A stretch of DNA of 64,000 nucleotides from the NCBI GenBank assembly GCA_020252645.1, contig JADCCN010000002.1, forward strand, positions 558,001 through 622,000, written 5' to 3'. The DNA is from Methylobacterium sp. GTDB lineage: Bacteria > Pseudomonadota > Alphaproteobacteria > Rhizobiales > Beijerinckiaceae. Shown here in pieces: positions 1 through 64,000 of the stretch. Within the stretch, counting starts at the first letter, position 1; each line of letters starts with the position of its first letter. The notes beneath the pieces were generated by a model. It worked only from the letters and a program-made list of their open reading frames with translations, searched no databases and was not told where the DNA came from. A program made the position numbers and the translations under genes.

Positions 1-378
1 CGCCTCGATCACGCGCTCATCGACGCCCTCGAACCGCCCGCAAACAAACACCGCCCCCGGCCCGTTCGCGAGTTCCCGCGCAAGGCCCTGATCGAACACC
101 CGCCCCCGCGGCGAGAGCAGGAAACGGGGGCGCGGATCATCCGCCGCAACCACGGCATCGATCGCTGCCGCCAGCACATCCGCGCGGATCACCATGCCGG
201 GACCGCCGCCCGCCGGCGTATCATCCACCGCGCGATGCTTCCCGCGACCATGATCGCGGATGTCCTTCACCTGAAGCGACCACGCACCCTTTCGGAGTGC
301 TTCGCCCGCCAGCGAATGACCCAGCGTGCCCGGAAACATTTCCGGCATCAGGGTCAGCACGGTCGCAGCGAAGCCCAT
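1..378 (-). CDS. trmD: tRNA (guanine-N1)-methyltransferase TrmD, N-terminal part (runs off window)
   Basis: This is the N-terminal 126 codons of TrmD, the AdoMet-dependent SPOUT methyltransferase that makes m1G37 in tRNAs reading CNN codons. The visible protein begins [17 protein letters not shown]. It carries the family motif [12 protein letters not shown] (residues 52-63) and the knot motif [10 protein letters not shown] (114-123). The ATG starts three bases after the stop of the upstream HAD phosphatase gene, so it should be co-transcribed with rpsP and rimM. The C-terminal domain lies beyond base 1. The family assignment is certain; only completeness is unknown. Confidence 0.95.
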
Positions 379-381
379 GGC

Positions 382-1035
382 TCAGCCAAGGCGCAAATCG
401 AGGCTCGCGAAATCCGGCGCGAGCGCGATCACATGGTCGAAATGTGCGAAGGTCTCGGCCGGGGCGGTCGTCAGCAGCACCACCGCGCGCATGCCGGCGC
501 GGCGCGCGGCTTCCACGCCCAAAGGCGCATCCTCGAAAACGAGGCATTCCTCCGGAGCCACGCCCATCCGCTCGGCGGCCGCGAGGAACATGTCCGGATG
601 CGGCTTGCCGCGAAAGCCCTGCGAGGGCGAGACAATCGTGCGGAAGCGATGACGCAAACCGAGGCCATCCAGCGTGAATTCCACATTGCCCGGCGGTGCC
701 GCCGTGCCCACGGCAATCGGCAACCCGTGGGCATCCGCCTGATCGAGCAGCGGCAGCAAGCCGGCCATCGGTGCAAGATGCGGGCGATAGAGCGCGCGGT
801 AAATCACTTCCTTCGCGTCTTCCAGCGCAACCAGCTCCTCGCGCGACTTGCCCGGGAACATCTCGCCGATGATCTCCGGCCCCGAGCGGCCCGCCGTCCT
901 GCCGAAGAAACCCGTGCGATCGAAAGGCAGGCCGAGATCGGCATGCCATTTCTCCCATGAATCATCATGGAAGCGCATGTTGTCGACCAGCGTGCCATCC
1001 ATATCGAAGATGAGGCCGCAAACGGGCTTCGTCAT
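382..1035 (-). CDS. HAD-superfamily phosphatase (beta-phosphoglucomutase-like)
   Basis: A 217-residue cytoplasmic HAD hydrolase. Motif I is FDMDGTLVD with nucleophile D11 and general acid D13, motif II has T111, the motif III lysine is in GKPHPD (143-148), and motif IV is ED at 168-169. A helical cap between residues 15 and 90 places it with the phosphoglycolate/phosphoglucomutase subfamily, so a small phosphorylated metabolite is the likely substrate; the exact one cannot be read from sequence. It lies inside the rpsP-rimM-trmD order: its ATG overlaps the rimM stop (ATGA) and its stop is three bases from trmD, which implies translational coupling. Confidence 0.9.
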   Translation of the reverse strand: MTKPVCGLIFDMDGTLVDNMRFHDDSWEKWHADLGLPFDRTGFFGRTAGRSGPEIIGEMFPGKSREELVALEDAKEVIYRALYRPHLAPMAGLLPLLDQADAHGLPIAVGTAAPPGNVEFTLDGLGLRHRFRTIVSPSQGFRGKPHPDMFLAAAERMGVAPEECLVFEDAPLGVEAARRAGMRAVVLLTTAPAETFAHFDHVIALAPDFASLDLRLG

Positions 1036-1619
1036 GCATCCTCCTCAGGGTCCTGCGGCGCCTTTTCGGGCCCCGCGAGGAAAGCCGGGTCGATCACCAC
1101 GCGGCGGCCCGGCACGTCCAGCACTGGCACGGCGATTTTCGTGAAGGGCAAGAGCAAGGTCGCCCCGCCCGCGACGGGGCGGATGACCAGCAGATCGCCC
1201 GCGCCGTGATTGTGGATCTCGAGGATGGTGCCGATCGCGTTCCCCTCGCCATCCGTCACCGGCAGGCCGAGGAGATCGGCGTGGTAGAACTCGTCCTCGT
1301 CATCCGTGCCGGGGAGGTTTTCACGGTCGATCACGAGGCTCTGGCCCGTGAGCGCCCTCACGGCATCGCGATCCGCGAGGCCCTTGAAGCGCACCACGAC
1401 CATGTCGTCTTTCAGCGGGCGCCCATCGACAATTTCCAGCGCGCGCCCGTCCGGCAGGAAGAGCGGGCCGTAATCGCCGATGGCCAATGGGTCGGCCGTG
1501 AAGCTCTTCACGCGGCATTCGCCCTTGACACCATGCGGCGCGCCGATGGTCGCGACGATGAGCCGCTTTTCGGGCGGGGGCATCACGGGGGGCAATGTCG
1601 GCTGGTCGGATCGAGGCAT
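1032..1619 (-). CDS. rimM: Ribosome maturation factor RimM
   Basis: RimM binds S19 and assists late 30S head assembly. The 195-residue product has the N-terminal RimM barrel (around residues 20-100; IGAPHGVKGECRV) followed by a PRC-barrel-like domain (DLLGLPVTDGEGN onward). I chose the ATG at 1619 because AGGAAG lies five bases upstream; an earlier in-frame ATG at 1721 would translate a palindromic repeat and is rejected. An acidic C-terminal tail ends in EEDA. The stop overlaps the HAD gene start by four bases. Confidence 0.93.
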   Translation of the reverse strand: MPRSDQPTLPPVMPPPEKRLIVATIGAPHGVKGECRVKSFTADPLAIGDYGPLFLPDGRALEIVDGRPLKDDMVVVRFKGLADRDAVRALTGQSLVIDRENLPGTDDEDEFYHADLLGLPVTDGEGNAIGTILEIHNHGAGDLLVIRPVAGGATLLLPFTKIAVPVLDVPGRRVVIDPAFLAGPEKAPQDPEEDA

Positions 1620-1621
1620 GG

Positions 1622-1721
1622 AAACTTCCTGTCCTTGCGAGAAGCGGGAGCGACGAAGCAATCCAGCCTTCGCCGGAAGATGGATTGCCGCGTCGGGCTC
1701 TCGCCCTCCTCGCAATGACAC
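1622..1721. repeat. Palindromic intergenic repeat between rpsP and rimM
   Basis: Two arms of about 30-40 bases face each other. The left arm contains TGCGAGAAGCGGGAGCGACG then AAGCAATCCAG; the right arm, read on the minus strand, contains TCATTGCGAGGAGGGCGAG and ends in a GGCAATCCATC-like block. This is the common TCATTGCGAGG...GCAATCC intergenic palindrome seen in many proteobacteria. In the mRNA it would fold into a long hairpin between the rpsP stop and the rimM ribosome binding site, possibly protecting or attenuating. There is no coding signal in it. Confidence 0.8.
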
Positions 1722-1736
1722 TCGATTGGTCCGCCC

Positions 1737-2084
1737 TTACGCGGCTTCGCCGGCCTTCTCGGCCTTCTTGGCGGCGCGTTCCTTGGCCTTGTCGCCCGGC
1801 ACGGCCTTTTCCGGGTTGTTGCGCGGGGCGCGCTTCACGAGGCCGGCGGCATCGAGGAAGCGGAGCACGCGATCGGTCGGCTGGGCGCCCTTGGCGATCC
1901 ATTCCTTGGCCTTCTCGAGATCGAGCACCACGCGGCTCTCCGAATCCTTGGCGAGCATCGGGTTATAGGTGCCGATCTTCTCGATGAAGCGGCCATCGCG
2001 GGGGCTGCGGGCATCAGCCACCACGATGCGATAGACCGGGCGCTTCTTCGAGCCACCACGGGCGAGACGGATTTTGAGAGACAT
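1737..2084 (-). CDS. rpsP: 30S ribosomal protein S16
   Basis: The 115-residue product begins [20 protein letters not shown] and contains [10 protein letters not shown], both diagnostic of S16, which binds 16S rRNA in the 30S body. The core domain fills roughly the first 80 residues; the rest is an Ala/Lys-rich tail, common in alphaproteobacteria. It begins nine bases after the stop of a small uncharacterised gene and is followed by a palindromic repeat and rimM. Confidence 0.97.
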
Positions 2085-2093
2085 GCGGTTTTC

Positions 2094-2366
2094 TCACTCC
2101 TGGTTCAGTTGAATGTGACGTTGAATTTCAGCTTCGAGCCGTTCCTCAGGGTTCTCGACCAAGCTGTCGGAACTGAAGATCTCGAAATCAATTGAGCCAT
2201 CGATACAGACATCGATTTCCCAATATTGTCCGGGGACGGCCGCAAGGATGCTGACCGCATCGTAGCGATATCCCAGAATTTCATGTGTAATCTGGGCTTC
2301 TTTGAGCTTCTTACTGATGGCCCAAATCCGATCCATCATTTGCTCGGCAGAATAGGTTTCACTCAC
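2094..2366 (-). CDS. Uncharacterised 90-residue protein between ffh and rpsP
   Basis: A small acidic protein with no signal peptide or membrane span. The N-terminal third (SAEQMMDRIWAISKKLKEA) looks helical and the middle (QYWEIDVCIDGSIDFEIFS) looks like alternating beta strands, suggesting a compact alpha/beta fold. I do not recognise a family. It starts with GTG, and that GTG overlaps the ffh TGA stop (GTGA), so it is probably translationally coupled to ffh. Base composition is clearly AT-richer than its neighbours, and it interrupts the usual ribosomal gene order, which hints at acquisition. Expression as a real gene is likely from the coupling; function is unknown. Confidence 0.7.
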   Translation of the reverse strand: MSETYSAEQMMDRIWAISKKLKEAQITHEILGYRYDAVSILAAVPGQYWEIDVCIDGSIDFEIFSSDSLVENPEERLEAEIQRHIQLNQE

Positions 2367-3922
2367 TTCTTCCTCCCGAACGGATTGAACCCGCCGAGGC
2401 CGGGCAGGCCGCCGCCACCGCCGAGACCTGGCAGGCCGGGTTTGCCGAGGCCGGGGAGGCCCGGAAGCTTGCCACCACCAGAGCCCTGCATCTGTTCGAG
2501 TTTCTTCTGCGCCTCGGCGATCGCATCGGGCGAGAGGCCGGCCGGCGGCTGCATCTTCGAAAGGTCGGGCACGCCACCACCAAGCCCGAACATGTTCGCG
2601 AGGCCGGCCATCGGCCCGCGCCCGCCCTTGCCGACCTGCTTCATCATGTCGGCCATGCCGCGATGCATTTTCAGGAGCTTGTTGATCTCTTCGGCCGATG
2701 TGCCGGAACCCGCCGCGATGCGCTTCTTGCGGGAGTTTTTCAAGAGATCCGGGTTCTTGCGCTCATCCGGCGTCATCGAGTTGATGATGGCGACCTGACG
2801 GGCGATCATCCTGTCGTTCACGCCGGCATGGGCCATCTGGTCCTTCACCTTGCCCACGCCCGGCAGCATGCCCATCAGCCCGCCGAGCCCGCCGAGCTTT
2901 TCCATCTGCCTCAACTGGTCGCGCAGGTCGGAAAGGTCGAACTTGCCTTTCCGCATGCGCTCGGCCATCGCGAGCGCCTTTTCCTGATCGATATTCTGCG
3001 CCGCCTTCTCGACGAGGCTGACAATGTCGCCCATGCCGAGGATGCGGTTGGCGATGCGCGCGGGGTGGAAATCCTCCAGCGCGTCCATCTTTTCGCCGAC
3101 GCCGATCAGCTTGATCGGCTTGCCGGTGACAGCGCGCATGGAGAGAGCCGCACCGCCGCGGCCATCGCCATCGACGCGCGTCAGCACGATACCGGTGAGG
3201 CCGACGCGGGAATCAAAGGCGCGCGCGGTGTTCACGGCGTCCTGGCCGGTGAGGCTGTCGGCCACCAGCAGCACTTCATGCGGCCCGATCGCGGCCTTGA
3301 CCTGCACCACCTCGTCCATCAGCTCGTCATCGAGCGTCACGCGGCCGGCGGTGTCGTAGATCACGGCATCGAAGCCGCCGAGGCGGGCCGCCGCTTCCGC
3401 CCGCTTCGCGATCTGCACCGCGTTCTCGCCCGCCATGATGGGCAGCACGTCGAGGCCGTTATCGCGGCCGAGCACCGCGAGCTGTTCCATCGCGGCAGGG
3501 CGGCGCGTATCGAGCGAGGCAAGCAGGACGCGCTTCTTCTCGCGCTCCTTCAGGCGCTTGGCGATCTTCGCGGTCGTGGTTGTCTTGCCCGAGCCCTGAA
3601 GCCCGACCATCAGGATACCCACCGGCGGCACGGCCTGAAGGTCGATCGGTTCGGCATCCGAACCGAGCATGGCGACGAGTTCGTCATTGACGATCTTCAC
3701 CACCATCTGGCCGGGCGTCACCGACTTGATGACATCCACGCCCACCGCGCGGGCCCGCACCTTCTCGGTGAAATCGCGCACGACATCGAGCGCGACATCG
3801 GCTTCCAGCAGCGCGCGGCGCACTTCGCGCATCGCTTCGCCCACATCCGCCTCGCTCAGCGCGCCACGGCGCGTGAGCTTGTCGAGAATGCCGGAGAGAC
3901 GACCCGAAAGGCCTTCGAACAT
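2363..3922 (-). CDS. ffh: Signal recognition particle protein Ffh (SRP54)
   Basis: Ffh binds signal sequences of nascent membrane proteins and, with 4.5S RNA, docks with FtsY. The 519-residue protein shows the N domain (1-90), GTPase G1 GLQGSGKT at 107-114, later DTAGR and TRVDGDGRGG, and a methionine-rich M domain from about residue 330. The C-terminus ends in an unusual Gly/Pro/Leu-rich run of GLPGLG-type repeats, which is longer than strictly needed for the M domain. The start MFEGLSGRL at 3922 follows a GAGGAA ribosome binding site; longer in-frame starts would translate the leader. Confidence 0.96.
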   Translation of the reverse strand: MFEGLSGRLSGILDKLTRRGALSEADVGEAMREVRRALLEADVALDVVRDFTEKVRARAVGVDVIKSVTPGQMVVKIVNDELVAMLGSDAEPIDLQAVPPVGILMVGLQGSGKTTTTAKIAKRLKEREKKRVLLASLDTRRPAAMEQLAVLGRDNGLDVLPIMAGENAVQIAKRAEAAARLGGFDAVIYDTAGRVTLDDELMDEVVQVKAAIGPHEVLLVADSLTGQDAVNTARAFDSRVGLTGIVLTRVDGDGRGGAALSMRAVTGKPIKLIGVGEKMDALEDFHPARIANRILGMGDIVSLVEKAAQNIDQEKALAMAERMRKGKFDLSDLRDQLRQMEKLGGLGGLMGMLPGVGKVKDQMAHAGVNDRMIARQVAIINSMTPDERKNPDLLKNSRKKRIAAGSGTSAEEINKLLKMHRGMADMMKQVGKGGRGPMAGLANMFGLGGGVPDLSKMQPPAGLSPDAIAEAQKKLEQMQGSGGGKLPGLPGLGKPGLPGLGGGGGLPGLGGFNPFGRKK

Positions 3923-3940
3923 TGTTTTTCCTCTTTTGCC

Positions 3941-4122
3941 CCGAAATCGGTGATTTCGGCGCAGTTCCCTTAAAACGGGCCTTGCGGCCCTGTTCGGCGT
4001 CGCGGTCGCTCCTCGCCAACAGCCTTGCAGGCCGTTGGAAGGCAAACCGCCAAACACTTTTCGCGCCCGGCGCAACAGGGACGGGCTTGCCCGCTCCCGT
4101 CACGCCAAACGGTTTTTGCGCC
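3941..4122 (-). other. Structured leader of ffh
   Basis: The stretch 3923-4208 between the predicted ffh promoter and start has no convincing gene. As minus-strand RNA it can form two hairpins: a nested one at 4069-4122 (GGCGCAA pairing with TTGCGCC, and inside it GACGGG with CCCGTC), and an 8-bp stem with a three-base loop at 3941-3959, about 20 bases from the ATG. I looked for the conserved SRP RNA tetraloop/asymmetric-loop sequence here and did not find it. A regulatory leader is an inference; the pairings are visible. Confidence 0.45.
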
Positions 4123-4208
4123 CGGGGGCGCCTCGCGCTGCCGGACGTGAACCTCCGGGGCCTCGCCCCGGTCAGCCGATCCAGAGATCACGCTGATTGA
4201 ATGACCGT

Positions 4209-4237
4209 CTCATAGGGGAAAGGCGAAAAGCGGTCAA
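4209..4237 (-). promoter_or_regulatory. Predicted sigma-70-type promoter for the ffh-rpsP-trmD operon
   Basis: On the minus strand TTGACC (4237-4232) is separated by 17 bases from TATGAG (4214-4209). Transcription would start near 4202 and read a leader of about 280 bases before ffh. It is the best-scoring hexamer pair by eye in this gap, and spacing is ideal. No experiment supports it. Confidence 0.6.
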
Positions 4238-4258
4238 GTTTTGCCGCCATAGCGGGAA

Positions 4259-4882
4259 TTATTTCAGAAACACCACGATGTTGAGCTTCAGCCCAGGATC
4301 ATCGCTTTTCTCGGGCCAGAAGAGATATTCCTCCAGGTAAGTGCCGGTGGAGGTGAGGCCCTTTTCATCGAGGAAGGCGGTGATTGCCTCATAGGCCGCG
4401 TCGATATCGTCGTAAGGCCCTTCATGCGTGAAGATGATCGCCCGGCCCGCAGGGGATTGCGCGAGTTCGAAGCCCGCGCGGGCCTGGGTGCCCGGTGCCG
4501 CCGGCGCTGCCAGCGGCAGCATCGCCTCGAAGGTGAAGCCGAGATCGTCGCTTGTTACGAAATGCACCATGGGTGGCGTGCCGGTGATCAGGCCGAGCCG
4601 ACGCGCTTCCTCGCCCAGAAGCAGCATCGACTTCCTGATCTCGGCAAAACCGTCATCCCAGGTGCTGGCGGCGCGGAGGCGCAAGACAGGCCGGGCAGCA
4701 TGTTCCACGAGCTGGCCGGTCGAGGCATCGGCCGAGGGTTTCTCCATGCCCGGCGATGGCGGCGCAGGCGAAACCCCCGGGGGTGAAGGGACAGGCGTGG
4801 CCTGCGCGACAGCCGCCGCGACGCCGAACAAGAGCGCGATCACGGTCAGTTCAAGCCTGCTCCACAGCGATCCGCAATGCAT
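4259..4882 (-). CDS. Exported GyrI/SOUL-like effector-binding domain protein
   Basis: A 207-residue protein with an N-terminal hydrophobic segment (TVIALLFGVAAAVAQA) ending in a signal-peptidase-like site, then a Pro/Ser-rich linker to about residue 60. The rest resembles the bacterial effector-binding (GyrI-like) fold: a repeated beta-alpha-beta layout with HEGPYDDIDAAYEAI and the closing EEYLFWPE...LNIVVFLK typical of this domain. Such domains bind small hydrophobic ligands; here it would act in the periplasm. No DNA-binding domain is present. It reads in the same direction as the phytase-like gene upstream (37 bases away) and may share its transcript. Confidence 0.75.
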   Translation of the reverse strand: MHCGSLWSRLELTVIALLFGVAAAVAQATPVPSPPGVSPAPPSPGMEKPSADASTGQLVEHAARPVLRLRAASTWDDGFAEIRKSMLLLGEEARRLGLITGTPPMVHFVTSDDLGFTFEAMLPLAAPAAPGTQARAGFELAQSPAGRAIIFTHEGPYDDIDAAYEAITAFLDEKGLTSTGTYLEEYLFWPEKSDDPGLKLNIVVFLK

Positions 4883-4919
4883 CGCTCGCCTCTCCTTCGC
4901 CTGAAAAGCGGGAACCGCC

Positions 4920-6302
4920 CTATCGAATCAGCGGCTGGGGAAGAGTGACACGGAACATCTGCGTGCGCACGCCATCGACGCCGAAATCATTGTCGTTGAT
5001 GATGATGATTTCGTTCGGGCCGGTGATGGCCATGCCTTCGATCTTGGCGGGCAAACCGGGGGTCATCTCGCTGTCGAGCAGCAGCGTCTTCGTCAGCGGC
5101 AGCACGCCGCGCAGGGCAAGCTGGGCCGCATCCATCCATTCGAGACCAGGGCCGTATTCCGGGTTGTCAAGCAGGCGCGGCACGCGGTTCTCGTCGGTCA
5201 GTTGCACCGAGTACAAGCGCGCATGCCGGTCAACCCGCTCCAGCACGAGAAGCTGATCCTCGGCGATGGCGGCCATCTCGCTCACGAGCACGCGGGATTG
5301 CGCGCGCTCCCGCCCGTCGACATCACCGGTATAGCTGGCGATGTCGTCGGTCTGGTAGAAATACTGGCCCACGACCTCCCCGGTCTCGCGCGCAATCTTC
5401 CAGACCCGGACATGCCGTGACCGCCGCGCGGTCTCGGTATCCGGGTTCGCCAGCGGGCCCTGCAGCATGGCGTAGAGGAATTTTTCGTCTGGCGAGAGGG
5501 CCAGCGCCTCGAAGCCGCGGTTCAATGCGCGATAGCGCAGGATGGGCGGCAGGGATGGCACCACTTCATAGTCGGCATCCTTGAAATCGTTCTGCAGGCC
5601 CTGGGGCACGAACCGCTTCAGCACCGTGCCATCGGAGGCGACCTGCAGCAGCGACGGGCCCAGTTCGTCGGCGATCCAGAACGTGCCGTCAGAAACGCGC
5701 ACGAGGCCCTCGGGATCCACGCCGGAGGGGTCCGGAGGCAGCGGCTTGCCGTCGATGGCATAGGCGCTCTCGTAACGGCCATTGATCTGCGGCGGGCGGC
5801 CGGAGAGGGGCTTGCCCGACTTGCCCTTGAGCGGCAGGTAGACCGAGATGCGGGCAGCGTTGTCCGGGCCGATATCCGCCGCGTAGATCGAGGGCACGAA
5901 ACCGGGCAGCGGGAAAATGCGGCCCATGCGGTTGCCGGCGCAGGCCTGATCGCCTTCCAGACCCAGGATACGCCGCGCCTCGCCGCATTCGATATTGGGT
6001 CCGCGATCCGTCAGCAGCCAGACGCGCCCCGGGAAATCATTCGGGCTGCGGTAGGCGCTGGAACCCGTTCCCACCGAGAGGTTGATGGCCTTGCCATTGG
6101 GAAAGATGACCACGCCCAGCGAGAGGTTCGGCACCTGGATGGGCGTGACGACCGGCTTGGACGGGCTCTCGGACCGGGTTTCCGCCTGCGCGCCGAGCGG
6201 CGTCGCGAGGAGAAGCAGGCAACCCAGAATCGAGGCGGCTGCCGCGCCACCCTCCCGCCGAAGGGCCGAGGCGAAAGCAAGGGGGGCAAGCTGCCGTTGC
6301 AT
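4920..6302 (-). CDS. Exported esterase-like / phytase-like beta-propeller protein
   Basis: A 460-residue protein with a signal peptide (SILGCLLLLATPLGAQA). The body matches the 'esterase-like activity of phytase' family: VWLLTDRGPN near residue 95, DPEGLVRVSDGTFWIADELG in the middle, GFEALALSPDEKFLYAM and a terminal IEGMAIT...IIINDNDFGVDG. These are blades of a propeller with acidic metal-binding loops. The substrate is unknown; periplasmic phosphate or ester scavenging is an inference. It is divergent from dapF, about 160 bases away. Confidence 0.85.
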   Translation of the reverse strand: MQRQLAPLAFASALRREGGAAAASILGCLLLLATPLGAQAETRSESPSKPVVTPIQVPNLSLGVVIFPNGKAINLSVGTGSSAYRSPNDFPGRVWLLTDRGPNIECGEARRILGLEGDQACAGNRMGRIFPLPGFVPSIYAADIGPDNAARISVYLPLKGKSGKPLSGRPPQINGRYESAYAIDGKPLPPDPSGVDPEGLVRVSDGTFWIADELGPSLLQVASDGTVLKRFVPQGLQNDFKDADYEVVPSLPPILRYRALNRGFEALALSPDEKFLYAMLQGPLANPDTETARRSRHVRVWKIARETGEVVGQYFYQTDDIASYTGDVDGRERAQSRVLVSEMAAIAEDQLLVLERVDRHARLYSVQLTDENRVPRLLDNPEYGPGLEWMDAAQLALRGVLPLTKTLLLDSEMTPGLPAKIEGMAITGPNEIIIINDNDFGVDGVRTQMFRVTLPQPLIR

Positions 6303-6464
6303 TCGTTCCGATGGTCCTATTCTGTGGACTGCGAGACAGGCATTTTGCCCTTAAACGAAAATCCGTTATAGCGCCAATGGATTGTAGGGCCGATGCGCGC
6401 GCAGCCAACGGGTTCGCTGGTCTTTGGTTTCCAATTCTGGTTTCCGTATTCCGGATCGAGGTCG

Positions 6465-7340
6465 ATGTCCGTTTCGCCGTCGCTATCGCCCGCTGCCTTG
6501 CCGTTCCGCAAGATGCACGGTTTGGGCAATGATTTCGTCGTGCTCGATGCCCGCCAGACGCCGCTGGCATTGTCGCGGCCGCAGCTGGAGCGCATCGCCG
6601 ATCGCCGGTTCGGCATCGGCTGCGACCAGCTCATCCTGCTCGAGCCCTCCGCGAGATGTGACGCGCGCATGCGCATCTTCAACCCGGATGGCGGCGAGGT
6701 GGAGGCCTGCGGGAATGCCACGCGCTGCATCGCCGCGCTTCTGATGCGGGAAAGCGGCCGGACTAAGGCGGTGATCGAAACCGTCGCCGGCCTGCTCGTC
6801 GGCCGGATGGAAGGGGCGGAAGTCGCGGTCGATATGGGTTTGCCCCTGTTTGACTGGGCGAAGATTCCGCTCTCCGGCGAACCGCGCGACACCGCCCGCA
6901 TTCCGCTGGACACGAGCGCCCTGTCGCCCGACCTGCCCGGCTGGTTCTCGGCCGTGAACATGGGCAACCCGCATGGCGTGTTCTTCGTGAAGGATGCCGG
7001 CGCGATTGAACTCCCGCGCATCGGTCCGGCCCTCGAAACACATCCGATCTTCCCGGAGAAGGCCAATATCTCCTTCGCCGAGCTTCGGCCGGACGGCGAG
7101 ATCACCCTCCGCGTCTGGGAGCGGGCGGCCGGCGCGACGCTCGCCTGCGGCACCGCCGCCTGCGCCGCGGCCGTCGCCGCCCGGCGCCTCGGCCTCGCGG
7201 GCGAGGTCGTCCGGCTTCGCCTGCCAGGCGGCCCGCTCACCATCCGCCGCTCGCCGGAGGGCCGGGTCATCATGGTCGGCCCGGTGGCGGAAAGCTTCTC
7301 CGGCACGATCCACCCCTCCTTGCTGGCCGGCGCCGCATGA
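6465..7340 (+). CDS. dapF: Diaminopimelate epimerase
   Basis: DapF converts LL- to meso-diaminopimelate for lysine and peptidoglycan synthesis, without a cofactor, using two cysteines. Both are visible: C82 in EACGNATRC and C228 in LACGTAAC. The protein also has KMHGLGNDFV near the N-terminus and VNMGNPHGVFF in the middle. From the ATG at 6465 it is 291 residues, the normal family length; GAGG lies just upstream. An in-frame ATG at 6393 would add 24 residues and cannot be excluded. The stop overlaps the mtaB start (ATGA). Confidence 0.93.
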   Translation: MSVSPSLSPAALPFRKMHGLGNDFVVLDARQTPLALSRPQLERIADRRFGIGCDQLILLEPSARCDARMRIFNPDGGEVEACGNATRCIAALLMRESGRTKAVIETVAGLLVGRMEGAEVAVDMGLPLFDWAKIPLSGEPRDTARIPLDTSALSPDLPGWFSAVNMGNPHGVFFVKDAGAIELPRIGPALETHPIFPEKANISFAELRPDGEITLRVWERAAGATLACGTAACAAAVAARRLGLAGEVVRLRLPGGPLTIRRSPEGRVIMVGPVAESFSGTIHPSLLAGAA

Positions 7341-8629
7341 GCGCACCAATGGCCCAACCCGAGATCGTGACGCTGGGCTGCCGTCTCAACACGGTGGAAA
7401 GCGAAGCCATGCGCAAGGCAGCACTCGCGGCGGGCCATTCCGATCTCGTGATCGTCAATACCTGCGCCGTGACAGCAGAGGCCGTGCGGCAGGCGCGCCA
7501 GACCATCCGTCGCCTCGCCCGCGAAAATCCGGCACGGCGGATCATCGTCACGGGCTGCGCCGCCCAGACCGAGCCCGAGACCTTCGCCGGCATGGCAGAG
7601 GTCAGCCAGGTCATCGGCAACGATGTCAAGCTGAAGCCGGAGACGTGGAAAGAGGCGGTCAGCCCTGCCGGCGGCGATTTCGGCCTCGGCGAGACCGAGC
7701 GCGTGATCGTCAATGATATCATGAGCCTGCGCGAAACGGCGAGCCACCTGATCGACGGGCTCGAGGGACGCACACGCGCGTTCGTGCAGGTGCAGAATGG
7801 CTGCGACCATCGCTGCACCTTCTGCATCATCCCCTATGGCCGCGGGAATTCCCGCTCCGTGCCGATGGGCGAGGTCGTCGCACAGATCGAGCGGCTGGTG
7901 GATGCCGGCTACCCGGAGATCGTGCTGACGGGGGTGGATCTGACCTCCTACGGGCCGGATCTGCCGGGCCAGCCGAAGCTCGGGAGGCTGGTCGCGAGCA
8001 TTCTGAGGAATGTGCCGAAGCTCGCCCGCATCCGGCTCTCCTCGCTCGATTGCATCGAGGCCGATCCGGTGCTGATGGAGCTTCTGAAAGGCGAGACGCG
8101 CCTCCTGCCGCATATGCATCTCTCGCTGCAGGCGGGCGACGATCTCACCTTGAAGCGCATGAAGCGTCGCCATGGCCGGGCCGATGCCATCCGTTTCTGC
8201 GCCGAATTGCGGCAGGCGCGACCCGATTACGCTTTCGGGGCCGATCTCATCGCCGGATTTCCCACGGAATCCGAGGAAATGTTCGAGAACACCCTGCGCC
8301 TGGTGGAGGAATGCGGCCTCGCCTTTCTCCATGTCTTTCCCTATTCGCCGCGCCAGGGGACACCCGCCGCGCGCATGCCGCAGGTGGCAAGGCCGGTCAT
8401 CAGAGCGCGCGCGGCGCGGCTGCGCGAGGCCGGCGAGATTGCCCTCCAGCGCCATCTCGCGCGCCATGTGGGCCGAGAGGCGCGCATTCTCCTGGAACGC
8501 GACACCGTCGCGCGCCTCGACGATTTCACGCCCATCCGGCTCGCATCCCCTGCATCGCCGGGCACGCTTCAGACGGCCAAGGTGACGGGCATTGCCGGTT
8601 CGATGCTGACGGGAGAGATTTCCGCATGA
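7337..8629 (+). CDS. mtaB: tRNA t6A37 methylthiotransferase MtaB
   Basis: MtaB is a radical-SAM enzyme that adds a methylthio group to t6A37 of tRNAs reading ANN codons. The 430-residue protein has the N-terminal UPF0004 domain with the auxiliary-cluster cysteines C15, C43 and C74, and the radical-SAM triad C156/C160/C163 in NGCDHRCTFCIIPYGRG, followed by a short TRAM-like C-terminal part. It overlaps dapF upstream and ftsY downstream by four bases each, so the three genes form one coupled operon. MiaB is excluded because it would be longer and lacks this N-terminal pattern. Confidence 0.93.
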   Translation: MSAPMAQPEIVTLGCRLNTVESEAMRKAALAAGHSDLVIVNTCAVTAEAVRQARQTIRRLARENPARRIIVTGCAAQTEPETFAGMAEVSQVIGNDVKLKPETWKEAVSPAGGDFGLGETERVIVNDIMSLRETASHLIDGLEGRTRAFVQVQNGCDHRCTFCIIPYGRGNSRSVPMGEVVAQIERLVDAGYPEIVLTGVDLTSYGPDLPGQPKLGRLVASILRNVPKLARIRLSSLDCIEADPVLMELLKGETRLLPHMHLSLQAGDDLTLKRMKRRHGRADAIRFCAELRQARPDYAFGADLIAGFPTESEEMFENTLRLVEECGLAFLHVFPYSPRQGTPAARMPQVARPVIRARAARLREAGEIALQRHLARHVGREARILLERDTVARLDDFTPIRLASPASPGTLQTAKVTGIAGSMLTGEISA

Positions 8630-9696
8630 CCGCCCCTCCCGAAGAGAGAAAACCCGGTTTCTTCTCGCGCCTGCTCGGCAGCGGGAAGCCGCCCGGGCCG
8701 CAGACGGAATCAGCGCCCGCCCCGGCAGGGGAGCCTGCCGCTGCGCCTGAAACTGTCGAGCCGCCCGCGCCGAATCTCTCGTGGTGGAAGCGGCTGAGCC
8801 AAGGCCTCTCGCGCACGGCCTCGTCGCTGGGCACGGGCATCACGGCCATTTTCACGCAGCGCAAGCTCGATGCGGATGCCCTGCAGGACCTTGAGGATAT
8901 TCTCATCCGGGCCGATCTCGGCGTGGAGGTTGCAGGCCGCATCGTCGAGACCATCGGCAAGGACCGTTTCGACAGGACGATCTCGCCCGAGGAGATCAAG
9001 GCCGCGCTCGCGGCCGAGGTCGAGAAGGTGCTCCTTCCGGCCGCAAGGCCTCTGGTGGCGGAGGCAGCGAAGAAGCCCTTCGTGCTGCTGATGGTGGGCG
9101 TGAATGGCTCGGGCAAGACCACGACCATCGGCAAGCTCGCGGCGAAATTCCGCGCCGAGGGCAAATCCGTGCTCATTGCGGCGGGAGATACCTTCCGCGC
9201 CGCGGCCATCGACCAGCTCCGGATCTGGGCCGAGCGCACCGGCGCGGGCTTCGTTTCGCGCGAGCCGGGTGCCGATGCCTCCGGCCTCGCCTATGACGCG
9301 ATCGAGCAGGCGCGCGCCGAAGGGCGCGACGTGCTGCTGATCGACACCGCCGGACGCCTCCAGAACAAGCAGGGGCTGATGGATGAGCTTGCGAAGATCG
9401 TGCGCGTTATCAGGAAGCTCGACCCCGAGGCCCCGCACGCGACGCTTCTCGTGCTCGATGCCACCGTGGGCCAGAACGCGGTCAGCCAGGTCGAGATCTT
9501 CAGGCAGGTCGCCGGCGTCACCGGGCTCGTGATGACCAAGCTCGACGGCACGGCGCGCGGCGGCATTCTCGTGGCGCTTGCGGCGAAATTCGGCCTGCCG
9601 GTGCATTTCATCGGCGTCGGCGAGGGTGTCGAGGACCTCGAGCCCTTCGCCGCGAAGGATTTCGCCCGCGCCATCGCGGGGCTGGAGGAAGCCTAG
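8626..9696 (+). CDS. ftsY: Signal recognition particle receptor FtsY
   Basis: FtsY is the membrane-associated SRP receptor GTPase. The start overlaps the mtaB stop (ATGA), giving 356 residues. The first 50 residues are a Pro/Ala/Glu-rich membrane-targeting tail, then the N domain from about 55 and G1 GVNGSGKT at 158-165, with DTAGRLQNK and TKLDGTARGG after it. Ffh, its partner, is also in this window at 2.4-3.9 kb. The TAG stop is part of the first base triplet of a repeat element that follows immediately. Confidence 0.95.
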   Translation: MTAPPEERKPGFFSRLLGSGKPPGPQTESAPAPAGEPAAAPETVEPPAPNLSWWKRLSQGLSRTASSLGTGITAIFTQRKLDADALQDLEDILIRADLGVEVAGRIVETIGKDRFDRTISPEEIKAALAAEVEKVLLPAARPLVAEAAKKPFVLLMVGVNGSGKTTTIGKLAAKFRAEGKSVLIAAGDTFRAAAIDQLRIWAERTGAGFVSREPGADASGLAYDAIEQARAEGRDVLLIDTAGRLQNKQGLMDELAKIVRVIRKLDPEAPHATLLVLDATVGQNAVSQVEIFRQVAGVTGLVMTKLDGTARGGILVALAAKFGLPVHFIGVGEGVEDLEPFAAKDFARAIAGLEEA

Positions 9697-9742
9697 AGCA
9701 TTTTCAAGCGAAGTGGTTTCCGGTTCGCGTGAAGAAAATGCG
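9696..9742 (+). repeat. Intergenic repeat module A, copy 1
   Basis: A 47-bp block beginning GAGCATTTTCAAGCGAAGTG and ending GAAAATGCG, so its ends are imperfect inverted repeats. A near-identical second copy starts 61 bases further on, and an inverted, interrupted copy lies at 36969-37042. It starts on the last base of the ftsY stop codon. Confidence 0.85.
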
Positions 9743-9756
9743 TTCAAGAAAAAAGA

Positions 9757-9803
9757 GAGCATTTTCAAGCGAAGTGGTTTCCGGTTCGCGTGAATAAAAT
9801 GCG
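9757..9803 (+). repeat. Intergenic repeat module A, copy 2
   Basis: Same 47-bp block as at 9696-9742 with a single G-to-T change near the end (GAATAAAATGCG). The two copies are in direct orientation separated by 14 bases. Confidence 0.85.
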
Positions 9804-9817
9804 GTAAATCAAGAGCT

Positions 9818-9921
9818 TAGAGCATGATGTGTTCAGACGGAAGCACATCATGCTCTTCTCTTATTGTTATCGCATGCTTTTTTGTGAAAAACCGGATTCT
9901 ACTTTTTCACAGCATGCTCTA
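9818..9921. repeat. Palindromic repeat module B, copy 1
   Basis: A 104-bp element with outer ends TAGAGCATG / CATGCTCTA. Inside are two hairpins: AGAGCATGATGTG pairing with CACATCATGCTCT across a 12-base loop (13 perfect pairs, 9819-9856), and TGTGAAAAA pairing with TTTTTCACA. Near-identical copies are at 27458-27561 and 37039-37142. Similar elements are dispersed in rhizobial genomes; I see no coding sequence. Confidence 0.9.
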
Positions 9922-9959
9922 GAGCGGTCGATCTCATTCAGTCAGATCGGCAACCGCTC
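9922..9959. repeat. Hairpin module next to repeat B
   Basis: GAGCGGT and CGATCT on the left pair with AGATCG and ACCGCTC on the right around a short loop. A related GAGCAT...ATGCTC hairpin with CGAT/ATCG arms occurs at 36915-36955, so this is likely a third module of the same mosaic repeat family or the end of the neighbouring IS scrap. Confidence 0.5.
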
Positions 9960-10051
9960 GAGCGGAAGCGCCACCATGCCAGCGGCACTCCGCGAGCCTT
10001 GTTCGGCAGGTGAGGCTGGATGGCCTGCCACTCAAGATCCGTCGGGTCGGA
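9941..10051 (-). pseudogene. IS5-family transposase N-terminal remnant
   Basis: The minus-strand reading frame contains SDPTDLEWQAIQPHLPNKAR followed by GVP, which matches the start of IS5-type transposases (pattern LTDxEWxxIxPxLPxKxRG). About 23 residues are recognisable at 9983-10051; after that the frame no longer resembles the family, and there is no DDE catalytic region. No intact terminal repeats could be paired. It is a decayed insertion, sitting in the same repeat-rich gap between ftsY and the YdcF gene. Confidence 0.6.
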
Positions 10052-10125
10052 GCGAAGTATCGAAACACTCCTGAAAAGGAGCTTGAACCGCGCCGCAGGC
10101 CGAAGGGAAATCCCCCAGGGGCTGA

Positions 10126-10737
10126 TTACAGGTTTTCGTCCTGGCGGTTGATCACCGTCGCGCGCAGCCAGGTTAAGAGAAACTTCGTATATTCGGAGGC
10201 GAGCAGCCGCACCAGCGCCGGCGAACGCCACCAATCCTCGATGCGCGAGCGATCCGGCACGACAGGATAGGGCTCGATCGTCACGCCGGGCAGCACCTCG
10301 GCGAATTCCAGCCGCGCGCGCGGCATGTGGTAGCTCGCCGTGACCAGCAGGATGGCCCCGAACCCGTTCTTGCGCACCCATTGCGCGCTTTCATGCGCGT
10401 TCTCGATGGTGTTCCGGGCGCGGAAATCGAGATCGATGCAGCATTCGAAGGCCGCTTCATGCCCCGGCCAGATCTTGCGCAACTGCTCGCTCGTCACCTG
10501 GATATTGACGCCGGAGATCAGGAGTCGTCGGCCATGGCCGGCTTCCAGCAGGCGGATTCCATCCTCGATGCGGTCCGCGCCGCCCGTGAGCACGATGATC
10601 CCGTCGGCACGGGACGTGCCGGCCGGTCGCGCCGATTCCAGGGTCTCGACAAACCAGACGAAGCCGGCAAACCAGGCGAGCACGACGAGAAAGCCCGGCA
10701 GCAGGATCGAGCGGATGGCGCGGGCCAGGCCTTTCAT
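10126..10737 (-). CDS. YdcF/ElyC-like DUF218 membrane protein
   Basis: A 203-residue protein with one N-terminal membrane span (ILLPGFLVVLAWFAGFVWFV) and a DUF218 domain: DGIIVLTGGADRIEDGIRLL, then NTIENAHE and LLVTASYHMPRA, the family signature. Homologues such as SanA, ElyC and YdcF work in envelope maintenance; the substrate is unknown. It lies 13 bases downstream of ftsX, so probably belongs to the ftsEX transcript. Confidence 0.88.
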   Translation of the reverse strand: MKGLARAIRSILLPGFLVVLAWFAGFVWFVETLESARPAGTSRADGIIVLTGGADRIEDGIRLLEAGHGRRLLISGVNIQVTSEQLRKIWPGHEAAFECCIDLDFRARNTIENAHESAQWVRKNGFGAILLVTASYHMPRARLEFAEVLPGVTIEPYPVVPDRSRIEDWWRSPALVRLLASEYTKFLLTWLRATVINRQDENL

Positions 10738-10750
10738 GGCGCCGGTCTCC

Positions 10751-11812
10751 TCATTGTGCCTGTTCCATGCCGCGCAGCGTGCGATAGACCGTCACGCGCG
10801 AAACGACACCCGTGACAACCGCGACCAGCACACCGATGACCAGCACGGAAAGATAGCCCCAGAACGGCAGGGTAAATCGGCCGAACAGGGCCTCCACCTG
10901 CTCGAGCGCCGTGCCTCGCGCACCGCGTCCGAAAATGAGCCCCGCCAGAAGGAAGAAAGCCGAGGCAGCCAGCGCGCCGGCCGCGCCGCCCTTGAGACCG
11001 AGGCGCAGGAAATGGCCCTGGAACTGCCGCGCGATGTAGGAATCCTCGGCGCCCACGAGATACAGCACGTCGATGATCTGCGCCGTGCCGGCCATCGCAC
11101 CGCGCGTGGCGAAGGCCACGGCGAGCGCGGTCGCCACCAGCACGAGCGTGAGGATCAGCAACCCGATTCCCACCAACGTATCCGCCATGGCCTTCAGGCG
11201 GCTGAGCCAGAGCTTGTGATCATCAAGGATCGCATTGGGAACCCTTTCCGCCAGGGCCTTGCGCAGGCCGGCGAGATCGGGCGCAGGCCCGTTCGCGAGC
11301 CGAAGCACGATGAGGCGCGGCACGGGAAGATCGCCAAGATCAAGCCCCGTCCCGAGCCAGGGTTCGAGCAGCTTCTCCCCCTCGCGCCGGTCCATGACGC
11401 GGACTTCCTCGATGACGCGCTGGCGCCGCGCGAGATCGGCCGCGGAAGCCACATCCGCCTCGAGATTGCGCCCGGGCGCGGGGCGAACCTGGATGGTCAT
11501 CTCGCGCGCGATGGCGCGAGACCAGTCCCGCGAGGCATCCGCCACGAGATGCACGGCACCGGCCGTCAGCCCTGCGAGAAACGTCATGATCGCGATGACA
11601 AGCATCAGGGCCGCGCCGGAGCGTGATTTCGCCGGCAGAACCGGTGCCAGCACGCGATCGCGCGGAATGAGCAACGGCTTGAGCAGAAAGCCCTTCATGG
11701 CCTCCGCCGCAGGCTGGAGCTGCACGAAACGCAATCCGGACCATGCGCGCAACGCCGCAAACCACGCGCCGAACAGTCCCGGCGCACCGGCAGGCGGTTC
11801 ATTCATAGACAT
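10751..11812 (-). CDS. ftsX: Cell division ABC-type permease FtsX
   Basis: The membrane partner of FtsE, which couples divisome assembly to peptidoglycan hydrolases. About 353 residues with four predicted spans: one around residue 70 (ALMLVIAIMTFLAGLTAGAV), then a large periplasmic region, then three spans in the C-terminal half (VGIGLLILTLVLVATALAVA; AASAFFLLAGLIFG; LSVLVIGVLVAVVTGVV). Starts at MSMNEPP inside the end of ftsE (14-base overlap), with AAGGG upstream. Divergent sequence is normal for FtsX; the pairing with FtsE secures the call. Confidence 0.9.
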   Translation of the reverse strand: MSMNEPPAGAPGLFGAWFAALRAWSGLRFVQLQPAAEAMKGFLLKPLLIPRDRVLAPVLPAKSRSGAALMLVIAIMTFLAGLTAGAVHLVADASRDWSRAIAREMTIQVRPAPGRNLEADVASAADLARRQRVIEEVRVMDRREGEKLLEPWLGTGLDLGDLPVPRLIVLRLANGPAPDLAGLRKALAERVPNAILDDHKLWLSRLKAMADTLVGIGLLILTLVLVATALAVAFATRGAMAGTAQIIDVLYLVGAEDSYIARQFQGHFLRLGLKGGAAGALAASAFFLLAGLIFGRGARGTALEQVEALFGRFTLPFWGYLSVLVIGVLVAVVTGVVSRVTVYRTLRGMEQAQ

Positions 11813-12524
11813 GGAGCTGCCCTTCGGCGAGCACGAGACGGCGCGCATCGATCATGTCCATCAAGGCAAGGTCATGCGTCGCGATCACCACGGCCGTGCC
11901 GGATTTGTTGAGTTCGATGAAGAGCCGCAGCAGGCGGCGCGCGAGACCGGGATCGACATTGCCGGTGGGCTCGTCGGCAAGCAGCAGGGCGGGCTGGCCG
12001 ATCAGCGCCCTGGCGATCGCCGCGCGCTGCTTCTCGCCGCCCGAAAGGATGACCGGCGGCACATGCATGCGATCGCCGAGGCCCACCCAGCGCAGCAGCT
12101 CGATCACCTCGGCGCGGTAGCTCGCTTCCTCGCGGCCCTGCACGAGCAGGGGCAGGGCAACATTCTCGTAGGTCGTGAGATGGTCGAGCAGGCGGAAATC
12201 CTGGAAGACGATGCCGATCTTGCGCCGGAGGCGCGCGAGTTCTGCCTGGCTGTGCTGGCTCACATTCTCGCCGAACAGGGTCACGCGGCCGCGCGTGGGC
12301 TTCAGCGTCTGCATCACAAGCTTCATCAGGGTCGTCTTGCCGGAACCCGAGGGGCCGGTCAGGAACTGGAAACTCTGGGCCGGGATCGAAAAGTCGATAT
12401 CGCGGAGAATTTCCGGCCCGATTCCATAGCGCAGGCCGACATTCTCGAAGCGCACGAGGTCGGGCTCGGCCAGTTCCGGCCAGAGCGGAAGGTTGCCCTC
12501 GTCTCTTTCCGCGAAATTCGCCAC
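11799..12524 (-). CDS. ftsE: Cell division ATP-binding protein FtsE
   Basis: A 241-residue ABC ATPase with Walker A GPSGSGKTT, Q-loop VFQDFRLLDHLTTYEN, signature LSGGEKQR, Walker B LLADEPTGNVD and switch H in IATHD. The RLLDHLTTYENVALPL block is typical of FtsE. The N-terminus is about 20 residues longer than E. coli FtsE. It overlaps ftsX and is divergent from the zinc-ribbon gene. Confidence 0.95.
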   Translation of the reverse strand: MANFAERDEGNLPLWPELAEPDLVRFENVGLRYGIGPEILRDIDFSIPAQSFQFLTGPSGSGKTTLMKLVMQTLKPTRGRVTLFGENVSQHSQAELARLRRKIGIVFQDFRLLDHLTTYENVALPLLVQGREEASYRAEVIELLRWVGLGDRMHVPPVILSGGEKQRAAIARALIGQPALLLADEPTGNVDPGLARRLLRLFIELNKSGTAVVIATHDLALMDMIDARRLVLAEGQLHVYE

Positions 12525-12622
12525 TGGTTTTACCGGCCCTTAACTGTCCATGGTGAGAGATAGCAGCCAGACGCGCCTGTCGTGAACCCCTCGGAACGGG
12601 CCTGAGCGGAAGAACCCTCCCG

Positions 12623-13624
12623 ATGATGCGCATTCGCTGCCCGAACTGCGATTCCACACACGAAGTGCCCGCTTCCTTGCTGGCGGGCAAGCCTCGAAAA
12701 GTGCGCTGTGCCTCCTGCCGCACGGTTTTCGAGGCAAGCGAAGAAACTGATTCGCCCGCGCCGACCGGCAATCCCGCTGCGGGTGCCGGGCTTGCCGCAG
12801 GTGCCGGCGCCGCCAGGATCGACTGGTCCGAGGGCGATGATGCCCGCACCGGAGATCCCATGGCGACCCCGGTTCCGCCCGCCTCCGGCATGGATGCGGC
12901 GATGGGCGGGAATGCCGCCATGGGGCAGGACGACCTCGATGCGCTCTTCGCCGATGCGCCCTCCGAGCCGGCCCCGCAGCCGGTGATGGCGGATGCGCCG
13001 AGCCTTGCGCCCGAAGCAGGCGCGCCCGCGAATGCGCAGGCAGACCCGCTTGAAGGCGGACAGGATGCCGCGATGCTGGCCGCCGCCGCGGTGGCCGGTG
13101 CTTCGGCGATAGCGAACGCGGCAGAGCCGAAGGCCCGCAACCGCCGCCCGCATGCGAAGCGATCTCGGCCGGCGTTCCGGCTGGGCCCGGCCCTTGGCGC
13201 GGTCGCGGCCACCGGCATTGGCACGCTCATGGCGCTCACGATCTTCCGGCACGAGACCGTCCGGATTGCGCCAGGTCTTGCGCCCTATTTCGAGCTGATG
13301 GGCCTTGAGGTGAATTCCACCGGCCTCGAGATCCGCAATGTCCGCAGCCATATCGTGATGGAGGACCATCGCGAGATGCTCGAGATCTCGGGCCAGATCT
13401 TCAACATCACACGCGCGCGCCAACCCGTGCCGGTCATCCGCCTCTCGCTGCACAATGCGGAGGGCCAGCAGATCTATGTCTGGACCGGCGCGGCGGACAA
13501 TGCCGAGTTGGCCGCCGGCGAGAAAACGCAATTCCGCCGCCGCCTCGCGAGCCCGCCGAAAGATGCGACGCAAGTGATGGTGCGCTTCGTCGCAAGAGAC
13601 GATATCGTCGCGTCCATTCGCTGA
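12623..13624 (+). CDS. Zinc-ribbon (MJ0042-type) single-span membrane protein
   Basis: The N-terminus MMRIRCPNCDSTHEVP...KVRCASCRTVF is an MJ0042 zinc ribbon with two CxxC pairs. A long Ala/Pro-rich linker follows (residues 45-175), then one membrane span near residues 190-210 and a C-terminal beta-rich domain (DUF3426-like; VVMEDH..LEISGQIFNITR..PVPVIRLSLHN). The topology suggests a cytoplasmic ribbon and a periplasmic sandwich. Its role is unknown; it is often found beside ftsE/ftsX and hpt in alphaproteobacteria, as here. Confidence 0.8.
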   Translation: MMRIRCPNCDSTHEVPASLLAGKPRKVRCASCRTVFEASEETDSPAPTGNPAAGAGLAAGAGAARIDWSEGDDARTGDPMATPVPPASGMDAAMGGNAAMGQDDLDALFADAPSEPAPQPVMADAPSLAPEAGAPANAQADPLEGGQDAAMLAAAAVAGASAIANAAEPKARNRRPHAKRSRPAFRLGPALGAVAATGIGTLMALTIFRHETVRIAPGLAPYFELMGLEVNSTGLEIRNVRSHIVMEDHREMLEISGQIFNITRARQPVPVIRLSLHNAEGQQIYVWTGAADNAELAAGEKTQFRRRLASPPKDATQVMVRFVARDDIVASIR

Positions 13625-13681
13625 TCCCTTCACGTGTCCGAAAGGCCTGCATGCGCCCTTCGGCAGAGGCAGGAACCCGCC

Positions 13682-14251
13682 TTGACCGCTCAAGCCCAAT
13701 CCGATCACGTCACCATCGATGCCTGGCGCATCCGCGTCCTGTTCTCGGAGGAGGCGATCGCCAGACGCAACCGCGAGCTTGCGGCGGAGATCGTGAAATC
13801 CGCGCCACGGAACCTGCTGGTCATCGCCATCCTGCGCGGCAGCTTCATCTTCGCGGCCGATCTCGTGCGCCAGCTGCATGAGGCCGGGCTCGCGCCCTCC
13901 ATCGAGTTCATGCAGCTCGCGAGCTATCATTCCGGCACTGTCTCCTCGGGCCAGGTGACCGTGTTGAAGGACATCGACAACAAGGTCGATGACCGAGACG
14001 TATTGCTGATCGACGACATTCTCGAATCAGGCCGCACGCTCGCCTTCGCCAAGGACCTGCTGATCGCGCGGGGCGCGAGGCGGGTGCTTACGGCCGTGCT
14101 GGTCGAGAAACCCATGAAGCGCGCGGTGCAGTTCGAGGCCGATTTCGTGGGTTTCGATGCGCCGGATCATTTTCTCGTGGGCTACGGCATGGACGTCGCG
14201 CATCAATTGCGCCAATTGCCTTTCATCGGCGTTGTGGAAGGCGAAGCCTGA
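13682..14251 (+). CDS. hpt: Hypoxanthine phosphoribosyltransferase
   Basis: A purine-salvage enzyme that joins PRPP to hypoxanthine or guanine. The PRPP loop VLLIDDILESGRTL is at residues 107-120, with LRGSFIFAADL near 51 and VGFDAPDHFLVGYGMD near the end, all diagnostic. I prefer a TTG start at 13682 because AGGAA lies seven bases upstream and the resulting 189 residues match the family. A GTG at 13634 is in frame and would add 16 residues. Confidence 0.9.
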   Translation: MTAQAQSDHVTIDAWRIRVLFSEEAIARRNRELAAEIVKSAPRNLLVIAILRGSFIFAADLVRQLHEAGLAPSIEFMQLASYHSGTVSSGQVTVLKDIDNKVDDRDVLLIDDILESGRTLAFAKDLLIARGARRVLTAVLVEKPMKRAVQFEADFVGFDAPDHFLVGYGMDVAHQLRQLPFIGVVEGEA

Positions 14252-14263
14252 AGGTTCGTGAGC

Positions 14264-14644
14264 ATGGTGCGCATTCTTCTGGTGGATGATGACGAGGCGG
14301 TGCGCGCGCCGCTGGCCCGCGCGCTGGCACTCGATGGCCATGCCGTGACGGAGGCGAGCGATGGCGCCCATGCGCTCGAAACCTTCACGGAAGACGAGAC
14401 CGGCTTCGACCTGATGGTCAGCGACATCCGCATGCCGGTGATGGATGGCATCCAGCTGGCCCTCGCGGTCGCCGCGAAGAGACCGGGCTTTCCCATCGTG
14501 CTGATGACCGGTTACGCCGAGCAGCGCGAACGCGCGAAAGAGCTCGAGGGCCTCGTCGATGACGTGCTCATCAAGCCCTTCCCGCTGGGGGATTTCCGCC
14601 GCATCATGCGCGAGGTGATCGCCCGGCGCATTCCGGGCGCCTGA
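14264..14644 (+). CDS. cpdR: CpdR-like single-domain response regulator
   Basis: A 126-residue stand-alone receiver: acidic pocket D8-D10, phosphoacceptor D54 (VSDIRMPVMDGIQLA), T82 and K104. The MTGYAEQRERAKELEGLVDD stretch is very like CpdR of Rhizobiales, which in its unphosphorylated form hands substrates such as CtrA to ClpXP. The symbol is given by similarity of this stretch, not by context. GTG at 14258 is an alternative start. Its TGA is immediately followed by the tspO stop on the other strand. Confidence 0.75.
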   Translation: MVRILLVDDDEAVRAPLARALALDGHAVTEASDGAHALETFTEDETGFDLMVSDIRMPVMDGIQLALAVAAKRPGFPIVLMTGYAEQRERAKELEGLVDDVLIKPFPLGDFRRIMREVIARRIPGA

Positions 14645-15184
14645 TCAGGTTCCCGGATTGAGCCAGACGATCGTGGCGTTCAGCACGGTCGCGAAGACGA
14701 CCCATGCGAAATAGGGGTAGAGCGCGATCCCCGCCGCGCGGTCGAGCCGCTGGAAAAGGCGGATGGTGAAGCCGATCGCGATGACCATGGCGCTCGAGAC
14801 CACGAGCCCGCCCAGGGCGGACCGCAGGCCGAAGAACACATAGGACCAGCCGATATTCAGCACCATCTGCCCGAGATAGGCGAGGATGGCCGCATTCTTC
14901 GGTCCTGCCTCCGGTCTCGCCCGCAGGATGCGCCAGAAGGCCACGGCCATCAGCGCATAAAGAAAGGTCCAGACGATCGGGAACACGATGTCCGGCGGGT
15001 TGAAGAACGGCTTCTGCAAGCTGCGATACCAGCTCACCATCCCCACGGCTGTGAAGAGCTGGCCGATCACGCTCGCGAAAAGCGACGGCAGGATCGCGAC
15101 CGGCAGCAGCGCGAGCCCGCGCCAGGACATGGCCGGATGAAGGGGCGGGCTGGTGGTCGCGGAAGGCTGAGGGGGCATTGTCAT
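14645..15184 (-). CDS. tspO: TspO/MBR family sensory membrane protein
   Basis: A 179-residue protein with five predicted spans and family motifs WYRSLQKPFFNPPD and FPIVWTFLYALMAVAFW. TspO binds tetrapyrroles and cholesterol-like ligands in outer or inner membranes and modulates stress or pigment responses. Last span contains YFAWVVFATVLNATIVWLN, also typical. It begins about 20 bases downstream of the EamA gene and may share its transcript. Its stop abuts that of the CpdR-like gene. Confidence 0.9.
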   Translation of the reverse strand: MTMPPQPSATTSPPLHPAMSWRGLALLPVAILPSLFASVIGQLFTAVGMVSWYRSLQKPFFNPPDIVFPIVWTFLYALMAVAFWRILRARPEAGPKNAAILAYLGQMVLNIGWSYVFFGLRSALGGLVVSSAMVIAIGFTIRLFQRLDRAAGIALYPYFAWVVFATVLNATIVWLNPGT

Positions 15185-15204
15185 GAGAGGGTCCTTGCCG
15201 TCTG

Positions 15205-16089
15205 TCAGGCCGGCTTGGCGGGCCGGGTGGCGAGATACACACCAAAAGCGGTCAGCACCATGAATCCGATCTGCAGAATGGTAAGCGTTTCACCGAACAT
15301 CAGATAGGCCTCGATCGCTGCCGCGGGCGGGATGAGGTAGATCAGCGCCGCAACCTTCGACACCGCGCCACGGCGGATCATCATCAGCATCAGGCCGATC
15401 GCACCCAGCGAAAGCGGAATCACCGACCAGGCGAGCGCCGCCCAGGTCTCCCAGCGGTTCTCGAAGCGCAAGGATTCCAGAAGCAGCGTGAGCGGCAGCA
15501 GCGCGAGGAAGGCGCCGGCATATTGCAGGGTGGAAACCACGCGCAGGTCGCCCGAGGCGACGTAGCGCTTCTGGTAGAAGGTGCCGAGCGTCACCGCGAC
15601 CATCGCGATCCCGTTGATGACAACCGGTCCGGCGAGGCTTTCGAGGGCTCCGGCCGAAAGCCCCGCGAGCTTCGGCGCAATCACCCCCATCACGCCGAGG
15701 AACCCGATCGCGATGCCCGAAAGCTGCAGGGCGCCGAGCCTTTCGCCGCCAAGGCGGGCCGCGAGCGCCGCCGTCATCAAGGGCTGGATCGCGGCGATCA
15801 GCGCGGAGACGCCGACCGGCAGCCCATGGGCCACGGCCCACCATACTCCACCGAGATAGATGGCATGCAGCAAAACGCCGCTCAGCATGGCATGGCCGTA
15901 GGCCGCCCGGTTGCGCGGCCATTCCGCCCGGAAGACAAGGGCGATCAGCGCCATCAGCACGAAAGCAGAGGCGAAGCGGATGACCAGGAAGAACAGCGGA
16001 TCGGCAAAGGACGCCGCATATTTCGCGACGATCCAGCCGGTGGACCAGATGAGAACGAAAAGCGCCGGCGCGACCGTGACAAGCGACAT
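15205..16089 (-). CDS. EamA/DMT-family transporter
   Basis: About 294 residues with ten predicted spans arranged as two five-span EamA repeats; the first begins at FVLIWSTGWIVAKYAA and the second near PVVINGIAMVAVTLGTFYQK. Start chosen at MSLVTVAP (16089) behind a GGGGG ribosome site; an upstream in-frame ATG would add a non-hydrophobic extension. Members export amino acids or other metabolites; the substrate here is not predictable. Confidence 0.88.
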   Translation of the reverse strand: MSLVTVAPALFVLIWSTGWIVAKYAASFADPLFFLVIRFASAFVLMALIALVFRAEWPRNRAAYGHAMLSGVLLHAIYLGGVWWAVAHGLPVGVSALIAAIQPLMTAALAARLGGERLGALQLSGIAIGFLGVMGVIAPKLAGLSAGALESLAGPVVINGIAMVAVTLGTFYQKRYVASGDLRVVSTLQYAGAFLALLPLTLLLESLRFENRWETWAALAWSVIPLSLGAIGLMLMMIRRGAVSKVAALIYLIPPAAAIEAYLMFGETLTILQIGFMVLTAFGVYLATRPAKPA

Positions 16090-16179
16090 GGCACCCCCTG
16101 TAGAGGAAGCCTGTCCCCAAGGGAATGGGCTATGAGCCGTGATGGCCGGACATGGCCCGGCCATCACGACGCTGACTTC

Positions 16180-18801
<2,622 letters not shown>

Positions 18802-18862
18802 GCTCTTCCCTCATCCGGCGAAGTGGCGGCCGCCCCGCATTGGCAACGGCTGTTCTCTCGCA

Positions 18863-18889
18863 ATGTAGGTGTGGCCAATCCGCAACAAA
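18863..18889 (-). promoter_or_regulatory. Possible RpoH-type promoter of clpB
   Basis: On the minus strand CCTACAT (18869-18863) resembles the alphaproteobacterial heat-shock -10 CCTATAT, with TTTG 16 bases upstream as a weak -35 (consensus CTTG). ClpB is a normal RpoH target and an rpoH gene is in this window, but the -35 match is poor. Confidence 0.3.
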
Positions 18890-18907
18890 AGGGGCAGGAT
18901 CAAAGGA

Positions 18908-19714
18908 ATGTCGGAAATCACCCAATCGCGGCTCGGCGCGCGCCAAGACAGCAATGCGCGCCTCGCCGCGCTTTATCGCTACCCCGTGAAGGGCCTCTCG
19001 CCGGAGGCGATCTCCGAGGCGCATCTCACGGAAGGCGCGCATTTTCCCGCAGACCGCCTGATGGCGATCGAGAACGGCCCCTCGGGGTTCGATCCCGCCG
19101 CGCCCGAGCATCTGCCGAAGCAGAAATTCCTGATGCTCATGCGCAACGAGAAGCTGGCGCGCATCGCGGCCCGCTTCGAGGATGCCACGCAACGCCTTAC
19201 CCTTAGGCAGGGCGGCGCGGTCGTCGCGAGCGGCATGGTGGATGATCGTGCCGGGCGAGCCGCCATCGAGCGCTTCTTCGAGAGCTATATGGGCGAGGAG
19301 ATGCGCGGCCCCGCGCGCCTGCTGATGGCGCCGCCGGGCCATCGCTTCATGGATTCGCCGCATGGCTTCCTCTCGATCATCAACCGCGCCAGCGTGGAGG
19401 CCATCGCCAAGCTCGCAAACCGCGCGAGCATCGATCCGCTGCGCTTCCGGGGCAACCTGCTGGTGGAGGGGCTTGCGCCCTGGGCCGAGTTCGATCTCGT
19501 GGGCCAGCGGGTGAAAATCGGAGAGGCCGAACTCGAGATCACCAGGCGCATCGACCGTTGCGCTGCCACCGATGTCGACCCGCGTGCGGGCATCCGCGAC
19601 CTGCGCATGGTGGCGCTGCTGGAGCAGAATCTCGCGCATCATGAATGCGGGGTCTATGCCCGCATCCTCCGCTCGGGCACCATCCGGCCGGGCAATGCGC
19701 TGACCGTGCTCTGA
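18908..19714 (+). CDS. MOSC domain-containing protein
   Basis: A 268-residue protein with the MOSC N-terminal beta-barrel (LAALYRYPVKGLSPE) and the catalytic-type MOSC domain carrying DRCAATDVDP, where C218 is the conserved sulfur-carrying residue. Relatives transfer sulfur to molybdenum cofactor or reduce N-hydroxylated compounds (YcbX, mARC). Start at 18908 behind AAAGGA; an earlier in-frame ATG at 18869 is less likely. Divergent from clpB by 106 bases. Confidence 0.9.
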   Translation: MSEITQSRLGARQDSNARLAALYRYPVKGLSPEAISEAHLTEGAHFPADRLMAIENGPSGFDPAAPEHLPKQKFLMLMRNEKLARIAARFEDATQRLTLRQGGAVVASGMVDDRAGRAAIERFFESYMGEEMRGPARLLMAPPGHRFMDSPHGFLSIINRASVEAIAKLANRASIDPLRFRGNLLVEGLAPWAEFDLVGQRVKIGEAELEITRRIDRCAATDVDPRAGIRDLRMVALLEQNLAHHECGVYARILRSGTIRPGNALTVL

Positions 19715-19715
19715 A

Positions 19716-19742
19716 ACGAAAAAGGGCGACCGGAGCCGCCCT
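19716..19742 (-). terminator. Rho-independent terminator after the DUF4167 gene
   Basis: On the minus strand AGGGCG and CGCCCT pair around an eight-base loop and are followed by TTTTTCG. It lies between the tail-to-tail DUF4167 and MOSC genes and is oriented to stop the DUF4167 transcript. Confidence 0.75.
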
Positions 19743-19766
19743 CAATTCCCTGATTTTTCGAGTTAT

Positions 19767-20564
19767 TCAGGCCTCGGTATCGCCATCTCCGGCCAATGCG
19801 CCCTCGGCGCGACCACTCCGGCCGCGACGGCGGCGGCGATGGCGGAACGGCCCGCGGCCGTCATCCCCCTCGCCCGCCTCGGGCGGACCATCGACATCGC
19901 CTTCCGGGCCAACTGCACGCACGGGCATGGTGAGGAAAGCCGGCAGTTCCGGCTGATCGCCGGTGCCCTCGACCTCGACCGGCGGACGGCGCGGCTGCTG
20001 GAAACGATCATTGTCGCGGAACCGGTTGCGATCGCGGTCGCGATCATGGCGGCCACCGCGACGATCCTCACGCGGGGGGCGCGGCTGGAACCCACCCTCG
20101 CCAACCAGGCGCGGCTGAGGCTGGCCTTCGCCGCCCTCGCCTTCGGCCGGCTGTTCGCCGGAAGCGAATTCGCCGCCCTGGCGCTCGCCGCCGGGGCCGA
20201 AGCCGCCGCCGTTCTGCTGCTGCATGGCCTGTGGCGAGCGAAAGGTGAAACGATCCGAGGAAGGATCGAAATCGTCATCATCATCGTCGCGATCATCAGC
20301 CAGGCCGGAAAGCGCAGCCTGCTGGGCCTGCACAGCCGCGGCGATGAGGCGGTAATAATGCTCGGCATGCTGGAGATAGCTCTCCGCCGCCACCGGATCA
20401 CCGGAGAGATGCGCATCGCGGGCGAGCTGGGTGTATTTCTCGGCGATGTGCTGGGCCGTGCCGCGGACTTTTACATCCGGACCGTTCGATTCATACGAAC
20501 GCGTCAACGGGTTGGGCCCGCGACGGTTGCGACCCCGCATGCGCTTGTTCTGTCCTGGTCTCAT
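19767..20564 (-). CDS. DUF4167 domain-containing protein
   Basis: A 265-residue basic/acidic low-complexity protein. The N-terminal 75 residues (MRPGQNKRMRGRNRRGPNPL then VRGTAQHIAEKYTQLARDA and AESYLQHAEHYYRLI) are the DUF4167 domain, nearly universal in Rhizobiales. The rest is disordered: an Asp-rich run, then Gly/Gln/Arg/Asp repeats and an RRRRR cluster, which look RNA-binding. Gene order clpB-DUF4167-prmC-prfA is typical. Function is not established. Confidence 0.9.
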   Translation of the reverse strand: MRPGQNKRMRGRNRRGPNPLTRSYESNGPDVKVRGTAQHIAEKYTQLARDAHLSGDPVAAESYLQHAEHYYRLIAAAVQAQQAALSGLADDRDDDDDDFDPSSDRFTFRSPQAMQQQNGGGFGPGGERQGGEFASGEQPAEGEGGEGQPQPRLVGEGGFQPRPPREDRRGGRHDRDRDRNRFRDNDRFQQPRRPPVEVEGTGDQPELPAFLTMPVRAVGPEGDVDGPPEAGEGDDGRGPFRHRRRRRGRSGRAEGALAGDGDTEA

Positions 20565-20740
20565 CCGTGTTTTTCTCGGCTGGCTCGGTTTACGGGCGGG
20601 CTTGGCGTTGCCTGGAGGCGGTCATCCGGGGAACAAGCCCCGTTCGTCGCGTCCGGCGCCCCGGAGGGAGCGCGGGCCTTGCGACAGGTCTTTCGGTCAA
20701 GGATCCCGGCGCCGCCGGCTCAATCAACGTGACGGAAAGA

Positions 20741-20802
20741 GGCGATGCTTGTCCCAGCTGCGTCGGGTCCAACCCCCGGACGACCCTGACGCGTGCATCG
20801 CC
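20741..20802 (-). ncRNA. Nested hairpin in the prmC-DUF4167 gap (possible structured leader or small RNA)
   Basis: The 298-base gap between prmC and the DUF4167 gene contains three nested perfect stems: GGCGATGC/GCATCGCC (20741-20748 with 20795-20802), GCGTC/GACGC (20760-20764 with 20788-20792) and GGGTC/GACCC (20765-20769 with 20782-20786), 18 base pairs in all with one 11-base bulge. On the minus strand it overlaps a 26-codon reading frame (20804-20724) preceded by AAGGAGAGG and containing two Trp codons. No T-run follows, so a simple terminator is unlikely. Its role is inferred only. Confidence 0.4.
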
Positions 20803-20862
20803 ATTCCTCTCCTTAGCGGCTCTTGCGCAGGGTTGCAAGCAAAGGCATGGGGCCCCTTCGCT

Positions 20863-21723
20863 TCATCCCCGGCCGAAGAGATGCCGCGCATGCCCGGCAA
20901 GGTCGTGCCGGATCGCCATATCCTGGAAACCGGCCGCCTCCATGAGGGCAATCACGCTTTCGGATTGCCCCGCGCCCAGTTCGACGCCCAGCCATCCGCC
21001 AGGCGCGAGAAAAGCGCGCGCCTCGCCCGCGATGCGCCGGTAGAAGGCAAGCCCATCCGCCCCCCCATCGAGCGCGAGAGCAGGATCGAAATCCCGAACC
21101 GCCGGCTCGAGACCCGCGAGATCGGCGCTGGGGATATAGGGTGGGTTGGAGAGGATGGCGTCGAACGGCCCGGTGAGGCCCGCGAACAGATCACCCTGAT
21201 GGAACGCCACACGGGCCGCCACGCCGAGGGCTTCCGCATTCCCCCCCGCCACCGCGAGCGCCGCGGGCGAAAGATCCGCCGCCACGCCGGTCGCCTCGGG
21301 GATTTCGGCCAGCAAGGAAAGGATGATCGCGCCCGAACCCGTGCCAAGATCGAGCAGGCGCGGCGCCCGCTGCCCCGCGAGGCGCTTCAGCATCTCCTCC
21401 ACCAGCCATTCGGTCTCGGGACGGGGGTCGAGCACATCCGGCGTCACGCGGAAATCCCGGCCGTGGAAGCTGCGTCGCCCCGCGATGCGCGTCAGCGGTT
21501 CGCCCTTGAGCGCCCGCGACAGGGCCGGACCGAGACGCTCCGCCGTTTCGCCGATCAGGCGATCCGGCTCCAGCACCAGATCGCCCGGCTCCACGCCGAG
21601 GGCATCCGCCAGAAGCCGGCGTGCCATGAGGCGGCAATCCTCGAAACCCGCCTTGCCGAAGGCCGTTGCCAGCACATCCAGCGCTTCAGCGCGGCGCATG
21701 CCGGGCCGGAAGGCCCCGCTCAC
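20863..21723 (-). CDS. prmC: Release factor glutamine methyltransferase PrmC
   Basis: PrmC methylates the GGQ glutamine of release factors. The 286-residue protein has an N-terminal helical substrate domain, AdoMet motif DLGTGSG (125-131) and the catalytic NPPY motif at 193-196. Its ATG overlaps the stop of prfA (ATGA), the gene for its substrate, so the two are coupled. PrmB is excluded by length and context. Confidence 0.96.
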
Positions 21724-22805
21724 GCCTCTTCCCCGGCGAGCAGACGCGCCTGATGCTCGGTGATCAGCGCCTCGATCAGTTCCTCAAGCCCGCCGCCCTC
21801 CAGGATCGCCTCGATCTTGTAGAGCGTGAGGTTGATGCGGTGGTCGGTCACGCGCCCTTGCGGGAAATTATAGGTGCGGATGCGCTCGGAACGATCACCC
21901 GAGCCGATCTGGTCCTTGCGGGCAGCCGCGCGTGCATTGGCGAGGCGCTGGCGCTCCATGTCGAAGAGGCGCGTGCGCAGGATATCCATGGCTCGCGCCC
22001 GGTTCTTGTGCTGCGAGCGCTCCTCCTGCACCAGAACCGCAAGGCCGGTCGGGACATGGGTGATGCGGATGGCCGATTCGGTCTTGTTGACGTGCTGGCC
22101 GCCCGCCCCCTGCGACCGCATGGTCTCGATCCGAAGCTCCGCCTCATGGATGGAAACATCCACCTCTTCGGCGAGCGGCAGCACGGCAACCGTGGCGGCG
22201 GAAGTGTGGATGCGTCCCTGCGCTTCGGTTTCGGGCACGCGCTGCACGCGATGCACGCCGGATTCGAATTTCAGCCGGGCGAATACACCCTCGCCATGGA
22301 TTTCCGCGATGATTTCCTTGAAGCCGCCCATGGCGCCCTCATTGGCTGAAAGCACCTCGACCTTCCAGCCCTTCAGTTCGGCATAGCGCTGGTACATGCG
22401 GAAGAGATTGCCGGCAAAGAGCGAGGCTTCATCCCCGCCGGTGCCCGCACGCACCTCGAGAATGACCGAGCGGTCATCGGCGGAATCACGCGGCAGCAGG
22501 CCAAGGCGGATCACCTGCACGAGGCGCTCGCGGTCGCTTTCGAGCGTCGCCAGTTCCTCCTCGGCCATCGCGCGGATCCCGGCATCGGTCGCGGCATCGG
22601 CGAGCATCTCGCGGGTGGAGGCGAGATCGGCCGCGACACGCCGCTCGGCGGCGATCGCCTGCACGAGGGGGCCAAGTGCGGCGAGCTCCTTCGAGAGCGC
22701 AACGATGGTCGTCGCGTCGCCGGTGGCGGCGAGCCGCGCTTCCAGATCGGCATGCTTGGCCGAAATGGCATCAAGCTTCTCGCGGGGGAGAACGATGTCG
22801 CTCAT
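21720..22805 (-). CDS. prfA: Peptide chain release factor 1
   Basis: RF1 reads UAA and UAG stops. The 361-residue protein shows the stop-codon tripeptide in the PxT form (PET, 191-193) typical of RF1 rather than the SPF of RF2, and the GAGGQHVN peptidyl-hydrolysis loop at 233-240. It begins 12 bases after ptsP and overlaps prmC. Confidence 0.97.
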
Positions 22806-22817
22806 GGAAAACGCCGG

Positions 22818-25088
22818 CTACGAGGCCAGCTCGCCCTTCGGCAGGAAGGGCTTCAGCTTCTGGCGCAGCGCCGGCGCATCGAGCCCCACCGCCACGCCCT
22901 CGCGCACCATCGGCTCCACCGCCGCGATCTCCAGCCCCTGCAACATGGCCTTGAACGGCCCGATGCCCGAAGGCGACACCGAGAATGACCGGAAGCCCAG
23001 CGCGATCAGCGCCAGAGCCTCCGCTGGCCGCCCCGCGATTTCGCCGCAGATCGAAACCGGCGTGCCCGTGGCCTTCGCCTTGTCCGCCACCTGGCCCAGG
23101 GCGCGCAGGAAAGAAGGGTGCAGCGGATCAAACCGGTTCGAGACCATCGCATTGTCGCGATCCACCGCGAACATGAACTGCATCAGATCATTGGTGCCGA
23201 TCGAGATGAAATCCGCCTTCTCGAAGACGCGATCGAGATCGAAGAGCAGCGACGGCACTTCGAGCATCACGCCGAGTTGAACAGTCTTCGGCCCCGGCTG
23301 GCCGAGGCGGCGCTGACGCTCGCGCTCGCGGCCGAGCATGGCCTTGGCGGCATCGAGTTCCTCCACCACCGAAACCATCGGCAGCATGATCCGCAGGTCG
23401 CGATCCTTCGCAGCCGCGAGCAACGCGCGAAGTTGCGTGCGCAGCAAGGCGGGCCGATCGAGCCCGATGCGCACCGCGCGCCAGCCGAGCGCGGGGTTTT
23501 CTTCCTCGAGTTGCTTCAGGTAGGGCAGCACCTTGTCGCCGCCGATATCGAGCGTGCGGAAAGTGACCGGGCGCCGCCCGGCAATATCGATGATCGAGCG
23601 GTAGAGCGCTTCCTGTGCCTGCGCGCGCGGCAGCGAAGACGCGACCATGAACAGGATTTCCGTGCGGAAAAGCCCGATGCCGCTGGCGCCCGTCTCGTCG
23701 AGGTTCGCCATGTCGATCAGGAGGCCGGCATTCATCTGCAGGTCGATCGAAACGCCATCCTTCGTGCGCGCGGGCTGATCGCGCAGGGCGCGATACTGCT
23801 CCTGCCGCCGGGCGCGCAGGCGCGCCTTCTCGGCATAGGCGGATTGCACATCGGCCGAGGGGCGCACCTGCACCTCGCCCGCGGTGCCATCCACGATGAT
23901 CGCATCGCCTTGCTCCACAAGGCCGACAAGGCCTTCCACCCGACCCACCGAGGGGATGCCGAGCGCGCGCGCGACAATCGCCACATGACTTGTGGAGCCG
24001 CCCTCCTCCAGCACAAGGCCGCGCAGGCGATGACGCTGGTAATCGAGAAGCGCGGCCGGGCCCATCGCGCGTGCCACGAGAATGGCGTTCTCCGGCAGCT
24101 TGTCCGCCGGCAGGGTGAAGGCCGCGCCCGTGAGTTCATGCAGCAGCCGGTTCGCGAGATCATCGAGATCATGCAGGCGCTCGCGCAGGTAAGGGTCGGT
24201 CTGGCGCAGCAGGCGCGCGCGGGCATCGGATTGCACGCGCTCCACGGCCGCTTCCGCCGTGAGGCCCGTGTTGATCGCCTCCTGCAACCGCCGGATCCAG
24301 CCGCGATCATGCGCGAACATCCGGAAAGTTTCGAGCACATCCCGATGCTCGCCCGCCCCGCCCAGTGAGCCGCCTTCCATCAGGTCGTCGATGGAAGCGC
24401 GCATCTTCTCCATCGCGGCATTGAGGCGGCGAAGCTCCTCCTGAGGATCATCCGCCAGGAGGTTCCTGATCTCGATGCGCGGCTCGTGAAGCACCACATG
24501 GCCCAGGCCCACCCCCTCCGCGATGGTTTGGCCGTTGAGCGTCAGCGCCCGGCGAATCGCCGTGCCGCCCGAGCCGGGGCGCGCCAGTGCTTCGAGTTCC
24601 CCGCCCGCCACCAGCTCCGCGAGAATCATCGCGGTCGTCTGCAGCGCCTCCATTTCCTCTTCGGAATAGATGCGCTTGGCGCGGTTCTGCACCACGAGAA
24701 CGCCGAGCGTGTTGCCCGCCCGCAGGACCGGCACACCCGCGAAGGAGGCGTAGATTTCCTCGCCCGTTTCCGGCTTGTAGGAGAAGGCGGGGTGGTTCTG
24801 CGCATCGGCAAGCGCCAGGGGCTGCGCTTCGCGGGCGATCAGGCCGACGAGGCCTTCATCCGCGCGCATCGTGGTGAGGTGGACCGCCTCGCGATTGAGG
24901 CCCTCGGTCGCGTAGAGTTCAAGCGCGCCATCCGCCCGCTTCACATAGACCGAGCATACCTCTGCCACCATGTTGGAGGCGATGAGGACGACGATCTTGT
25001 CGAGCCGCGCCTGCGCGCTCATCTGCTCCGACATCACCTCGCGGAGGCGACGCAGCAGCAGGCGAGGTCCGCCGAGCGCTTGACGCAT
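22818..25088 (-). CDS. ptsP: Phosphoenolpyruvate-protein phosphotransferase PtsP (EI-Ntr)
   Basis: The first enzyme of the nitrogen PTS, which passes phosphate from PEP to NPr and EIIA-Ntr to regulate nitrogen, potassium and envelope functions. The 756-residue protein has an N-terminal GAF domain (about 25-165), the EI HPr-binding helices, the phosphohistidine motif GGSTSHVAIVARALGIP with H368, and the PEP-binding barrel with GIGLFRTEILF and the terminal CGEIAGRP. The GAF domain separates it from sugar-PTS PtsI. It lies between lysC and prfA, as usual in Rhizobiales. Confidence 0.95.
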   Translation of the reverse strand: MRQALGGPRLLLRRLREVMSEQMSAQARLDKIVVLIASNMVAEVCSVYVKRADGALELYATEGLNREAVHLTTMRADEGLVGLIAREAQPLALADAQNHPAFSYKPETGEEIYASFAGVPVLRAGNTLGVLVVQNRAKRIYSEEEMEALQTTAMILAELVAGGELEALARPGSGGTAIRRALTLNGQTIAEGVGLGHVVLHEPRIEIRNLLADDPQEELRRLNAAMEKMRASIDDLMEGGSLGGAGEHRDVLETFRMFAHDRGWIRRLQEAINTGLTAEAAVERVQSDARARLLRQTDPYLRERLHDLDDLANRLLHELTGAAFTLPADKLPENAILVARAMGPAALLDYQRHRLRGLVLEEGGSTSHVAIVARALGIPSVGRVEGLVGLVEQGDAIIVDGTAGEVQVRPSADVQSAYAEKARLRARRQEQYRALRDQPARTKDGVSIDLQMNAGLLIDMANLDETGASGIGLFRTEILFMVASSLPRAQAQEALYRSIIDIAGRRPVTFRTLDIGGDKVLPYLKQLEEENPALGWRAVRIGLDRPALLRTQLRALLAAAKDRDLRIMLPMVSVVEELDAAKAMLGRERERQRRLGQPGPKTVQLGVMLEVPSLLFDLDRVFEKADFISIGTNDLMQFMFAVDRDNAMVSNRFDPLHPSFLRALGQVADKAKATGTPVSICGEIAGRPAEALALIALGFRSFSVSPSGIGPFKAMLQGLEIAAVEPMVREGVAVGLDAPALRQKLKPFLPKGELAS

Positions 25089-25224
25089 GTCTCACGATCT
25101 CCCTGCCGGATCGGAAGGCGGCACGCGATTCCGCCCCATCCCCTCAAACGAGCTACAACGCCCGGGCCGAGGCATGCAAGCTTTCGCGCATGGCCGGGCT
25201 GCAAAAGGCTGCGACCGCGGCGCT

Positions 25225-26463
25225 TCAGGCCGCGTCGAGGCCGTAGAGCGAGTGCAAGGTGCGCACTGCCAGTTCGGTATAGGCCTGATCGATCAGCACC
25301 GAGAACTTGATCTCGCTGGTGGTGATCGCCCGGATGTTGATGCCGCGATCCGCGAGCGCCTTGAAGGCCTTCGCGGCAACGCCCGCATGGGAACGCATGC
25401 CGACACCAATTGCCGAGACTTTCGCCACATCCTGCGCGCCCTCGATCGAGGGATAGCCGATCGTGTCCTTCTGCTTGGCGAGAACCGCCATCGCGCGGGT
25501 GTAATCCGCCGATGGCACGGTGAAGGTGATGTCGGTGGTTTTCCCATCGGGCGAGATGTTCTGGACGATCATGTCCACGACGACATTCGCATCGGCGAGC
25601 GGGGCGAAGACGGCCGCCGCCACGCCGGGTTTGTCCGGCACGTTGCGGAGCGTGATCTGCGCCTCATCCTTCGAATAGGCGATACCGGTAACGACTTGGC
25701 TTTCCACGATTTCCTCCTCGCCGCAGATCAGCGTGCCAGGTTTGGGATTGTTCGGATCGTCAAAGGACGAGCGGACGAATGTGCGCACATGATGCAGCAT
25801 CGCCACTTCCACGGAGCGGACCTGCAGCACCTTCGCACCGGCGGAAGCAAGCTCCAGCATCTCTTCGAAGGAGACGCGATCAAGCCTCTGCGCCTTCGTC
25901 ACGATGCGCGGATCGGTGGTGTAGACGCCATCGACATCGGTGTAGATATCGCAGCGATCGGCATGAAGGCCGGCAGCCAGCGCCACCGCCGAGGTATCCG
26001 AGCCGCCGCGGCCAAGCGTGGTGAGACGCCCCGTGGGCAGATGGATGCCCTGGAAGCCCGCAACCACCGCCACTTCCCTCAGTTCCTCGAAACCCTTGAG
26101 GATGCCCGCGCCGCCAATGCCGGTGATGCGCGCTGCGCCATGGGCGGCATCGGTCTCCACCGGAACCTGCCAGCCCTGCCACGACCGGGCCGGAATGCCG
26201 ATTTCCTGAAGGGCGATCGCCAGGAGGCCGGTCGTCACCTGCTCGCCCGAGGCGACCACTGCGTCATATTCACGCTGGTCATGCAGGGGCGCGGCCTCCC
26301 TGCACCAGGCCACAAGCTCGTTTGTCTTGCCGGACATGGCGGAAACCACGACGGCAACGTCGAATCCCGCCTCGACCTCGCGTTTCACGTGGCGAGCAAC
26401 ATTCTTGATGCGCTCCACACTGGCGACCGAGGTGCCGCCGAATTTCATGACCAGACGAGGCAT
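25225..26463 (-). CDS. lysC: Aspartate kinase
   Basis: The first enzyme of the aspartate family pathway (lysine, threonine, methionine, diaminopimelate). The 412-residue protein begins MPRLVMKFGGTSVASVERI, has GRGGSDTSAVALAAGL near 155, and two C-terminal ACT domains for feedback control, as in monofunctional class. dapF of the same pathway is also in this window. There is a 136-base gap before ptsP with nothing recognisable. Confidence 0.96.
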   Translation of the reverse strand: MPRLVMKFGGTSVASVERIKNVARHVKREVEAGFDVAVVVSAMSGKTNELVAWCREAAPLHDQREYDAVVASGEQVTTGLLAIALQEIGIPARSWQGWQVPVETDAAHGAARITGIGGAGILKGFEELREVAVVAGFQGIHLPTGRLTTLGRGGSDTSAVALAAGLHADRCDIYTDVDGVYTTDPRIVTKAQRLDRVSFEEMLELASAGAKVLQVRSVEVAMLHHVRTFVRSSFDDPNNPKPGTLICGEEEIVESQVVTGIAYSKDEAQITLRNVPDKPGVAAAVFAPLADANVVVDMIVQNISPDGKTTDITFTVPSADYTRAMAVLAKQKDTIGYPSIEGAQDVAKVSAIGVGMRSHAGVAAKAFKALADRGINIRAITTSEIKFSVLIDQAYTELAVRTLHSLYGLDAA

Positions 26464-26608
26464 AGGCTTGAACCCGCACCTTCGCGAAATGGTTTCAACA
26501 AGGGTTGGCCGGGGCTATAGAGAGGGGGGGCGGTGAGGTCAATGCAGGCAGAAGGGAAAGCCCTGAGCCGGTCGCGATCCCCTTGCTTCGGAACGAAGGA
26601 TAAAAGAC

Positions 26609-27349
26609 ATGAGCCGCGACGCCGCCTGGCGCGACGAAAGCGAAATCGCCCGTTTCAATGCCATGGCCCGGCAATGGTGGGACCCCAACGGCCCGATGAA
26701 GCCCTTGCACCGGCTGAACCCCACGCGCCTCGGCTTCTTCCGCGCCGAAGCCGCGCGCCATTTCGAGCGAGATGCGCGCAGCCTGCGCCCCTTCGAGGGG
26801 CTGAGCCTGCTCGATATCGGCTGCGGCGCGGGCCTGGTGACCGAGCCGATGGCCCGCATGGGCTTTGATGTCTCGGGCATCGATCCGGCGGAGGAGAACA
26901 TCGCCATCGCCGAGGATCACGCCGCAAAAGGCGGGCTTTCCATCCGCTATCGTGCGATGACGGTGGAAGCGCTGCCGGCGGGTGAACGCTACGATGTGGT
27001 GACGCTGCTCGAAGTGGTGGAGCATGTGCCGGATGTCGGCGCCATGGTGGCGGAGGCCGCAAAGCACCTGAAGCCCGGCGGGCTTCTCATCGGCTCGACC
27101 ATCAACCGCACGCTGAAGGCTTTCGGGCTCGCCATTCTCGGGGCGGAATTTGTGCTGCGCTGGGTACCCAGGGGCACGCATTCTTACGAAAAGTTCGTGA
27201 CACCTGAGGAATTCGAGGATCACATCGCAGCTGCCGGCCTCGAGCCGATCGCCCGGCAGGGCATGGTGTTCAACCCGCTCACGAACCAGTGGCTGCTGGC
27301 GGATGACACGGATGTGAACTACTTCGTGACCGCGCGGAAGCCGGAGTGA
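26609..27349 (+). CDS. ubiG: Ubiquinone biosynthesis O-methyltransferase UbiG
   Basis: UbiG performs both O-methylations in ubiquinone synthesis. The 246-residue protein starts with the family block EIARFNAMARQWWDPNGPMK, then LNPTRLGFF, AdoMet motif LLDIGCGAGLVTEPMAR, and the late WVPRGTHSYEKFVTPEEF motif. Divergent from lysC by 145 bases. Downstream lie two different intergenic repeats. Confidence 0.96.
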   Translation: MSRDAAWRDESEIARFNAMARQWWDPNGPMKPLHRLNPTRLGFFRAEAARHFERDARSLRPFEGLSLLDIGCGAGLVTEPMARMGFDVSGIDPAEENIAIAEDHAAKGGLSIRYRAMTVEALPAGERYDVVTLLEVVEHVPDVGAMVAEAAKHLKPGGLLIGSTINRTLKAFGLAILGAEFVLRWVPRGTHSYEKFVTPEEFEDHIAAAGLEPIARQGMVFNPLTNQWLLADDTDVNYFVTARKPE

Positions 27350-27356
27350 TTGTCAT

Positions 27357-27450
27357 TGCCGGCGATGCGCAGCATCGAACGGGAATCCATTCTTGCTTCG
27401 TTTCGACCGATGCATTCCCGCTCACGCCTGCGGCGCGTCGGGAATGACAC
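27357..27450. repeat. Palindromic intergenic repeat downstream of ubiG
   Basis: Left arm TCATTGCCGGCGATGCGCAG with GGGAATCCATTC, right arm read on the minus strand TGTCATTCCCGACGCGCCGC with GGGAATGCATCGG. This belongs to the common TCATTCCCG...GGGAATCC class of palindromes, related in layout but not identical to the element at 1622-1721. It could form a long hairpin at the end of the ubiG transcript. Confidence 0.65.
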
Positions 27451-27457
27451 GCAATTC

Positions 27458-27561
27458 TAGAGCATGCTGTGTTCAGACGGAAGCACATCATGCTCTTATC
27501 TTATTACTATCGAATGCTTTTTTGTGAAAAACCGGATTCCACTTTTTCACATCATGCTCTA
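27458..27561. repeat. Palindromic repeat module B, copy 2
   Basis: About 104 bp, the same element as at 9818-9921 with few substitutions (GAGCATGCTGTG on the left arm instead of GAGCATGATGTG). Its right end, CTCTA, is the complement of TAGAG and provides the TAG stop codon of the DUF1178 gene on the minus strand. Confidence 0.9.
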
Positions 27562-27990
27562 ATTCCGCTCATCCGGCAAAACGGGCAGAGGCGCGATCTC
27601 GATCCCCTCCTCCGTGAGTTCCTTCACCTCGGCGGCACTGGCCTCGCCATAGATCGCGCGCTCTTCCGTCTCGCCGTAATGGATCTTGCGCGCCTCCTCG
27701 GCGAATTTGTCGCCCACGGCTTCCGCATTCTCCTCGATGAACCGGCGATAGGCGCGGAACATCTGGCGCATCGCCGCATCGCGCGGTTCGGCCAGCGCGA
27801 CCGGGCGCATGGCTTGCGGCTCCTCGCGCACGCGCACCGCCGGCGCCATGATCTGCTTTTCGACCCTGGCCGAGCCGCAATGCGGGCAGGCAACGAAGCC
27901 GCGCCTGGCTTGGCTGTCGTAATCCTCGGAGGAGCGGAACCAGCTTTCGAAAGCGTGTCCCGCTTCGCAGGCCAAAGCGTAGCGGATCAT
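27559..27990 (-). CDS. DUF1178 family protein
   Basis: A 143-residue protein: MIRYALACEAGHAFESWFRS then DSQARRGFVACPHCGSARVEKQIMAP, the DUF1178 zinc-ribbon-like signature with a CPHC pair and an upstream Cys. A long charged helical C-terminal half follows. Function unknown; the family is conserved in alphaproteobacteria next to nitrilase and grxC genes, as here. It overlaps the nitrilase stop by four bases. Its stop codon comes from repeat module B. Confidence 0.88.
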   Translation of the reverse strand: MIRYALACEAGHAFESWFRSSEDYDSQARRGFVACPHCGSARVEKQIMAPAVRVREEPQAMRPVALAEPRDAAMRQMFRAYRRFIEENAEAVGDKFAEEARKIHYGETEERAIYGEASAAEVKELTEEGIEIAPLPVLPDERN

Positions 27991-28835
27991 TCCGCCGCCT
28001 CCCGCGCCTCCTCCCCGATCGTGGTAACGGTGATGGCGCGCATATGCTTCAGCGTGGGGATGCGCCCGCGCGCATCGGCCACCTTCGCAAGGTCGATCTC
28101 CGCGAGGATCACGCCCGGCTGATCATCGGCCTCCGCGAGAACGCGGCCCCACGGATCGACAATGATCGAATGGCCGTAGGTTTCGCGGCCATCCTCATGA
28201 AGTCCGCCTTGCGCGGCGGACATCATGAAGGAGCCGGTCTCGATGGCGCGGGCGCGCTGCAGCACCACCCAATGCGCCTCGCCCGTCTGCCTCGTGAAGC
28301 AGGCCGGCGCGGTGAGGATATCCGCTCCGGCTTCGGCCAGCGCCCGGAAGAGAGAGGGAAAGCGAAGATCATAACAGATGCCCAGGCCAAGCCTTGCGCC
28401 ATTCATCGGAGCCACCACCGCGCAGGTGCCGGCGGTATAGGTCGCACTTTCGCGCCAGGTCTCGCCGTTGGGAAGGTCCACATCGAAGAGGTGGAGCTTG
28501 TCATAGCGCGCGACGAGCCCGCCATCCGGCCCGATGAGGAAGGCGCGGTTCGCGATCTTCTCGCCTTCGCGGATGGCGAGCGAACCGATATGGATCGTCA
28601 CCTTCGCTTCCGCCGCGAGCTTGCGTGCCGCCGCGAGAAACGGATCGGCCTCCTCGGTTGCGATCTTCGCGAAGAGGTCGGCGCGCGACCGCTCGACGAG
28701 GTTCGACATTTCCGGGCTTTGCAGAAATGTCGCGCCCTTCGAGATCGCCTCGCTGGCAAGCGTGAGAAAATCGGCGATGTTCCGCTCCACGGAGCGGGTG
28801 GAACGCATCTGCAGGCAGGCAGCAACAAAGCTCAT
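27987..28835 (-). CDS. Carbon-nitrogen hydrolase (nitrilase family)
   Basis: A 282-residue hydrolase with the complete E-K-C triad: E42 (QSPEMSN), K113 (YDKLHLFDVD) and C154 (GICYDLRFP). The FDVDLPNGETWRES segment and length match the Nit1/Nit2-like group; members hydrolyse deaminated glutathione or omega-amides. Deaminated glutathione amidase fits well with the adjacent glutaredoxin gene, but that is inference. Start at 28835, five bases past the grxC stop; an earlier ATG at 28898 would overlap grxC. Confidence 0.88.
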   Translation of the reverse strand: MSFVAACLQMRSTRSVERNIADFLTLASEAISKGATFLQSPEMSNLVERSRADLFAKIATEEADPFLAAARKLAAEAKVTIHIGSLAIREGEKIANRAFLIGPDGGLVARYDKLHLFDVDLPNGETWRESATYTAGTCAVVAPMNGARLGLGICYDLRFPSLFRALAEAGADILTAPACFTRQTGEAHWVVLQRARAIETGSFMMSAAQGGLHEDGRETYGHSIIVDPWGRVLAEADDQPGVILAEIDLAKVADARGRIPTLKHMRAITVTTIGEEAREAAE

Positions 28836-28839
28836 GGCA

Positions 28840-29094
28840 TCACCCCTGAAGCAGCGGGTCGAGCCCGCCCCCGGCATCCAGCGCGTGGAGATCATCACAG
28901 CCGCCGATATGCTTCCCGCCGATGAAGATCTGCGGCACGGTGGAGCGCCCGGCCTTCTGGGCCATGGCGCGCTGGTCGGCGGGATGGCTCACGTCGATCT
29001 CGGTGAAGCGGGCACCCTTCTTCGTCAGCAGCGCCTTCGCACGGATGCAATAGGGGCAGGTCGGCTTCGTGTAGATGGTGATCTCGGGCATCAT
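28840..29094 (-). CDS. grxC: Glutaredoxin 3
   Basis: An 84-residue dithiol glutaredoxin with active site CPYC at 12-15, cis-Pro in STVPQIFIGG and the GGCDDL glutathione-binding end. Reduces protein disulfides and glutathione mixed disulfides in the cytoplasm. Thirteen bases from comF and five from the nitrilase gene, in one operon. Confidence 0.95.
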   Translation of the reverse strand: MMPEITIYTKPTCPYCIRAKALLTKKGARFTEIDVSHPADQRAMAQKAGRSTVPQIFIGGKHIGGCDDLHALDAGGGLDPLLQG

Positions 29095-29106
29095 CCCTCC
29101 ATGGCC

Positions 29107-29874
29107 TCACGCCCCGTCCGGCACGAGCGTGAAGGTCAGAACATCAATGCGGGCAGCACCCGCCTGTCGCAAGATATGGGCGCAGGCGTTCAAAGTCGAA
29201 CCCGTCGTGCGCACATCGTCGATCACGAGACAGTGACGGCCTTCCACAACCGCTTTTTGCCCCGGCTCGATGCGGAAGGCACCCGCAAGATTGCTGCGGC
29301 GTTCGTTGCGCGCAAGACCCACCTGAGGCGGCGTCCGCTTCACGCGGCGCAGCGTATCGGGGAGAACGGGTTTCGCCGCCAGGGCACCGATCTCGTTCGC
29401 GAGCAGGGCCGCCTGATTGTAGCGCCGCAGCCACAGCCGCCCGCGATGCATCGGCACGGGAACCAGCACATCGGCGGAGGCGAGGAGCGACCCGCCTGCC
29501 TGCACCATCATCCGCCCCATGGCGCGGGCGAGATCAAGCCGCTCGCCATATTTCAGACGCGCGACCATTGCCTTCGCGGCACCGTCATGGATCGCCACCG
29601 CGCGGGCGCAATCAAAGCGCGGCGGATCGGCGATCGCGGCGGGCGAGAGCATGCCCGGCCCGAAATCATGCGCGAACGGCGTGCCGAGCCGGGCGCAAAC
29701 CGGGTCGGAAATGAAGGGAATTCCCGCCCAGCAGGTGGGGCAGAGCGCATGCGGCTCTCCGGTCGCGCCGTTGCAGGCGATGCATTGCGGCGGATAGGTG
29801 ATCGAAAGCACCCTCCGGCCAAAGCGGGCCAGCACGCGCGCAAGGCTGCCGGAAGCATGCGGCGGTGCTTCCAT
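29107..29874 (-). CDS. ComF family phosphoribosyltransferase-like protein
   Basis: A 255-residue protein with an N-terminal double zinc-finger (C31, C34, C45, C48 in PPQCIACNG...LCPTC) and a C-terminal PRTase domain whose PRPP loop reads CLVIDDVRTTGSTLNA. The LVPVPMHRGRLWLRRYNQ block is typical. In competent bacteria ComF acts in DNA uptake; in others the role is unclear. I start at 29874, which keeps it clear of the divergent methyltransferase; ATG at 29916 is an overlapping alternative. Confidence 0.88.
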   Translation of the reverse strand: MEAPPHASGSLARVLARFGRRVLSITYPPQCIACNGATGEPHALCPTCWAGIPFISDPVCARLGTPFAHDFGPGMLSPAAIADPPRFDCARAVAIHDGAAKAMVARLKYGERLDLARAMGRMMVQAGGSLLASADVLVPVPMHRGRLWLRRYNQAALLANEIGALAAKPVLPDTLRRVKRTPPQVGLARNERRSNLAGAFRIEPGQKAVVEGRHCLVIDDVRTTGSTLNACAHILRQAGAARIDVLTFTLVPDGA

Positions 29875-29914
29875 GCTATCTGTCGGAGAATCAGGTTCAG
29901 GAGCGATCACGCGC

Positions 29915-30817
29915 ATGGCCTCATCGATTGCCGAGGTTCCCCAACTCTTCGACGAGGTCAAGGCTCGCATGGCCATCCAGCGTGCGGCAAGGCAGGGCGC
30001 GGCCACTTTCCTGCTGGAACGCGCTGGGATCGACCTGATCGAGCGGCTGGAAACCGTTCTGCGCAGCTTCGATCCCGCGCTGGATCTCGGCACGCCCGGC
30101 GGGCTCTTTGCCACGGCCCTGAAGCGCGCGGAGCGGGTTTGCACGATCGACCATGTGGGCGAAGTGGCGCCGGGCGATCCATCCATCGCCTATCGCAAGC
30201 TCGACGGGCAGGATCTGAAGCTCGATGCGGGCCGCTACGGGCTCATCGTCTCCGGTCTCTGGCTTCAGCGTGTGAATGATGTGCCGGGCATTCTCGCGCA
30301 GGTCAGGCGCGCGCTGAAACCGGATGGCCTGTTTCTCGCAGCCTTCGTGGGTGGCGACAGCCTCGCGGAACTGCGTGATTGCCTGCTGAGGGCGGAAAGC
30401 GAAATCACCGGCTCGGCCGCGCTCCGGGTCTTTCCCTTCGTGGATGTGCGGGCGGCCGGGCAATTGCTCCAGCGCGCCGGCCTCGCGCTTCCCGTCACCG
30501 ACAGCGAGAAGCTGACGATCCGCTATGGCAGCTTCTTCGCGCTGGCTGCGGAATGGCGCGCCATGGCCTCCAGCGCGAGCCTGCTCCGGCGGCCGGGCAC
30601 GCCACCTCTGACGCGTCGGGTTCTGTTTCGTGCCGCCGAACTCTATGCCGAGCGCCATGCCGACGTGGATGGCCGCCTGCGGGCAAATCTAGAGATTGTC
30701 TGGATGTCGGGCTGGGCGCCGCATGAAAGCCAGCAGAAGCCATTGAAACCAGGCTCCGCAAAGGCGCGATTGGGAGATGCGCTGGCCGATATCGCCAGCA
30801 CGAAGAGGCGCGACTGA
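29915..30817 (+). CDS. SAM-dependent methyltransferase, NDUFAF5/BioC-like
   Basis: A 300-residue class I methyltransferase. FDPALDLGTPGGLFATAL (about 52-69) is a degenerate motif I, followed by YGLIVSGLWLQRVNDVPGIL and LKPDGLFLAAFVGGDSLAEL. This pattern matches the alphaproteobacterial homologue of mitochondrial NDUFAF5, which hydroxylates a complex I subunit. The start is about 40 bases from comF on the opposite strand, with AGGAG upstream. Confidence 0.8.
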   Translation: MASSIAEVPQLFDEVKARMAIQRAARQGAATFLLERAGIDLIERLETVLRSFDPALDLGTPGGLFATALKRAERVCTIDHVGEVAPGDPSIAYRKLDGQDLKLDAGRYGLIVSGLWLQRVNDVPGILAQVRRALKPDGLFLAAFVGGDSLAELRDCLLRAESEITGSAALRVFPFVDVRAAGQLLQRAGLALPVTDSEKLTIRYGSFFALAAEWRAMASSASLLRRPGTPPLTRRVLFRAAELYAERHADVDGRLRANLEIVWMSGWAPHESQQKPLKPGSAKARLGDALADIASTKRRD

Positions 30818-30828
30818 CAATGCTCAGG

Positions 30829-31011
30829 TCACGGCGCCTTCACGGCCTTCTGGATGACCTCGCCGGCATTCGTCCAGGAGGCCATGAAACCTTCATAAAA
30901 GCCCGGCCAACCGGCCAGCAATGCGGTGCAGAGCATCACGGCGATGAGCGTATATTCGATTGCCGTCGCGCCCCGCTCGTCTTGCGCAAAGGCCATAAGA
31001 ACCTGCTTCAT
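30829..31011 (-). CDS. Flp family type IVb pilin
   Basis: A 60-residue prepilin: a short charged leader ending ERG, predicted cleavage after G14, then ATAIEY with the conserved Glu5-Tyr6 and a hydrophobic stalk TLIAVMLCTALLAGW. Flp pilins build Tad pili for surface attachment. No tad assembly genes are within this window, so it is an orphan pilin gene or relies on a cluster elsewhere. Confidence 0.9.
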   Translation of the reverse strand: MKQVLMAFAQDERGATAIEYTLIAVMLCTALLAGWPGFYEGFMASWTNAGEVIQKAVKAP

Positions 31012-31061
31012 TGTCCTGCGATTCCCGATCCGGCCACCCCGCTCTATTCGGGAGGGGGCGC

Positions 31062-31460
31062 TTAGAGAAGATCACGAAGCATCGGGATCAGCGGCTCATC
31101 GGCCGCGGGCATCGGAAATTCCCGAAGCCGCATCGGCTCGACCCATCGCAAGGCCTGGTGCTCCATCGCCTGTGGAACTCCTTCCCATTTGCGACAGATG
31201 AACAATGGCATGAGCAAGTGAAAATCCGGATAACGATGGCTGGAAAATGTGAGTGGTGCGAGGCAGGGTTCCTTGACGCTGATCGCCAGCTCCTCGCGGA
31301 GTTCGCGGATCAGGGTTTCCTCCGGCCGCTCGCCGGCCTCCACCTTGCCGCCAGGGAATTCCCACAGGCCCGCAAACTGCCTGCCCTCCGGCCGCTGCGC
31401 GATCAGCACACGGCGATCCGCATCGACCAGCGCGACGGCCGCGACCAGCATTAGCTTCAC
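31062..31460 (-). CDS. mutT: 8-oxo-dGTP diphosphatase MutT
   Basis: A 132-residue Nudix hydrolase that removes oxidised dGTP from the pool. The Nudix box spans about 38-59 ([20 protein letters not shown]), preceded by [10 protein letters not shown] as in MutT. The GTG start overlaps the argJ stop (GTGA), a frequent arrangement in alphaproteobacteria; an ATG three codons later is an alternative. Confidence 0.93.
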
Positions 31461-32707
31461 GAGCGGTAATCCCCGTTGATCTCGACATAGGCCTTCGTGA
31501 GATCGCAGGTATAGGCCGTCGCCTTGCCGCGCCCCATGCCGAGCGACACCGTGATGTCGATCGCCTCGCCCTTCATGTAGGCGGAGGTCGCCGCCTCGCT
31601 GTAACCGGGGTCTCGCGCGCCAACATGGGCCACGCGGATATCGCCGAAGAAGATCGAGATGCGATCGCGGTCGGCCGGCTCGCCCGCCTTGCCGACCGCC
31701 ATCACCACCCGGCCCCAATTCGCATCCTCGCCGGCAACCGCCGTCTTCACGAGGGGGGAGTTGGCGATGGACATGGCGATTCTCTTTGCCGAGCGGGCGG
31801 AAATCGCGCCTTCCACCTTCACGGTGATGAGCTTGTGCGCGCCTTCGCCATCGCGCGCGACCTGCACCGCGAGATCGAGCAGCAGCGCGTTGAGCGCCCG
31901 CTTGAAGCTCGAGAGCCTGGGATCCTTCGCATCCGTGATTTCCGCCTGGCCCCGGGCGGCAGCCTTGCCGGTGGCGAAGAGCAGCAGCGTATCCGAGGTC
32001 GAGGTGTCGCTGTCCACGGTCACCGCGTTGAAACTCGGGCCGACACCCTTCGAGAGCAGGGCTTGCAGCGGCTTCGGCGCGATCGCGGCATCGGTGAAGA
32101 CGAAGGAGAGCATCGTCGCCATGTCCGGCGCGATCATGCCCGCGCCCTTGGCGATGCCTGAGATGGTCACGGGCAACCCGTCGATCTTGGCCTTGCGGGT
32201 CGCGACCTTGGGGAAGGTGTCGGTGGTCATGATGGCCTTCGCGGCCTCGAGGAAGGCCGTGGGGCTCGCGCGGCCCGCACAATCCGCCAGCACCGCTTCG
32301 AATTTCGTGGCATCGAGCGGCTCGCCGATCACCCCGGTCGAGGCGAGCGCCACCTCCTCCGGCTTGCAGCCCAGGGCCTTCGCCGCGATCTTCGCGGTCA
32401 GCACCACCGCCTCGCGGCCCTTGAGACCGGTGAAGGCATTGGCATTGCCGGAATTGACAACCAATCCCTGCGCATGGCCGCCGGCAAGGATGGAGCGGCA
32501 CCAATCCACCGGGGCCGACGGGCATTTCGAGCGGGTGAAGACACCGGCCATGGCCGTGCCTCTTTCGAGGCGCGCGAGCAAGACGTCCGTGCGGCCCCTG
32601 TAGCGGATGCCGGCTTCCGCCGTGGCGAAGGCTACGCCGTCCACCACCGGCATCCTGGGATATTTCTTCGGCGCGAGCGGGGAAACGGGAACGGATTTGC
32701 CGGCCAT
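31457..32707 (-). CDS. argJ: Bifunctional glutamate N-acetyltransferase / N-acetylglutamate synthase ArgJ
   Basis: ArgJ recycles the acetyl group in arginine biosynthesis. The 415-residue precursor self-cleaves before T198 in [14 protein letters not shown], giving alpha and beta chains. Other motifs: [12 protein letters not shown] and [17 protein letters not shown]. Start at MAGKSVPVS with AGAGG upstream; a longer in-frame start at 32773 is less likely. Upstream lies the parvulin gene in the same direction. Confidence 0.96.
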
Positions 32708-32797
32708 CGGGCATGCCTCTTCACAAGCGAAAACGAAGTTTTCGGCTCTGCCTGAAAGGCCGGCTTCTGGCAAGACCGGCGCGGGTGGAGCCCGCGA

Positions 32798-33607
32798 TTA
32801 CTTCTTTTCCGTGCCGGGCCGGTCGATCCTGGCTTCCTTGCGCAGCTTCTCGATGAATTCCGCCTGGGCGCGCTCGGCAAGCGCCTGGGAGAGGCGCTCG
32901 CGCACATCGGCGAAGGCCGGAGCCGGCCGGTTGCGGCGATCTTCCAGCTTGATGATGTGCCAGCCGAACTGGCTCTTCACCGGCGCGGAAATCTCCCCGG
33001 CCTTCAGCGCGAAAGCAGCCTCGGCGAATTCAGGCACCATCCGATCCTTCGAGAAATAACCAAGATCGCCGCCACCCTTGCCCGAGCCGGGGTCCTTCGA
33101 GGTCTCGGTCGCGACCCTCGCGAAATCCTCGCCGCCCTTCAGCCGGGCATGGATCTTCTTCGCTTCCTCCTCGCTTTCCACGAGGATGTGGCGGGCGCGC
33201 ACTTCTTCCACCGGGGCGAGCTTCGCGACCTGCTCGTCGTAGAACTTCTTCACGGCCGCCTCGCCCGTGGCCTTGCTGCCCTCCTCGGCGAAGAGCCGCT
33301 CCATCAGGATGCGATCCCTGGCATAGTTCATCTTGAGGGTGAAATCCGGCGACTGGTCGATCTTCGCCTTCCTGGCGGCCTGCGCGGCAAGCTTCACCTC
33401 GACGAGGAAATCGACCGCGAGTTCAAGGCGCTTGTCCTCGGGCACGTTGGGGAGCTGGTTGAGCAGATCCTCGAGCGCGACCTTCGCCTCGGCCTCGGTG
33501 ATGGCCTCGCCATTCACGGTCGCGAGCACTTTGGAGGACTGCGCGAAAACCGGCCCGGCCGTCAGCACGGCAAGGACCAGGGCGGAAGCGATATGGCGAA
33601 CGGACAT
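32798..33607 (-). CDS. Periplasmic peptidyl-prolyl isomerase (parvulin/PpiC type)
   Basis: A 269-residue exported protein with a signal peptide ([17 protein letters not shown]), a SurA-like N-terminal helical region and one parvulin domain at about 135-230: [17 protein letters not shown], then [20 protein letters not shown] and [17 protein letters not shown]. It should assist folding of outer-membrane or periplasmic proteins. It is divergent from secA, which exports its substrates; shared control is only a possibility. Confidence 0.92.
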
Positions 33608-33760
33608 GGCGGATCTCCGGAGAACATCGATGGCGGCGAGGGTTAGCGGAAAGCGCTTCCTTTGGCGAGCGGAACCTTGTCAACCAGCCTTCACGCTGTT
33701 GCGAGCCCGGCGCGAATGGGCGAAAAGCCCGAATTCGCCAAAGGATTCGGGCGGCGAACG

Positions 33761-33790
33761 TTGACAATCCCCGTGCGCAATTCTTATCTC
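33761..33790 (+). promoter_or_regulatory. Predicted secA promoter
   Basis: A perfect TTGACA at 33761-33766 is followed after 18 bases by TATCTC (33785-33790), about 115 bases before the secA ATG. The -35 is strong and the -10 weak. The rest of the 299-base gap between the parvulin gene and secA shows no gene; a candidate SecM-like arrest ORF was looked for and not seen. Confidence 0.45.
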
Positions 33791-33906
33791 CCGCTCGCGT
33801 TATTCGGCCCCTTGCACGGGGCTCATTGCTTCGCCCCCGGCTCCCGCCGGGCCGAGGCCAGGGTTTTCCGCAATTCCCGCGCGGAAGGCCAGGGAAAGAG
33901 ACATCC

Positions 33907-36792
<2,886 letters not shown>

Positions 36793-36854
36793 TGCGATGA
36801 GGCACCGGCTCCGCCCGGAGCCAGCGCCAAGAAGGGTCAGCAAACAGAAGAGAC

Positions 36855-36889
36855 AAAAAAAGGCCGGCGCGGTGATGCCGAACGGCCTT
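36855..36889 (-). terminator. Rho-independent terminator (minus strand)
   Basis: On the minus strand AAGGCC and GGCCTT flank an internal partly paired loop and are followed by seven T residues. It would stop transcripts coming from the L,D-transpeptidase gene after they cross the repeat cluster; on the plus strand only a weak T-run follows, so it is a poor secA terminator. Confidence 0.6.
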
Positions 36890-36914
36890 CTCGTTCCTGA
36901 AGGAACATGGCCTG

Positions 36915-36955
36915 GAGCATTTTTTCGATTCGACCGAACGAGATCGGATGCTCTA
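36915..36955. repeat. Hairpin module (GAGCAT...ATGCTC)
   Basis: GAGCAT pairs with ATGCTC, and inner CGAT with ATCG, around CGACCGAACG. It resembles the hairpin module at 9922-9959 and is the left-most module of this repeat cluster. Confidence 0.6.
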
Positions 36956-36968
36956 TTTTTTGTTTGAT

Positions 36969-37042
36969 CGCATTTTCCTCACGCGAACCGGTTCCCATCA
37001 CCGCCTTCGCGGGGGACATGCTTCGCTTGAAAATACTTTAGA
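36969..37042 (-). repeat. Intergenic repeat module A, inverted copy with internal insertion
   Basis: Reads CGCATTTTCCTCACGCGAAC at the left and CTTCGCTTGAAAATACT at the right, i.e. the complement of module A at 9696-9742, but about 24 extra bases separate the halves. The element is therefore diverged or interrupted. Confidence 0.65.
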
Positions 37043-37142
37043 GCACGATGTGTTCAGACGGAAGCACATCATGCTCTTATCTTGTTATTATCGCATGTTT
37101 TTTTGTGAAAAACCGGATTCCACTTTTTCACAGCATGCTTTA
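37039..37142. repeat. Palindromic repeat module B, copy 3
   Basis: The same element as at 9818-9921 and 27458-27561, with TAGAGCACGATGTG on the left and CATGCTTTA on the right. The right end, read on the minus strand, is TAAAGCATG and its TAA is the stop codon of the L,D-transpeptidase gene. Confidence 0.9.
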
Positions 37143-38510
37143 GCGGCGCTGCGGCGGGGTCGGCAGGTTGGCGGCCGGCGTGCCGGGAGACAATTCCGTG
37201 GTGCCTGTCGCGCTCGCGGTCAGGACCGAGAGCGAACCCAGCCAGCGCTCATAGAAGGCAGGCTTCTCGCCCTTCTTCTCCTCGGCCACGAGAGCCGTGG
37301 CCTGCACGGCCGGAGGCGTCGCGGCCGGGCGCGCGGTGCTCTGTGTCGTGCGGGCATTGGGCGCGACCGGGGTGGCGGCCACGGCCGAGGCGCTGGCGGC
37401 GCTTGCGGCCGGCTCGGAAGCGAAGCGCTCGCGATGGGCCAGGGCCAGAAGCTGCGGGCGGTTCAGGCCGCGCGCCTTTTCGGCCGCGACATCCACCGGG
37501 CCGATATCGAGCGCATCCGGCTGCGAGACATCTGCCACGCGTGAGGTGCCCTGCGGAACGGTCGTGGCACGCGAGACATCCTCTGCGCCGACCGACGCAT
37601 GCTGTGTGTGCTTGAAGGAATGGTGCTGGTCGCCATCCTGATAGATGCGCTTCAGCGCCTTGTGGCCGGCCTTGGTGAGTTCCGCCACGCGGATCTCGTC
37701 CTTCTTCGCCTTCTCGCGCGCAGCCAGGGAGATCGGATCATCGGCGGCCGGGTTGGAGCAGAGCGCATTCGGGTCCGGCGCGTCCGAGCCGAAGCGATAC
37801 TTGCCATTGCAGGCCGCGACCTGAACTTCCCGCTTCGAGACTTCGAAGCGGTCCGCGCCTTCCTTCAGGTTCTTCCAGAAGGGGAGATTGTCATCCGCGC
37901 GATATTTCGCGAGGTTTTCCGGCGTGAAGCGGAAGGGAAAGCTGTGCATCTGGATGGCTTTCTGCCCCCCGGCAAAGCTCTCGCGCGCCAGCGCATAGAT
38001 GTCGGCAATCTGCTTGTCGGTCATCGAGAAGCAGCCGCGCGACGTGCAGGCGCCATGCACCATGATGTTCGAGCCATTGCGGCCCAGTTGGCGGTCGAAG
38101 GTGTTCGGGTAGCCCACGTTGAAAGACAGGTAGAACGAGGAATTCGGGTTCATCATCTGCGGGGTGATGGAATAGAACCCTTCCGGCACCTGCCGGTCGC
38201 CTTCCACCTTCTTCGGGCCGAGCTGGCCGGACCAGCGGCAGATGGGGAAGGTTTTCAGGAGCTTGTATTCTCCCGCATGATCCGCCTTCCAGACCTCGAG
38301 TTCGCTTTCCTTCTTGTAGGCGCGAATCAGGATGGGCGAAGCCTTTGACAGGCCCATTTCGCTCATCTTGCTCTGAATTTCGGGAGACAAGGCAACCCAG
38401 TGGCGGGAATCGCGCGGCAAATAGCTGTTATCGTTGCAGCCAGCGAGCAGGAGAGCCGCGACCAGCGCCCCGCCCATCCCGACCGCACGCCCGGAAATCG
38501 AATGCTTCAT
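37140..38510 (-). CDS. L,D-transpeptidase family lipoprotein (YafK-like)
   Basis: A 456-residue protein with a lipobox LLLAGC (C25), so anchored to a periplasmic membrane face. The YkuD/YafK catalytic region reads IMVHGACTSRGCFSMTD with H152, S157 and catalytic C160. YafK-type enzymes act on peptidoglycan crosslinks or release outer-membrane lipoprotein anchors. Residues beyond about 300 are an Ala/Thr/Pro-rich, probably disordered tail. Its TAA stop is provided by the repeat downstream, so the present C-terminus may have been set by that insertion. Confidence 0.88.
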   Translation of the reverse strand: MKHSISGRAVGMGGALVAALLLAGCNDNSYLPRDSRHWVALSPEIQSKMSEMGLSKASPILIRAYKKESELEVWKADHAGEYKLLKTFPICRWSGQLGPKKVEGDRQVPEGFYSITPQMMNPNSSFYLSFNVGYPNTFDRQLGRNGSNIMVHGACTSRGCFSMTDKQIADIYALARESFAGGQKAIQMHSFPFRFTPENLAKYRADDNLPFWKNLKEGADRFEVSKREVQVAACNGKYRFGSDAPDPNALCSNPAADDPISLAAREKAKKDEIRVAELTKAGHKALKRIYQDGDQHHSFKHTQHASVGAEDVSRATTVPQGTSRVADVSQPDALDIGPVDVAAEKARGLNRPQLLALAHRERFASEPAASAASASAVAATPVAPNARTTQSTARPAATPPAVQATALVAEEKKGEKPAFYERWLGSLSVLTASATGTTELSPGTPAANLPTPPQRR

Positions 38511-38658
38511 GCCTCAACCTGTTCCGTATCCGGGACGATTGCCCGAACATCTCAGCGCAAAACTCGGCACCTTTGTGGCATTCTAGCCAAGCGCCGGTTT
38601 GAGTTCTACAATTTCTGCCGTCAGCCTCAAGGATTCGTTAACTGCGATCCCCGGCCGC

Positions 38659-39612
38659 TCACAGTTTCCGACCGATGGCGAGAAATTTTTCCGCGCGGTT
38701 CTCGCGCAACTGTTCCGGCGACAATCCCGTAAGATCGGAGAGGGCATGCGCGATCGCATCGCCCGCCGACAGGATCGCCGCCTCCGGCGCGCGATGGGCA
38801 CCGCCCACGGGCTCGGAAATGATCATGTCGATCACTTTCAGCCGTAGAAGGTCCTGCGCGGTGATTCGCATGGTGGAGGCCGCTTCCTGCGCGCGGCTCG
38901 AGTCGCGCCAGAGGATCGAGGCCGCTGCTTCCGGCGAGATCACCGAATAGATCGCGTGTTCCAGCATCAGCACGCGATTGGCCGTGGCAATCGCGATCGC
39001 GCCGCCCGAGCCACCTTCGCCAAGGATCAGCGCGACATTCGGCACGCCGAGCGCGAGGCAGGCATCGGTGGAGCGGGCGATGGCTTCCGCCTGGCCACGC
39101 TCTTCCGCCCCGATGCCGGGATAGGCGCCGGCGGTATCCACGAGGCTGATCACCGGCAGGCCGAAACGATCCGCCAGTTCCATCAGGCGCACGGCCTTGC
39201 GATACCCCTCGGGCCGGGCCATGCCGAAATTATGCTTCAGCCGCGTTTCCGTGTCCTGGCCCTTTTCCTGCCCGATCACGCAGACGGATTGACCGCGGAA
39301 ACGGCCGAAGCCGCCGATGATGGCCGAATCCTCGCCGAAATAGCGGTCACCCGCGAGCGGGGTGAAATCCGTGATGAGCCGGGAGAGGTAATGCACGCAA
39401 TGCGGCCGCTCGGGATGGCGTGCGACTTGCGTCTTCTGCCAGGGCGTGAGCGCCGCATAGACATCGCGCAGGGCCTGCTGGGCCTTGCCTTCGAGTCGCG
39501 TCACCTCATCGGTGATCGCAGCACCCGATTGCCCGTCGGTCAGGGCCCGGAGTTCGGCGATCTTCGCCTCGAGTTCCGCAACAGGCTTTTCGAAATCGAG
39601 ATAGGCGCGCAT
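38659..39612 (-). CDS. accA: Acetyl-CoA carboxylase carboxyltransferase subunit alpha
   Basis: The alpha half of the carboxyltransferase for malonyl-CoA synthesis. The 317-residue protein begins MRAYLDFEKPVAELEAKI, a hallmark, and contains GGFGRFRGQSVCVIGQEKG, FGMARPEGYRKA and DTAGAYPGIGAEERGQ. Start at 39612 behind AAAAGGG; a 39-residue longer frame is rejected. It lies downstream of xerD with a 113-base gap. Confidence 0.96.
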   Translation of the reverse strand: MRAYLDFEKPVAELEAKIAELRALTDGQSGAAITDEVTRLEGKAQQALRDVYAALTPWQKTQVARHPERPHCVHYLSRLITDFTPLAGDRYFGEDSAIIGGFGRFRGQSVCVIGQEKGQDTETRLKHNFGMARPEGYRKAVRLMELADRFGLPVISLVDTAGAYPGIGAEERGQAEAIARSTDACLALGVPNVALILGEGGSGGAIAIATANRVLMLEHAIYSVISPEAAASILWRDSSRAQEAASTMRITAQDLLRLKVIDMIISEPVGGAHRAPEAAILSAGDAIAHALSDLTGLSPEQLRENRAEKFLAIGRKL

Positions 39613-39725
39613 GTTTCCCTTTTCGGGTTGACGCTTGGGGTTCTCGTCCCGCAATGGGGGAGCGGAAGGGCGCCGCAAACTGGCGATGCGAGGCCCCCTC
39701 GTCAAGCAAAAAGCCTTTCCTGGGC

Positions 39726-40652
39726 TCACCCTTCGTCGTTCAGCGGGTGCAGATCGCGTACCATGGAGCGGGCGCGCTCATTCAGAACATGGGTATAGAT
39801 CTGCGTGGTCGCAATGTCGGCATGGCCGAGAAGCTGCTGCACGATCCGCAAATCCGCGCCGTTCTGCAGCAGATGCGTGGCGAAGGCGTGGCGCATGCCA
39901 TGCGGCGTGAGGCTCTCTGCAACGATGCCCGCCCGGCCCGCGAGGCGCTTCAGGTCGCGTGCGAAAACCTGCCGGGCCAGGTGCCCGGCCTCGCCATCGG
40001 CGGGGAACAGGAAGCGCGAGTTTTCGCCGCCCTTCTTCTCGTTCAACGCCGCCCGATAGCGCGAAACCGCCTGCCGCGCGGCCTCGGTCAGCAGCACGAT
40101 GCGCTCCTTGTTGCCCTTGCCGCGCACGACGAGATGATCCCGCTTCGCATGGATGCTGGCGGCGGGAAGCGCGAGCAACTCGCTCACCCGGAGCCCCGTG
40201 GCATAGAGCAGTTCCACCTGCGCCGCGAGCCGCAGGGCCGCGCGGCGCGCGGCGGGGGTCTTCGCTTCGGCAATGCCGGATTCCGCCGCCTTCAGCAGGC
40301 GATCGACATCCTCGAGCGTGAGCACATGCGGAATGCGCATGGTCTTGCGCGGGCCCTGCAAGGTCACCGTGGGGTCATCCCCGCGATGCCCCTCGGTGTA
40401 GAGAAAACCGTGGAACTGCCGCAGGGCCGAGAGACGCCGGGCAATGGTCGCCGGCGCAAGGCCGGCCTCCGAGAGGCTCTGGAGATAGGCCCGGATCGCC
40501 GTGACATCCGCCCTGAGCGGGTCGAGTATGCGAGCGGCCAATGCGCTCGTATAGTCCTCGAGATCGCGCTCATAGCTGGCGATGGTGTTCGCAGCCGCAC
40601 CCCGTTCGGCCGACAGCATCGCCAGAAAGGCACGGATGGGGCGCGAGGCCAT
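39726..40652 (-). CDS. xerD: Site-specific tyrosine recombinase XerD
   Basis: XerD with XerC resolves chromosome dimers at dif. The 308-residue protein has an N-terminal SAM-like core-binding domain and the catalytic residues R155 (TGLRVSELL), K179 (RGKGNKER), H251 and R254 (TPHGMRHAFATHLL), H277 (LLGHADI) and nucleophile Y286 (TTQIYTHV). The position next to accA and aroK-aroB is conserved in Rhizobiales and indicates XerD rather than a phage integrase. Confidence 0.93.
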   Translation of the reverse strand: MASRPIRAFLAMLSAERGAAANTIASYERDLEDYTSALAARILDPLRADVTAIRAYLQSLSEAGLAPATIARRLSALRQFHGFLYTEGHRGDDPTVTLQGPRKTMRIPHVLTLEDVDRLLKAAESGIAEAKTPAARRAALRLAAQVELLYATGLRVSELLALPAASIHAKRDHLVVRGKGNKERIVLLTEAARQAVSRYRAALNEKKGGENSRFLFPADGEAGHLARQVFARDLKRLAGRAGIVAESLTPHGMRHAFATHLLQNGADLRIVQQLLGHADIATTQIYTHVLNERARSMVRDLHPLNDEG

Positions 40653-40655
40653 GGC

Positions 40656-40814
40656 TCAGCCGCCGGGGTTGCCGGCCGGGGCCCGCGGCATGGGAACGGG
40701 AACCACGATGTCGCGCGGTTCGGGCTCCACCAGGGTGCCGAGCGCGTGGAGCACGCCATAGAGCAGCCCGGCCATCAGCGCCAATCCGACCAACACGCGA
40801 AGCAGCAGACCCAT
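40656..40814 (-). CDS. Small single-span membrane protein upstream of xerD
   Basis: A 52-residue protein: one hydrophobic helix (RVLVGLALMAGLLYGVLHAL), then PEPRDIVVPVPMP and a Pro/Gly tail. It has a good ribosome site (GGGAGG, about nine bases upstream) and its stop lies three bases before xerD, so it is probably translated with xerD. Small proteins of this layout recur between xerD and aroK in Rhizobiales; function unknown. Confidence 0.7.
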   Translation of the reverse strand: MGLLLRVLVGLALMAGLLYGVLHALGTLVEPEPRDIVVPVPMPRAPAGNPGG

Positions 40815-40985
40815 CGAGCCGGCCTCCCTTCCGCCGCGCCAATCCCTCCACCTTATCGGCGGCGAAGCGATTCGCAGCAAGCCCCGGCGACCCCGCCCGG
40901 GGCGCGGGATGAGAATTGAAGGGTAGCCTTTGCGGGAATTTTCTGCTTCAGGTGCGCGCCGGGAGACCGGGGTTTGGCAACCGAA

Positions 40986-41615
40986 ATGGCCGATGAAGGA
41001 ACAATCCTGCGCGGAATGGAGCGACCTGACGGCTCCGCCGAAGCCGAATTGCACGCGCGGCTGGCAGGCCGGCACATCGTGCTCGTGGGCCTGATGGGCG
41101 CGGGCAAGACCTCTGTCGGCAAGCGGCTGGCCCAATGGCTTCACCTTCCCTTCGTCGACAGCGACCACGCGATCGAGGAATCCGCGAACATGACGATTCC
41201 CGAAATCTTCAAGCTGCGCGGCGAGGCGGAGTTCCGATCGGGCGAGCGGCGGGTGATCGCGCGGCTGCTCGGCGAGCCGCAGCAGGTTATCGCCACCGGC
41301 GGCGGCGCCTATATGGATGCCGAAACGCGGCTGCGCATCCGCGAACGCGGCATCGCCGTGTGGCTCAAGGCCGAGTTGCCGGTGCTGATGCGGCGCGTGC
41401 AGCGCCGGCATGATCGGCCGCTCCTCGCCAATGCCGACCCGGAAGCCACGATGCGTGACCTGATGGCGAAGCGCTATCCGGTCTATGCCGAGGCCGATCT
41501 CTGCATCCCTTCCGACGAGCAGCCCCATGAAGCCATGGTTACCCGCGTGATCGAGGCGCTGACGGCCCATCTCGAACCACCAACGGACAACCCTTCCAAG
41601 GATAACCCCGCGTGA
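40986..41615 (+). CDS. aroK: Shikimate kinase
   Basis: Phosphorylates shikimate in aromatic amino acid synthesis. About 209 residues; Walker A GLMGAGKTS near 35-43, FVDSDHAIEE (Asp binds shikimate), FRSGERRVIARLL and the ATGGGAYM motif. The first 25 residues are a variable extension; TTG at 40974 and ATG at 41016 are alternative starts. Overlaps aroB by four bases. Confidence 0.94.
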   Translation: MADEGTILRGMERPDGSAEAELHARLAGRHIVLVGLMGAGKTSVGKRLAQWLHLPFVDSDHAIEESANMTIPEIFKLRGEAEFRSGERRVIARLLGEPQQVIATGGGAYMDAETRLRIRERGIAVWLKAELPVLMRRVQRRHDRPLLANADPEATMRDLMAKRYPVYAEADLCIPSDEQPHEAMVTRVIEALTAHLEPPTDNPSKDNPA

Positions 41616-42742
41616 GCCTTCCTGTCGAGAATCCGAAGGTGCGGGTCGATCTCGCCGGGCGCAGTTATGACATCCTGATCGGCCGCAACCTCCTTGCCGA
41701 GGCGGGGCGGCATCTTGCGCCGCTGCTCCCGCGCCGGCGGTTTCTGATCGTCACCGATGAGAATGTCGCCGGCCGGCATCTGCCCGTGCTGACGGAAAGC
41801 CTTGCGGCGGCCGGCATTCCGGCGGCAAGCCTCACGCTGCCAGCCGGCGAGAAGACCAAGAGCTGGCCGTTCCTCGAGCAGGTGGTGGAGCGGATCCTGT
41901 CCGAAAAGCTCGAGCGCGGCGATGCCGTCATCGCGCTGGGGGGTGGTGTGATCGGCGATCTCACGGGCTTTGCCTCGGCGATTGCCCGGCGCGGCATGAA
42001 ATTCGTGCAGATCCCCACGACGCTTCTCGCACAATCGGATTCGAGCGTGGGCGGCAAGACGGGCATCAACTCCCCCGCCGGCAAGAACCTGGTCGGGGCC
42101 TTTCATCAGCCGATCCTCGTGTTGTGCGATACCGGCGTGCTGGATACGCTGCCGATCCGGGAGATGCGCGCCGGCTACGCCGAGGTGGTCAAATACGGGC
42201 TGATCGACCGGCCCGACTTCTTCGAATGGCTGGAGGCCGGCGCCTGGCGGGGTTTGTTCTCCGGCGGGCCGGAGCGCGAGGCGGCGGTGCGGGTCGCCTG
42301 CGCCGCGAAAGCGGCGATCGTGGCGCGCGACGAGCACGAAACGGGTGACCGTGCGCTGCTGAACCTCGGGCATACCTTTGGCCACGCGCTGGAGGCGATC
42401 ACGCATTATGATTCCGCTCGCCTCGTGCATGGCGAGGCGGTCGCCATCGGCATGGCCATGGCGCATCGCTTCTCGGTGGTGGCCGGTTTGTGCAGCGGTC
42501 AGGACGCGACGCGCGTCGCGCGTCACCTCGCGGCGGTTGGCTTGCCGACGGAGCTTGCCGCCATTCCCGGCTGGAACGCCACGCCCGATGCGATGATCGG
42601 AGCCATCCGGCAGGACAAGAAGGTGAGCCAGGGCTCGCTCACCTTCATCCTTACGCGCGGCATCGGCCAGAGCTTCATCGCCAGGGGCGTGGAAGAGGCA
42701 CCGATCCGCGCCTTCCTTGAAGCGGAGGGCCGGCGCGGCTGA
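41612..42742 (+). CDS. aroB: 3-dehydroquinate synthase
   Basis: Converts DAHP to 3-dehydroquinate with NAD and a divalent metal. The 376-residue protein has VIALGGGVIGDLTGFASAI (NAD site), QIPTTLLAQSDSSVGGKTGI and the metal ligands in LNLGHTFGHALE and LVHGEAVAIGM. GTG start overlaps the aroK TGA stop. Convergent with ndvA, 9 bases between stops. Confidence 0.96.
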   Translation: MSLPVENPKVRVDLAGRSYDILIGRNLLAEAGRHLAPLLPRRRFLIVTDENVAGRHLPVLTESLAAAGIPAASLTLPAGEKTKSWPFLEQVVERILSEKLERGDAVIALGGGVIGDLTGFASAIARRGMKFVQIPTTLLAQSDSSVGGKTGINSPAGKNLVGAFHQPILVLCDTGVLDTLPIREMRAGYAEVVKYGLIDRPDFFEWLEAGAWRGLFSGGPEREAAVRVACAAKAAIVARDEHETGDRALLNLGHTFGHALEAITHYDSARLVHGEAVAIGMAMAHRFSVVAGLCSGQDATRVARHLAAVGLPTELAAIPGWNATPDAMIGAIRQDKKVSQGSLTFILTRGIGQSFIARGVEEAPIRAFLEAEGRRG

Positions 42743-42751
42743 AGATCCCGG

Positions 42752-44530
42752 TTATTTCGCCGACACGGTTTCGCTGTCGGCTCCGGCCATGAACTGCGCG
42801 CGCGCCAGGGCCGCGAAACGGCCGTTGAGCGCCACGAGCTGGTCGAAAGTGCCCTCTTCGACAATCCGGCCCTTTTCCAGCATCACGATATGGTCGGCAT
42901 TGCGGATGGTCGCGAGGCGATGCGCGATGACGAAGGTCGTGCGGCCCTTCATCACCTCTTCCAGCGCCAGCTGCAGCTTCTGTTCGGTGCCGGCATCGAG
43001 CGCGGAGGTCGCCTCATCGAGAATGAGGATCGGCGGATCCTTCAGCAGGGCGCGCGCGATGGACAGCCGCTGGCGCTCGCCGCCGGACAGCGACCGGCCG
43101 CGCTCGCCGACAATCGTATCGAGGCCGTTCGACTGCCGCTCGATGAATTCGAGCGCCTGCGCGCGCTCCAGGGCGGCCATCATCTCCTCGTTGGACGCAC
43201 CCGAACGGCCGACCTCGAGGTTCTCGCGGATGGTTCGGGCAAAGAGCATCGGCTCCTGGAACACCACCGCGATGTTGCGGCGGAGCGATTGCAGGGTGAA
43301 ATCGCGGATATCCTTCCCGTCGATGCGGATCGCGCCGGATTGCGGGTCGAAGGCGCGATGCAGCAGGCCGAGGGTCGTCGATTTGCCCGAGCCCGTGGAC
43401 CCCACCAGCGCGATGGTCTGGCCCTGCTTCGCGACGAGCGAAAGATCAAGGATCGCCGGGCGCTTCCCATCATAGGAGAAGCTCACGCCGTCGAAGACGA
43501 CTTCGCCGGTCAGGCGGCCGGCATCGGTCGCGTTCGGGCGATCCTGCACCTGCGGAACGGTGTCGATCACCTCGAGGAATTCCTTGAGCTTCGGCGCCTG
43601 CATGAAAAGCTGGTTGATGAAGCCCACAGCGGCCTCGAGCTTGCCGATCAGCAGCGTCGAATAGCCGACGAAGGTCACGATATCGCCGATCGTCGCGAGT
43701 TGGTTGAGATGAAGATAGGTGCCGAGCAGGAAGATGGCCGTCACGGTGATCGTCGAAGAGGCGCGTGTCGCGACCGAAACCAGCGCCCACCAGGCGAGAA
43801 CCGGCAGCTGCGCGGAGAGCAGGCGGTCGATCACCGATCGAAGATGCTGCAACTCGGCCTGCACGCGGGTGAAGCTCTGGATCACCGGGATATTGCCGAT
43901 CGCATCGGAGGTATGCTCGGCAAGTTCCGAATGATAGCCCTCGACACTGTCCTGCATCCGGGCCGTGCGGTTGACGACGATCGCCATCATCACCGCGAAG
44001 AACACCACCAGCACCACCAGCAGCAGGCCAAGCCTCCAGTTGATGAGAAGGGTCAGCGGCAGCAGCACCAGCAGCGCCAACAAAGCCGCGCAATGGTCGC
44101 GCAGGAAGCCGAGCCAAAGCCAGAACATGCCGTTCGCGCCATCCAGCATCACCTTCAGCGTGCGGCCGGAATGGGTGGAGGTGTGGTAGGAGAGCGGCAG
44201 CGTCAGCACGTGTTCGAAGTAATCCGCCATCATCTGCAGGCGCTGGCGATGCGAGAGCCGGTCGGCATGCATCGCGATGAGCACGCCCGCCCCGATGGTG
44301 AAGAGCCCGAAGACGAGCCAGGCGCCGATGAGCGGAAAGAGCTGGTCGACCATCGGCTTCCCGCTCGCTCCTTGCGCGGCGGTGAGCACGTTGATGATCT
44401 GCCCGAAGAGCCAGGGCTCCACGAATTGCGCGACGGCGAGCAGGAGATTCGCGAGCACCAGCAGCAACGCCAGACGGATTTCCGGCCCAAGCTGGAGCAG
44501 AACCCGGATGTAGAGCCTTGCGAGCGCCAT
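42752..44530 (-). CDS. ndvA: Cyclic beta-1,2-glucan ABC exporter NdvA/ChvA
   Basis: A 592-residue fused ABC exporter: six-span membrane domain (about 20-310) starting with [19 protein letters not shown] and [20 protein letters not shown], as in NdvA, then the ATPase with Walker [10 protein letters not shown], signature [10 protein letters not shown] and Walker [13 protein letters not shown]. NdvA exports cyclic glucans important for osmotic adaptation and, in symbionts or pathogens, host interaction. No glucan synthase gene (ndvB) is in this window. Confidence 0.88.
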
Positions 44531-44721
44531 GCGCGTCTCACCTTTCGAGAATGCCGGTTTATCGCGCCGGCCTTATCGCCAAGTGCCGATGAACGCCACG
44601 TGAGCAGGAAAATGTTTAACGCTTAACCGTTCCTTTAACTCGTTTGCCCTAAACTGCCCCCCGACCAAGAAGCCACCCGCGAAGCCGGGCCGGCACGGAT
44701 GCGCGTTACGAGGACGGCGAG

Positions 44722-45498
44722 ATGGATATCGCAACCGCAATCGGGCTATTTACGGGAAGCCTGACCATCATCGTGCTCGTGTTGATGGATGGCAGCTTCG
44801 GAATCTACCTGGACAAGCACGCCTTCATCGTCATCTTCGGCGGTGCCATCTCGGCCACGCTCATTCGCTATCCCATGTCGATGATGCTGCACGGCTTGCC
44901 CATGGGTCTTCGGTTCGCTTTCCAGATGCGCAAGCTCGATCCGCGCGGATTGATCGAGGAAATCACCAAGATCGCCGAGATCATGCGCAAATCCGGCCCG
45001 ATGTCGCTTGAAACCTATCAGGTCGATGATGCGTTCCTGGCCCAGGGCATCCGCTACGTGGTCGATGGTTACGACGCGGATTTCATCAAGTCCACGATGG
45101 AACAGGATCGCGACACCTTCCTCATGCATCTCGACGAGGGCCAGAAGATCTACCGCGCCATCGGCGACTGTGCCCCGGCCTGGGGCATGATCGGCACGCT
45201 GCTCGGCATGGTGAACATGTTCGCGAACATGGAGGACCCCTCCAAGCTCGGCCCCTTCATGGCCGTCGCGCTGCTGGCAACCCTCTACGGAGCGGTGGTG
45301 GCGAACCTCTTCTGCCTGCCCATCGCCGACAAGCTGCACGTGAAGCTCGAGGAGGAGGATGTCTCGCGCAGCCTCATCATCGATGGCGTGCTGCAGATCC
45401 GCCAGGCCAAGAGCCCCTCGATCATCCGCGAAATGCTGATTTCCTACCTGCCCGACCATCACAAGGTGCAGTTCCTCGAAGCAGAAGCAGCGGCCTGA
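44722..45498 (+). CDS. motA: MotA/PomA-type proton channel subunit
   Basis: A 258-residue protein with four spans; the third begins at the conserved proline P152 in GDCAPAWGMIGTLLGMV, and ALLATLYGAVVANLFCLPIAD is span four. A large cytoplasmic loop (60-145) would carry the rotor-contacting residues. This is the MotA/PomA stator type rather than TolQ/ExbB, judged by the long loop and the partner gene. It is followed 27 bases on by motB. No other flagellar gene is nearby. Confidence 0.85.
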   Translation: MDIATAIGLFTGSLTIIVLVLMDGSFGIYLDKHAFIVIFGGAISATLIRYPMSMMLHGLPMGLRFAFQMRKLDPRGLIEEITKIAEIMRKSGPMSLETYQVDDAFLAQGIRYVVDGYDADFIKSTMEQDRDTFLMHLDEGQKIYRAIGDCAPAWGMIGTLLGMVNMFANMEDPSKLGPFMAVALLATLYGAVVANLFCLPIADKLHVKLEEEDVSRSLIIDGVLQIRQAKSPSIIREMLISYLPDHHKVQFLEAEAAA

Positions 45499-45525
45499 CG
45501 CATCAGTCGAGTTGAGGAGGCGATC

Positions 45526-46356
45526 ATGCCGCGTAAACGAGGTGGAGGCGGGCATGCCGGCGGCGGTCACGGCTGGTTCGTGACCTTCGCAGACCTGATG
45601 GCTTTGATGATGAGCTTCTTCGTGATGCTCGTTGCCTTTTCCACGCCCAACCAGAAGAAGATGCAGGTGGTCGCGGGCTCCATGCGCGAGGCGTTCGGCA
45701 TCCAGGCGCATTCCCGCCAGAATGCCGTGATCGAGGCCGATGGCGTGCCGACCCGTTCGGCGCTGAAGAATGTCACCAAGACCACCCCGGATTATGCCTC
45801 CGACCAGACGACCCCGCTGACGCATATCCAGCGCGACACGATGGGCAGCGGCACCTTCTATTCCGATCGCGGCTTCACCACCGCCGCCGCCTCGCTGCGC
45901 CAGGCCTTGCAGGAACTGCCGGAACTGACCGAAGTGTCGCGCAACGTCATCGTCGAGGAGACGAAAGAGGGCCTCCACATCCAGATCACCGATCAGGAAG
46001 GGCGCTCGATGTTCGCGGAAGGGTCGGCCTGGCCCTATGAGCGAATGCGCAAGACCATTGCCGGCATCGCCCCCACCCTGCGCCGCATGCCGAACCGCCT
46101 GCGCGTCACCGGCCATACCAGCTCCGGCCGGGGCGAGGGCCGCGATCGCAGCGAGTTCTGGCGCCTCTCCAGCGAGCGTGCGCTGGGCGTGCGCGACCTG
46201 CTCTCGAATAACGGAATCCCCGATGAGCGCTTCGAATCGGTCATCGGCAAGGCCGATACCGAGCCGCTTTTCCCGGACGATCCCTATATCGCGCCGAACC
46301 GTCGCATTTCGATTCTCGTCGTGCGCGAGGAACCGCCGCTGCCTCCGGCCCGCTGA
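45526..46356 (+). CDS. motB: MotB/OmpA-domain stator subunit
   Basis: A 276-residue protein: short cytoplasmic Gly/His-rich N-terminus, one span with the proton-carrying Asp D23 in WFVTFADLMALMMSFFVML, a plug region, and a C-terminal OmpA-like peptidoglycan-binding domain (NRLRVTGHTSS...SSERALGVRDLL...IGKADTEPLFP..NRRISILV). It pairs with MotA to form the ion-driven stator. Its stop directly abuts the mscS stop on the other strand. Confidence 0.88.
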   Translation: MPRKRGGGGHAGGGHGWFVTFADLMALMMSFFVMLVAFSTPNQKKMQVVAGSMREAFGIQAHSRQNAVIEADGVPTRSALKNVTKTTPDYASDQTTPLTHIQRDTMGSGTFYSDRGFTTAAASLRQALQELPELTEVSRNVIVEETKEGLHIQITDQEGRSMFAEGSAWPYERMRKTIAGIAPTLRRMPNRLRVTGHTSSGRGEGRDRSEFWRLSSERALGVRDLLSNNGIPDERFESVIGKADTEPLFPDDPYIAPNRRISILVVREEPPLPPAR

Positions 46357-48804
46357 TCAGCCATCGCGCTCGTCATCCTGGCGAGGCAGGCCGCGCGGAG
46401 CGACCATCGGCGGGAGGCTGGTGATTTCCAGCTTGCGGGTGGGTGCCGAGAGCAGCACGCCGGCCTGCTGCAGGCGGCGATAGATGTCGAAAAGCAGGTC
46501 CGACCGGGTCGTGGCCATCGAATCGACATCGGTGAAGCAGCGCAACTCGAAATCGAGCCCGTTCTCGCCGAGATTCTTGAAGATCACCATCGGCTTCGGC
46601 TCGCTCATCACCTCGAGATGCGCGAGCGCCGCATCCATCAGGAGCTTCTGCACCTGCGCCGGGTCGGCACTATAGTCGACGCCCACCGGAATGACGATCC
46701 GGGCCGTGCGGTCGGAATGCACCCAGTTCTTCACGCGGCCCGAGATGAACTCCGAATTGGGGATGATGACGCTCGCGCGGTCGAAGGTGAGAATCTCGGT
46801 CGAGCGCACGTCGATGCGCTTCACCGTCCCCTGTTCGTCACCCACCACGATCCAGTCGCCCACCCGGATCGGCCGCTCCCAGAGCAGGATGAGGCCGGAA
46901 ATGAAATTCTCCACGATGGATTTCAGCCCGAAACCGATACCCACCGAGAGGGCACCTGCCACGATGGTGATCTTGTCGATGGAAAGCCCGAGCTGGGACA
47001 GCGCAACCATCGCCGCGATGACGATGCCGACATAGCCAAGGATGGTGCGGATGGAATTCTGCAGGCCGGGGTCCAGCGTCGTGCGCGGCAGGTAATGGGT
47101 GTCGAGCCAGTTCTGCACCGCGCGCGTCGCGCCATAGCCGAGGGTGAACAGCAGGATCGCGACCGCGATGGTTGAAAGCGAGATCGTGACGCCTCCGACC
47201 TGGAAACCGAAGAAGGCGGCGCGGATATTGTAGAGGAAGGATTGCGAATCCACGCCCCACGGGGCCAGCAGCAGCATGCCGAAGGCGACGAACAGCACGA
47301 GGCGCAGCAGGCCTGAAGCCAGCACGCTCGCCTGATCAAGCGAGGAGGCCGCCATGCCCGTCGCCTCGCGCACGCGACGGCCAAGGAAGCCATTGGCCGA
47401 AAGGCCGGTGCTGATGATCTCCTCGATGATCACGAGCAGCAGCATGGCCGCCAGCACGAGCGTGATGATCCAGGTGAGCTGCGTCACGAGGAAGGTCGCG
47501 AGCGGCACGAAGCCGAGCAACGCCGCGCCGAGAACGATCAACGCCACGGCCCAGCCGAAAATGCGCAGGGGCAGCATGGGCTGGTTCTGCTCGACCGGGC
47601 GTTCGCGCTGGACCTGCGCATCGGGGCGCTGCCCGAAAGCCCGGCGCAGACCGCTCATCATCGTGAGGCTGACCAGGATGGCGAAGACGCCGCGCATCGC
47701 AACGGTGAGCGGGAAGGAGGCAACAATCGCCGCCAGGATGGCATCCACCACACGGCCGATGACCACGATGATCGCGATGTTGACGATGCTGCCGGCGAAA
47801 GCGCTGGCCCGCTCGTCCGAGAGCTCCACCATCCGCCAGTCGGGCCGCCCCGGTGCCAGCACCGCTCGGGTAAGCCCGCGCAGGAAGGTGATGAAGATCA
47901 GCCCGTAGATCATGGCATCGGCCACCTGGGCGGTCCGCCCGGGCAGAAGCTCGAACCGATCGAGCAGCAGGTCGAGCAGCAGCAGAAGGCCGCCGTGCAC
48001 GATGGTGGCCAGAGCCACGCGCCGCAATGCGCGGAGGATCTTCTGGATCGGCAGGCGCGCGCCGCCATCAATCACCACGACCCGCAGGAAGGAACCGGTT
48101 TCCACCCAGCCTCTCGCGCGCGGCAGAAAGAAGACCATCCCGCCCGCCATCATCGCGAGCACGAAGGCCTCATACCATTCGAGATTGGCAAGGATGGCCG
48201 AGGCCCATTGCTGGCCAAGGAAATGCAGCGCCGCGGCATCGGCCGGGAGGGCTCTGGCGACATCCAGCCACAGCCAGGGGCTGGCCACCGCCGAATGCTG
48301 GGCAAGGATCTCGCGGGTGAAATTCTGTCGGCGGCGATCCGCGATGGTCTGCGCGGTATGCTCGATGCGAAGCGCGAGCGCGCGGGCGCTGCGGAGCGTT
48401 TCGTCCGCCTCCTTCCAAAGTCGGCTCTGCTCGGCCCGGTCGAGGGCCACTTCCGGGCTTTCGGTCTGGCCCTTGGCGGCATCGGGCGCCGGGCCGAGAT
48501 GCTGGAGCCGCGCCTTGATTTCATCGGCGGCCGGTTGCTCCTTCGCAATCACGCCTTCGAGGCTGTGCGCCAGCGGCACGAGCCTCTGCCGGAGATCGGC
48601 GAGGCGACGGTCGTCCAGCGCATCCCGCTGGAAGGCCGCCTCCACCTGCTGGAGTTCCAGGCGCGTGGTTTCAAGCACGCTGCGCGAGCTGACGGGAGCC
48701 GGATTCTGCGCCAGCCCGATGCCGGAAAGGCAAAGCCCGAGAAGCCCCGCAGCGAGCCAGGCCCGCAAGAAAGACTTGATCCGCAGCATCGTGTTCGTCT
48801 CCAT
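46357..48804 (-). CDS. Large MscS-family mechanosensitive channel (DUF3772)
   Basis: About 815 residues: signal peptide (AWLAAGLLGLCLSGIGLAQ), a helical periplasmic DUF3772-like region with coiled segments to about 200, some ten membrane spans, then the MscS pore helix with GALSVGIGFGLKSIVENFISG and the cytoplasmic beta domain WERPIRVGDWIVVGDEQGTVKRIDVRST. It should release osmolytes on hypo-osmotic shock. Start near 48804 (ATG; 48789 alternative). A gap of 163 bases separates it from the peptide gene. Confidence 0.9.
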   Translation of the reverse strand: METNTMLRIKSFLRAWLAAGLLGLCLSGIGLAQNPAPVSSRSVLETTRLELQQVEAAFQRDALDDRRLADLRQRLVPLAHSLEGVIAKEQPAADEIKARLQHLGPAPDAAKGQTESPEVALDRAEQSRLWKEADETLRSARALALRIEHTAQTIADRRRQNFTREILAQHSAVASPWLWLDVARALPADAAALHFLGQQWASAILANLEWYEAFVLAMMAGGMVFFLPRARGWVETGSFLRVVVIDGGARLPIQKILRALRRVALATIVHGGLLLLLDLLLDRFELLPGRTAQVADAMIYGLIFITFLRGLTRAVLAPGRPDWRMVELSDERASAFAGSIVNIAIIVVIGRVVDAILAAIVASFPLTVAMRGVFAILVSLTMMSGLRRAFGQRPDAQVQRERPVEQNQPMLPLRIFGWAVALIVLGAALLGFVPLATFLVTQLTWIITLVLAAMLLLVIIEEIISTGLSANGFLGRRVREATGMAASSLDQASVLASGLLRLVLFVAFGMLLLAPWGVDSQSFLYNIRAAFFGFQVGGVTISLSTIAVAILLFTLGYGATRAVQNWLDTHYLPRTTLDPGLQNSIRTILGYVGIVIAAMVALSQLGLSIDKITIVAGALSVGIGFGLKSIVENFISGLILLWERPIRVGDWIVVGDEQGTVKRIDVRSTEILTFDRASVIIPNSEFISGRVKNWVHSDRTARIVIPVGVDYSADPAQVQKLLMDAALAHLEVMSEPKPMVIFKNLGENGLDFELRCFTDVDSMATTRSDLLFDIYRRLQQAGVLLSAPTRKLEITSLPPMVAPRGLPRQDDERDG

Positions 48805-48967
48805 CCGCATCCTGATCCGCCCCGGCAAAACCGCTCGAATCAGGCGTGAGGATGGCAGAATGCTGCCCGGCTGTCCGCCAGGGACAACGGGTCAGCCTGC
48901 AGCTTCCGAGGAGAAACGGCGCTGGAACGCAAAAAGGCGCGCCCCCTACAGGCCGACATGCGGAATC

Positions 48968-49246
48968 TCAGGGTTGAGGACCCGATAAGCCGATGTCACC
49001 GCCGGACATGCCGTTGTCGCCGCCGGATATGCCGACGCCGTCGCCGTAGCTGATACCCTCACAGCCACATCCACAGGTTGCTCCGGTGCCGCAGCCGCAG
49101 CCAGATGTACCGCAGCTTGCGCTGCTGCAGCCGCAGCCGCACTCCGCCGCGTTCATCGCCGCGACCGCTTCCGTCATGCGACCCATGACCGCCTGAACGG
49201 CAGCGTCCTCGATCCGGATCGAAACCCGGGTTACCGCAAATGTCAT
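48968..49246 (-). CDS. Cysteine- and glycine-rich small peptide (possible modified or exported peptide precursor)
   Basis: A 92-residue protein in three parts. Residues 1-35 are a helical, Cys-free region (MTFAVTRVSIRIEDAAVQAV...NAAE) that would suit a leader. Residues 36-62 hold nine cysteines at 36, 38, 40, 45, 50, 52, 58, 60 and 62, spaced mainly as CGC with Ser/Thr/Gly between. Residues 66-90 are a repeat of the unit SGGDxG plus a hydrophobic residue. GGGG and AAGGG precede the ATG and a promoter fits at 49282-49309, so it is likely a real gene. I do not recognise the family. A RiPP-type precursor or a metal-binding peptide are both possible; no YcaO, radical-SAM or MNIO enzyme is adjacent. 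Confidence 0.7.
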   Translation of the reverse strand: MTFAVTRVSIRIEDAAVQAVMGRMTEAVAAMNAAECGCGCSSASCGTSGCGCGTGATCGCGCEGISYGDGVGISGGDNGMSGGDIGLSGPQP

Positions 49247-49281
49247 CGCCCTTACCCCTGTTTTGTTGCAATAAAACCACG

Positions 49282-49309
49282 ATGATGTTTAAAATGGTTA
49301 ACAGGTCAA
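49282..49309 (-). promoter_or_regulatory. Predicted promoter of the Cys-rich peptide gene
   Basis: Minus-strand TTGACC (49309-49304), 16-base spacer, CATCAT (49287-49282), 36 bases from the ATG. A perfect TTGACA on the plus strand at 49334-49339 may be the -35 of the divergent operon, though its -10 is poor. The whole 49247-49447 gap is strikingly AT-rich for this genome. Confidence 0.45.
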
Positions 49310-49394
49310 GAGAAAAAGTTAAAATTTCATGTCTTGACAGGAAAATCGGATTCATGAGAATTTTCAGGATAAGTTTCTGGGGTGGCGCTCGCAG

Positions 49395-49419
49395 CAATCC
49401 TGTCTTGAAGACAGGATTG
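49395..49419. promoter_or_regulatory. Perfect 25-bp palindrome before the GRDP-like gene
   Basis: CAATCCTGTCTT and AAGACAGGATTG are exact complements around a single central G. It ends 28 bases before the ATG at 49448. Such a symmetrical site with almost no loop fits a dimeric repressor operator better than an RNA hairpin, but both are possible. Confidence 0.55.
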
Positions 49420-49447
49420 AAGCGCTGGTTTTCGGAGAATTTATCCG

Positions 49448-50077
49448 ATGAGTGGTGTTTCAGAACAGTCAAACGACTCTCTTTTGTTTGAGAGGTTCTT
49501 TTCGCCGAACCTCTACACGTATTTCCGCGTCAAGCGGCCCGAGATCGACGCCAACGAGATGCGCATCCGGCTCACCGAACTTTTGAAGTTCCTGATCCTC
49601 TCCCATGAGTTTCCGGGAAATATTCTTTTCGGCGAGGAGCTGGATGATCTTTGGCATCTCTGGATTATGCAGACGCGCGAATATGAAAAACTGTGCTGCT
49701 CCTTGCCGAGCGGACGGTTTATTCATCATGATTCCAGGGATCAGCCCTCCGATAACCTGTCCTGGGCGGAGGTGGAGAACCTTGTCGCCCGCATGATTGC
49801 CGACAAGAAGGCGAAGGGCGTGGCGCTGGCGGGCGCCGATCTCAGCCCGCAAAGGCTGCAGGAGAATGCGGAGAGGCTCCTTTCATTCTTTGCGAGCTAC
49901 ATCGAGAACTTCGGCGAAATTCGACCCGAAGTTGTTTCTTGCTGGCCGCCACTTCCACGTCTCATGCTAAGGATGGGCTGGAGCACGGATGACCTGAACG
50001 CGTTCCTGACCCGGCATTCCGTGGCCGGTTCACCCCCGCCTGGCCGCCCGCCCGTTCGGCACGCTGTCCCGGCCTGA
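49448..50077 (+). CDS. GRDP-like (glycine-rich domain-containing protein-like) protein with WH...HH motif
   Basis: A 209-residue soluble protein. LDDLWHLWIMQTREYEKLC (about 66-83) followed by FIHHD (91-95) matches the pattern DxxWHxxIxxTxxY...FxHH of bacterial proteins related to plant GRDP (DUF1399); W69, H70, H93 and H94 are the conserved, possibly metal-binding residues. The C-terminal half is helical with a Pro/Arg-rich end. Biochemical activity of the family is not known to me. It is 10 bases upstream of the permease gene, in one operon, and divergent from the Cys-rich peptide gene. Its composition is AT-richer at the 5' end. Confidence 0.7.
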   Translation: MSGVSEQSNDSLLFERFFSPNLYTYFRVKRPEIDANEMRIRLTELLKFLILSHEFPGNILFGEELDDLWHLWIMQTREYEKLCCSLPSGRFIHHDSRDQPSDNLSWAEVENLVARMIADKKAKGVALAGADLSPQRLQENAERLLSFFASYIENFGEIRPEVVSCWPPLPRLMLRMGWSTDDLNAFLTRHSVAGSPPPGRPPVRHAVPA

Positions 50078-50087
50078 GGGCGCCGCC

Positions 50088-50846
50088 ATGGCGTGGACCG
50101 AACATCTGGGCCGCTTGGCTCCCGCGAGCGGACTCGCCCCGCTGGAAGCCGAGTTGCTGCGCGCGGTGCTGCTCGTTCTGGCAGCGGGCATCCTCGCCGC
50201 CTCCGGCGCGCTCTTCGTCATTCTGCTTTATGGCTGGCTCATTCCATCCAGTTCCGTGCTGCAACTGGCCCTTGCGGCAGGCGCAGCGCTGTTGCTGATC
50301 GCTCTTCAGTTTCTTGCGCGCGCCCGGGCGGGCTCCATGGCCGACCGGGCGAGCCAGAAGCTTTTCGCCCGCCTCGATCAGGAGGGGGAGGCTGCGCGCC
50401 TGGCAAGCCAGCCGCTCATCCGCGCCTTGCGCGGCCGAAGCTTCCTTCTTGCGGCCGATTGCGGCTGGGTGCCGATCTTCCTCGTCGCCGTGCTGGTGCT
50501 GCACCCGCTCCTTGGTGCCACCACGGCCTTGGCGATGCTCCTCCTTGGCCGTTTTGGCGCAGCACCGGAGCCGCCTTTGTCGAAACCCGATGCCCCCTTC
50601 CGCGCGGGCGAACGCAGGCGGCGGCTTGCGGTTTCGAGCCTGCGCGATACCCTGCAGATCCTCCTTCTGTCGCTGGGCGGCGCGCTGGCCATGGGAGGCA
50701 CGCTGCAGATCGGGGAGATTGTGGCCGCGACCCTGCTCAGCCTGCGTGCGCTGGGCGCCCTCGGCGCTGCCCTGGAAGATGCCCCGGCGCTGAAAGCGGC
50801 CTATCGCAGCTGGCAAGGCCTGCGAACCCGCGAGGGTATCGGCTGA
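50088..50846 (+). CDS. Type I secretion-like ABC membrane domain without ATPase domain
   Basis: A 252-residue membrane protein whose order of features follows the membrane half of PrtD-type exporters: two N-terminal spans (27-49, 58-76), a cytoplasmic connector, the paired spans FLLAADCGWVPIFLVAVLVL with HPLLGATTAL (the family's LFDLPWxPxYL...HPxLG block), then LRDTLQILLLSLGGALAMGG and GEIVAATLLSLRALGAL. The protein ends exactly where the ATP-binding domain should begin; there is no Walker A anywhere. It may be a half-transporter using another ATPase, a chaperone-like membrane protein, or a truncated gene. Its stop lies one base from ugpC's stop. Confidence 0.65.
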   Translation: MAWTEHLGRLAPASGLAPLEAELLRAVLLVLAAGILAASGALFVILLYGWLIPSSSVLQLALAAGAALLLIALQFLARARAGSMADRASQKLFARLDQEGEAARLASQPLIRALRGRSFLLAADCGWVPIFLVAVLVLHPLLGATTALAMLLLGRFGAAPEPPLSKPDAPFRAGERRRRLAVSSLRDTLQILLLSLGGALAMGGTLQIGEIVAATLLSLRALGALGAALEDAPALKAAYRSWQGLRTREGIG

Positions 50847-50847
50847 A

Positions 50848-51894
50848 TCAACCAATTCGCTCGCCCGTTTCGGGGTTGAAGAAGTGCAATTGCGCAGCGG
50901 TCGCGGTGGCTCGCAAATGCTGGCCCGGCGCATGGGCCGCCCGGCCCGGCACGCGCACGATGAGCTCCGGTCCATCCCCGTTCAGCGTTCCGTAAAGATA
51001 GGTTTCCGCGCCCACCGCCTCGACCGCGCTCACCACGATGTCGATCGCCAGCCCGTTTGGGTCTGTGCCGTCCTCGTGGAGATGTTCCGGTCGCACACCC
51101 AGCACCACCGGCCCGGCCGGCCTTTGCCGCAGGGTGAGCCCGGGGATTCCGCCATCCGGCACGGTGATGAGGTTCATCGGCGGGGCCCCGATGAAACCTG
51201 CGACAAAGATGGTCTGCGGCTTCTCGTAGAGTTCCAGCGGTGCGCCCACCTGCTCCACCTGCCCCTTGTTCATCACCACGAGCTGGTCCGCGAGCGTCAT
51301 CGCCTCAAGCTGGTCATGGGTGACATAGATGGAAGTGGTCTTGAGCGCGCGCTGGAGCTTCTTGATCTCGACCCGCATCTGGATGCGCAGCTTCGCATCG
51401 AGGTTCGAGAGCGGTTCGTCGAACAGGAAGACCTTCGGCTTGCGCACGATGGCGCGGCCCATGGCCACACGCTGGCGCTGGCCGCCCGAGAGCGCCTTGG
51501 GCTTGCGCTGAAGGAAGGGCTCCACCTCGAGAATGCGCGCGGCTTCCTTCACGCGGGCATCGATTTCATCCTTGGGCGTGCCGCGATTGCGCAAGCCATA
51601 GGCCATGTTGTCATAGACCGACATATGCGGATAGAGCGCGTAGTTCTGGAAAACCATCGCGATATCGCGCTCGGCCGGCTCGATCTCGTTCACCACACGG
51701 CCATCAATGGCGCAGGTGCCGCCGGAAATCGTCTCCAGCCCCGCAACCATGCGCAGAAGCGTGGATTTCCCGCAGCCCGAAGGCCCGACAAGCACACAGA
51801 ACTGGCCATCGGCGATCTTGAGGCTCACGCCCTTCACCGCCTCCACCCCGCCTGCATAGACCTTGCGAACGGAATCGAGCCTCACGTCACTCAT
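50848..51894 (-). CDS. ugpC: sn-Glycerol-3-phosphate ABC transporter ATPase UgpC
   Basis: A 348-residue MalK-type ATPase: Walker [11 protein letters not shown]-loop [20 protein letters not shown], signature [19 protein letters not shown], Walker [12 protein letters not shown], and a C-terminal TOBE regulatory domain ([10 protein letters not shown]). Its ATG overlaps the ugpE stop (ATGA). It powers uptake by UgpA/UgpE of substrate delivered by UgpB. Confidence 0.93.
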
Positions 51895-52739
51895 TTTTCG
51901 GTCTCCACGAGGCCCTTCACGAAGAGTTTCTGCATCACGACCACCACGATCACCGGCGGCAGCATGGCGAGGATGGCGGTGGCCATGGCAAGCTGCCATT
52001 CGGTCAGCGCATCCTGCGTCACGATCATCTTCTTGATGCCGATGACGATGGTCTGCATGTTGTCCTTGGTGGTGATGAGGAGCGGCCAGAGATATTGGTT
52101 CCAGCCATAGATGAACTGCACCACGAACATGGCCGCGACCGAGGTGATCGAGAGCGGCACGAGGGTGTCGAAGAAGAATTTCATCGGCCCCGCGCCATCG
52201 ATCTTCGAGGCCTCGACCAGTTCGTCCGGCACGGTCATGAAGAACTGGCGGAAGAGCAGCGTCGCGGTCGCCGAGGCGATGAGCGGAATGGTGAGGCCCG
52301 CGAAGGTGTCGAGCAGCTTGAGGTCCGCCACGATCTTGTAGGTGGGGAAAATGCGCACTTCCACCGGCAGCATCAGGGTGATGAAGATGATCCAGAACGC
52401 CGCCATGCGGAATGGAAAGCGGAAATAGACCACCGCGAAGGCCGAGATGAGCGAGATCGCGATTTTGCCGAGCGCGATGCACATCGCCATGATGAGGGAA
52501 TTGAGCATCATCGTGCCCACCGGCTCGCGAGTCGAGGACGAGGTGCCGATGAAGATCGTGCGGTAATAGTTCTCGAGAAAATGCGGGCCCGGCCGCAAGG
52601 GCATCTGGCCGTTCGAGATCGTCGCGGCATCCCAGGTGGAGGCCACGAAGGCCACATAGACCGGGAAAGCCACGATCGCGATGCCGAGGAGCAGCACCAG
52701 ATGCGGCACGAAATCGAGGAGGCGCCTGCGTTCAACCAT
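51891..52739 (-). CDS. ugpE: Glycerol-3-phosphate ABC transporter permease UgpE
   Basis: A 282-residue binding-protein-dependent permease with six spans and the EAA loop [21 protein letters not shown] that contacts the ATPase. The order [14 protein letters not shown]...[11 protein letters not shown] fits the UgpE group. The start overlaps the creatininase stop by one base (TGATG). Confidence 0.93.
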
Positions 52740-53497
52740 CAGCTCCGGCCCTCGGGTCCCGAAATCCAGCCGGCGAGCGCCTCGGCGCAGGCTGCAACGA
52801 GTTTCTCGCCCTTCTCGCGCGTGGCGACGCGGGCATCCCCGATCACGCCCGAGGGTGTCATCTCGGCGAAAGGCCGATAACGCGCGACCACCGGGCGCAT
52901 GAGGGCACCCGATTCCGCCTCCAGCATGCCATAAGCCCCGGAGAGGCGATCGGCGCGGACCTCATCGGGCTGCAGGGCCATCATCATCGAGGTTTCCACC
53001 TCGCAGGCATGCATCGTGCCGTCCTGCTTTTCGAGCAGCGGGGCGATGGCGGGCTTGGCGAGTTCGAAATAGGTCGCGGCGCGCAGCGAGAGCGTCGTCT
53101 CCCGCGCGAAATCGGGCAGGAAGGCCCCGAGCGCCGCGATGTTGCCGCCATGGCCATTGACGATCAGGACGCGCTTGAAACCATGCCGCTCGATGCTCTT
53201 CAGCAGGCAGATCAGCACCGCGCGATAGGTCGGGATATCGAGCGTGAAGGTGCCACCCAGGGCCATGTGATGTTCGGCCATGCCGACCCAGAGCGTCGGC
53301 GCGACGATGCACGCGCCCTCGGCCAACCGCTCGGCCGCAAGCCGGCAGACGGCCTCGCAGAGATAGGTATCGACCCCCACCGCCAGATGCGGACCGTGCT
53401 GCTCCATCGAGGCCACGGGCAGGATGACCAGCGCGCCGGCCTTGGCGAGCGCGTTGAGCTCCGGTGCCGTGCGCTCCTTCCACATCACGGATGACAT
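52739..53497 (-). CDS. Creatininase-family amidohydrolase inside the ugp operon
   Basis: A 252-residue metal-dependent hydrolase with the family ligands: E32 and H34 in SMEQHGPHL, D43 in GVDTYL, NGHGGN near 115, and HACEVETSMM near 163. Relatives hydrolyse creatinine or N-formyl groups of biosynthetic intermediates. One-base TGATG overlaps on both sides (ugpA stop, ugpE start) show it is translated with the transporter, so its substrate may be something the transporter brings in. That link is inferred. Confidence 0.88.
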   Translation of the reverse strand: MSSVMWKERTAPELNALAKAGALVILPVASMEQHGPHLAVGVDTYLCEAVCRLAAERLAEGACIVAPTLWVGMAEHHMALGGTFTLDIPTYRAVLICLLKSIERHGFKRVLIVNGHGGNIAALGAFLPDFARETTLSLRAATYFELAKPAIAPLLEKQDGTMHACEVETSMMMALQPDEVRADRLSGAYGMLEAESGALMRPVVARYRPFAEMTPSGVIGDARVATREKGEKLVAACAEALAGWISGPEGRS

Positions 53498-54378
53498 CAG
53501 TATTGCACCTTTCGCTCGACATAGCGGAACTGGATCGCGGTCAGCGCGATGACGATCACCATGAGGATCACCGATTGCGCGGCCGAGCCGCCGAGATCGC
53601 CGCCGCTCTTCCCATCCGAGAACACCTTGTAGACGAGCGTCTCGGTTGCCCTCGCGGGGCCGCCCTGCGTCGCCGCATCGATGATGCCGAAGGTATCGAA
53701 GAAGACATAGACGATGTTCACCACCAGCAGGAAGAACGTCGTCGGCGAGAGCAGCGGGAAGATGATGGTCCAGAAGCGGCGCATGGGTGTCGCGCCATCA
53801 ATCGCGGCGGCCTCGATCACCGATTTCGGGATCGCCTGCAGCCCCGCGAGGAAGAACAGGAAATTGTAGGAGATCTGCTTCCAGGTCGCCGCCATCACCA
53901 CCAGAGTCATGGCGTGATTCTGATCGAGCAGCGGGTTCCATTCGAAGCCGGCCGCGCGCAGGGCCTGGCTGACAAGCCCCAGCGAGGGCTGGAACATGAA
54001 GAGCCAGAGCACGCCGGCAATGGCCGGAGCCACCGCATAGGGCCAGATCAGCAGCGTCTTGTAGCCGGTTGCGAACTTGATGTGCTTGTCCGCCTGCACC
54101 GCGAAGAGCAGAGCGATGGAGAGCGAGAAAAACGCAACCAGCGACGAGAAGATCGCCGTCGTCAGCATGGTGCGATAGTAATCCGGCTTCGAGAACAGGA
54201 TCTGGTAGTTCTCGAGCCAGACGAACTCGGTGGAAAGCCCGAAGGCGTCCTGCACGAGGAAGCTCTGCCACACGGCTTGCCCGGCCGGCAGATAGAAGAA
54301 GATCAGCGTGACCAGCAATTGCGGCGCGAGCAGAACAAACGGCAGAAGCTTGCCATGGAATACCACGCGCTTTTCCAA
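53497..54378 (-). CDS. ugpA: Glycerol-3-phosphate ABC transporter permease UgpA
   Basis: A 293-residue permease with six spans; begins [20 protein letters not shown], contains [10 protein letters not shown], the EAA loop [18 protein letters not shown] and ends RYVERKVQY, all UgpA-like. Its gene follows ugpB by 64 bases. Confidence 0.93.
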
Positions 54379-54442
54379 GCCAGACCTCCCGTGACAAGAA
54401 ACAGCCGGGCGCTTCTGTCGCCCGGCCGCAGGATCTCGGCGT

Positions 54443-55765
54443 TCAGCGCGAAACCGTCCGCTCGAACTGGCGCAGCATCTCGTTGCCGCGGCTTACGGAG
54501 GCATCCATCGCTTCCTTGGCCGTTTTCTTGCCCGTCAGCGCGGCTTCATACTCCTCCGCCCAGATGTCACGGATCTGCACGAGGCTGCCGAAACGCAGTC
54601 CGCGCGAATTCTCCGTCGGCTCCTTGTTGTTGAGTTGCAGGAGCGGCGTCTCCAGATGCGGGTTCTGCTTGTAGAAGCCCGAGGACCTCACCTTCTCGTA
54701 GGCCGCCTTGGTGATCGGGAGATAACCCGATTCCGTGTGCAGCTTCACCTGGCGATCGACATCCGAGAGGAAGGTGAAGAACCTCGCCACACCCTTGTAT
54801 TCATCCGCCTTCTTGCCGCCCATCACCCAGAGCGAGGCACCGCCGATGATCGAGTTCTGCGGGGCGCCGGCGACATCCGGGTAATATGGCATCACGGCAT
54901 TCGACCACTCGAATTTCGCATTCGCGCGGACATTGCCGAAAAAGGCCGAGGAGGTGAGGAAGAGCGGGCACTCGCCCGAGGTGAAGCGGCCTTCACCCGT
55001 GTTCGTGCGGCCCGAATAATCGAAGGTCTTGTCCTTCTGCAGGTCCATCAGGTTCTGCAGATGGCGCACATGCAGCGGCGAGTTGATCTGGAAGGTCGTG
55101 TCGAACCCGTCCATGCCATTGGCCCTGGTGCCGATCGGCACGTTATGCCAGGCCGAGAACTGCTCGATGTTGAGCCAGGTGATCCAGGCGGTCGAGAAAC
55201 CGCAGGTCGGGCTCACGGTCTTGAGCTTCCGGGCGGCGTCGAACACTTCCGGCCAGGTCTTCGGCGGCTTTTCCGGATCAAGGCCCGCCTGGCGGAACTT
55301 GTCCTTGTTGATCCACATCACCGCCGAGGATGAATTGAAGGGGAACGAGAGCATCTCGCCCTTCGATGTCGAGTAATAGCCGGTGATGGCCGGCAGGTAG
55401 CTTTTCGGGTCGAATTTCTCGCCCGCTTCCTTCATGAGGTCCTGCACCGGCTTGATCGCGCCCTTGGCGCCCATCATCGTCGCGGTGCCCACCTCGAAGA
55501 CCTGCAGGATATGCGGCGCATTGCCCGCCCGGAAGGCGGCGATGCCCGCATTCAGCGTATCCGGGTAGGAGCCCTTGTAGGCCGGAACGACCTTGTATTC
55601 CTTCTGGCTCTGATTGAACTCTTCGGCGAGCCGCACGATGACGTCGTTGTTGGCGCCCGTCATGGCGTGCCACCATTGCAGCTCAACCTGCGCGAAAGCC
55701 GGCGTGATGCCGAGGGCCGACAGCGCGAGGGCCGCTCCGCACAGGAGACGACGATTGATGTTCAT
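54443..55765 (-). CDS. ugpB: Glycerol-3-phosphate-binding periplasmic protein UgpB
   Basis: A 440-residue substrate-binding protein. Signal peptide [21 protein letters not shown]; then [53 protein letters not shown] and [12 protein letters not shown], which follow E. coli UgpB almost block for block. It should bind glycerol-3-phosphate and its diesters. Start at MNINRRLL behind GGAGG; a much longer frame upstream is spurious. First gene of the operon. Confidence 0.94.
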
Positions 55766-55861
55766 GAAGCAATCCTCCCTGGCCGCCCTGTCTCGTGTCC
55801 TTGCGCGGCACTGCAAGGCCACGCTTATCCGCAGGGTCGACAACAGGTTCATGAAAGAGCA

Positions 55862-55879
55862 ATGTCGGTCCGATGACAA
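55862..55879 (-). promoter_or_regulatory. Possible Pho box upstream of ugpB
   Basis: On the minus strand TTGTCAT, four bases, CCGACAT, i.e. two imperfect copies of the PhoB half-site CTGTCAT (6/7 and 5/7 matches) at the right 11-base period, about 97 bases before ugpB. Phosphate-starvation control of ugp is well known; the site itself is only a pattern match. Confidence 0.35.
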
Positions 55880-56046
55880 GGGGGCATGGTTCGCCGGCAA
55901 TGGACCGAACGACATGTTCTGCGGCTCTCCCGAAGAACCAAGAAAGCCGGTCTGCTCCGGTGCGCGCGCCCGCCAGCACCGTGACAAGGCCGGACAGCCG
56001 CGGGAAGAGCTGGTCAAGCCCCTCCACAGCCCTGGCAAGGCATGGC

Positions 56047-56226
56047 GCGATGGCTGGCGATCCCGACAGGATTCGAACAACCCGTCGAGCCCTGGCGAAG
56101 ACGGGAAGGAGCAATCGCAGGTTCGCAGGAGACGTCGCGATGGCTGGCGATCCCGACAGGATTCGAACCACCCGTCGAGCCCTGGCGAAGACGGGAAGGA
56201 GCAATCGCAGGTTCGCAGGAGACGTC
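56047..56226. repeat. 90-bp tandem repeat (two full units) extending into tRNA-Arg
   Basis: Units at 56047-56136 and 56137-56226 are nearly identical; a third, partial unit runs into the tRNA gene. Each unit carries TGGCGATCCCGACAGGATTC and GAAC, the complement of the tRNA acceptor strand plus T-arm, then a CCCGTC/GACGGG hairpin. So the 3' end of the tRNA is present three times. No integrase gene is here. The rest of the 55766-56046 gap shows no gene. Confidence 0.9.
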
Positions 56227-56234
56227 GCGATGGC

Positions 56235-56311
56235 TGGCGATCCCGACAGGATTCGAACCTGTGACCTACAGTTTAGGAAACTGCCGCTCTATCCTGCTGA
56301 GCTACGGGACC
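56235..56311 (-). tRNA. tRNA-Arg (anticodon CCU)
   Basis: A 77-base tRNA with encoded CCA. Acceptor GGTCCCG pairs with CGGGATC (one G-U), D-stem GCTC/GAGC, anticodon stem GCAGT/ACTGT with loop TTCCTAA (anticodon CCT, reads AGG), T-stem ACAGG/CCTGT with loop TTCGAAT, discriminator G. A single-copy-type arginine tRNA and a frequent integration target. Confidence 0.96.
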
Positions 56312-56346
56312 GTTCAGAACGAAGGCACCTAGCAGGTTTTCGGCCC

Positions 56347-57177
56347 TTGTGCATCCCTCTCCTGTTTGTTGTCGCAGCGCTTCTCGCCGCTTCCGGCCTT
56401 GCGCATGCTCAGATCCCCGCCAGCCGACCCTGCGCGCCCGAGGGCGCCCTGCCCGCCGATGTGCAGCGAATCGAGGCGGACGGGACGATCGCGCTCAAGC
56501 AGGGGCCGATGCTTCGGCTCGCCAACATCGCCTGGCCGGATCATCTGGAGCCGAACCTGCGCGAGAAGCTCGCGAAGGGGCTCGTCGAAGCGTTCCGGGA
56601 CCAGAGAGTGAGCTGGAAGCCGGTCGCGCCGCCGGATCGCTGGGGCGCCATACCCGCCTTCATCTTCGTGCAGGAGCCCGATTCGCCATCGGCTGCGGCA
56701 TTGCCGCCTTTCTGGCTGCAGGCCGGCATGGTCGAAGCCGGGCTGGTGCCGGCCTGGCCGGAGATCACCGGCGAATGCTGGGAAGAACTGCTCACCCATG
56801 AGGCTGTAGCGATCGGCCAGAGGCGCGGGCATTGGGCGCCGCGTGTGCAATCCCGGAGGCTGGCCGGCATCGAGGCCGATCCCCCGCGCCAGGCCGGCCG
56901 GCGGATGGCGGTGATCTGGACAATATCCGGCGTGCGGCGGTGGCGGGAAATCTTCTTCCTCAACATCCGGAATTCCGCGCGCGCCGGCCCGGCCCTTTCG
57001 GCAACCGCCACGACCATATCCGCCCTCACCCGGCGCGGGCTGCCGCCCGAATCGCTCGTCAACCGGCGGGTCGTCGCGCGCTTCATTGTCGCGCATGAGG
57101 GTTTGAGCCGCTCCCGGCTCGAGAGCGCAGACCACCTCACCGTGCTCGAAAAGGCCAGCCCGGCATCACAGCGATGA
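56347..57177 (+). CDS. Exported thermonuclease-like (SNase-fold) protein
   Basis: About 276 residues from a TTG start at 56347; a signal peptide (LLFVVAALLAASGLAHAQ) follows at once. The open frame continues upstream but through the tRNA, so it must start after 56311. VQRIEADGTIALKQGPMLRL, DRWGAIPAFIFVQ, PFWLQAGMVEAGLVPAWPE and the late GHWAPR recall the staphylococcal nuclease fold, but the catalytic Arg/Glu set is not clearly conserved. Residues beyond 190 are unassigned. Overlaps the M48 gene by four bases. Confidence 0.6.
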   Translation: MCIPLLFVVAALLAASGLAHAQIPASRPCAPEGALPADVQRIEADGTIALKQGPMLRLANIAWPDHLEPNLREKLAKGLVEAFRDQRVSWKPVAPPDRWGAIPAFIFVQEPDSPSAAALPPFWLQAGMVEAGLVPAWPEITGECWEELLTHEAVAIGQRRGHWAPRVQSRRLAGIEADPPRQAGRRMAVIWTISGVRRWREIFFLNIRNSARAGPALSATATTISALTRRGLPPESLVNRRVVARFIVAHEGLSRSRLESADHLTVLEKASPASQR

Positions 57178-58733
57178 CACAATCGCCACTTCAGTTTAAG
57201 AAGAACCGGATGTTCCGGGTGCCTTGCCGATCCATGCTCCTGACAACCGTGCGTTTTCCCTCCATCCTCCCGCCGCTCTCGCATATCCTTGCGACTGCCC
57301 TGCTTGCGGGGGCGCTCGCGGGCTGCGTCAGCGACACGATCCCCATTTCGATGGACGAGCCGCAGCGGGTGGAATTGCCCGGCACAATGCCGATGCTGGA
57401 ACCCGGCACGGCTCTCGAGCGCGAGCACCAGCGTCTCATCCGCAGCTTCGGCGGCGAGTATCGCGCCCCGCGCCTGCAGTCGCTGCTGAGCGAGATCGCC
57501 CACCGGCTGCGGCTTGTCTCGGATCGGCCCAACGAGACCTATCGCGTCACCATTCTGAACTCACCGAGCGTGAATGCCTTCGCGCTGCCAAACGGCTATG
57601 TCTATATCACGCGCGGGCTGCTCGCGCTCGCGAATGACACCGCGGAGGCGGCTTCGGTGATCGCGCACGAGATCGCGCATGTCACCGGTCGGCACGCGAT
57701 GGAGCGCGCGGAACTCGAGAGCCGATCCGTGCTGGTCAGCCGCGTGCATCAGGAAGTGCTTGCCAATCCCGGCGCAGGCCGATTGATGCGCGACCAGAGC
57801 CGGATCGCGCTCGCAAGCTTCTCGCGCCAGCAGGAAATCGATGCCGACGAACTGGGCGTGCGCGCCATCGCCAAGGCCGGCTATGAGGCGCATGGCGCGG
57901 TGCGCTTCCTCGTGGCGCTCGATCGCACGAGCCGGATGCGCAACAGCGTCGATGATCCGAACGCGACCGAGAAGAACGATATTCTCGCAACCCATCCGAC
58001 CACGCCGGAGCGGCTGGAAAAGGCCATCGCGGTCGCGCGCCAGTTCGGGGCGCCCGGCATCGGCGAGGCCAATCGCATGCAATGGCTGCAGGCGATCAAC
58101 GGCATTGCCTATGGCGAGGATGCCAACCAGGGCCTGATCCGCGGCCAGAGTTTCCTGCATCCGCGCCTGCGCTTCACCTTCGAAGCGCCCGAGGGTTTCA
58201 CGCTGGAAAACTCGCCGCATGCCGTTCTGGGTGTCTCGCCTGGTGGCAACGAAGCCTTGCGGCTTGATTCCTCGCGCGGAGAGCCTGAGCGCTCGCTGAC
58301 GGCGCTGCTCGCCCTGAACCCGATCGAAGGCATCGCCATCACCGATCTCAACGAAACCACGGTCGGCAACCTGCCGGCCGCACTGGGCCTCGCGCGCGGG
58401 CCGGACTGGACCTTCCGGGTGGTGCTGATCCGCATGGGTGAGAATGTCTTCCGCTTCATCTTCGCCGCGCAGAATTTCAGCGCGGAAGCCGATCAGCGTT
58501 TTCTCGCCGTGGCCAAGAGCTTCCGGCAACTGAGCGAGGATGAGGCGAAGCGCCTCCGGGGCCAACGCATCGGCCTCGTCATGGCCCGCGCGGGTGACCG
58601 GCCTGAAGATCTGGTCGTGAACCACATGGCGAATGTGGCGCAGGGTCTGGAGCGCTTCTATGTGCTGAACGGATTGGCGCCGGACGACATGCTCGAGCCC
58701 GGCCGGCACTACAAGATCATCGCCGGCGGCTGA
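57174..58733 (+). CDS. M48-family metalloprotease lipoprotein (BepA-like)
   Basis: A 519-residue zinc protease. Lipobox ALAGC with C51 (the first 20 residues may be an over-long start; MLLTTVRF at residue 21 is an alternative). Zinc motif HEIAH with H165, E166, H169 and the third ligand in QQEIDADELG. A C-terminal region after about 310 is BepA-like but lacks clear TPR repeats. Likely checks outer-membrane protein assembly in the periplasm. Stop abuts the rpoH stop. Confidence 0.88.
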   Translation: MTQSPLQFKKNRMFRVPCRSMLLTTVRFPSILPPLSHILATALLAGALAGCVSDTIPISMDEPQRVELPGTMPMLEPGTALEREHQRLIRSFGGEYRAPRLQSLLSEIAHRLRLVSDRPNETYRVTILNSPSVNAFALPNGYVYITRGLLALANDTAEAASVIAHEIAHVTGRHAMERAELESRSVLVSRVHQEVLANPGAGRLMRDQSRIALASFSRQQEIDADELGVRAIAKAGYEAHGAVRFLVALDRTSRMRNSVDDPNATEKNDILATHPTTPERLEKAIAVARQFGAPGIGEANRMQWLQAINGIAYGEDANQGLIRGQSFLHPRLRFTFEAPEGFTLENSPHAVLGVSPGGNEALRLDSSRGEPERSLTALLALNPIEGIAITDLNETTVGNLPAALGLARGPDWTFRVVLIRMGENVFRFIFAAQNFSAEADQRFLAVAKSFRQLSEDEAKRLRGQRIGLVMARAGDRPEDLVVNHMANVAQGLERFYVLNGLAPDDMLEPGRHYKIIAGG

Positions 58734-59612
58734 TCATCCGGAAATCGCGGCGGCTTCCGCAAAGCGTGGATTGCGCTCGATCAGAGCCTTCTTGAGCTTT
58801 TCCAGCGCCCGGTTCTCGATCTGGCGCACGCGCTCCTTGGAGATGCCGAGCTTGGAACCGAGAGCTTCCAGCGTCTCTCCCTCTTCCGAGAGGCGGCGAT
58901 CGCGCAGGATGCGCAATTCCCGCTCGGAGAGCACCGTGAGTGCTGATCGCAGCCAGTCATGGCGGCGTTCGGTGTCGATCTGGTCGCCCACCAGCTCATC
59001 CGGCAGGGGCTTGTCGTCGGCGAAGAAATCGAGGCGGACCGAATCGGCGGAACCCTCTTCCGAAACAGGAGCGTGAAGCGACATGTCCGGCGCGGAGAGC
59101 CGCGCTTCCATCGCCATCACATCCGCCTTCTGAACGCCGACGGCCGCCGCGATTTCGGCATGCACATCGACATTCGGATCACCATCGGCCTTCTGGAGAA
59201 TGCGTAAGCGCAGCCGGCGGAGGTTGAAGAACAGGGCCTTCTGGGCGGAGCTGGTGCCGCCGCGCACGATGGACCAGTTGCGCAGCACGAAATCCTGGAT
59301 GGAGGCGCGGATCCACCAGGTCGCATAGGTGGAAAAGCGCACTTCGCGATCGGGCTCGAAGCGGGCGGCGGCTTCCAGCAGGCCCACATGGCCTTCCTGG
59401 ATGAGATCGGAAACCGGCAGGCCGTAATTGCGGAACCGGGCGGCGATGGAGATCACGAGGCGCATATGCGCGGTTGTCAGCTGGTGGAGAGCATCCTTGT
59501 CCTGATGATCCCGCCAGCGAACAGCGAGCGCGTGCTCACCTTCGCGTGTGAGAAAGGGGGCATCCATTGCCGCCCGGACAAAGGACCGACGAACTCCCGC
59601 GAGCTGCGCCAT
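58734..59612 (-). CDS. rpoH: RNA polymerase sigma-32 factor, RpoH2 type
   Basis: A 292-residue sigma-70-family factor with region 2 (LIQEGHVGLLEAAARFEPDR, RFSTYATWWIRASIQDFVLR), the RpoH box area QKALFFNLRRLR, and region 4 with LGISKERVRQIENRALEKLK. The N-terminus (FLTREGEHALAVRWRDHQD) resembles the second RpoH of Rhizobiales (RpoH2), which serves oxidative and general stress, rather than RpoH1. Strong ribosome site AGGGAGG supports the start. Confidence 0.9.
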   Translation of the reverse strand: MAQLAGVRRSFVRAAMDAPFLTREGEHALAVRWRDHQDKDALHQLTTAHMRLVISIAARFRNYGLPVSDLIQEGHVGLLEAAARFEPDREVRFSTYATWWIRASIQDFVLRNWSIVRGGTSSAQKALFFNLRRLRLRILQKADGDPNVDVHAEIAAAVGVQKADVMAMEARLSAPDMSLHAPVSEEGSADSVRLDFFADDKPLPDELVGDQIDTERRHDWLRSALTVLSERELRILRDRRLSEEGETLEALGSKLGISKERVRQIENRALEKLKKALIERNPRFAEAAAISG

Positions 59613-59737
59613 GCGTGACCTCCCTGTGTCACCTTTCTGCCTGAGCTACGCGGCGAGATGATGGCCGGATCACAGCGGCTAACGGATTCTTTCCAAACGC
59701 GATTTGCACAATTCGCGCATCCTCTTTGAAACGCGCA

Positions 59738-59768
59738 TGAAAAAGGCCCGCCGGTGAGGGCGGGCCTT
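59738..59768 (-). terminator. Rho-independent terminator of carD
   Basis: AAGGCCCGCC and GGCGGGCCTT form a ten-base-pair stem with a six-base loop, followed on the minus strand by TTTTTC. It lies about 30 bases after the carD stop. Confidence 0.88.
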
Positions 59769-59796
59769 GAAGGCCTGCAGAAAGCGCCTGCGGAAA

Positions 59797-60375
59797 TCAG
59801 GCTGCTTCGTCGCTCGCATCGTCGTTGTCGGCATCGCTGGCATCCGCTCCGCGCGAGCGGCGCGGGCCCCTGGCGAGGCTCGTCTCGACGCGCTTCATCG
59901 CTTCCGTCTCGGTGGAGCCATCGACGGCGGCGATCTCGTCCACGAGGCGTGCCAGGGCGGTTTCGAAGAGCTGGCGCTCCGAATAGGACTGCTCCGGCTG
60001 GGCTTCGGAGCGATAGAGGTCGCGCACGACTTCGGCGACCGCGATGAGATCACCCGAATTGATCTTCGCCTCGTATTCCTGCGCGCGGCGGCTCCACATC
60101 GTGCGCTTGATGCGCGCGCGCCCGGTGAGAACGTCCAGCGCCTTGGAAAGATCCGGGGCTTCGGAAAGCTTGCGCATGCCCACGCTCGCGGCTTTTGCCA
60201 CCGGAACGCGCAGGGTCATCTTCTCCTTCGTGAAGCTCACCACGAACAATTCGAGCTTGAAGCCCGCGATTTCCTGCTCCTCGATCGCCGTCACCTGGCC
60301 CACGCCATGGGCCGGATAGACGATGAATTCACCCGGCTTGAACACATCCCGCTGCGTCGTCTTCTTGGTGCTCAT
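59797..60375 (-). CDS. carD: CarD-family transcriptional regulator
   Basis: A 192-residue protein with the RNA-polymerase-interaction Tudor-like domain (FKPGEFIVYPAHGVGQVTAI) and a helical DNA-binding C-terminal part with RTMWSRRAQEYEAKI, conserved from mycobacteria to Rhizobiales. CarD stabilises open complexes at rRNA and housekeeping promoters. The last 25 residues are an acidic tail. Single-gene transcript with its own terminator. Confidence 0.93.
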   Translation of the reverse strand: MSTKKTTQRDVFKPGEFIVYPAHGVGQVTAIEEQEIAGFKLELFVVSFTKEKMTLRVPVAKAASVGMRKLSEAPDLSKALDVLTGRARIKRTMWSRRAQEYEAKINSGDLIAVAEVVRDLYRSEAQPEQSYSERQLFETALARLVDEIAAVDGSTETEAMKRVETSLARGPRRSRGADASDADNDDASDEAA

Positions 60376-60629
60376 TTCATCCTCTTGTCGCCGCGCGCCG
60401 CTTTCGCGAGGGCGGGCGAGAGTGGCGTGCCTAGCGCACGCGAAACCAAAGACCGGCTCTAGACCAGAGGTCCTGAAGCCGAGGGCTCAACAGACCGAGC
60501 GGAGGCCGCGCCTCTTCATGAGACAGAAAAGCCGGACCGGGCGCGCAGAACACGCCGGAGCCGGATTAAACCGTTCAATGTGAAAGAAGTGGGCGCAAAG
60601 AGAATGCCACCGAATTCGACTGTTAATAA

Positions 60630-60658
60630 TTGATAGCACGAAAAACGGGGAAAATCAA
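60630..60658 (-). promoter_or_regulatory. Possible carD promoter
   Basis: Minus-strand TTGATT (60658-60653), 17-base spacer, TATCAA (60635-60630). It would give a leader of about 245 bases before carD. The surrounding 60376-60707 gap has no other recognisable feature. Confidence 0.4.
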
Positions 60659-60707
60659 AAGAAGCGGACCGCGCCGCGCCCCCTGTGAAGGCGAATGGTT
60701 AACAGCT

Positions 60708-61049
60708 TCAGTCGCCCTCGCCGGGCTTCGGCGAGAAATGCGCCTCGAATTTGCCGGGCTTGCCGTCCCATTGCTTCGCATCACCCGGCGCCTCGCGCTT
60801 GATGGTGATGTTGGGCCACTGGCTCGCATATTCGGAATTGAGCTTCAGCCAGTTCTCGAGGCCCGGCTCGGTATCGGGCTTGATGGCCTCCGCCGGGCAT
60901 TCCGGTTCACAAACGCCGCAATCGATGCACTCATCGGGATGGATCACGAGCATGTTCTCGCCCTCGTAGAAGCAATCCACCGGGCAGACTTCCACGCAAT
61001 CCATGTATTTGCACTTGATGCAATTTTCGGTGACGACATAGGTCATCAT
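60708..61049 (-). CDS. fdxA: Ferredoxin FdxA (7Fe type)
   Basis: A 113-residue ferredoxin, [20 protein letters not shown] style, with cysteines at 10, 13, 18, 22 and 41, 44, 47, 51 for a [3Fe-4S]/[4Fe-4S] pair, followed by a 60-residue C-terminal extension typical of alphaproteobacterial FdxA. Electron carrier in the cytoplasm. It starts MM; the second Met is a possible start. Confidence 0.94.
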
Positions 61050-61176
61050 CGTTCTCCGTGAGGAACCGCGGGTTCAAGGCCCGGGGGGAACATTCGAGGC
61101 GCTTTCCGCTTCGCTAATGCCGAATGGCGTTCGGGGCAAGTGCCTGCCGATCAAAGCCAGCCCGCCAAAGCACGAT

Positions 61177-61512
61177 TCAGGCTTGGCCGACTTCCGTTCC
61201 CGGTTGCGCGCCATCGAGCCGGCTGTAGAGGGCAAGGCCATCCTCCGCCGCGCCGCGCCGCTCGGAAAAGGCTTCGACACGCACGATCCATGTGCGGCCG
61301 GGCAGCGCGAGAGTCAGGATGTCGCCGGGCTTTAACGAATAGCCGGGTTGCGTCACGCGCAGGGCATTCACCCGCGCATGGCCCTTGCGCACCAGCTCGG
61401 CCGCCGCTGAACGGGTGCGCAGGAAGCGCGCATGCCAGAGGAAAAGATCGATGCGCTGGCGCGCGGAACGGGTTGAGACCTGAGGTTCGGCCTTGTCCCG
61501 CCTTCTCGCCAT
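61177..61512 (-). CDS. RNA-binding S4 domain protein (Hsp15/HslR-like)
   Basis: A 111-residue basic protein with an S4 fold: RIDLFLWHARFLRTRSAAAE, then VRKGHARVNALRV and KPGDILTLALPGRTWIVRV. Hsp15-like proteins rescue stalled 50S subunits carrying nascent chains. The start is seven bases after the helicase gene, in an operon typical of Rhizobiales (helicase, S4, fdxA, carD). Confidence 0.9.
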   Translation of the reverse strand: MARRRDKAEPQVSTRSARQRIDLFLWHARFLRTRSAAAELVRKGHARVNALRVTQPGYSLKPGDILTLALPGRTWIVRVEAFSERRGAAEDGLALYSRLDGAQPGTEVGQA

Positions 61513-61518
61513 GCGGCC

Positions 61519-64000
61519 TCAATTCTTGCCTTCGAGCTGGGCCTTGAGGGCGGCGAGCTTTGCGAAAGGCGAATCCGGATCCGCCGCCTTCTCGCCCTTG
61601 CGGCCCGGCTGCGGTCCGCTGGTCGCGAAGACCCGATGCTCCGGCCCGCGCTCGCGGTTCTCGCGATCCTGGCGACCGGCCTTGTGGAAAGGCTTGCCGC
61701 CTCGCTCGCCCCGCTCGCCTCGATCGCCCTGCGGACGATCCTCGCGCTTGCCGAATTTCTCGAACGTCTCGCGCCGGTCGCGGCGCTGGTCATCGTGGCG
61801 GCGCGGCGCTTCGCCACTTCCGGTCGGCGCATTCTCTGCCGGACGCGGCTGCTCGCCGGGTTTCGGACCCCGCTTCCACGGCGGCGGGCCGCGACGCTGC
61901 TCGCCGCCGCGCTCGCCGGGCGCGCCCTCCGCCTGCCGTTCCGGCCGATTGCCGCGGTTCGGGCGGCGATCGCCGCGATGCTGCGCACGCTCGCTGCGGC
62001 CCATGCGCCAGACTTCGACCATGACCGGCTCGGCAGGAGCCGCCACTTCCGCAGCAGGCGCCTCAACGGTCTGGAATGCGGCCTCGGCCGCGACTTCCTC
62101 CGGCGCTTCCACCGGCGCTTCGGCAGGCGCTTCGGCTTCAACGGGAATGGCCTCCGGCTCGGAAGCGGGCGCAACGGCCTCCGTCGCTTCAGCCACCACC
62201 TCACCCCCGGCCGCAGTTTCCGCCGGCTTGAAGGGCTCCATCGGCGCAACCGCCGCGCGTTTGATCGGAACGGTGATCGCCGGACCCTGCCGCGTTTCAG
62301 AGCGATAGCCGAGCGCCTTCAGCACTTCGGCGAAATCGGCACCCGCAGCACCCACAAGCGAGGTCATTGCGCCGGTCACGACGAAGGCATCGCCATCGGC
62401 GGCCCCCGCCGGCGGTTCGCCCTCGGTCACGCCGGGGCGATAGGCAATCGCCGGGCGGATGAGATCCGCGAGGCGCTCGAGAATATCGATGCGGATGGCG
62501 CGCGGCCCGGCCACGCGATAACCCGCGATGCGATAAAGCTCGGCCGGGATCGCCGGATCGACCGGAATCGAGGTGCGGCCGGAATAGGCGAGATGGCTCA
62601 CTTCCTTCAGGCCGGAATCATCGCCGCCGGTGAAAAGCACGTGAAGCTGCGCCGCGAGGCTGCGCGGGCCGGGCTTCATCAGCACCGGCAGGAAGAGGTG
62701 ATGCGCACCAAAGCGCACGCCGAGCTTGCGGAGTTCGCCGCGCGCGTTCTGGTCCAGCGCGCGGACGTCATTCGAAACCGAATTGCGGTCGAGCACCCCG
62801 AGATTCTCGGCGAGCCGGAAGGCGATGCCGCGCGCGAGGCCGGTGGCGCCCTCACCGCTTTCCAGCGCGAAGAGCGGCCCCAGATGCTTCGCCACATGCG
62901 CCTTCAGCCAGAGGCCGAGGCGCGTTTCGGCCATCTCGCGATGGAGGCCTGCGAGTTCCTCGTCGGCCAGAAGCAGGAAACGCGGCTCCAGCGCCTTCGC
63001 ACCCGCCTGCAGCACCGCGATCGGCTCGCCGATGAAGCGGATGATGCCATCAAGGGATAAGGTAATCTGGTCATCATTCGCCGTGGAGAGCCGCGTCGCG
63101 CGCGCCTCGATCTCGCCGGCCAGCGCCTTGGAGGCGGCGGCGCGCAGGGCCTTCGCCTCCTGCCCCTCGGCATTCGGATCGGGCGTGAAGCGGAAACCGG
63201 CGAGGCGGCCGATATTCTGGCCCGCGACGATGACCTCTCCGGTCGGGCTCACGTCTGCTTCCATGATCGTATTCTCTTTCAAGCGCCGCATCAGAACCGA
63301 GGTGCGCCGATCCACGAATCGTTGCATCAACTTTTCGTGGAGCGCATCGGAAAGCCTGTCCTCTAGCGCGCGCGTCACGTTCTGCCAATGCGCTGGATCA
63401 GCGAGCCAGTCCGGCCGGTTCGCGCAATAGCTCCAGGTTCGCATGTAGGCGAGCCGCCCGGCCAGCGTGTCGATATCGCCATCGAGCCGGTCGCAGGCCC
63501 GGATCTCACGGGCGAACCAATCGTTGTCGATGGCCCCCTTCCGCATGATCGGCTCATAGAGCGAAACCACGAGATCTGCATGAATATTCGGCGAAACCTT
63601 GCGATAATCCGGCAATTGGCAGAGATCCCACAAGCGGCGCACGCCATCCCGCGTTGCGGCCAATGAGCGCACGCCCGGCCGGCCGCTGGCGATATCCAGC
63701 GTCACCTCATCCTCGGCCTTGCCCGCGCGAATGAGGTCGATTTGCGCAGAGTTGCGCGAAAGGCTCGCTTCAAGTTTTTCAAGCGAGGCGAAGTCGAGAA
63801 CGCCGTTTCGCCACCAGGCGAAGGGGAGGGGATCGAAGAGATGCTCCTCGATCGCCTCGACGAGTTCCTCCTCGAATGGCGCGCAGCGGCCCGTCGTGCC
63901 GAAAGTGCCATCCTCCTGCGCGCGGCCCGCGCGGCCTGCCACCTGTGCCATCTCGGCCGGCGTCAGGCGGCGATGTCTTTTCCCGTCGAATTTCCGGTCG
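61519..64000 (-). CDS. Suv3-like DEAD/DEAH RNA helicase, C-terminal part (runs off window)
   Basis: About 826 residues of a helicase whose N-terminus lies beyond 64000. The visible part starts with helicase motif VI area (EMAQVAGRAGRAQEDG), then the Suv3-type C-terminal region with PLPFAWWRNGVLDFASLEKL and a long helical body, and ends in a disordered tail rich in Ala/Glu then in Arg/Gly/Glu/Pro, likely RNA-binding. The conserved order with S4, fdxA and carD supports it. A role in RNA processing or decay is inferred. Confidence 0.88.
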   Translation of the reverse strand, partial: DRKFDGKRHRRLTPAEMAQVAGRAGRAQEDGTFGTTGRCAPFEEELVEAIEEHLFDPLPFAWWRNGVLDFASLEKLEASLSRNSAQIDLIRAGKAEDEVTLDIASGRPGVRSLAATRDGVRRLWDLCQLPDYRKVSPNIHADLVVSLYEPIMRKGAIDNDWFAREIRACDRLDGDIDTLAGRLAYMRTWSYCANRPDWLADPAHWQNVTRALEDRLSDALHEKLMQRFVDRRTSVLMRRLKENTIMEADVSPTGEVIVAGQNIGRLAGFRFTPDPNAEGQEAKALRAAASKALAGEIEARATRLSTANDDQITLSLDGIIRFIGEPIAVLQAGAKALEPRFLLLADEELAGLHREMAETRLGLWLKAHVAKHLGPLFALESGEGATGLARGIAFRLAENLGVLDRNSVSNDVRALDQNARGELRKLGVRFGAHHLFLPVLMKPGPRSLAAQLHVLFTGGDDSGLKEVSHLAYSGRTSIPVDPAIPAELYRIAGYRVAGPRAIRIDILERLADLIRPAIAYRPGVTEGEPPAGAADGDAFVVTGAMTSLVGAAGADFAEVLKALGYRSETRQGPAITVPIKRAAVAPMEPFKPAETAAGGEVVAEATEAVAPASEPEAIPVEAEAPAEAPVEAPEEVAAEAAFQTVEAPAAEVAAPAEPVMVEVWRMGRSERAQHRGDRRPNRGNRPERQAEGAPGERGGEQRRGPPPWKRGPKPGEQPRPAENAPTGSGEAPRRHDDQRRDRRETFEKFGKREDRPQGDRGERGERGGKPFHKAGRQDRENRERGPEHRVFATSGPQPGRKGEKAADPDSPFAKLAALKAQLEGKN

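Follow-up and report, generated by a model that had tools for sequence, protein, structure and literature searches.

The locus described here, in Methylobacterium sp. (contig JADCCN010000002.1), raises the question whether a small Cys-rich peptide, a GRDP-like protein and an exporter-like membrane domain encoded around a shared spacer form a system for making or handling a peptide, as the first-pass annotation had proposed, or merely lie side by side.

Gene arrangement and conservation within the genus

In the 64,000-nucleotide stretch of DNA that was analysed (the window), the predicted gene structures, a peptide gene divergent from a GRDP-like and membrane gene pair around a 201-bp spacer, were borne out, and reading of the frame likewise confirmed a CGC-rich peptide of 92 aa with nine Cys residues (Table 1). 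Importer permease genes adjoin the UgpC/MalK-type ATPase gene, and this ATPase was therefore left unassigned as the partner of the membrane protein, for which no ATPase partner was found at the window locus. Among the genes scanned around the window cassette there was neither a recognised RiPP enzyme (Pfam/NCBIfam) nor a metal regulator or metal resistance gene, and a protease gene was not seen there either. An Rfam search over 46000-53000 gave no match.

Table 1. Features of the cassette and of its two borders (window coordinates)
Feature	Position	Strand	Remarks
MscK-like mechanosensitive channel gene	46357..48828	minus	left border, outside cassette
Cys-rich peptide gene	48968..49246	minus	92 aa, 9 Cys
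Divergent AT-rich control region (spacer)	49247..49447		201 bp
Hairpin, 11-pair stem (CAATCCTGTC...GACAGGATTG)	49395..49419	plus	just 5' of GRDP-like gene; z -3.85
GRDP-like partner protein gene	49448..50077	plus	209 aa
Membrane protein gene	50088..50846	plus	252 aa; start 10 nt past GRDP-like stop
UgpC/MalK-type importer ATPase gene	50848..51894	minus	right border, convergent, outside cassette

The GC content of the spacer is 0.41, compared with 0.65 for the whole window, and 107 of the 63,799 sliding windows of 201 bp are as GC-poor, the lowest starting at 49259. The spacer had been described as AT-rich and unlike the rest of the window; its GC content is indeed low and rare, but not unique, since a second stretch near 9689, with GC of 0.42 or less, is nearly as low. 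Four promoter-like sites were found in the spacer against 0.3 expected from shuffles, and TTGACA-16-GAGAAT occurs there on the plus strand at 49334-49361. A block GGTTAAC...GTCAAGA...CTTGACA is recognisable, with changes, in the spacers of five relatives (L011-L015). Hairpins are predicted at the same place in these relatives, with other sequence and z of -2.50 to -0.86, and a hairpin 5' of the GRDP-like gene would thus be only partly supported as a conserved element.

Of 17 congeners, counting the window's own genome, 6 gave a strong match to the GRDP-like protein, and the peptide profile and the membrane protein (E below 1e-45) matched the same six. A seventh peptide-profile match (G034, E 0.0037, among 61 genomes) contained no such peptide on reading. 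Only weak membrane-protein matches were obtained in nine other congeners, all inside open frames of 594-661 aa that were taken as ordinary ABC exporters, and two congeners gave none. The mscK-like gene is present in all 17 congeners and is adjoined by the cassette in all six carriers; in the remaining 11, one of which (G016) was read on a short contig, none of the three genes lies within ~1.5 kb of it. As ugpC is absent near mscK in the 11 cassette-free congeners, the limits of an empty site could not be set. Gene order in L011-L015 is the same as in the window, with ugpC on the far side in each of the five (83-95% identity). The most distant of them, L015, shares 51% identity with the window in the GRDP-like protein, 45% in the membrane protein and 32% in the peptide (local alignments; the peptide over 37 aa). 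The presence of the three genes in the same 6 of 17 congeners rules out chance neighbours.

All three cassette frames are conserved at the codon level. For the window against L011-L014, pN/pS is 0.22-0.39 for the peptide gene, 0.19-0.37 for the GRDP-like gene and 0.22-0.48 for the membrane gene; codon-level selection on the peptide frame had been named at first pass as the check on that gene, and the frame passed it. Over all 15 pairs the range is 0.22-0.82 for the peptide (the maximum being L014-L015) and 0.12-0.71 for the membrane gene. In the window-L015 comparison pN/pS for the three genes is 0.55-0.68 at a pS of 0.64-0.66, which is near saturation. For the mscK-like neighbour the values are 0.20-0.22 against L011-L013 and 0.39 against L015.

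The three gene products

The window peptide begins with 35 residues without Cys, continues with a Cys-rich middle of the form CGCGC...CGCGC and ends in a Gly/Ser-rich tail; it has no Pfam or NCBIfam match. In the alignment of the window type (n=6) the N-terminal part is well kept in 5 of 6 sequences, and most invariant columns fall in the Cys block. Because the Cys block and not the N-terminus holds most of these columns, leader and core are not cleanly separable in this type. There is no double-glycine site before the Cys block of the window peptide, and no C39 gene among the scanned neighbours.

The GRDP-like protein gave nothing above cut-off against Pfam or NCBIfam, and PF07173, which we take to be the family of plant GRDP/DUF1399 proteins, did not match it at E<=1. 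A distant profile match, L021, scored 26.6 bits over the WH...HH motif against a PF07173 cut-off of 22.7, and through this member the window family is loosely tied to PF07173. The GRDP-like label of the first-pass annotation is hence right only indirectly, by way of L021 and not by a direct match. A D-x2-WH ... HH region is common to both families; the window family differs in lying below PF07173 detection, in lacking the Gly-rich domain and in having W72 and Q75 invariant. In plants, GRDP genes have phenotypes, and to our knowledge no chemistry has been assigned to them.

The signature of the bacterial family is D-x2-WH-x-WI-x-QT-x2-Y-x3-C-...-HH-x-S. In the 12 core sequences 23 columns are invariant, including D66, W69, H70, W72, Q75, T76, Y79, C83, H93, H94 and S96, and the D/W/H/W/Q/T/Y/C/HH/S set looks like a candidate active or metal site. 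In a tree of 35 domain rows the 12 core rows group together with support of 100/98; the His and Cys residues of the domain are kept. W72 and Q75, invariant in the core family, are not shared by the non-core rows. The AF2 model is almost all helical (mean pLDDT 74), and a PDB fold search with it returned no convincing match (best E 1.4).

The membrane protein matched TIGR01842 with an E of 8.7e-9, far below the family cut-off. With its AF2 model (pLDDT 80), the best Foldseek match was PrtD (5l22; E 2.4e-5, TM 0.68 by query length), followed by PCAT1 and HlyB. The protein thus models as the transmembrane domain of a PrtD-type ABC exporter without the ATPase domain, and its initial description as a type I secretion-like domain lacking an ATPase was right. 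The likeness to the PrtD/HlyB/PCAT1 type I exporters lies in the transmembrane fold of the predicted model; the difference is that a nucleotide-binding domain is absent in all six homologues, the open frames of which comprise 277-345 aa in the six genomes. A decayed exporter is ruled out, as five congeners retain the membrane frame, with 43-88% identity and the pN/pS range given above. Outside the window's own genus the ATPase-less membrane gene was not seen.

Related loci outside the genus

Genome sampling covered 1993 genomes in total, repeats included, and revealed at least 12 core GRDP-like loci in four lineages. Those outside the genus belong to Roseibium aggregatum (L016) and Labrenzia (L017), both of the Stappiaceae, and, in one Burkholderiales family as sampled, to Albitalea terrae S-16 (L018), Rhizobacter (L019), L082 and L083. 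Scoring was limited to at most 8-13 candidates per genome in the class and phylum samples and in those of the family, order and class of L018, so that misses are possible and the following counts are lower bounds. Close members were found in at least 1 of 385 genomes of the window's class and at least 1 of 398 of its phylum, in both cases the window's own genome, in at least 4 of 399 of the L018 family, and in at least 1 of 250 of the order and at least 1 of 274 of the class of L018, both being L018's own genome. Distant matches, no better than E 1e-10 in the genome samples, occurred in at least 7 genomes of the window's class, at least 13 of its phylum and at least 1, 4 and 5 of the family, order and class of L018, respectively. 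In the L016 family, 2 of 87 genomes had close members and none a distant match.

A small Cys peptide gene is present in the cluster at 12 of 12 core loci, and four peptide types can be distinguished; those of Roseibium/Labrenzia and of L082/L083 were identified by reading frames. The L018 peptide, METKTT...VAGG-LAAAVRCCACHCCSCHC, has a double-glycine site, and that of L019 is 73-77% identical to it. The L016/L017 type, of 40 aa, reads MSITIKKAVIS...ACRDTLCDGNPNC and has 3 Cys in the Roseibium peptide, and the L082/L083 type contains GCCKPD[AG]GTCCPNAK. A BLASTP comparison across the types (seven representatives, a tiny database, composition correction off) gave no match better than E 0.001, the best being L015 against L018 with 25% identity over 56 aa; the types may have a distant common origin. 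Within the non-window types pN/pS is 0.29-0.57 on 40-72 codons, the value of 0.29 for L016/L017 being based on 4 differences.

The genes around the pair differ from lineage to lineage. Neighbours of the L018 pair encode HlyD and a C39-peptidase ABC exporter (Peptidase_C39 E 1.9e-34), as do those of L019 as judged by its frames; a double-glycine peptide combined with a C39-ABC exporter is accordingly found at L018, at L019 by frames, and not with the window peptide. At L016, and at L017 as judged by its frames, the order is peptide, 11-bp inverted repeat, ABC transporter of the fused type, GRDP-like gene and two TauD-type oxygenase genes. At L082 and L083 the partner gene begins 12 or 9 nt past the peptide stop, and neither exporter nor oxygenase lies beside the pair among the neighbours seen; export machinery is therefore not constant.

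A Cys-peptide ORF lies within 500 bp upstream at 10 of 12 core loci, compared with 10 of 81 control ORFs (long ORFs picked mechanically from these 12 sequences, each starting at a distance of over 2.5 kb from the GRDP-like gene), and by a stricter criterion at 8 of 12 compared with 1 of 81; both criteria were fixed only after the peptides had been seen, and the 12 loci represent four lineages only. The Roseibium-type peptides fall outside the 500-bp limit because they are located ~1.65 kb upstream.

Of the plasmid searches, those with the GRDP-like proteins of the window, L083 and L018 gave no match, and the one with the L016 query gave 2 records. In the plasmid relatives a Cys-rich tail is fused to the domain: CKGCSACSSCGGGGSCTVH in Agrobacterium tumefaciens, which has two tandem copies, and CKGCNGCAAGCVS in Rhizobium gallicum; an annotated glycosyltransferase gene is next in both, and a fused-type ABC transporter is found in the Agrobacterium one. 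Gly/Cys tails, or Cys repeats such as AAFCSIEPSQ, ALCVPS and AMCGGM, are found on many of the distant GRDP-like proteins and are absent from the distant members L097, L098, L099, L100 and L027.

The constant element is thus the GRDP-like protein paired with a Cys peptide, and the transport and tailoring genes vary. The co-occurrence that had been put forward as a check holds for all three genes in the same congeners and for the peptide/GRDP pair in the Stappiaceae and Burkholderiales, but not for the membrane gene outside the genus. The interpretation as a peptide system is partly supported, by the three-gene co-occurrence, the codon conservation and the recurrence of the pair; modification, processing and export of the peptide are putative.

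Proposed role and comparison with known systems

The occurrence of the same partner with a Cys peptide in distant bacteria, next to transporters in some of them, points to an undescribed route by which a peptide is made or handled. We consider the chances about even that the locus is a RiPP-like cassette, with the GRDP-like protein as dedicated maturation partner or escort of the Cys peptide. The 92-aa protein would then be a precursor, its first ~35 residues a putative recognition sequence and its Cys-rich middle the portion put to use. The GRDP-like protein would bind the peptide and then act on or metallate the cysteines via the invariant residue set; such Cys modification or metallation is inferred from the invariant His, Cys, Asp and Trp residues together with the fused Cys tails. 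The ATPase-less exporter domain might help the peptide across the inner membrane, with a borrowed ATPase or passively. To call the GRDP-like protein an enzyme is a guess, since its fold has no convincing PDB match. Counted against the maturation reading are the limitation to four lineages, the post hoc criteria and the lack of an exporter among the neighbours seen at L082/L083, as well as a window cassette with no protease gene seen, no GG site, no ATPase partner and no clean leader/core border. A broader proposal, that the bacterial GRDP-like domain is an undescribed Cys-acting peptide-maturation module, which serves dissimilar peptides in trans and fused Cys tails or repeats in cis and marks a RiPP class missed by enzyme-based mining, is tentative and on balance doubtful.

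The main rival is metal buffering. The CGC peptide would bind copper or zinc, either in the periplasm or inside the cell, in the manner of a metallothionein, the GRDP-like protein would be a metal chaperone or insertase, and no natural product would be secreted. A CGC-rich middle is a plausible metal ligand, the H, C and D residues of the GRDP-like protein are conserved, and L082/L083 show peptide and partner only, with no exporter seen. However, a double-glycine site is present in the L018/L019 peptides, whose genes lie beside those of a C39-ABC/HlyD exporter, the Roseibium peptide contains no more than 3 Cys and is accompanied by oxygenase genes, and the scanned surroundings of the window cassette offer no gene for metal regulation or resistance; we regard this explanation as unlikely. 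The C39 exporter context in two genomes, and the single adjacent partner gene per peptide, would also suit a bacteriocin or signal whose GRDP-like neighbour serves as immunity or receptor protein and not in maturation. Immunity proteins usually track their peptide, whereas here a single orthologous family, invariant in 23 columns, accompanies four types of peptide, and fusion of related domains to Cys tails would be odd for immunity, so that this is quite improbable.

The same fusions, with Cys tails and with the repeats named above, speak for a further alternative, by which the GRDP-like protein would be no enzyme but a module serving as carrier or leader: the long leader of the precursor in the fused relatives and, in the window, a split-off leader holding the Cys peptide for an enzyme encoded elsewhere. 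Enzyme-like leaders have a precedent in the NHLP and Nif11 precursors (PMC2887384). On the other hand, the peptides in trans possess N-terminal parts themselves, which 5 of 6 window-type members retain well, and the His and Cys residues of the GRDP-like domain are kept, in contrast to NHLPs, in which the metal ligands of the ancestral enzyme were lost (PMC2887384). This alternative is judged distinctly unlikely. If the GRDP-like protein does mature Cys peptides, it would offer a handle on ribosomal peptides without the enzymes sought by genome-mining tools and suggest a biochemical role for a domain occurring from bacteria to plants, and an exporter domain without an ATPase would be an unusual, testable case in ABC transport.

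No bacterial GRDP-like peptide system was found among the matches listed (titles and starts of abstracts) in open-licence literature on GRDP or Cys-rich RiPPs. With the NHLP/N11P RiPP cassettes (TIGR03793-TIGR03798; PMC2887384) the loci share a small Cys-containing precursor-like peptide and mix-and-match partners and, in L018/L019, the double-glycine site, HlyD and C39-ABC. They differ in that no cyclodehydratase or LanM is found among the scanned neighbours, the partner being the GRDP-like protein, and in that the window cassette offers no more than a membrane domain without an ATPase. The MNIO (DUF692) RiPPs, e.g. bufferins and methanobactins, are similar in having Cys-containing precursors beside a small partner protein, as described in PMC12452194, the main text of which does not contain the terms 'GRDP' and 'glycine-rich'. 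Neither MNIO (DUF692) nor DUF2063 was found among the Pfam-scanned neighbours of the window, L016/L018 and L082/L083. The same source describes C-terminal Cys-rich low-complexity tails in TIGR04222 proteins, and Cys-rich tails are also present in many wider GRDP-like proteins, 10 of which were scanned and gave no TIGR04222 match. The enzymes of the NHLP/N11P and MNIO kinds are absent among the scanned neighbours at the window; these two, including the TIGR04222 tails, are the closest known kinds.

Hairpin and inverted repeat beside the cassette genes

The hairpin upstream of the GRDP-like gene varies in sequence among the relatives (L011-L015), and the fold z-scores of the six hairpins range from -3.85 in the window to -0.86 in L015. 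It may be an attenuator or a binding site. In Roseibium aggregatum (L016) and Labrenzia (L017), the inverted repeat lies immediately 3' of the 40-aa peptide gene and 5' of the ABC gene. Inverted repeats are common downstream of precursor genes.

Coordinates of the features described, in window or locus numbering
Feature	Location	Position
Hairpin 5' of GRDP-like gene (equivalents in L011-L015)	window	49395-49419
Perfect 11-bp inverted repeat	L016	4360-4387
Perfect 11-bp inverted repeat	L017	4330-4357
GRDP-like domain with AAFCSIEPSQ repeats	L078	1348-2196
Same gene	L104	6731-7579
GRDP-like proteins with Cys-motif ends	L085	5681-6400
	L086	1247-1630, 1916-2296
	L087	5742-6119
GRDP-like protein with C-terminal CWMSLEAQCGSCD	L089	2732-4216
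Three ORFs including GRDP-like domain with ALCVPS repeats	L088, minus strand	4219-4731, 3574-4200, 1700-3649
Agrobacterium plasmid cluster	L092	5103-9466
Long repetitive antisense ORF, Albitalea	L105	6347-9742

GRDP-like proteins with Cys motifs or repeats

Approximately ten AAFCSIEPSQ repeats follow the GRDP-like domain of the L078/L104 protein, which in sequence resembles a multicore precursor; no obvious modification enzyme was found by eye among the frames adjoining the L104 gene. The L085, L086 and L087 proteins end in AMCGGM repeats, or in a single motif (PAMCIS, SSICW or SAICSR), and the L089 protein adjoins one with terminal CSSC repeats. The repetitive Albitalea frame looks like the antisense of a further, putative Cys-repeat protein.

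Candidate operon and plasmid cluster

In L088, the GRDP-like domain carrying repeats is followed by a 208-aa ORF, C39-like in appearance by eye and without a match in Pfam or NCBIfam, and by a protein that includes PPDK_N and PEP-utiliser domains. This gene set is possibly a separate peptide-modification operon. The Agrobacterium cluster encodes a pair of GRDP-like proteins whose tails are Cys-rich, along with a glycosyltransferase and an ABC transporter of the fused type. This layout may resemble that of glycocins.
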